A DNA stretch of 27,517 bases, taken from the NCBI GenBank assembly GCA_016190245.1, contig JACPQY010000053.1:1-27517 (forward strand). The letters are read 5' to 3'. Source of the DNA: Nitrospirota bacterium (GTDB lineage: Bacteria > JACPQY01). Below are positions 1 to 27,517 of this stretch, one piece after another (the stretch's first letter is position 1; every line of letters begins with the position of its first letter). The notes below the pieces were generated by a model. That model worked only from the letters and a program-made list of their open reading frames with translations. It ran no database searches and had not been told where the DNA came from. Both the position numbers and the translations under genes were made by a program.

Positions 1-110
1 GGACCATCGCCGGGGCCGACGCCATCATCGCCCTGCGCTGCTGCAAGTTGAGCGGCCGATTCGAGGACTTCTGGGAACGGCGGTCAGCGGCAGCCGTCCC
101 CGGCACCTGA
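1..110 (+). CDS. Transposase, C-terminal end only
   Basis: The gene is cut by the window start; only the last 35 residues are present (frame begins at base 3, TGA at 108-110). The tail contains GADAIIALRCC followed by SGRFEDFWERR. A Gly-Ala-Asp/Glu-Ala-Ile-x-x-Leu-Arg stretch followed by a Phe/Trp-Glu/Asp-x-Tyr/Phe-Trp motif is what I know from the C-termini of ISKra4-type and related DDE transposases, so this is probably the right part of an insertion sequence. I cannot see the catalytic domain or the left end. A small palindrome (TGAG-gttat-CTCA, 111-123) follows directly, but no terminal inverted repeat can be assigned without the other end. The family call is tentative; the transposase call is more likely than not. 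Confidence 0.5.
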   Translation, partial: TIAGADAIIALRCCKLSGRFEDFWERRSAAAVPGT

Positions 111-161
111 TGAGGTTATCTCACAAATTTGTCGTGCACCCATTTCCAGAGGGGGTACGCG

Positions 162-968
162 CTATTTCGGATTCGCCGCGGCGCCCGCCGAGGGGGTCGT
201 TTCACCGACAGCGGCCCTGCCCGCAGGGGACGCGGTCTTGTCCTTGCGTTCCGAAGTGTAGTGCAGGTAGAGCGAGGGAGGCAGATCCTCACCGTACTGC
301 GGGACCCAGTCGAACGTCTGGCTCACCACGTCGGTCTCTTCCTCCCACGAGCGCCCAAGTTTCGTCAGCGGTTCCTGTTTTTCGAATCCGCTGAGCTGCT
401 TCCGGGGGGCGAGGAGCGTCGAACGGATTCGCACGCCTCGATCGGCGTCGAAGAATTCCCAGCGGTCGTAGGCGACCCCAAGCACGCTTTGGGAATCCTG
501 AGGCGCCCCCCATTCCCGTGCGAGCTTGGTGCGTGTCTGGTCGAACGTGACCTCGTCCCAGACGTCCCACGTGATCGTGAGGCTGCGCAGGGCGAGCCGG
601 CCCCCTTCGTTCTCGAACAGGAATTCCCGCCGGACTTCATCCGACTCGAGCACGAGGCGATGGCCTTCGCGGCCGAAGTCCCGCGTGGGCTCGTCGAGGG
701 CTACTTCGGTGTTGGGGTAGAGGGCTTTGATCTCGGAGGGGGACATCCCCCAGTCGGTTTCCGCGTAGCCTTGGAAGAGGCTCCTCGTGGGCGCCGGCGC
801 GGGTTTGCGGATGAGAGCGGTCAGCTGAGAGCAGGCGGTGCCAGAAAGCAACACTAAGCCGGCCGAGATGGCAACGAGCGCCAAGCCGGCCCGTCGCTGG
901 TCCAAGCGGCGCCTGGGAGGCTCACCCCGCACTTGCGTGCGCCCCGCCGATTTGATCCCGCAGCCCAT
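162..968 (-). CDS. Putative lipoprotein of unknown function
   Basis: A 268-residue protein if it starts at the ATG at 968, which has GGGAGG about 8 bases upstream. A TTG six bases earlier is in frame but too close to that site. The N-terminus is arginine-rich for about 30 residues, followed by a hydrophobic segment ending in LLSGTAC. This resembles a lipoprotein signal with the lipid-bearing Cys near residue 46, although Gly at -3 is not ideal and the n-region is long. The mature part is charged and has no repeats or further membrane segments. It begins with an ETDWGMSPSEIKALYP stretch, a pattern seen at the start of small periplasmic domains whose role I cannot name. It is transcribed away from obgE. 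Cell-envelope location is inferred; function is unknown. Confidence 0.7.
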   Translation of the reverse strand: MGCGIKSAGRTQVRGEPPRRRLDQRRAGLALVAISAGLVLLSGTACSQLTALIRKPAPAPTRSLFQGYAETDWGMSPSEIKALYPNTEVALDEPTRDFGREGHRLVLESDEVRREFLFENEGGRLALRSLTITWDVWDEVTFDQTRTKLAREWGAPQDSQSVLGVAYDRWEFFDADRGVRIRSTLLAPRKQLSGFEKQEPLTKLGRSWEEETDVVSQTFDWVPQYGEDLPPSLYLHYTSERKDKTASPAGRAAVGETTPSAGAAANPK

Positions 969-987
969 AGCCAAGCCCTCCCTTTGA

Positions 988-2535
<1,548 letters not shown>

Positions 2536-2558
2536 GGCGAGGCCCGGAGGAAAACGCG

Positions 2559-3698
2559 ATGGTGAAGGACCTCTCCGACGTGAGAAAGACGGCTGTCCGG
2601 GGCGTCCGCCGCGTGGTGGTCAAGGTGGGCTCCAGCATCCTGGCGCCGGAAGGCCGGCCCAAGGCCGCGTTCCTGCCCCGGTTGGCCGCGGTGGTCGCGC
2701 GGCAGATGGGGCAGGGCTTGGAGATGGTCCTTGTCAGCTCGGGCGCGATCGCCACCGGTCGGGCGCTCATCGGCCTGGCGCGTGGTTCCCTCTCCGTGCA
2801 GGACAAGCAGGCTGCCGCCGCCGTGGGGCAGGGGCTGTTGATCGAAGGCTATCGCCGGGCTTTTTCCCGCCGCCTGCGCAAGGTGGCCCAGGTGCTCCTC
2901 ACGCACGATGATCTCGCCGATCGCCGCCGATTCCTCAACGCGCGCTGCACCCTCCAGCTCCTGTTGCAACGCGGCATCGTGCCGGTGATCAACGAGAACG
3001 ACACGGTATCCACGGAAGAAATCCGCGTGGGGGACAACGACAACCTGGCCGCCCTCGTGTCCACGCTGGTCGAGGCGGATCTGCTCGTGCTGCTCACGAA
3101 CACCAACGGCCTGCATGACCGCGATCCGGGGCGCAGTGAAGGGGCGCAGCGCATTCCGATCGTCATGAATATTGATGAGGGCACCGAGAAGGCTGCGGGC
3201 TCGACGGCAGGGGTCTTCAGCGTGGGCGGGATGGCGACCAAGGTCGAGGCGGCCAGGAAGGCGGCCCGGTCGGGTATCCCTACTGTGGTGGCGGATGGCA
3301 GGAGCCCGGGCATTCTCGATGAGGTGCTGAGGGGAGAGGACGTGGGGACGCTTTTTCAGCCGGCTCCGCGGGTTCTCGACGGGCGCAAACAGTGGATTGC
3401 GTTCTCCATCAAGCCACGCGGTCGAATCGTGCTCGATGCCGGCGCGTGCCGGGCCGTGACGGAGCATGGCCGCAGCCTGCTCCCATCGGGCGTGATTCGC
3501 GTCGAAGGGGAGTTCGAGCGCGGTGACGCCGTCTCGCTCGCGGATCCCTCGGGGCGCGATTTGGCGCGCGGCCTCACGAACTACGGGTCCTTGGACCTGC
3601 TGAGGATCAAGGGGCTCCGCTCCTCAGCGATCGAGGCCGTGCTGGGATACAAGTTTGCCGACGAGATCGTTCATCGGAACAACTTGGTGGTGCTGTGA
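2559..3698 (+). CDS. proB: Glutamate 5-kinase
   Basis: The protein (379 residues) catalyses ATP-dependent phosphorylation of L-glutamate to glutamyl 5-phosphate, the first and feedback-controlled step of proline synthesis. The amino-acid-kinase domain shows VVKVGSSIL near residue 20, VSSGAIATG at 59-67, NENDTV at 145-150, VGDNDN at 157-162, LLTNTNGLHDRDP at 178-190 and GGMATKVEAA at 223-232. A PUA domain fills roughly 285-375 and ends in a typical IVHRNNLVVL tail. Length is normal for the two-domain form. The ATG at 2559 has GGAGG 8 bases upstream, which fixes the start against longer frames. The gene lies 23 bases after obgE. proA, the next pathway step, is not in the window. Confidence 0.97.
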   Translation: MVKDLSDVRKTAVRGVRRVVVKVGSSILAPEGRPKAAFLPRLAAVVARQMGQGLEMVLVSSGAIATGRALIGLARGSLSVQDKQAAAAVGQGLLIEGYRRAFSRRLRKVAQVLLTHDDLADRRRFLNARCTLQLLLQRGIVPVINENDTVSTEEIRVGDNDNLAALVSTLVEADLLVLLTNTNGLHDRDPGRSEGAQRIPIVMNIDEGTEKAAGSTAGVFSVGGMATKVEAARKAARSGIPTVVADGRSPGILDEVLRGEDVGTLFQPAPRVLDGRKQWIAFSIKPRGRIVLDAGACRAVTEHGRSLLPSGVIRVEGEFERGDAVSLADPSGRDLARGLTNYGSLDLLRIKGLRSSAIEAVLGYKFADEIVHRNNLVVL

Positions 3699-3712
3699 GC
3701 GGGGGGGCGGCC

Positions 3713-3866
3713 GTGAACAGTGAGCAGAAAGCAGTGAGCAGTGAGCAGTGAGCAGTGAGCAGTGAGCAGTGAGCAGTGAGCAGTAAGCAGTGAGCAGTAA
3801 GCAGTGAGCAGTAAGCAGTGAGCAGTAAGCAGTGAGCAGTAAGCAGTGAGCAGTAAGCAGTGAGCG
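3713..3866 (+). repeat. Tandem heptamer array, 22 units of GTRAGCA
   Basis: Twenty-two head-to-tail 7-bp units begin 14 bases after the proB stop. The first three units vary (GTGAACA, GTGAGCA, GAAAGCA). Seven identical GTGAGCA copies follow (3734-3782). From 3783 the array alternates GTAAGCA and GTGAGCA as a 14-bp higher-order unit repeated about six times; the last unit ends GTGAGCG. The open frames it creates on the minus strand encode only leucine/threonine/alanine repeats and are not genes. There are no spacers, so it is not a CRISPR array. Confidence 0.95.
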
Positions 3867-3882
3867 GCAGGAGGAGAACCGA

Positions 3883-3959
3883 GAATTGTGAATCGAAAAT
3901 CGGGAATCGGAAGTCGCACATCGAGCGTCGCGAGTCGAGAATGGTAGTTCGTGTGTCGA
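3883..3959 (+). repeat. Degenerate second heptamer array (NNNTCGN)
   Basis: Directly after the first array comes an eleven-unit stretch with period 7 in which TCG recurs at positions 4-6 of nearly every unit (GAATCGA, AAATCGG, GAATCGG, AAGTCGC, ACATCGA and so on). The register holds even where bases have drifted. It ends about 40 bases before the DUF192 gene start and may lie in its transcribed leader. Confidence 0.7.
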
Positions 3960-4000
3960 TGTGGCGCGCGACGAGAGAGTCGCGGAAGGAGGTGCAGGAA

Positions 4001-4552
4001 ATGAGTCGTTTCTGGGAGAACCGGGCGCCGGTTCGAGACGGGCGCGTGGGCTTCTTGTGCGGTGTCGTCGGGTTGGCGGGGATGCTGGCCTGCTCGAACG
4101 CCGTCAACCGGTCGGAGGGGAGCGGAGGGGCAAGCACGCCCGCGCCCATCGAGATCCCCGCGGATTTTTCCGGCATGGAGAAACGCAGCGTGCAGCTCCA
4201 GAACGATGTCGGTGCCCCCGTGGTGGTTGAGGCGCGCGTGGCCGATGCCCCGGTGGAGCAGATGGCGGGGTTCCAGAACGTTCCCGAGGAGGTCGCGCGA
4301 GGCGAGGCGATTCTGTTTCTCTTCCAGCAGGATTCGGTTGCGCCGTTCCACATGCGCAACGTGAAGATCGCGCTCGACATCCTGTTCTTCGACGCCCGCG
4401 GCTATGCCGTGAGCAATCAGCGGATGGAGCCCGACCCGGATCGCCTCTGGAGCGCCGGGTCCCCCTATCGCTTCGTGCTGGAACTGCCGGCCGGTCGAGC
4501 GGAGGAGTTGAGGCTCGGCGCCACGTCGCGGCTCTCTGTGCCGATCAACTGA
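4001..4552 (+). CDS. DUF192 family lipoprotein
   Basis: A 183-residue protein. The ATG at 4001 has a near-perfect AAGGAGG (3986-3992) 8 bases upstream, so the longer frame running back into the repeat array is rejected. Residues 16-30 are hydrophobic and end in GMLAC, which makes Cys31 the likely lipidation site. Residues about 60-180 match the DUF192 pattern: a short strand and charged helix, a FLFQQDSVAPFHMRNV segment corresponding to the family's P-F-x-M-K-N-T motif, then LDILFFDARGYAV and a C-terminal FVLELPAG strand. The family consists of small secreted or exported beta proteins of unknown biochemical role. The gene converges on the next gene with 39 bases between them. Confidence 0.85.
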   Translation: MSRFWENRAPVRDGRVGFLCGVVGLAGMLACSNAVNRSEGSGGASTPAPIEIPADFSGMEKRSVQLQNDVGAPVVVEARVADAPVEQMAGFQNVPEEVARGEAILFLFQQDSVAPFHMRNVKIALDILFFDARGYAVSNQRMEPDPDRLWSAGSPYRFVLELPAGRAEELRLGATSRLSVPIN

Positions 4553-4591
4553 CCCCGCGGCGGGTTCGTTCCCGGGTGCCGGGCCGCCACG

Positions 4592-5104
4592 TCAGGTCTC
4601 GGATCGCGGCCGGTCGGCCGACCACTTGGGGTCCACGATCTTGATCGTGAACACCCGCGGGAACCGGATCGGCAACGCTTGGCGCGCGGCCTCCTCGCGA
4701 ACCTGCCTCAGACTCTTCACCCCGTCGGGCCCGTAGAGCCAGATCTTCCCCTCCTGCCTTTCGATCCCTTTCGCTTCGAGGATTGAAAGGATTCGCTCCG
4801 TGGCGGACGGCGTGAAGCCCACGTTGCGCCGGGTGTGGATGGAGAGCGTTCGCGCGATCAGGCGGATGCCGTCGGCCGGATCGTACAGCGCCTCGGCGTC
4901 CTGTTCGATAACATAGAGTGAGGGTCGCTCCTCTCCGGTGACGCCGAGCTCGGCAAGGATCGCTTGTTCGAGTTCCTGGACACTGACTCGCCTCAGTGCT
5001 GCCTTTCCCGTGCCGGCATCCGTGGGCGCGCCGGTGCAGGATGCGGCGACCGCCGCGACCCACGCGATCCCCCAAAAGATCCTCCGACAACGCTCCAGTG
5101 GCAC
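4592..5104 (-). CDS. Putative lipoprotein of unknown function
   Basis: A 170-residue protein if it starts at the GTG at 5104. That start gives a classical lipoprotein signal: two arginines, hydrophobic FWGIAWVAAVAAS, then Cys23 in a VAASC lipobox. An in-frame start at 5194 would place 30 extra, arginine-rich residues before the signal and is unlikely. The mature part is mixed alpha/beta with no motif I recognise. It has an IHTRRNVGFTPSATERILSILEAKGI stretch and a FPRVFTIKIVDPKW strand near the end. An extended -10 element (5111-5119) sits exactly where it would start transcription at the GTG, suggesting a leaderless mRNA. Confidence 0.65.
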   Translation of the reverse strand: MPLERCRRIFWGIAWVAAVAASCTGAPTDAGTGKAALRRVSVQELEQAILAELGVTGEERPSLYVIEQDAEALYDPADGIRLIARTLSIHTRRNVGFTPSATERILSILEAKGIERQEGKIWLYGPDGVKSLRQVREEAARQALPIRFPRVFTIKIVDPKWSADRPRSET

Positions 5105-5110
5105 GCGTGC

Positions 5111-5119
5111 ATGATACCA
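5111..5119 (-). promoter_or_regulatory. Extended -10 promoter element for the 4592-5104 gene
   Basis: On the minus strand this reads TGGTATCAT: a TATCAT hexamer preceded by the TGn of an extended -10 box. The -35 position (GTAGGC) is poor, as is common with extended -10 promoters. The predicted first base falls at or beside the GTG start at 5104. Confidence 0.45.
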
Positions 5120-5549
5120 TGTCCGTACGATTTGCCTACGGTGCCGGGGCCGATCGGATGTGCGCCGATGAGTCAGGGTGCGCCACAAAGACATGCCATT
5201 CTCGGCACTGCTACCGCCGGATGGCGAGGTCGGCTCAAAACGTGCGTTTGTTCGGTAGGTTGATTCACTTGACTTGGCACGCGATATGCGGTAGGTTCGT
5301 CACCTAAGAGAGCTGGGTGGCTCTATCGAGGGGCAACCAAGGGGGTCAACCTAGTGGCCCTTTATGTTCACCCCCTCTGGAGACGCGGCAGCTCCACAAT
5401 AGTGCGGCAGTTTTGATCGATGCAACGACACACGATGTTGATGACGAAGACGGCTCAGGAGAGCGTGGCGGGTTGTCCCCGGCCGCGCCATTCCCCGGCC
5501 TGCCCTTCTGGTTGCGGCGGCCGTGGAGCCGTGAAGGAGTGAGATCCCC
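5120..5549. other. Intergenic region with promoter and long leader
   Basis: No gene is convincing here; the open frame at 5317-5586 is out of frame with its neighbour and has no ribosome-binding site or motif. A promoter is predicted at 5269-5297, which would leave a leader of about 245 bases before the gene at 5550. The leader opens with a small hairpin (AGAGC-tgggtg-GCTCT, 5309-5324) and a GGGC...GCCC pairing follows. I compared it by eye with common riboswitch cores and found no match. Confidence 0.5.
5269..5297 (+). promoter_or_regulatory. Predicted sigma-70 promoter for the 5550 gene
   Basis: TTGACT (5269-5274, five of six consensus bases) is followed after exactly 17 bases by TAGGTT (5292-5297), which keeps the important first, second and sixth -10 bases. 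Transcription would begin near 5304. Confidence 0.45.
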
Positions 5550-6020
5550 ATGGGACAGACAAGACCGCCTATGCAGACACCCGTAAGCCGGAGGGATGAT
5601 CCACTCGCGGCCGCGCCCCCGGCGCGTCAGGAAGGACTGCCGAGCATCATGCAGGATCCGGACGTTGTAGGGCCGGCGACGATCCTGGCCACGGCGCTGC
5701 GCGACCGTCGTGTCCCGCCGTTCATCTGGCGGGAGTTCACGCTCGAGCTCCTTTCGCACCCTCAGCGCGAGATGAAAGACGTTGCGGATCTTATCGAGAA
5801 GTGGAGCGACGCCCGGGAACGAGCGGGCTTCGCGGAATCGCTTCGACTGGCGTTCGAGGGCGTGAAGTCCGCCTGGAAGGCCATGGGCGGGATGGAGCGC
5901 CAGGCCGTTCTCTCGGTAGCAAGCCTCATCGTGTCGAGAGTGCTGCGAGAGGATCTCCTGGATCCGACGCTCAAGACCACCAGCACCGGCGCCTCGCCCT
6001 ACCACTCGATCAAGGGCTGA
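5550..6020 (+). CDS. Small soluble protein of unknown function
   Basis: A 156-residue protein starting at the ATG at 5550, with AAGGAG (5534-5539) 10 bases upstream. The first 35 residues are polar and proline/arginine-rich and are probably disordered. The rest looks largely helical, with blocks at VVGPATILATALRDR, FTLELLSHPQREMKDVADLIEKW and a hydrophobic VLSVASLIVSRVL near the C-terminus. There is no signal peptide, membrane helix, cysteine or catalytic signature. I do not recognise the family. It is convergent with the pterin dehydratase gene (15 bases apart) and is preceded by a long leader, so its control may be post-transcriptional. Confidence 0.7.
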   Translation: MGQTRPPMQTPVSRRDDPLAAAPPARQEGLPSIMQDPDVVGPATILATALRDRRVPPFIWREFTLELLSHPQREMKDVADLIEKWSDARERAGFAESLRLAFEGVKSAWKAMGGMERQAVLSVASLIVSRVLREDLLDPTLKTTSTGASPYHSIKG

Positions 6021-6035
6021 CGCCGACCGCGGCGG

Positions 6036-6338
6036 CTATCCTCGGCTCAGTTCCGCGCAGATTCGGTCTGTCGCGTCCGCCCAGGCCAGGTCCTTGTCCG
6101 TCACGCCCCGCTCGCTATGGGTGCTGAGCGCCACGGACACGGAGGTGTAGCGGATCGTAATGTCCGGGTGATGGTCCACCGATTCCGAGTGCTCGGCGAT
6201 CCGATTCACGAAGTCGATGGCCTTGAGAAAGGTGGCGAACTTGTAGGTGCGGTGAATTTCGTTCGGTCTGTGTTTCCAGCCGGGGCGCGCTTCGAGTGCC
6301 TTCTCGATGTCGGCCGGCGCCCGGGGGGGGGCACTCAT
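6036..6338 (-). CDS. phhB: Pterin-4a-carbinolamine dehydratase
   Basis: A 100-residue protein that dehydrates 4a-hydroxytetrahydropterin, recycling the pterin cofactor used by aromatic amino acid hydroxylases. It carries the family signature as EHSESVDHHPDI followed by the ITIRYTSVSVALSTH strand and the conserved end GVTDKDLAWA. The paired histidines of the HHPD motif are the catalytic ones. Length is typical. Its ATG overlaps the stop codon of the M16 peptidase gene (ATGA, 6335-6338), so it is translated from the same mRNA. A run of nine G (6323-6331 on the plus strand) falls in codons 3-6. No pterin-dependent hydroxylase is visible in the window, so its partner must be elsewhere, or it serves another pterin pathway, as in many bacteria that lack the hydroxylase. 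Confidence 0.95.
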   Translation of the reverse strand: MSAPPRAPADIEKALEARPGWKHRPNEIHRTYKFATFLKAIDFVNRIAEHSESVDHHPDITIRYTSVSVALSTHSERGVTDKDLAWADATDRICAELSRG

Positions 6339-8980
6339 TTCGCCCCGCCGAGGGTGATGAGCGTGGTTCGATCCGGTTGGATGTATCGCGAAAGGGCCGC
6401 ACGGACGTCTTCCGAGGTGACCTCCTGGATTTCGCGCTCGTACTTTTCAAAGTGGTCGAATCCCAGGCCCAGCGCCTCGTCGAGGGCGGTGGTCATGGCC
6501 TTGTCGGAGTTGCGCTCAAGGCGGATCTGGTAGGAGCCGGTGAGGTACCGCTTGGCGGCGGCGATCTCCTCGGCGGTCAGGCCGCCTTTCAGGAGGGCGG
6601 CGAGTTCCGCGGACAGCCCCTCACGGGCGCGATTGGCCTTGTCGGGATCGCAGGCGAGGTAGGCGGCGAGGTACCCTGTGTCCACGCCGTAGAACGTCTG
6701 GAAAGCGACGACATACGCGAGGGCCTCCTTGTCGCGCAGGTTCACGAAGAGTCGGCCGCTCTGGTTGGAGAGCGCCGCATCCACCACGTCGAGGGCGGGG
6801 CGGTCGGCAGAGGCGTAGGGCGGACCGATGTAGCCCATCAGCAGATGGACCTGCTCGCTGGGGAGCGGGTAGGTTCGGGCTTGGGGGCGTTCGGGGGGGT
6901 CGATCGGGGCAGATGGGAGGTGTGGAGTGCCGCGCGCGCCGGCGCGCTGCCAGCTTTCAAGTCGTGCGCGATGCTCGTCTAGAAACCGGCGGGCATCGAA
7001 GTCGCCCACGATGGAGAGGACCGTCCGCTCGGGCGAGACCCAGCGGCTGTAGTGGGCCGCGAGGTCCTCGCGGGTGAGCCGGCGGACGGACTCGGGATTC
7101 CCGAGAGACTCGAGACCGTAGGGGTGGCCGGCGAACAGGTTTTCGCGCAGGCGCTGGAAAGCTCGCCCGGACAGATTGCGCTCGCGCTCCTCGATTTGAG
7201 TCAGGAGACGTTTGCGGGATTTCTGGATCTCGGCCTCGGGCAGGGCCGGTTGTGTCAGGATCGTCCAGTAAAGGTCGAACGTCTCCTCCCAGGAGGACCG
7301 GAGCGCGTGCGCCTGAAGGCCCAGGGAGTTCATGCCGGAGAATGCCTCGATGCTGGAGCCGATCTCGTCGAGGCGCCGATCGATCGCCTCGCCCGTCATC
7401 TTTTCCGTGCCTCGCGTCCACACGCGCGAGAGGAGCGGCCCCACGCCGTTGCGATCGGGGGTTTCCGCGCGCACGCCGCCGGTCGCCAGCGCAGCCACGG
7501 CCACGGTGGGGGCGGTCGTCGTTTCCCAGAGGATCAGGTGGAGTCCGTTCTTGAGCGTGTGCATGGAAAGGGCCCCCGTCTCGCTGGCCGCCCGGCGGAC
7601 CGTGTCGCCCAGCATCTGCTCGAGGTCGGCCGCGCTCTTCTGGAGATGCTCCGGATACACGAGGGTCACGTTCATTCGCTCGGGCAGGAGGTACCTCCTC
7701 GCGGCCTCGACCACGTCATCCTTTTTCAGGGCCTGGACAGCGGCGAGATACTTCCCGTCGTGCAGGGGGTCGCCATAGTACGCGGCGCCGTAGCCGAGCG
7801 CGTGCGCCTTGCCTTGCATGGTCTCGGCCTGTTCGATCTGGTCCTTCTCGATGAGAAACTTCGCTCGCTCGAGCCCCTCGCGGGGAAAGCCCTTCTTTAC
7901 CTGATGGAGGGTTTCGAGGATTTGCTTGAGCGCGTCGGTGACGTGCTCCGGGTTCATCTCGGCCCAGATGACGAATAGGCCGGGGTCCTCGGGTGTGTCC
8001 GCATAGGCGACGATGTCCTTCACGAGGGCGGAGCCGAATTCGAGACGCGAGGTGAGGAGGGAGCTTTTTCCACCCGCCAGGAGGGATCCGAGCGCGTCGA
8101 GCGCGGGCACGTCTTCGTGCCGCGCGTTGGGGACGGGGAAGGAGAGGGCGAGATAGGCGATGCGGGAGGGGCTCGTCTCCGCGGCGATCTTCCCGGACCG
8201 CTCGGCTGGATCGGTGGGGGGAGCGAGACGCGGCGTCTTTTGTTTGCGCGCGCCACCGCCGGACTTCTCGAGAAGGGCTTTCACGTCGGATGAATTCACA
8301 TCGCCGACGACCACGGCGATCATGTTGCCGGGCCGGTACCAGCGCTCGTGGTAGCGCACGATTTCATTGCGGCCAATCCGGCGGAGCGTCTCCTCCGTGC
8401 CGAGCACGGGGCGGCCGTAAGGGTGGGTGGGGTGAGACGTGCGCCCGAGCAGGTCGTACATTCGCCGTTCCGGCGAGTCGAGGGCGCGGCGCAGCTCTTC
8501 GAGGACGACCTCGCGCTCCTTCTCGATGTCCGTGGCGTCGAACCGCGCGTTGAAAACCCCGTCCAGCAGGACATCGATGCCGATCGCCACCTCGGGGCTG
8601 GGCACGATGGCCCAATAGACGGTTTCATCGCGGCTGGTATAGGCGTTGAGCTCGCCGCCCCGCTCCTCGATGTCCTTCGCAACCTGGCCGAGGGGACGGC
8701 GCGGCGTGCCTTTGAAGATGAGGTGCTCGATGAAGTGGCTCACGCCGGAGATCTCGGGGGTCTCGTTGCGCGAGCCGGCCTTCACGTAGATCTGGATAGC
8801 GGCCACCTTCGAGGCGTGGTCCTCCTGGATGATGACCGACATCCCGTTGGCGAGCCGCCCCTCGTAGAAGCCCGCGGGGGCCGTGGCGACCCTGCGCGGC
8901 GCGGTGGTCCCGCAGGCGGTGGCAAGGAGGACCGTCGCCGCCGTAGTGAGCCGGATGGTCGCGCGCAAAACTGGATTCAT
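6335..8980 (-). CDS. M16 family zinc metallopeptidase lipoprotein, two-domain
   Basis: An 881-residue protein from the ATG at 8980; a GTG at 9007 is possible but would add nine residues ahead of the signal. The signal peptide ends in LLATAC, making Cys23 the lipid-anchor site, so the enzyme probably faces the periplasm. The N-terminal M16 domain holds the inverted zinc motif HFIEH (His82, Glu85, His86), with the third ligand in the VVLEELRR segment at Glu161/162. A second M16 domain from about residue 440 keeps the fold (MHTLKNGLHLILWET, then GVGPLL) but lacks HxxEH and should be the inactive partner that closes the substrate chamber. The later half has the usual MGYIGPPYAS and FVNLRDKEALAY segments. 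It is followed by phhB with a 4-base overlap. Confidence 0.95.
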   Translation of the reverse strand: MNPVLRATIRLTTAATVLLATACGTTAPRRVATAPAGFYEGRLANGMSVIIQEDHASKVAAIQIYVKAGSRNETPEISGVSHFIEHLIFKGTPRRPLGQVAKDIEERGGELNAYTSRDETVYWAIVPSPEVAIGIDVLLDGVFNARFDATDIEKEREVVLEELRRALDSPERRMYDLLGRTSHPTHPYGRPVLGTEETLRRIGRNEIVRYHERWYRPGNMIAVVVGDVNSSDVKALLEKSGGGARKQKTPRLAPPTDPAERSGKIAAETSPSRIAYLALSFPVPNARHEDVPALDALGSLLAGGKSSLLTSRLEFGSALVKDIVAYADTPEDPGLFVIWAEMNPEHVTDALKQILETLHQVKKGFPREGLERAKFLIEKDQIEQAETMQGKAHALGYGAAYYGDPLHDGKYLAAVQALKKDDVVEAARRYLLPERMNVTLVYPEHLQKSAADLEQMLGDTVRRAASETGALSMHTLKNGLHLILWETTTAPTVAVAALATGGVRAETPDRNGVGPLLSRVWTRGTEKMTGEAIDRRLDEIGSSIEAFSGMNSLGLQAHALRSSWEETFDLYWTILTQPALPEAEIQKSRKRLLTQIEERERNLSGRAFQRLRENLFAGHPYGLESLGNPESVRRLTREDLAAHYSRWVSPERTVLSIVGDFDARRFLDEHRARLESWQRAGARGTPHLPSAPIDPPERPQARTYPLPSEQVHLLMGYIGPPYASADRPALDVVDAALSNQSGRLFVNLRDKEALAYVVAFQTFYGVDTGYLAAYLACDPDKANRAREGLSAELAALLKGGLTAEEIAAAKRYLTGSYQIRLERNSDKAMTTALDEALGLGFDHFEKYEREIQEVTSEDVRAALSRYIQPDRTTLITLGGAK

Positions 8981-9042
8981 GCGGTCACTCTTATACAACG
9001 TTTCCACCTCGCGATCGAGAGGGGCACGCCCTCGCCGTTCGT

Positions 9043-9071
9043 TTGACGCAGCGTGTTATTCGCGATACAAT
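9043..9071 (+). promoter_or_regulatory. Strong sigma-70 promoter for the radical SAM operon
   Basis: TTGACG (9043-9048), a 17-base spacer and TACAAT (9066-9071) are each one base from consensus. Transcription should begin near 9078. The open frame of the downstream gene extends back to the TTG of this -35 box, but translation cannot start upstream of the transcript. Confidence 0.7.
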
Positions 9072-9084
9072 CAATCACCAAGAA

Positions 9085-10062
9085 GTGGCGGCGTATCGGA
9101 CGCTTTCCCAGGAACTCCGCGAGACCTTCGGCAGGTCTGTCCACAAGGTTTCCGTTGATGCCGGTTTCTCATGCCCGAACGTGGACGGGACCGTCGCGCG
9201 CGGGGGCTGCACCTATTGCCGCACGGAGAGTTACACCCCGACCTATGCTGATGCGCATCGGCCAGTGAGCGAGCAGATTCGCCTGGGCGCCGCGCGGGTT
9301 CGGCGGCGCCGCGTGGGGAAGGATGCCGCGTTGCTCGTCTATTTCCAGCCGAACAGCAACACGCATCTCCCCGCGTTGTGGCGCGCGCAGAAGGGTTCAC
9401 TGGAGCGGGCGCAGGCGCTCGCGATGCTCCGGGGGCTGTATGAAGCCGCGCTCGCGGCCCCGAATGTGGTCGGGTTGGCGATCGGGACGAGGCCGGACTG
9501 CGTGCCCGATGATGTGCTCGACGTGCTCGCGGATTTCTCCCGCCGGACGTATCTCTGGCTCGAACTCGGCTTGCAGAGCGCGAAGGACGCAACGCTCCAG
9601 GCGATCAACCGAAGTCACTCGGTGGCGCAGTTCTGCGACGCCGTGGACCGCGCGCATCGAAGCGGCCTGCGAGTGTGTGCCCACGTGATCATCGGGCTTC
9701 CGGGCGAGCAGTGGAACGACTGGATGGTGACGGCGGACACCCTGGCCCGGTGCCGCGTCGAGGGCGTGAAGATCCATCCCCTGCATGTGGTGAGGGGCAC
9801 CAGGATGGCGGAGGAGTATGCGCGCGGTGGGGTGGAGGTGATGTCCATCGAGACCTACGCGCGGGCGGCGGCCGCGTTCATCCGTCGCCTCCCGGAGGGA
9901 ACGGTGGTGCATCGCGTGACCGGCCACGCCCCGGCGGATCTCACCGTGGCGCCCGAGTGGACGCTGAACAAGCACGAGGTGAGCCGGTGCGTGCGCGAGT
10001 TTTTCAGCAGGGGGGTGGCGGCGCCCGCCGAGGCCGCCGCGACCGGCGCCACCGCACAGTAG
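9085..10062 (+). CDS. Radical SAM protein, YhcC/TIGR01212 type
   Basis: A 325-residue protein from the GTG at 9085. The [4Fe-4S] cysteines are Cys30, Cys42 and Cys45 in VDAGFSCPN...GGCTYC, the C-x11-C-x2-C spacing of the Elp3-like/YhcC subgroup rather than the usual C-x3-C-x2-C. Downstream are the family's YFQPNSNTH stretch, the GLAIGTRPDCVP segment, LELGLQSA, HVIIGLPGE (SAM-binding region) and VKIHPLHVVRGT. The exact reaction of the family is not settled to my knowledge. The GTG was chosen because it is the first start after the predicted transcription start and gives the N-terminal length of E. coli YhcC; the mRNA leader would be only about 7 bases. The alpha/beta hydrolase gene begins 2 bases after its stop. 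Confidence 0.93.
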   Translation: MAAYRTLSQELRETFGRSVHKVSVDAGFSCPNVDGTVARGGCTYCRTESYTPTYADAHRPVSEQIRLGAARVRRRRVGKDAALLVYFQPNSNTHLPALWRAQKGSLERAQALAMLRGLYEAALAAPNVVGLAIGTRPDCVPDDVLDVLADFSRRTYLWLELGLQSAKDATLQAINRSHSVAQFCDAVDRAHRSGLRVCAHVIIGLPGEQWNDWMVTADTLARCRVEGVKIHPLHVVRGTRMAEEYARGGVEVMSIETYARAAAAFIRRLPEGTVVHRVTGHAPADLTVAPEWTLNKHEVSRCVREFFSRGVAAPAEAAATGATAQ

Positions 10063-10064
10063 CC

Positions 10065-11234
10065 ATGGCTCGACCCATCCGCCACCTGCGAGCCGTAAAG
10101 CGAAACGAACGGGCCGCCTCGCGCCCCGGCCGAACCGGGCCGGAGCCGAACGGGACGGCCGCGGCGGTCAATGCCGGCAACGGCGCGGTTCCTCAGCCGG
10201 AGCCGATCATCGTAAGTCCACCGCCCCCAACGCCGGCCCCGTCTCCACCGGAGCCCGAAGTCGAGCGCCCGCGGCGGACCCCACCGAAGGCGACCGACTG
10301 GCCGAGCGTCTTCGGCCGGTCCCTGCTCACCAACATCAAGATGGTGGTGAGCGGCGTCAGCGAGGCCGGCAACGTCGCGAAGAACGTGCTCGATCACTCC
10401 ATCTCCCTCGCCGGGCGCGTCGCGTTCGGACAGAAATACATGGACGAGCGGCTGAAGGCCTATCGCGGACAGCGCCGCGTCGCCTTCCTGCTCCCGGGCT
10501 ACATTCAGGGGACCGCGGCCTTCGCCCGGACGGAACGGATCATGGAATCCGAACTGTTCGGCATCTTCCCGGTTACACTGAGCTACCAGCCTTACTCGCA
10601 GGACTTGCGCAAGTCATCCGAGAAGGCTCGCAAGCAGATTGACTTCGTGCTCCAACGCACGGACCCCCGCCGCGTGTACCTCGTGGGCCACAGCCAGGGC
10701 GGTCTCGCGGCGCGCTACATCATCCAGGTCATGGACGGGCACACCTTCGTGAGCCACTGCATTACTCTCGCGACGCCCCACTTGGGCACCTACGCCGCCG
10801 TGCCCGGCGGCATCTTCCACGGGATGGCCACGAAATTCCTGGCCTCGGCCGGCATTCTCCCTCGGATCGAAGGGGAGAGCGGCCTCCAGATGATCCCGGG
10901 CAGCCGGCTCCTCAGCGAGCTGAACCACCGGCCGCTGCCGTCGAACGTGGAATTCACGTCCATCTACAACTACATAGATCCGCTCGTCTGGCCTCCGAGC
11001 TATGCGCGGCTCCCGTACGAGGACTGCCACAACATCCTGCTCAAGAAGATCGGCCACTTCCACGCCCTATACGACATCCAGGAGATAGAGATCATCCTCC
11101 GCTCGCTCCTCCTGCGCATCCGTCGCGGGCTCATCTATCGCCGCCGCGTGCTGGCGGGCCAGCAGGTGCTGGAGGAACGGCACATGGAGATGGTGGGACA
11201 CGAAGTGGAGGAGTTCGTTGCCGCCTCCGACTGA
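10065..11234 (+). CDS. Alpha/beta hydrolase (lipase-like)
   Basis: A 389-residue protein from the ATG at 10065, two bases after the preceding stop and therefore probably translationally coupled. Residues 1-75 are basic, then proline-rich (PPPPTPAPSPPEPE), a flexible lead-in without a clear signal peptide. The hydrolase core spans about 137-345: an oxyanion-type LLPGYIQGT strand, the nucleophile elbow GHSQGG with Ser210, a TPHLGT loop, candidate Asp305 in YNYIDP, and His331 or His333 in the GHFHALYD segment. The pattern resembles PGAP1-like and triacylglycerol lipase domains. The substrate is unknown, and ester or lipid cleavage is inferred. An internal segment (residues 95-122) is amphipathic and could associate with membranes. 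The DUF1499 gene starts inside its last codons. Confidence 0.88.
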   Translation: MARPIRHLRAVKRNERAASRPGRTGPEPNGTAAAVNAGNGAVPQPEPIIVSPPPPTPAPSPPEPEVERPRRTPPKATDWPSVFGRSLLTNIKMVVSGVSEAGNVAKNVLDHSISLAGRVAFGQKYMDERLKAYRGQRRVAFLLPGYIQGTAAFARTERIMESELFGIFPVTLSYQPYSQDLRKSSEKARKQIDFVLQRTDPRRVYLVGHSQGGLAARYIIQVMDGHTFVSHCITLATPHLGTYAAVPGGIFHGMATKFLASAGILPRIEGESGLQMIPGSRLLSELNHRPLPSNVEFTSIYNYIDPLVWPPSYARLPYEDCHNILLKKIGHFHALYDIQEIEIILRSLLLRIRRGLIYRRRVLAGQQVLEERHMEMVGHEVEEFVAASD

Positions 11235-11685
11235 TCGCCTCGGCTCCCGCTTGGGAGTCCTCGCCTCCACGTTTCTAGGCCTCTTTGCCTGCGCGTCCGC
11301 CGAGTTGCGCACCGAGGGGGACGATCCCCACCTGAGACCGTGGCTGGTCGAGTCGTCCGTGGACGAGGTCGTCAGGGCGCTGGCCGTCATTCTCGAAGGC
11401 GATCCGGATTGGCGGATCAAAGACCTTTCCCCCGCCGCGGGCGAGGCGCGCTTGGTGCACTACACCAAACGGATCCGGTTTGCCGACGACGTCGTGCTCA
11501 AGATCGAGCCCGCCACGGGCGGTCGCGTACTCGTCACCGCACGCAGCCGGAGTCGGATCGGCATCGAGGACTTCGGACAGAACAAGCGGAACCTCAAAGA
11601 CCTCGTGCAGCGCCTGGCGAAGTACTGGGCAGAGAAGGGGGTTGCGGCCGAACCCGCCCCCCCGTCTGGCGCGGCTCGTTCCTGA
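11218..11685 (+). CDS. DUF1499 family lipoprotein
   Basis: A 155-residue protein starting at a TTG (11218) that overlaps the end of the hydrolase gene by 17 bases; GGAGGAG at 11207-11213 supports this start and implies translational coupling. A signal segment LGVLASTFLGLFAC gives a probable lipidated Cys25. The body follows the DUF1499 pattern: a VDEVVRALAVILEGDPDW helix, a FADDVVLKIEP strand and VTARSRSRIGIEDFGQNKRN, which matches the family's V-R-S-R-S-R-x-G-x-x-D-x-G-x-N signature. The family has no established biochemical role. It sits last in a three-gene unit with the radical SAM protein and the hydrolase. Confidence 0.88.
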   Translation: MPPPTDRLGSRLGVLASTFLGLFACASAELRTEGDDPHLRPWLVESSVDEVVRALAVILEGDPDWRIKDLSPAAGEARLVHYTKRIRFADDVVLKIEPATGGRVLVTARSRSRIGIEDFGQNKRNLKDLVQRLAKYWAEKGVAAEPAPPSGAARS

Positions 11686-12020
11686 TCCCCCGGCGTTAGC
11701 CGAGCCTTGGCTCCTGCGGGCCGAAGGGCTGGGGACTACATTCCCCAAATCTCTTTCACCTTGTGTAGCTTTTCCCAGGACCGACACGACCATTGGATCT
11801 CATCGGCAGGGCTACCTACGCGTCCTCACGCCGGGCTGAGAGAACGAGCGTTCGGAAGTGCGAGCTTTCCTGATTCGCAATGTTTTGTAGTCACTGGGAG
11901 GTTCACACAGCACTGGAAATTGGTCATCCCTTGATACGGCGGCTGCCTCTCACTTGATCCCCCGGTTGGCCCGTGGGCCAGCGATGGCATGCCGGTTGCT
12001 CCCTCTTCCGAGAGAGCTAC
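11686..12020. other. Intergenic region, no gene seen
   Basis: About 335 bp lie between the DUF1499 gene and the large secreted protein gene. Short open frames cross it but none has a ribosome-binding site or protein motif. An AGCC-gagcctt-GGCT hairpin lies soon after the upstream stop, without a T-tract. A CTGAGA sequence near 11837 recalls one box of the TPP riboswitch, but the partner boxes are absent. A promoter for the large gene is presumably here but I cannot place it. Confidence 0.5.
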
Positions 12021-15000
12021 ATGGCCGACTTCAGTGGATCGGCCCATTGGTTTGGGCTGGGTGTTGTGGACGGGGAGCGTTCATCCTCCGCAGGAAACGC
12101 TTCGCCCGAGCGCACCAAGCCGTTCAGCAAGCGAGGCCGTCGCGGCGGGTCTGGATGGTTTCGCCGCCATCTGGGCGCCCTCGGATCGGTGGTCATCGCC
12201 GGGCTCGTTTTGGCCACCTCCATCAGCTACAGGCCGCGCGAGGCGGCCTCCGTGCCCAAACCCAACGTGCCCTACACCTCCTCCTCGCTCAACAAGAGTG
12301 CCCTCGTCGCCGACCTGAAACGATCGGCGCTCGACTACCTCGAACCCATCATCGCCGGAGAGTTCGACAAGCGCGACGTGCGCGACCTTTTCGAGCTGAT
12401 CACCTGCGGCACGACCGACTATCAGAACTGCGTCTGCCTCGACAACACGTTCGGCTGCACCAAGGCCGAGGACACGGACGGCGACGGCCATTTCCTCTTC
12501 TACGACAACGACGCCGCCGATCCCCTCGGGCGGATGTCGAGCTGCGGGGGGGGGCCGGAGTGCGAGCCCGAGGTGACGCTTCTCGCCTACGAGGACAACG
12601 CCCACAACACATCGCACCCGAACGAGGACCACTTCGACATGATGGTTCGGATGGAAGACTTCTACATGGAGATGAACAACAGCATCATCGGCGACTGTAT
12701 CAGTCTCGGCCTGAACCACGTGGATTTCTGGATCATGATGGATCCGGACAAGATCGACGTGAACGGCGAGAACGCCCGCACGGACGATCCCGTCATGACG
12801 ATTCAGATCGCCAACGTGGACGTGGTGGCGCCCTCCCAAAATATCCACCTCGGGTGCAGTTTCGGGTTCTGCCTGTTCGGCAACTGCATCCCCCCGCTGG
12901 TTTGCGACACCTCCCACAACGGGTGCGACCAGGTCCCCTGGAGCTGCGTGGAGCCGATCGCCGAACCGATCCTGGCCGATGTCCTCATCTACCTGATTCA
13001 CGACATGGTCCGCGGCAGCCTCCCGATGGACCTCAACGCGCTCATCGCCGGTGAGCCGCCCTACAACTGTCCCACCTATTCCGGGACGACGAAGGACGCC
13101 GCGAACTGGTGCCAGTGCGGCGTGCAAAACGATCCGGGGAAGGACGGCTACGGCTATTGCAAGGACTGCGACGGAGACGGACTCCCCAACACGGTGCTGC
13201 CCGCGTACACCGTCAACCCGCCCACCGCGTACGGCTCGGTCTCGAAGGGCAGCGCCATCATAGACGTCGGCGCGTACCCGCACCTGACGGTCACCAATCC
13301 CGACGGTGCGGAGGGGCCTGACGATCGGATCCAGCTCCAGAGCGATTTCGCGTGCGAGACACGGCAGGCCGGCGGGGATGTGGACAAGGATAGAATCAAC
13401 GTTCAGCCCAAGCTTTGCTCGGGCAACTGCGCGCCGACGCCGCCCGCGAACCCGGACTACGACAACAACGGCACGCCGGAGGACCCGATGTTCTCGTGCT
13501 CCGTCGGGCAAGACGCGATGGGCGGCATCGCCGGCGCCATCACGCGGTCCGGCGGCATCGCGTGCGAGGTGAGTGATCAGGGCGTGGCCACCAATTTCCG
13601 CAGCCCCGTCCCTCTGCCGTCGATCCTCTCGGATGCCCTCAAGGTCGAAAGTTTCGCCAAGCTCGTGCCGCCCATCGACGACTACGCGGACCCCGGGAGC
13701 TCCGTGACGATCCGATGGCGGCCGTACGGAGACGGCGATCCGTCCACCACCGAGGTGTGCATGGCCGTGGGGGCGGAGCCGGGTCCCGCGCTCGTCTCCC
13801 AGGGGTGCTCCGCACTCGTGAACACCGGTCCCGTGGACGTGAACTTCTCGCTACGAAACATCTACACCGATTTCTACATCGAGAAGGACGCGACGCTGAC
13901 CCGCGCCTTCGGGATCGTGAGCCACTTCGGGGGGGGGGTGGACGTCGAGTTCCAATCCTTCACGACCGCGAACCGGACCTTCGCGGACAAGGCGATGTTC
14001 CTCTCGAGCGGGTGCAATCCGCTGGCGGGCACCTCGGGATGCCTCAAGGTGGCGCTCGATCCGGTGGATCTGGACGTGGAACGCATCGTGTTCAGTGATC
14101 AGAGCGACCCCGTGTGCGTGACGGGCGTCGGCGGCGCAGGAAAAGAGGAAGCAGGGGCGCTGCTCAAGTGCGAGGAGTTGGAATCGGCCATCCCTGAGGT
14201 CATGGCGACGCTCATGGGCGGGGCGGTCAACCTCTGGCTGGAGACGCAGGTGACGATGGCGGGGCTGACGTTTGATGTCCTCTTCGCGGGGCCGGACCGC
14301 TACGCCTCGGATCTCGACGGCAACGGAAAGGGCGACTACCTTACGTGTGCCGGAAGTCTTGCGCAGTCATTCGATCTGGCGATGCTGATGGATCTGTTCG
14401 TATCGGGCGCGGGGATCAACCCATGCACCGTGGAGAACCTCCAGGCCAAGGCCAGGCGCGAGAGCCTCGCCGCAGCCGGAGCAAGACCCTCCGAAGGGGG
14501 CGGCGTCGGAACTTTCATCCTGGATCCGCGGACGGGCCGTCCCGAGTCGCGCATCCAGCTCGAGGCGTCCGAGGCCCGGGCGGCGGGCCTTCTGGCCCAA
14601 GGGAGCCGCGTGGAGGTTCAGGCCGTCGGCTCCGGTACTCCGGCGTACACTTTCCGCCTCGACCGCGGGCCCTTCCGTGTTTCCTACGAACCGTCCCTCC
14701 GACTGCCGTTCCTCCTCGAGGGCTATCACATCCTGGAGGTCCAAGCGGTGGATGCGACGGGCGCGACGGATCCAACCCCCGCGCGCCTGTTCTTCCGGAT
14801 CGATTCCGTCGGCCCGAAGATCCGGCTGCACGGCCTTGCGAAGGACGGGCGCGACGAGGGGCAGATCTATCTGGCGTCGGAGCCCTTCATGGATCTGGAG
14901 GTCTCCGACTACCTGACGCCCTTCGAAAGAATCGAGGCGTCCTATCGGCTGGACGAGGGCGCCCCGGTGGCAGTGACCGCCGCTTCAACAAGGATAGATG

Positions 15001-15158
15001 TGTCATCCTTGAATCCTGACTCGCGGCACACGCTCGCGGTCCGCGCGGTGGATGCGGGTGGGATCGAGTCCGTGCGTGAAATCGAATTCAGGACGAAACC
15101 TGAACTGAACGGTAGCGGCTCGGGCAAGACTTGGGGCTGCACCCAAGTTCCGTATTGA
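12021..15158 (+). CDS. Very large secreted/anchored protein with calcium-type motifs
   Basis: A 1045-residue protein from the ATG at 12021, preceded by GAGAG; a GTG at 11973 is in frame but less likely. Residues 1-50 are basic, and a single hydrophobic segment at about 51-69 (LGALGSVVIAGLVLATS) acts as an uncleaved anchor or signal. The long exterior part is rich in Cys and Asp. It has EF-hand or thrombospondin-3-like D-x-D-x-D loops: DTDGDG at 151-156, DCDGDG near 381 and DLDGNG near 766. From about residue 860 two Ig-like/fibronectin-type segments follow, recognisable by GYHILEVQAVDATGATD and HTLAVRAVDAGG. This suggests a calcium-stabilised surface or extracellular protein, perhaps adhesive; no enzyme motif is seen. 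Runs of 9 G (12546-12554) and 10 G (13929-13938) lie inside the coding frame, both in the full-length phase here. Confidence 0.85.
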   Translation: MADFSGSAHWFGLGVVDGERSSSAGNASPERTKPFSKRGRRGGSGWFRRHLGALGSVVIAGLVLATSISYRPREAASVPKPNVPYTSSSLNKSALVADLKRSALDYLEPIIAGEFDKRDVRDLFELITCGTTDYQNCVCLDNTFGCTKAEDTDGDGHFLFYDNDAADPLGRMSSCGGGPECEPEVTLLAYEDNAHNTSHPNEDHFDMMVRMEDFYMEMNNSIIGDCISLGLNHVDFWIMMDPDKIDVNGENARTDDPVMTIQIANVDVVAPSQNIHLGCSFGFCLFGNCIPPLVCDTSHNGCDQVPWSCVEPIAEPILADVLIYLIHDMVRGSLPMDLNALIAGEPPYNCPTYSGTTKDAANWCQCGVQNDPGKDGYGYCKDCDGDGLPNTVLPAYTVNPPTAYGSVSKGSAIIDVGAYPHLTVTNPDGAEGPDDRIQLQSDFACETRQAGGDVDKDRINVQPKLCSGNCAPTPPANPDYDNNGTPEDPMFSCSVGQDAMGGIAGAITRSGGIACEVSDQGVATNFRSPVPLPSILSDALKVESFAKLVPPIDDYADPGSSVTIRWRPYGDGDPSTTEVCMAVGAEPGPALVSQGCSALVNTGPVDVNFSLRNIYTDFYIEKDATLTRAFGIVSHFGGGVDVEFQSFTTANRTFADKAMFLSSGCNPLAGTSGCLKVALDPVDLDVERIVFSDQSDPVCVTGVGGAGKEEAGALLKCEELESAIPEVMATLMGGAVNLWLETQVTMAGLTFDVLFAGPDRYASDLDGNGKGDYLTCAGSLAQSFDLAMLMDLFVSGAGINPCTVENLQAKARRESLAAAGARPSEGGGVGTFILDPRTGRPESRIQLEASEARAAGLLAQGSRVEVQAVGSGTPAYTFRLDRGPFRVSYEPSLRLPFLLEGYHILEVQAVDATGATDPTPARLFFRIDSVGPKIRLHGLAKDGRDEGQIYLASEPFMDLEVSDYLTPFERIEASYRLDEGAPVAVTAASTRIDVSSLNPDSRHTLAVRAVDAGGIESVREIEFRTKPELNGSGSGKTWGCTQVPY

Positions 15159-15289
15159 TATCCGGCCAAGCGGTAAGGCCCTGAGATTGCTTCGCCCGTT
15201 TCCACCCCCCCCCGGACTTGACGCGGGTCATGTTGCGAACCGGTCCGAATCGCGAGAATATTCACCGCAAGGGCGACCGGAGGAGAGGC

Positions 15290-15973
15290 TTGGAGGATAA
15301 GGTCCTACCGACTATTGTTCACGACCTGAGGAACCCCCTCACGTCCATCATCGGTTACGCCCAACTCGTTCTTGGATCCGAGAACGGTCTCGGGGAGACG
15401 GACCGCCGCAATCTGGAGATGTTGTTGCTCGCTTGCGGCATCCTGGACCGGATGCTGGGCTCACTGGCGATGCTGGGTCAACTCAGGTGTGGCGTGCTCG
15501 ATCGCGGATCGGAGGTGGTGGCGCAGGATGTGTTGCAGGAAGCGGTGCGCGCGATCGAACCGGTCGCGGCCGCTCAGCAGAAGATCGTGCGGTTGGTGGC
15601 GGTGAACGTCCGCGCCACAATTCGTGCAAACGAGGAATTGTTATCCCAAGCGCTGCAGAACGGTCTTGCCCACGGCCTCACCCGCGTGCGGGCCGGACAA
15701 GCCATCATCGCGAACGTGAAGGTGGACGGCGATGGCCGGTGGGTTGAATTCCTCATCGAGGACTGCGGGCCGGACCTTCCGGAAGGTCTGGCGGAAGCCA
15801 TGATGGATCCCACGGCCTTGGAAAGGGTCCGCACGGCAGGAGTGAGGTCGGACCGCGCCCTGGGGCTGGTGCTCGTGCGGGAAGCAGCGTTCGCCTGTGG
15901 AGGGGAGGCGAAGCTCACGTCGTCGAACGGCGTCACGCGCCTAAGCCTGCGGCTGCCGGCCGCCGCCACGTGA
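15290..15973 (+). CDS. Small soluble histidine kinase without sensor domain
   Basis: A 227-residue protein if it starts at the TTG at 15290, which has GGAGGAG (15279-15285) 4 bases upstream. In-frame starts at 15218 and 15230 lack such a site and add only polar residues. The phosphoacceptor is His11 in VHDLRNPLTSIIGYAQL, at the very N-terminus, so there is no input domain. The ATP-binding domain is degenerate: Asn124 of the N box is present (ALQNGLAH) and the G1 box is D-x-G-x-D (DCGPD, 158-162). The G2 glycines are reduced to ALGLVLVREA. It may have weak kinase activity or act as a phosphotransfer or dimerisation partner. It overlaps the next kinase gene by one base (TGATG). Confidence 0.8.
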   Translation: MEDKVLPTIVHDLRNPLTSIIGYAQLVLGSENGLGETDRRNLEMLLLACGILDRMLGSLAMLGQLRCGVLDRGSEVVAQDVLQEAVRAIEPVAAAQQKIVRLVAVNVRATIRANEELLSQALQNGLAHGLTRVRAGQAIIANVKVDGDGRWVEFLIEDCGPDLPEGLAEAMMDPTALERVRTAGVRSDRALGLVLVREAAFACGGEAKLTSSNGVTRLSLRLPAAAT

Positions 15974-17766
15974 TGGCGGAGACCCCGTCCACGCCGTCGC
16001 GTGAGGTCCAATTTCTCCGTGGCGGCCTGCGCACCTACGTCCTTCTCCGATGGGTCATGGCGGCAGGCGTGGCCATCTTGTTCGTGCCGGCCTTGGCCGG
16101 TCCGTTTTCACTGGATCGCAGATTCACCGCTTCCGCCTTCCTGGGGCTTGCGGGGAGCACGGCGATCCTCGAGGCCGTCATCCGTGCGGGGGTGGAGAGG
16201 AAAGGGAGACTCTTCGCCACGTTCCTGCTGGACGCCGTGCTCGTGGAGACCATCAGTCACGCCATGGGAGGCGCGTCCTATGGTTTCCGCTACTTCTGCG
16301 TCTTCGTCCTTGTCTTCGCGGCCAGCCTGCTCTCCAAGGGGCCTTCGCTCGCCGTTGCACTCCTGATCGCCGGACTCCACACGCTCTACCTGGGAATGGA
16401 GTTTCTGGGCGTTCTCCCCCGTCTGGATTTCCCGGCCGACTCGCCTGCGCCCCGCCTGACGGACCTGTTCTACTCGACGGTGCCGCATGACTTCATCGTG
16501 CTGGCGGTCTGGTGGACCGTCTCGAATCTGGCGGGTCTCCTGCGGGAGGAGATCCGGGGGGCGGAAGGCCACGCCCAGGACCTGGATCGAATTGTGGCCG
16601 AGCGCACGCGCCAGCTCGAGATCGCACAGCAGGCGATGATTCGTTCCGAGAAGCTCTCCGTGCTGGGCCAGACGGTGTCCAGCGTTGCGCATGAGCTGAA
16701 CAACCCCCTCACCGGCGTTCTAGGCTACGCCCAACTTCTGAAGACCGCGCCCACTGGAAGCGACACGGCGTTGCTGATCGAACGGCTCAACCAGGAGGCG
16801 GAACGATGCCGCCGGATCGCGCGCAACCTGCTGGTCTACTCGCGGGAGAGCCTCCCCGAGAAGAAGCCGATGGACGTGAATTCTCTTGTTCGTGACGTGG
16901 CGGAAGTCAGACGCTACAATGCGGTGGCCACCGGCCTTTCCGTGGAACTCGAACTGGTGCCGGATCTCCCGATGGTCGAAGGTGATGTCAACCAACTCCG
17001 CCAGGTTCTGCTCAACGTGATTTTGAACGCCGAGCAGGCGATCGCCGAAACCGGCCGTCCCGCACAGGGCCGGATCGTCATCAGGACGGGTGTCCTGGTC
17101 CGGACGGATGCCGCGTCCCGATCGCGCGAGATCTTCATCCGCATTTGGAACAACGGCCCCACCATTACTCCGGAGGTTCAGATGCGGCTTTTCGAGCCCT
17201 TCTTCACCACCAAGGAGCCCGGGAAGGGCACGGGATTGGGGCTTTTCGTGGCGACCAACATCATGGCGGCCCACGGGGGCACGATCGGCGTGGAGAACGG
17301 GAACGGGGAGGGCGCGGCGTTCACGCTCCGCCTGCCGGCGGGTGAGACGCAGGTGGCGCACCATCACGTCAAGCCCGTCGAGGCTCCCCCTCTTGTACAA
17401 AAGCGCTCCCCGCGGCGGGTGCTCGTGGTGGATGATGAGGATTTCATCAGGGACGTCGTCACCCAGGCCCTTTCTGCGGACGGAGACACAGTCCTGTCCG
17501 CGCGCGACGGTCCCGAGGCGCTTGAGATTCTCGCCACGGAGACACCCGATGTCATTCTGGTGGACTACCGGATGCCGGGGATGAGCGGGGAAGACGTGGC
17601 TCGCGAGATCGGACGCCTGTACCCGGCGCTGGCGAAGCGGATTGTCATCGTCTCCGGTCTCAGTGCCTCCGAGGAGCTGAGAGATTTTCTCAGCCGGTCC
17701 GGCCTGCCGCACATGACCAAGCCATTCAACCTCGACGAGCTGAAAGGGATGGTCCATGGCCGCTGA
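15973..17766 (+). CDS. Membrane hybrid histidine kinase with C-terminal receiver
   Basis: A 597-residue protein from the ATG at 15973, overlapping the preceding stop by one base. Residues 22-190 contain about six membrane helices with little outside them, a MASE-like membrane sensor. A coiled coil (195-228) leads to HisKA with His240 in VAHELNNPLTGVLGYAQLL. The ATPase domain has Asn352 in NVILNAEQAI, a G1 box altered to NNGPT (D-x-G-x-G expected), FEPFFTTKEPGKGTGLGL and a normal G2. The receiver domain (about 481-597) has Asp487/488, phosphoacceptor Asp531 in LVDYRMPG, Ser561 and Lys583. There is no HPt domain, so phosphate passes to its own receiver or to the HD-GYP protein encoded next, whose start overlaps it by 11 bases. 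Confidence 0.93.
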   Translation: MAETPSTPSREVQFLRGGLRTYVLLRWVMAAGVAILFVPALAGPFSLDRRFTASAFLGLAGSTAILEAVIRAGVERKGRLFATFLLDAVLVETISHAMGGASYGFRYFCVFVLVFAASLLSKGPSLAVALLIAGLHTLYLGMEFLGVLPRLDFPADSPAPRLTDLFYSTVPHDFIVLAVWWTVSNLAGLLREEIRGAEGHAQDLDRIVAERTRQLEIAQQAMIRSEKLSVLGQTVSSVAHELNNPLTGVLGYAQLLKTAPTGSDTALLIERLNQEAERCRRIARNLLVYSRESLPEKKPMDVNSLVRDVAEVRRYNAVATGLSVELELVPDLPMVEGDVNQLRQVLLNVILNAEQAIAETGRPAQGRIVIRTGVLVRTDAASRSREIFIRIWNNGPTITPEVQMRLFEPFFTTKEPGKGTGLGLFVATNIMAAHGGTIGVENGNGEGAAFTLRLPAGETQVAHHHVKPVEAPPLVQKRSPRRVLVVDDEDFIRDVVTQALSADGDTVLSARDGPEALEILATETPDVILVDYRMPGMSGEDVAREIGRLYPALAKRIVIVSGLSASEELRDFLSRSGLPHMTKPFNLDELKGMVHGR

Positions 17767-18763
17767 AGGCAACGACCGGGAATACGTGCCCACCGTGCTG
17801 GTGGCAGACGACGATCCGACCGTCCTCTCGCTCATGAAAGACATCCTGTCTCCGCTCGGCCACCGGGTCTTGGCTGTGCAGGATGGAAACGAGGCCATCG
17901 AGAAAGTGCGCACCGACCATCCCGATCTGGCCATCCTCGATATCGGGATGCCCGGCAAGGACGGCCTCGAGGTGGCGCAGCTCATCAAGGACAACCCGGA
18001 GACGCGCCTGCTGCCCGTGATCATCGTGACGGCGGACCCCACCGCTCGCAAGAAGCTCCAGGCCATCGAGGAGGGCGCGGATGATTTCCTTCGAAAGCCG
18101 ATTAACGTTTGGGAATTGAAGGCCCGCGTGCGCGCCCTGCTCCGGCTCAAGCGTTTCACGGACGAGCTCGAGAACGCGGAAAGCGTTCTGATGAGCCTCG
18201 CCTTGAGCGTGGAGGCGAGGGACGCCACGACCGGCGACCACTGCGAGCGACTCGCCCGCGATGCCGTCGCGCTCGGGCGCTGGATGGGGTTGCCCGAAGC
18301 GGACCTCAAGGCCCTCCACCGCGGCGGCTACCTCCACGATGTGGGTAAGATCGGGATCCCCGACGCCATCCTCGGAAAGCCGGGCCGGCTTACGCCTTCC
18401 GAGTGGACGATCATGCGCCAGCACCCCGTGATCGGGGAGAGGCTGTGCAAACCGATGAGGAGCATGCGTCCGGTTCTGCCCATCATCCGTCACCACCACG
18501 AGCGGTGGGACGGCGGCGGCTACCCGGACGGTCTGGCGGGGGAGGCGATCCCGCTCCTCGCCCGCGTTCTCCAAACGGTTGACGCGTTCGATGCGTTGTC
18601 CCATGAGCGTCCCTACAAGGACGCGCTGACGAGAAAGAAAACGTTCGAGACCCTCGAGGACGAGGTGCGCAAGGGTTGGAGGGATCCCAAGATCACTGAA
18701 GCGTTTATCGAGATGAAGAGCCACGAGGCGAGGAGCGCGAAGCGAGGCTGGCGGACGGCGTGA
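17756..18763 (+). CDS. REC/HD-GYP response regulator (RpfG-like)
   Basis: A 335-residue response regulator expected to hydrolyse cyclic di-GMP. The receiver domain is residues 12-130 with acidic Asp18/19, phosphoacceptor Asp62 in ILDIGMPG and Lys114 in RKPIN. The HD-GYP domain is residues about 140-325: His194-Asp195 in YLHDVGKIGIP, His223, the HHHERWDGGGYPDGL segment (246-260, with GYP at 255-257) and Asp276 in VDAFDAL. All metal and catalytic residues I can check are present, so it should be active. It starts inside the end of the hybrid kinase gene (11-base overlap), which argues that this kinase phosphorylates it. A terminator-like hairpin lies about 195 bases downstream. Confidence 0.95.
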   Translation: MAAEGNDREYVPTVLVADDDPTVLSLMKDILSPLGHRVLAVQDGNEAIEKVRTDHPDLAILDIGMPGKDGLEVAQLIKDNPETRLLPVIIVTADPTARKKLQAIEEGADDFLRKPINVWELKARVRALLRLKRFTDELENAESVLMSLALSVEARDATTGDHCERLARDAVALGRWMGLPEADLKALHRGGYLHDVGKIGIPDAILGKPGRLTPSEWTIMRQHPVIGERLCKPMRSMRPVLPIIRHHHERWDGGGYPDGLAGEAIPLLARVLQTVDAFDALSHERPYKDALTRKKTFETLEDEVRKGWRDPKITEAFIEMKSHEARSAKRGWRTA

Positions 18764-18832
18764 ACTGGCGCGCGGCCGCATCGGGCGATTCGGCTGGACG
18801 TGAGCCGGGAAAGGGGGTAGACTGAACTGCTC

Positions 18833-18928
18833 ATGAAGGCGATAGACATGCGCGAAATCCACATGCCTGCGACCACGCCGATCGTCCTCTCGGTCTGGCT
18901 GAACCAGAAGGAGATGACCATGGCCTGA
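18833..18928 (+). CDS. Possible 31-residue leader peptide ahead of the exporter gene
   Basis: This short frame (ATG 18833, TGA 18926-18928) encodes MKAIDMREIHMPATTP and then a hydrophobic VLSVWLN stretch. Five of its 31 residues are methionine. A G-rich tract (about 18809-18818) is rather far upstream to serve as a ribosome-binding site. The stop lies 30 bases before the terminator hairpin at 18959-18996, a spacing that would suit attenuation of the exporter gene. It may equally be a chance frame. Confidence 0.25.
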   Translation: MKAIDMREIHMPATTPIVLSVWLNQKEMTMA

Positions 18929-18958
18929 GGGTTCCGTCCACATCTCACACGGATCCTG

Positions 18959-18996
18959 AAGGCCGTGGGCGAGGAGCCCGCGGCCTTCGCGTTTTT
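18959..18996 (+). terminator. Terminator or attenuator hairpin
   Basis: A 12-bp stem (AAGGCCGTGGGC with GCCCGCGGCCTT, one G-U pair) encloses a GAGGA loop and is followed after four bases by TTTTT (18992-18996). It could end the kinase/HD-GYP operon or act as an attenuator just 28 bases before the exporter start. Confidence 0.6.
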
Positions 18997-19024
18997 CGGG
19001 GGCGGAACACAGGAGACGAAACGC

Positions 19025-20059
19025 ATGGCTACTCTCAAGCTGCTCGCGGCATCCGGCTACGGCTTGGCGGTACTGGCCGCAGTGACGATGTCGTTCAAGT
19101 CCATCCTCGTGAAGCTCGCGCTCGAGCGAGGGGCGGACCCGGCCGTGCTGGTCTGGCTCAGGATGCTTGTCGCCACGCCCCTCCTCCTCGCCCTCCTGGT
19201 CGTCAGGGAGGGCCGCAGAGGGCTGCGCCCGTCTTTCGGCCTCGGTGCCCTCGCCTCGGCCACCGGTGTCTTCGGAATCGCCCTGCCGATGTTGTTCTCC
19301 TTCTATTCCATCGATCGCATCGGGGCGGCCCTCTCCACCCTCATCACCTTCGCCTATCCCGCGATAACGGTGCTCCTGACGGTGGCCCTCGGGCGCGGTC
19401 GCATCACACGGCGAACGATCGGGGCGTTGGGACTCTCGACCATCGGCCTAGTCGCCGTGATTCCTTTCAGCGGCATCGGGACCATCAAAGTGGATCCGAT
19501 GGGTGTGGTCCTGGCCCTCCTGGCGGCTCTCTCCTGGGCCGGCTATGGAGTCAGCACGGAGCTGCTGCTCGGCCGCCTGTCGCCGATTCGTCTGCTCACC
19601 TACGGCAGCGTTGCCGCCACCGTGGTGCTGAGCTGCCTCTTTGGCGGGCGGCCACTGCCGCTGGACCCAATGATCTGGGTGTATGCGTCCGTCCTGGGAA
19701 CCTTGTCGGGCTTCGTCCCGTTCGTGCTGACCTCCTACGCCATCGAGCGCGTCGGCGCGGCCCGCACGTATCTCGTGAGCACGTTCGGCCCGGCCTTCAC
19801 GGCCACGTGGGCCGTGTTCCTCCTCGGGGAGCACCTCACCCTCACCCAGATCGGCGGGATGCTCCTCCTCCTTGCCGGTGTGGCGGCGCAGGGGACGGGC
19901 CGCAGGGTCGCCCGCCGAGCGCCAGGAGAGCGGTTGCCCTCCGGCGGACCGGGCGAAGGCGGGGACTACCCTCGTGTGCCCGCCGGTGCCGGCGGGGCGG
20001 ACCTGCTGCTCGCCAAACCGAACACGACCAGCGTGAGGGTGATGGACATGAGCCAGTAG
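19025..20059 (+). CDS. EamA/DMT family transporter
   Basis: A 344-residue membrane protein from the ATG at 19025, with AGGAG (19011-19015) 9 bases upstream. Ten hydrophobic helices are visible in two five-helix EamA repeats. The first runs from VLAAVTMSFKSILVK to about residue 140, with the family's ALSTLITFAYPAITVLL stretch. The second begins at LALLAALSWAGYGVSTE and ends with FTATWAVFLLGEHLTLTQIGG and a final helix. The family exports amino acids, metabolites or drugs; the substrate here is unknown. After the last helix comes a polar tail of about 45 residues that runs antisense to the end of the convergent gene (94-base overlap) and is probably not part of the transporter fold. A terminator-like hairpin lies directly upstream. 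Confidence 0.92.
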   Translation: MATLKLLAASGYGLAVLAAVTMSFKSILVKLALERGADPAVLVWLRMLVATPLLLALLVVREGRRGLRPSFGLGALASATGVFGIALPMLFSFYSIDRIGAALSTLITFAYPAITVLLTVALGRGRITRRTIGALGLSTIGLVAVIPFSGIGTIKVDPMGVVLALLAALSWAGYGVSTELLLGRLSPIRLLTYGSVAATVVLSCLFGGRPLPLDPMIWVYASVLGTLSGFVPFVLTSYAIERVGAARTYLVSTFGPAFTATWAVFLLGEHLTLTQIGGMLLLLAGVAAQGTGRRVARRAPGERLPSGGPGEGGDYPRVPAGAGGADLLLAKPNTTSVRVMDMSQ

Positions 20060-20478
20060 GGGTACGTGTAGGCGAGTCGCATTCCCTCACCGAGGGACAG
20101 GACGCCCAGGTGGCGCAGCAGCCCGTCGTTGCCGACGCCGATCGCCGCAGTCAGCGGGACGAGAAGCACACGACGCGCGGGAGGGGCGCGGCGGGCGAGT
20201 CGCTCATAGACGAGGCAGTAGCCCGCCCCCAGGAAGATCCATGCAGCGTTGAGGACGAGCGGGACGGGGCCGAGCATCCAGGCGCCCTGCAAGTGCCACC
20301 AGTCCATCCTGTGAGCCACGACGACGCCGAAGACGTCGAAGATCGAGACTGCAAGGCCGCCGAGGCAGGCGGCAGCGAGGGTCCGGGCCTTCGGCCTCAG
20401 GGCCACGGCGGTCAGAACGCCAAGGGCGGCCCCGGCGAGAGCGAACAGGGTTGTCGTGAGTTCAGGTCCGGTGTTCAT
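19966..20478 (-). CDS. Five-helix membrane protein of unknown function
   Basis: A 170-residue protein with five predicted membrane helices: LFALAGAALGVLTAVAL, the LAAACLGGLAVSIFDVFGVV region, LVLNAAWIFLGAGYCLVY, a LLVPLTAAIGV segment, and YWLMSITLTLVVFGLA. The HRMDWWHLQGAW loop between helices 2 and 3 is rich in Trp and His and may face a substrate. The ATG overlaps the stop of the upstream DUF362 gene (ATGA, 20475-20478), so the two are translated together. I do not recognise the family. The last 94 bases overlap the 3' end of the exporter gene on the other strand, so one of the two genes has probably lost an earlier stop. Confidence 0.75.
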   Translation of the reverse strand: MNTGPELTTTLFALAGAALGVLTAVALRPKARTLAAACLGGLAVSIFDVFGVVVAHRMDWWHLQGAWMLGPVPLVLNAAWIFLGAGYCLVYERLARRAPPARRVLLVPLTAAIGVGNDGLLRHLGVLSLGEGMRLAYTYPYWLMSITLTLVVFGLASSRSAPPAPAGTRG

Positions 20479-21911
20479 TGTGGGGGCTTCCTTCCAGCCG
20501 CGCGGAGAGCGGCATGATCGCGCAGAATGCGGACGAGATTCACGGGCAGACCGGTCCACGGCGAGGTTCGCCTCCATGCGGTCGGCGGTCGGACGGCGTC
20601 GGGGCTCAATCCACTGAAGCTGATGAGGGGACCTGCGCCTGCCCTCACGAGGGGGCGCAGATAGGGCACGCCCTCCGGCCGGAAGCCCATGATTTCGCAG
20701 AGCGAGATATCCGCGGCGACGGCATCGGGACTGGTTAGGACGAAGCCGGCGGGTTTGGCGCTCCCGAGCGGCCCGTGGCCCTCCGTTCCCACACGACCGT
20801 CCACCATCACGATGTCGGGCGGGAAGTTCCGATAGAGGTCGAGAAAAATCTGTCCCCGCCAATCCCCGGCGCGGCGCATATGGTAGTGAAGGATCTTGTT
20901 TCGAGCGGGAAGGAGTCCGAAGAGATTCTTGACGGCGCCGGACAGTCGGAAATAGGCGTGCGTCTTCGGAACCGGCAGATCCACGAGGGTGGCGTCAGGG
21001 GAGAGGAGGGCGGGAATCTCTTGGACCCCCAGCCGACCGCCGAAATCGTGGATCTGATAAGGTGGCCGACTCGGGTTGATGAAGTCGATCTTCTCCGCAG
21101 ACAGGATGTCTTTGTAGGTGCTCCGCGCGAGATAGCGATTCATGTCCCACCAGAAGATCATGTCGCTTTCCATCACGATGAGGCGCGCCTTCGGGGCCGC
21201 CGACCGGACGATCCTCGCCGCCGCAATGATGAAGTCGGGAGGCGTGCAGGTGCCCGGGCGGAGGACGCTGCCGCCGCCTAGATTCGGCTTGAGGATCACG
21301 GGTCCGCCCTTCTTCCGGACCGTGCGCGCGAGCTGATCGAGGCCGTCCCAGGCCGCGAGGCTCGACCGGAGCGAATGCTCCACCGAGGCTTCGGCGCGCA
21401 AGATGGATACCGGAACAGCTCCGAGTACGACTTCGCCCCACCGGTGGTCTTGCTCGGCGCCCACCCGCCGAACCAGTGCCACGAAGGCGATCAGACAGAC
21501 CGAAGCGCCGCCGAGAGCGACGGCCATCAGCTCGGGTTCAGACCTCCATAGCGGAACGACCGAGCCGGCCGTCCAGTCGGCCATCGTTCCCACGTAGAAG
21601 AGGCGGCGGGGGAAGAAGACCGCGAGGGCGAGGATGGCGAGCAGCGGGAGTCCCGCCAGTCGCAGCCGCGCTCTCGGCGAGCCGATCAGCGCGGCGAGGC
21701 CGAATCCGATAGCGGCCGCGATGGGGTACGTCGCAAAGATGATCCCGGCGCTGTGGGGTGGGAGGCGGTCCGGATCCGCCCCATACATGAGGCACCACGC
21801 GGGTGCGATCGCGTAGCATCCCAACGCAACGGGTAGGGCAAGGAAGGTGACGAAGAGGAGCAGCACAACGAAGGGCCACGGACGAACAGCGACATGGGCG
21901 TCGGAGGCCAC
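20475..21911 (-). CDS. Membrane-anchored DUF362 domain protein
   Basis: From the GTG at 21911 the protein has 478 residues. Residues 12-150 hold about four membrane helices. From about 165 to 460 there is a DUF362 domain: VILKPNLGGGS near 205, LIVMESD, a VDLPVPKTHAYFRLSGAVKNLFGLLP stretch, VMVDGRVGTEGHGP and SPDAVAADISLCEIMG. DUF362 proteins are often linked to iron-sulfur ferredoxins, but no cysteine cluster is seen here. The start is uncertain. The frame stays open upstream and encodes another hydrophobic segment (VPFDLAFLLFAGVAFGV), and an AAAGGAG (21972-21978) at the end of the preceding gene has no ATG, GTG or TTG in frame after it until 21911. The fusion of a membrane domain to DUF362 is unusual in my knowledge. 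It is coupled to the next gene by an ATGA overlap. Confidence 0.85.
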   Translation of the reverse strand: MASDAHVAVRPWPFVVLLLFVTFLALPVALGCYAIAPAWCLMYGADPDRLPPHSAGIIFATYPIAAAIGFGLAALIGSPRARLRLAGLPLLAILALAVFFPRRLFYVGTMADWTAGSVVPLWRSEPELMAVALGGASVCLIAFVALVRRVGAEQDHRWGEVVLGAVPVSILRAEASVEHSLRSSLAAWDGLDQLARTVRKKGGPVILKPNLGGGSVLRPGTCTPPDFIIAAARIVRSAAPKARLIVMESDMIFWWDMNRYLARSTYKDILSAEKIDFINPSRPPYQIHDFGGRLGVQEIPALLSPDATLVDLPVPKTHAYFRLSGAVKNLFGLLPARNKILHYHMRRAGDWRGQIFLDLYRNFPPDIVMVDGRVGTEGHGPLGSAKPAGFVLTSPDAVAADISLCEIMGFRPEGVPYLRPLVRAGAGPLISFSGLSPDAVRPPTAWRRTSPWTGLPVNLVRILRDHAALRAAGRKPPQ

Positions 21912-21966
21912 GCCGAATGCGACGCCCGCAAAGAGCAGGAAGGCGAGATCGAAGGGGACTGTGGGA

Positions 21967-23829
21967 CTACGCTCCTTTCGTGCAGATCAGCAGCCCGTAC
22001 ACCGAGAACGGTGGCAAGGAGATTTCCAGGCGGCCGGACGCGACGCGGGCGGCGATTATGCGCGACTCGCCATCGGGTGTTTTGAATTGTGCGTCCGGGC
22101 AACCGGTGTGCCCCTCGGGAAGGGGCAGGCTGATGGCGGACGCGGGTGTGGTCCGGAACTGCCCTGCGTCACGGTCGTAGTCGTAGTTGACGAAGTGGGC
22201 AACAAGATCGCCGGACGAGGGCTCTGCCATCGTGACCGTGATCGTGGAAGGGAGATCGCCGAGCACGGCCCACCCGCCCGCGTCCGAGGCGCTGAGTGTG
22301 GACACGATGCGCCCGCCAACGCGTTCGAACTCATCGAGCGCGGCACGATCCTCTTCCGCGAAGGTCGTCCCCGGCGGCACCACGAGGACCTCGAACCTGT
22401 CCAGGTCGGCAGCCCTCAAGCGGCGAGGAATGACGGCCTCGTCCCCCGCGTACACCACGTCGAAGGGGATATGTTCGGACTGGAGTTGCTCGCCGGCTGA
22501 GAGGAAGGCGTTGTGGTGCCCGGTCGTGGTGTAGGAGAGAGCGTAACCCATGTCCAGAAACTCGTCGAGCGAGGTCTTGAACGAATAGACGAGGCCGACC
22601 TTGGCGAGCCACCGGGCCTCCCGCAAGTCTCTGCGACCCCACGCGAAGGCCGCCATCGGTCCGATTACGTCCTCGGGCACTGTGGCCGGGCCGGTCACGG
22701 TGGTGAGTCCGCCGCCGAAGACGTAGGCGTTGTGGGGCAGGAGGAACGACTGTTGCGCCGCCCACGCCTCCGCGAAGCGCATTGCGATCGTGGACCAGTC
22801 CCGGCCGCTTTCGACCATGTCGCGAAGGTTGATGATGTTGGGAAAGGCAGCGGTTACCCCCTTACGCAGCAGGTGGTAGCCGAGGCGGTGCAGCGCCACG
22901 AGACGGCCTTGAGGCGGGAGCGGAAGCATGACCTCGTAGACGAGGAAATCGAGGACCGTGGCTTGGACTTGGTACTGAGGCCCTAGGTTCACAGCATTAC
23001 CCGCGAAGCCGACTTCGCGCCCTGCCACTTCGCGTGTGTGTCGGATCAGGTCGGCGAGTTGGGCGCGGCGGCTGAGGAGCTGGAACCGGACGAACTCGCG
23101 GCGGAGGTCCGCGTTGGGGTCGTCCCCGAGTGAGCGGGCACCCGCGCCGTTGAGATATGCGCGATAGTCGAACGAGTCAATATCCGTGATGCCGAAGGTG
23201 TCGCGGAGGCGCGCTGCGGAGAAGAGACCTTTCATGTGCGAGCGGAACGCGACGATAGAATCGGGATCGAAGCCGAAGAGGTAGAGGTGTCCGCCCACGC
23301 CCTCCACTTCATCAATGTGGAGCGCATCCACGCCGCCACGGGCATGCTCCGCCGCGCGCCGCTTGAGGAAGTCCTGCCACTCGGGATCGTTGTGCGAGGG
23401 GAGATAGGGCGGCTCGGGCTGGAGCCACATGGCGAGTGCCGGCTCGCCGGCAAGATCCTGCGTGGCGGTCCGGCGGAGGAAGTCGGGGTCGGATGCGGCG
23501 GGATCGGCGGCCATCACGGTGGGCGAGCCCTGCATGGTCGGGAAATTCGAGGCCACGCGGATGCCCTCAGCCTGGAGTTCGCGCGTGTAGGCGAGTTGGG
23601 CGTCGTTCACGCCGCCGTGGAAAACCGACCACGCGATCCCCGTGCCCGACACGGCCTTGAGGTAGGAGAGGGGCGGTTGGCCGTAGACGAAGATCTGGTA
23701 CTCGCGCGTCCAGGCCGGACCGGCCGGCACGTCTGCATCGGTCCCGCGGGTGGCCTCGCAGGCGACCAGCGAGGCGATCAGCAACACCGCGCCGATTCTG
23801 GTGTGGTATCTGCCGGGAATCTGTCTCAC
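21967..23829 (-). CDS. Glycoside-hydrolase-like lipoprotein
   Basis: A 620-residue protein. The GTG at 23829 overlaps the acyl-CoA dehydrogenase stop (GTGA), with GAGGAAGG directly before it. The signal peptide ends LLIASLVAC, giving lipidated Cys24. Residues about 45-400 look like a TIM-barrel glycosidase fold, with a FHGGVNDAQLAYTRELQAEGI strand-helix unit and a GGVDALHIDEVEG strand whose Asp or Glu could be catalytic. A smaller alpha/beta domain follows (LVYSFKTSLDEFLDMGY, then FEVLVVPPGTTF and GGRIVSTLSA), like the beta-galactosidase trimerisation domain. The end is a beta sandwich with HFVNYDYDRDAGQ. The family is close to uncharacterised barrel proteins of GH42/GHL type; the sugar substrate is unknown. 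Confidence 0.75.
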   Translation of the reverse strand: MRQIPGRYHTRIGAVLLIASLVACEATRGTDADVPAGPAWTREYQIFVYGQPPLSYLKAVSGTGIAWSVFHGGVNDAQLAYTRELQAEGIRVASNFPTMQGSPTVMAADPAASDPDFLRRTATQDLAGEPALAMWLQPEPPYLPSHNDPEWQDFLKRRAAEHARGGVDALHIDEVEGVGGHLYLFGFDPDSIVAFRSHMKGLFSAARLRDTFGITDIDSFDYRAYLNGAGARSLGDDPNADLRREFVRFQLLSRRAQLADLIRHTREVAGREVGFAGNAVNLGPQYQVQATVLDFLVYEVMLPLPPQGRLVALHRLGYHLLRKGVTAAFPNIINLRDMVESGRDWSTIAMRFAEAWAAQQSFLLPHNAYVFGGGLTTVTGPATVPEDVIGPMAAFAWGRRDLREARWLAKVGLVYSFKTSLDEFLDMGYALSYTTTGHHNAFLSAGEQLQSEHIPFDVVYAGDEAVIPRRLRAADLDRFEVLVVPPGTTFAEEDRAALDEFERVGGRIVSTLSASDAGGWAVLGDLPSTITVTMAEPSSGDLVAHFVNYDYDRDAGQFRTTPASAISLPLPEGHTGCPDAQFKTPDGESRIIAARVASGRLEISLPPFSVYGLLICTKGA

Positions 23830-25001
23830 CCTTCCTCTAAGAGCTCTCTCGCGATCGTGTTCTTCAGGATCTCCGAGGTGCCCTCACCGATCCGGCCCGC
23901 CCGGGCCGTGCGGTAGATGCGCTCGATGGGGAGATCTCTCATGAAACCCATGCCTCCGTGGATCTGGAGCGCGGTGTCCACGACGCGACAGATCATCTCC
24001 GTGGCGTTGAGTTTGAGCAGACTGGCCTCCATCCGGGCGGCCTGACCCCGCGTGAGCATCCAGGCGGTGGAGTAGAGCATGCACCTCGCGGCGTGGACCT
24101 GCCCGGCCATGTCCGCCAACATCCACTGGATCCCCTGTTGCTCGGCGATCGGTTTCCCGAATGCGACTCGGGTCCTGGCGTGCTGGATGGAGAGGGCCAC
24201 GAGGAACTCCCCAACACCCACGAAGTACGCGGACATCGCGACGCGGTTGTGGCTGATCCATTTCATGGCGGAGGCGAAGCCATAGCCGACCCGCCCGAGA
24301 ACGTTCGCTTCGGGCACTTCGCAGTCCTCGAAGATGAGCTCGCATTGGTTCTTCTTGCCGGCCATCGTCTGGTGGATGCGGCCGATCCGGAAACCCGGCG
24401 TACCCTTCTCGACCAGGAAACAGGTGATCCCACCGCGCGCGCGCTTCTCCTTGTCCGTCACCGCGAACACCATGGCGAAATCGGCAAACGGCCCGTTCGT
24501 GATGAAGTGTTTCGTGCCGTTGAGGACGTAGCGGTCGCCTGTCTTGGCCGCGCGCGTTTGGATAGCGGTGGCGTCGCTCCCGGCGCCCGGCTCGGAGAGT
24601 CCGAAGCAGCACGTTTTGTCCCCCCGCATGAGCGGCGCGAGGAACTTCTCGCGCTGGGTGGGCGTGCAGTCGAGCAGGATGTGGGTGGGGCCGCCGAAGC
24701 CGCCCAGGACCTCGGATCCCAGGATCGAGTTCTGCCGGCCGACCTCTTGCTTGAGCAGCGCCAGCGTGAGCGCATCGATCCCGCCGCCTCCGACATCCTG
24801 AGGCATGTGGATGCCGTAGAAGCCGAGCTCGACCGAGCGCTTCCGCACGCGGGTCTTGACGTCCTCGGGGATGTCGTCCTCCTCGAAGAGCCGGAGCGAC
24901 CGTTCGATCGGGAGGACTTCTTCGGTCAGGTAGCGCCCGAGGCTGTCCTTCAGCATGAGCGCCTCGTCGGGCACCGGGAAGGGCGGGGCGGCACGCGACA
25001 T
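23826..25001 (-). CDS. Acyl-CoA dehydrogenase
   Basis: A 391-residue flavoenzyme that oxidises the alpha-beta bond of an acyl-CoA and passes electrons to ETF. The ATG at 25001 has AGGTG 8-9 bases upstream. The N-terminal helical domain is residues 1-130. The FAD-binding beta domain contains FGLSEPGAGSD and the FITNGPFADFAMVFAV strand. The C-terminal helical domain has RVAFGKPIAEQQGIQWMLADM, QIHGGMGFM and RIGEGTSEI, with the catalytic-base position Glu373 retained. The signature does not give the chain length of the substrate. It is first in the four-gene minus-strand unit but has no neighbouring enoyl-CoA hydratase, thiolase or CoA ligase, which is odd for fatty-acid breakdown. A palindrome (25032-25047) lies 31 bases upstream. 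Confidence 0.95.
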   Translation of the reverse strand: MSRAAPPFPVPDEALMLKDSLGRYLTEEVLPIERSLRLFEEDDIPEDVKTRVRKRSVELGFYGIHMPQDVGGGGIDALTLALLKQEVGRQNSILGSEVLGGFGGPTHILLDCTPTQREKFLAPLMRGDKTCCFGLSEPGAGSDATAIQTRAAKTGDRYVLNGTKHFITNGPFADFAMVFAVTDKEKRARGGITCFLVEKGTPGFRIGRIHQTMAGKKNQCELIFEDCEVPEANVLGRVGYGFASAMKWISHNRVAMSAYFVGVGEFLVALSIQHARTRVAFGKPIAEQQGIQWMLADMAGQVHAARCMLYSTAWMLTRGQAARMEASLLKLNATEMICRVVDTALQIHGGMGFMRDLPIERIYRTARAGRIGEGTSEILKNTIARELLEEG

Positions 25002-25031
25002 CCCGTCACACCTCTAGCATAGTGGAGATCA

Positions 25032-25047
25032 TTCCACAATAGTGGAA
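25032..25047. promoter_or_regulatory. Perfect palindrome, candidate operator of the minus-strand operon
   Basis: TTCCAC-aata-GTGGAA is a perfect 16-bp inverted repeat centred about 38 bases before the acyl-CoA dehydrogenase start. A further AGTGGA half-site lies at 25021-25026, one 20-base step away. The size and position fit binding of a dimeric repressor such as a TetR-type regulator. No regulator gene is adjacent, and I could not place -35 and -10 boxes with confidence. Confidence 0.45.
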
Positions 25048-25094
25048 GCGGTCATCCGACCCGGGGGAGAGGGCCGGTCAGGCCTCGAGGACGG

Positions 25095-25136
25095 AGCGGG
25101 CGAAGGGATTTGAACCCTCGACCCTCGCCTTGGCAA
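25095..25136 (-). pseudogene. 3' fragment of tRNA-Gly(GCC), candidate attachment site
   Basis: Read on the minus strand, the segment contains the anticodon loop TTGCCAA (25130-25136), a variable loop GGGTC, and a T arm GAGGG-TTCAAAT-CCCTT (25103-25119). It ends with the acceptor strand CGCCCGC (25096-25102) and a discriminator T. The 5' half of the tRNA (acceptor, D arm, 5' anticodon stem) is missing, and the bases that replace it cannot pair with the 3' anticodon stem. Loss of similarity exactly at the anticodon loop is what a tyrosine recombinase crossover leaves at one end of an integrated element. Confidence 0.75.
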
Positions 25137-25265
25137 AGCTGCAAGGCGGTTTTTTCGCGTTTTCCGTAAGTCCCGAAAAATCGTGATTCTTTCGACGTGA
25201 CTGGATGTTACACCGACCACGCTGTAAACTCATGCAATCGTGAGAAAGCCAAGAAAAGGCCATCG

Positions 25266-25285
25266 TAGCCACACTATAGCCACAC
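25266..25285 (+). repeat. Two TAGCCACAC direct repeats spaced one helical turn apart
   Basis: TAGCCACAC occurs at 25266-25274 and again at 25277-25285, an 11-base step, so both copies face the same side of the helix. In integrated elements such pairs near the end are often integrase arm-type or excisionase sites; here that is inferred from position only. Confidence 0.6.
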
Positions 25286-25345
25286 GGAAGCGGTCTCCGA
25301 ATTCCCCCCCCCGCAACACCAGACCGGGGAGATTCGCCCGCTTCC
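25286..25345. repeat. Imperfect inverted repeat
   Basis: GGAAGCGG (25286-25293) pairs with CCGCTTCC (25338-25345). Inside, CGAATTCCCC can pair imperfectly with GGGGAGATTCG, leaving a C-rich loop. The hairpin immediately follows the direct repeats and could be part of an att region or a replication signal. Confidence 0.5.
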
Positions 25346-25440
25346 AAGTTTTTCAGTACCCCCCTTCCAATCACCCGATCTGTCCGTGACACTTTCAGGA
25401 ATACCCCGCCAATGGGCGTAGGAAGGCCGTAGGCGCGTTC

Positions 25441-26361
25441 ATGGCGACGTGGCGGACAAGCCGCCTTTCGGAGCGGGAGAACGCTGAACAACGCGAGCAA
25501 AGGGTGGAGGCTCTTTGGGACCAATTCAACGCCTTGGTGAGGTTTGCGAAGATGGGCGATTACGAGGCCTGGATCATGCGCCTGCACCTGGCATTCGGGA
25601 GATTTCGGGAAGACTGGGATGACGTGACCGCCGCGCCGGTTGAGTACGAGAGACTTGAGGAGGGGGACTTCAAGGGTCAGGTTTTTTCCAGGCGCACCGG
25701 ATTCCCGCGCTACCTGACAGTAGGCCCCGGAGGGGTGCGGGTGGCGAAGGCGGATGAAATTGAAAAACTCCGACGCAAATATCCCCGGCTGTGGTGGGTG
25801 TGGGACTGTGCGGAGCGAACGAGTCACCTGCAATTCATCCCCCGCCATTACATCTGGCAACGCGGAGGGGTGAACATTCACGACGCCGTGAAGCTGGCGA
25901 TTCTCATTCACCCGGACACGACGAAAGAAGACGTAGGGCGGGCATGGAAAGCCGTCAACACACTCAAGCGTCAAGTCTACAACGTAGATGTGTACCCCCG
26001 GTCGAAAGTCCGCGTCCCATTCAACGAATGGCCGGACATTGTGAGGGGGTGTGAGAAAATCAACGGACGCGGGAAGTATGCGAAGGTGGCCAGGCTGTTC
26101 ACTATCAAGCGGGACACCGTGAAAGCGCTTTACCAGCTTGCCAAGCGGTACGTGTTCTCCGGTCCACCGGAAGCGTATCAGGAAAGTGATCGGCCCGATG
26201 CCATCGAAGAAGCAAGGCGCGAAGATGCGAACCGAACGGGCCGGATGAAGCTGGACCCGATCTACAAGCCCCGCCTTTGTTCCTACGTGAAGATGACCCC
26301 CGAACAACGCCAGTTGAAGAAGCAGGCCGACGCCCTCCTGAAGCAGTCCCGCGAGAAGTAA
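25441..26361 (+). CDS. Unknown element-borne protein, possible DNA-binding
   Basis: A 306-residue protein from the ATG at 25441; no good ribosome-binding site is seen (an AGGAAGG lies about 14 bases or more upstream). It is charged, tryptophan-rich and has no signal peptide or membrane helix. Residues about 125-200 (WVWDCAERTSHLQFIPRHYIWQRGG onward) look like a compact mixed domain. Around 213-240, KYAKVARLFTIKRDTVKALYQLAKRY has the helix-turn-helix rhythm of a DNA-binding segment. The C-terminus is basic with a probable coiled coil (TPEQRQLKKQADALLKQ). I do not recognise the family. Its place before an AlpA-like protein and a primase suggests a role in replication or control of the element. 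Confidence 0.7.
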   Translation: MATWRTSRLSERENAEQREQRVEALWDQFNALVRFAKMGDYEAWIMRLHLAFGRFREDWDDVTAAPVEYERLEEGDFKGQVFSRRTGFPRYLTVGPGGVRVAKADEIEKLRRKYPRLWWVWDCAERTSHLQFIPRHYIWQRGGVNIHDAVKLAILIHPDTTKEDVGRAWKAVNTLKRQVYNVDVYPRSKVRVPFNEWPDIVRGCEKINGRGKYAKVARLFTIKRDTVKALYQLAKRYVFSGPPEAYQESDRPDAIEEARREDANRTGRMKLDPIYKPRLCSYVKMTPEQRQLKKQADALLKQSREK

Positions 26362-26389
26362 CCCTCCGTCCCTCCGCGACTTTCGCTGA

Positions 26390-26425
26390 AACGCCCGTTA
26401 GGGGGACCCCCCTCTAACGGGCGTT
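26390..26425. terminator. Strong hairpin between element genes
   Basis: AACGCCCGTTAG (26390-26401) and CTAACGGGCGTT (26414-26425) are perfect 12-bp inverted arms. The loop can extend the stem through GGGG/CCCC. It starts 28 bases after the 306-residue gene and ends 15 bases before the HTH gene. The following bases are not T-rich, so it may instead be a processing or protein-binding site. Confidence 0.5.
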
Positions 26426-26440
26426 CTGACCCTCATAGCC

Positions 26441-26638
26441 ATGATGGATGAAAACACGAAGCTACTCACCCCCCGCGAAGTCGCGGCCATACTGCGGTGC
26501 TCGGTTGAGGCCCTCTACGTCCGCCGGGCACGGGGACTCACAAGCCCTCCGGCGATCAAGTTGGGGAAAAAGTTACTTTACGACCCCGTAGACGTTCGAG
26601 CTTGGATCGAAGAAAACCGGGAGCGCCGGGAAAAGTGA
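26441..26638 (+). CDS. AlpA/excisionase-type helix-turn-helix protein
   Basis: A 65-residue protein built as a single MerR-like winged helix-turn-helix (HTH_17 class): LLTPREVAAILRCSVEALYVRRARG (helix-turn-helix), then PPAIKLGKKLLYDPVDVRAWIEEN, with the typical turn, strand and final helix. Such proteins serve as excisionases/recombination directionality factors or as small regulators in prophages and integrative elements. A second ATG lies at 26444 and either could be used. The gene is followed without a gap by an 11-codon frame and the primase gene. Confidence 0.85.
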   Translation: MMDENTKLLTPREVAAILRCSVEALYVRRARGLTSPPAIKLGKKLLYDPVDVRAWIEENRERREK

Positions 26639-26669
26639 TGCCGGAAGAAATACTCGACCGCGCGAAGCG

Positions 26670-27517
26670 ATGAACGGCGCGGCGCAACCTGATGCTGCCA
26701 CCGCGACCGGCAACGTTCGCCGATTCATTCGCGGCCTTCGATGTCCCATCTGTTCAGGGAGCGAAGGAGACCGGCGCGGGACGGGGGAGCGGTGTTGGGG
26801 TTTCCTCTCCGAGGATGGCGATTTCGCCCATTGCACACGGGAAGAATTCGCCGGGGCGATCACCGTCAACCTGTCGTCTTCTACCTACGCACACCGGATG
26901 CACGGTTCGTGCGATTGTGGCAAGACTCATGGGACCCCCGTAGGCCAGCCGGACAGGATCACGCGATTTCCAATCAAGAACGCCGACGGCAAGACGGTTG
27001 CCATACACGTCCGGCAGGATTCGCCCGGTGACAAAGCTATGTGGTGGGAACGCCCCGACGGAACCAAAGGGCTGGGAGGGATGAAGCGCGATTCTCTTCC
27101 GCTGTACGGGACCGAACGCCTACGCGATGTGTCCGGACCGATAGTCTTGGTCGAAGGCGAGAAGGCCGCCGACGCCCTCAACGCGGCGGGAGTTCGGGCG
27201 GTCGGCAGCGTCACAGGCGCGAGCGGGACACCGACGGATGAAGTTCTCCGCTCACTTGCGGGGCGGGACGTTTACCTTTGGCCGGACAACGATGACGAAG
27301 GCCGCGCACACTTGGAAAGAATTGCGGCGGGTCTCGTCCGTATCGGCGGGAGGGTCCACGTAATCGAGTGGGCCGGGGCGAAGGAAAAAGGCGACGATGC
27401 GGCGGACTTCTTTTTCCGTGGCGGGACGGCGGAACAGGTTCGCGAGATGGAGGCGAAGGCCCGACCGTGGGAGCGAACAGTCACGGCAGGACGGCTCCGG
27501 CTCATTCGGCGGGTGGA
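26670..27517 (+). CDS. Zinc-finger/TOPRIM primase, partial (3' end outside window)
   Basis: The frame opens with the ATG at 26670 and runs 282 codons to the window edge. Residues about 24-60 contain CPIC and two further Cys (ERCWGF, FAHCTRE), a probable zinc-binding fold. CDCGKTH follows near 80. From about residue 155 there is a TOPRIM domain: IVLVEGEKAADAL with the catalytic Glu, then VYLWPDNDDEGRAHLERIA with the D-x-D acidic pair. This is the layout of phage and element primases, often fused to a helicase whose part would lie beyond the edge. Its start overlaps the stop of an 11-codon frame (26638-26673) that itself overlaps the HTH gene stop (TGATG then ATGA), so translation is probably coupled through it. 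Confidence 0.85.
   Translation, partial: MNGAAQPDAATATGNVRRFIRGLRCPICSGSEGDRRGTGERCWGFLSEDGDFAHCTREEFAGAITVNLSSSTYAHRMHGSCDCGKTHGTPVGQPDRITRFPIKNADGKTVAIHVRQDSPGDKAMWWERPDGTKGLGGMKRDSLPLYGTERLRDVSGPIVLVEGEKAADALNAAGVRAVGSVTGASGTPTDEVLRSLAGRDVYLWPDNDDEGRAHLERIAAGLVRIGGRVHVIEWAGAKEKGDDAADFFFRGGTAEQVREMEAKARPWERTVTAGRLRLIRRV

Follow-up and report, generated by a model that had tools for sequence, protein, structure and literature searches.

A mobile element integrated in a tRNA-Gly(GCC) gene of a Nitrospirota bacterium and its complete homologue in a tRNA-Thr(CGT) gene

Does half a tRNA gene near the end of a bacterial contig mark the end of an integrated element, and if so, where is the other end, and what kind of element lies between? 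The question is raised by the stretch of DNA analysed here (the window), 27,517 nucleotides that make up an entire contig, C42, of a Nitrospirota genome (G000; 3.29 Mb in 86 contigs, about 85% complete). Positions 25093 to 25136 of its minus strand hold the 3' half of a tRNA-Gly(GCC) gene, beginning with the first base of the anticodon loop and running to the acceptor end, and read TTGCCAAGGCGAGGGTCGAGGGTTCAAATCCCTTCGCCCGCTCC, with GCC in the anticodon loop, followed by the T arm and the 3' acceptor strand. As expected for a half gene, ARAGORN called no complete tRNA anywhere in the window, and Rfam called none in the half-tRNA part. An earlier note, made from the window's letters, had recognised this half gene on the minus strand and given it the correct place, 25095 to 25136; the length has to be revised, as the segment shared exactly with a second locus (see below) is 2 bases longer, 44 in all.

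A genome-wide search with the 44-mer, in which up to 3 mismatches were allowed, returned exactly two matches in the 3.29 Mb, both perfect, against 0 for the reversed pattern in the same genome, which excludes a chance origin of the pair. The second copy is located on another contig (C10:225258-225301), within an intact tRNA-Gly(GCC) gene (Rfam 69.8 bits). Both the direct repeat of 40-odd bases and the intact tRNA at the other end of the element had been predicted. The prediction placed them, together with a recombinase, to the right of the window; all three exist, but they sit on C10, because C42 ends at the last base of the window. To the left of the 44 bases the two loci differ, with the tRNA 5' half on C10 and, as the note had claimed, unrelated DNA on C42; to the right, the sequences diverge as well. 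The identity begins at base 1 of the seven-base anticodon loop, which is one of the known crossover subsites within tRNA genes (PMC4383910). The attachment sites can be reconstructed as tRNA 5' half + core + gtcctcg (attB) and gcagct + core + aagattt (attP).

The tyrosine recombinase that was to be sought near the second copy is encoded just downstream of the intact tRNA, about 94 bp past it, by a gene pointing toward the tRNA. It has 381 codons from the longest start, or 364 from an ATG that overlaps the stop of a ribbon-helix-helix (RHH) gene. The protein matches PF00589 (2.8e-33) and PHROG 1 (6e-75), its best solved-structure match is HP1 integrase, and the catalytic-domain motifs RRGE, HDLRH, and GH...RY can be read by eye in the sequence. 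Among the best matches listed for named phages and plasmids, identity is only about 30%, and no second integrase of the same family was found in the genome. The geometry fits an integrated element: going downstream from the intact tRNA, one meets first the integrase and then the displaced 3' fragment, which is oriented like the tRNA.

The C42 part of the element (Table 1) carries three genes, the last of which runs off the contig end. C10 terminates 5.2 kb past its tRNA and holds, from the tRNA inward, the integrase, the RHH gene, one gene without family, an Hjc-like nuclease, a small gene pair, others without family, and an open reading frame (ORF) entering from the contig end. The distance from tRNA to fragment is thus at least 7.6 kb seen across two contigs, plus the gap between them; the element's middle is absent because both contigs break off inside it. 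G+C content is 60.3% in the C42 part and 58.8% in the C10 part, compared with 65.7% and 64.7% in the respective flanks. The acyl-CoA dehydrogenase-like gene in the C42 flank has its best identity, 54%, with loosely placed metagenome-assembled genomes. The primase/helicase fragment is 35-45% identical to relatives on viral contigs, which otherwise yielded just distant integrases and generic primases and no close relative of the element. No defence cargo was found in the element; a weak match of the primase to a DnaG model associated with RT was not counted as such.

Table 1. Coordinates of the half tRNA gene, the element, and its flank in the window
Feature	Position	Strand	Evidence
Acyl-CoA dehydrogenase-like gene, chromosomal flank just outside the element	23826..25001	-	Many bacterial genomes carry full-length relatives
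Displaced tRNA-Gly(GCC) 3' half, the attachment core at the element's far end	25093..25136	-	Exact 44-bp match inside the intact tRNA at C10:225228-225302
Element DNA on C42	25137..27517		2,381 bp, cut by contig end; other 5.2 kb on C10; lower G+C
Paired direct repeat TGTGGCTATAGTGTGGCTACGA, probable integrase arm-type site	25263..25284	-	Four exact copies in two genomes
306-aa protein without assigned family	25441..26361	+	ORF; no match in Pfam, PHROGs, NCBIfam, or PADLOC
Candidate excision factor, a DNA-binding protein of HTH_17 (AlpA-like) type	26441..26638	+	PF12728, E 2.9e-09; PHROG 66 excisionase/regulator, E 6e-07
TOPRIM primase/helicase, N-terminal part, cut by contig end	26670..27515	+	PHROG 239 DNA primase/helicase, E 5.6e-16

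A complete element of the same kind was found in a relative from the same family (G001), the search of the phylum having reached these two genomes only. It lies in another tRNA gene, tRNA-Thr(CGT) on contig C16, which is intact; with a 47-bp exact copy of the tRNA-Thr(CGT) 3' half at C16:15143-15189, its length is 5,857 bp. Its integrase, beside the tRNA, is 74% identical to that on C10. In transcription order, the element encodes a 212-aa protein without family, an HTH_17 protein, a DUF3987 helicase/primase, three proteins without family, an RHH protein, and the integrase, with one doubtful ORF on the opposite strand. The gene order across C42 and C10 parallels this arrangement: in both elements HTH_17 adjoins the primase/helicase gene and the RHH gene overlaps int by ATGA. 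The two HTH_17 proteins are 31% identical. This tRNA-Thr has a full-length match in the window's genome, on C28, and dnaB, a neighbour of the relative's element, has no tRNA-Thr beside it there.

The earlier note had also proposed a comparison with a related genome lacking the element. The relative has a whole tRNA-Gly(GCC), in whose vicinity no integrase of this kind lies; its neighbourhood is partly common to the C10 side, but the C42-side flank is not syntenic, and the joined flanks of C10 and C42 match no relative as one unit.

Several further loci were noted. (i) On contig C18 of the relative, an intact tRNA-Gly(CCC) is followed by two displaced 5' halves (43-bp repeat) with a tyrosine integrase beside each (L232:2525-2596; L233:6617-6659 and 16933-16975), which look like two islands in tandem, both of the rare 5'-fragment type. 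(ii) Beside the relative's tRNA-Gly(GCC), on C12, there are 3'-end repeats of 16 and 18 bp and a 5'-end repeat of 19 bp (L231:10415-10430, 10527-10544, and 10814-10832), possibly scars of earlier insertions. (iii) A truncated and rearranged integrase copy (62% identical) occurs with an Hjc-like gene on C58 (L230:7555-9213), in DNA that matches the element's C10 part at 76-86% identity; this locus is a decayed relative of the element. (iv) The small gene pair (56 and 93 aa, 84-85% identical) is shared between C10 (L014:2632-3102) and C18 of the relative (L233:10682-11155), an instance of cargo exchange between our element and an island bearing an unrelated integrase; it is possibly a toxin-antitoxin pair. 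(v) A near-identical repeat of 25-31 bp is common to all these elements (L014:3104-3134 and 4545-4575; L229:12147-12175; L230:9189-9213; L233:3246-3274), and in L229 it sits at the 3' end of a 146-aa gene.

Near both ends of the element we found the sequence TGTGGCTAYAGTGTGGCTACGA, which comprises two direct repeats spaced 11 bp apart and is oriented alike at both ends with respect to the core. Such 22-bp double-repeat sites occur four times in the two genomes of the phylum, once near each end of each element, at 48 and 127 bp from the core here and at 49 and 124 bp in the relative's element. At up to 3 mismatches there were no further sites elsewhere in the two genomes, and control patterns had no matches. 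We read them as probable arm-type sites of the integrase. It is rather doubtful that the paired TGTGGCTAC sites are instead operators of the RHH protein. In viral contigs (L246:2332-2351, L247:1879-1898, and L249:2443-2462), small RHH-like genes have the paired motif ahead of them or between them, which hints at an RHH operator type, but in the element the promoter region of the RHH gene lacks it, and it is confined to the two element ends, close to the core. Five matches to the motif were obtained in viral contigs, none of them (0/5) together with genes of the element.

The assembly itself leaves C10 and C42 unjoined, and the contig-end sequences and the relative's helicase match nothing else in the genome bin that could serve as a bridge. 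The open-ended ORFs at both contig ends read from C42 into C10, which is consistent with a short gap. We considered the C10-end ORF as the C terminus of the C42 primase and rejected it: the direction fits, but there is no family match. The missing join, and the tandem islands known at one tRNA on C18 of the relative, would also suit a situation in which each of C10 and C42 carries one end of a separate element, or in which elements are arrayed in tandem at this tRNA; the joined element would then not be one unit. We consider this quite improbable, in that the genome contains just two copies of the core, the end sites match at conserved spacing, and the gene order is that of the complete homologue. 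We infer that the two contigs join across a short unassembled gap.

With an intact tRNA, a 44-bp repeat, an integrase gene, the paired sites close to each end, and a homologue that is complete, integration of the element is close to certain. The best explanation of the locus as a whole is very probably that a tyrosine integrase inserted an integrative mobile element into tRNA-Gly(GCC) by a crossover in the anticodon loop. It is hardly credible that the half tRNA is an old relic, or a fragment that arose by chance, to which no element belongs. The relative's tRNA-Gly(GCC) does have short scars of tRNA ends beside it where this integrase is lacking; here, 44 exact bases in the correct orientation are accompanied by an integrase, by paired sites at the ends, and by a homologous element that is complete, and the second copy of the 44-mer together with the integrase contradicts a relic.

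For this integrative element, we propose that the integrase recombines attP of the circular form with attB in the anticodon loop. The element would supply its own copy of the tRNA 3' half, and the displaced original 3' half would mark the far end, on C42; the tRNA next to the integrase, on C10, would remain whole because the element brought its own 3' half. The integrase would bind the paired end sites, the HTH_17 protein and the RHH protein encoded by the int-overlapping gene, as candidate excision factors, would direct excision, and the primase/helicase would copy the excised circle. Transfer most likely depends on a helper, via phage particles or otherwise.

No virion genes (capsid, terminase) and no relaxase or conjugation genes were recognised in the complete element of the relative, and it is for this reason that a small phage satellite spreading with a helper appears to be its most likely form, to which we give about an even chance. 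Nearly as much weight, a little short of even, belongs to a prophage that has shrunk, or to a mobilizable element that conjugation moves. All such elements have integrase, HTH, and primase genes, and the relative has a decayed integrase copy on C58; against this, the complete homologue is compact at 5.9 kb, its integrase looks intact, its ends match, and neither a structural gene nor a relaxase was recognised in it. Exact ends, sites, and recombinase can now be given for a mobile element in a phylum represented by two genomes in the set searched. Furthermore, the two closely related integrases, with different tRNA targets and near-identical arm-like sites, are a natural pair for the study of target choice.

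Among known systems, the element is a textbook tRNA-integrated island. In the Islander catalogue, anticodon-centred sites and 3' fragments are common types of tDNA-integrated islands (PMC4383910), and the likeness extends to an intact tRNA gene, a displaced 3' fragment in the same orientation, a tyrosine integrase between them, and crossover in the anticodon loop. In both genomes, intact tDNA and fragment lie on the correct sides in the same orientation (tRNA-Gly in the window's genome, tRNA-Thr in the relative) with the integrase inside the island. Islander asks for 2-200 kb between tDNA and fragment; the window's element shows at least 7.6 kb plus the gap, and that of the relative 5,857 bp. 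The only departures are that our element is divided between two contigs and that its host phylum is barely sampled; neither is a difference in kind. VEIMEs and tycheposons, as far as they are described where cited in PMC11389934 and PMC10803314, are elements of marine origin for which a phage-satellite nature or carriage in virions has been proposed. By these descriptions, they are likewise integrative, with tyrosine recombinases and a proposed phage dependence, and differ in being known from marine bacteria.

A further comparison is with the phage-inducible chromosomal minimalist islands (PICMI) of Vibrionaceae (PMC10803314), the smallest phage satellites known. The relative's element resembles them in its size of about 6 kb, in having no recognisable capsid genes, and in its set of integrase, AlpA-type PF12728 protein, and DUF3987 primase, the three genes of the PICMI search model; the window's element has the integrase and PF12728, and its primase, cut by the gap, shows a TOPRIM start and no DUF3987. 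In PICMI, a small gene overlaps int, most often by ATGA (a common, not universal, feature), and both it and AlpA are needed for excision (PMC10803314); the ATGA overlap with int is found in both elements here, the overlapping gene being of the RHH type. The differences are that (i) PICMI lie next to fis, an integration site that the authors call a PICMI hallmark, and the elements here lie in tRNA-Gly(GCC) and tRNA-Thr(CGT), (ii) the repeats are 44-47 bp here versus 17 bp in PICMI, and (iii) the hosts belong to another phylum; the PICMI authors report no complete example outside Vibrio (PMC10803314). If the satellite reading is true, the minimal satellite gene set reaches beyond Vibrio. More specifically, and tentatively, these may be minimal phage satellites of about 6 kb with the PICMI kit outside Vibrionaceae, in a barely sampled phylum, in which tRNA targets (Gly in one species, Thr in another) replace fis and the same paired end sites are kept. 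As the relative's gene kit and the ATGA overlap match but fis does not, we suggest that the element may function in the manner of a PICMI-type satellite and do not call it a PICMI.
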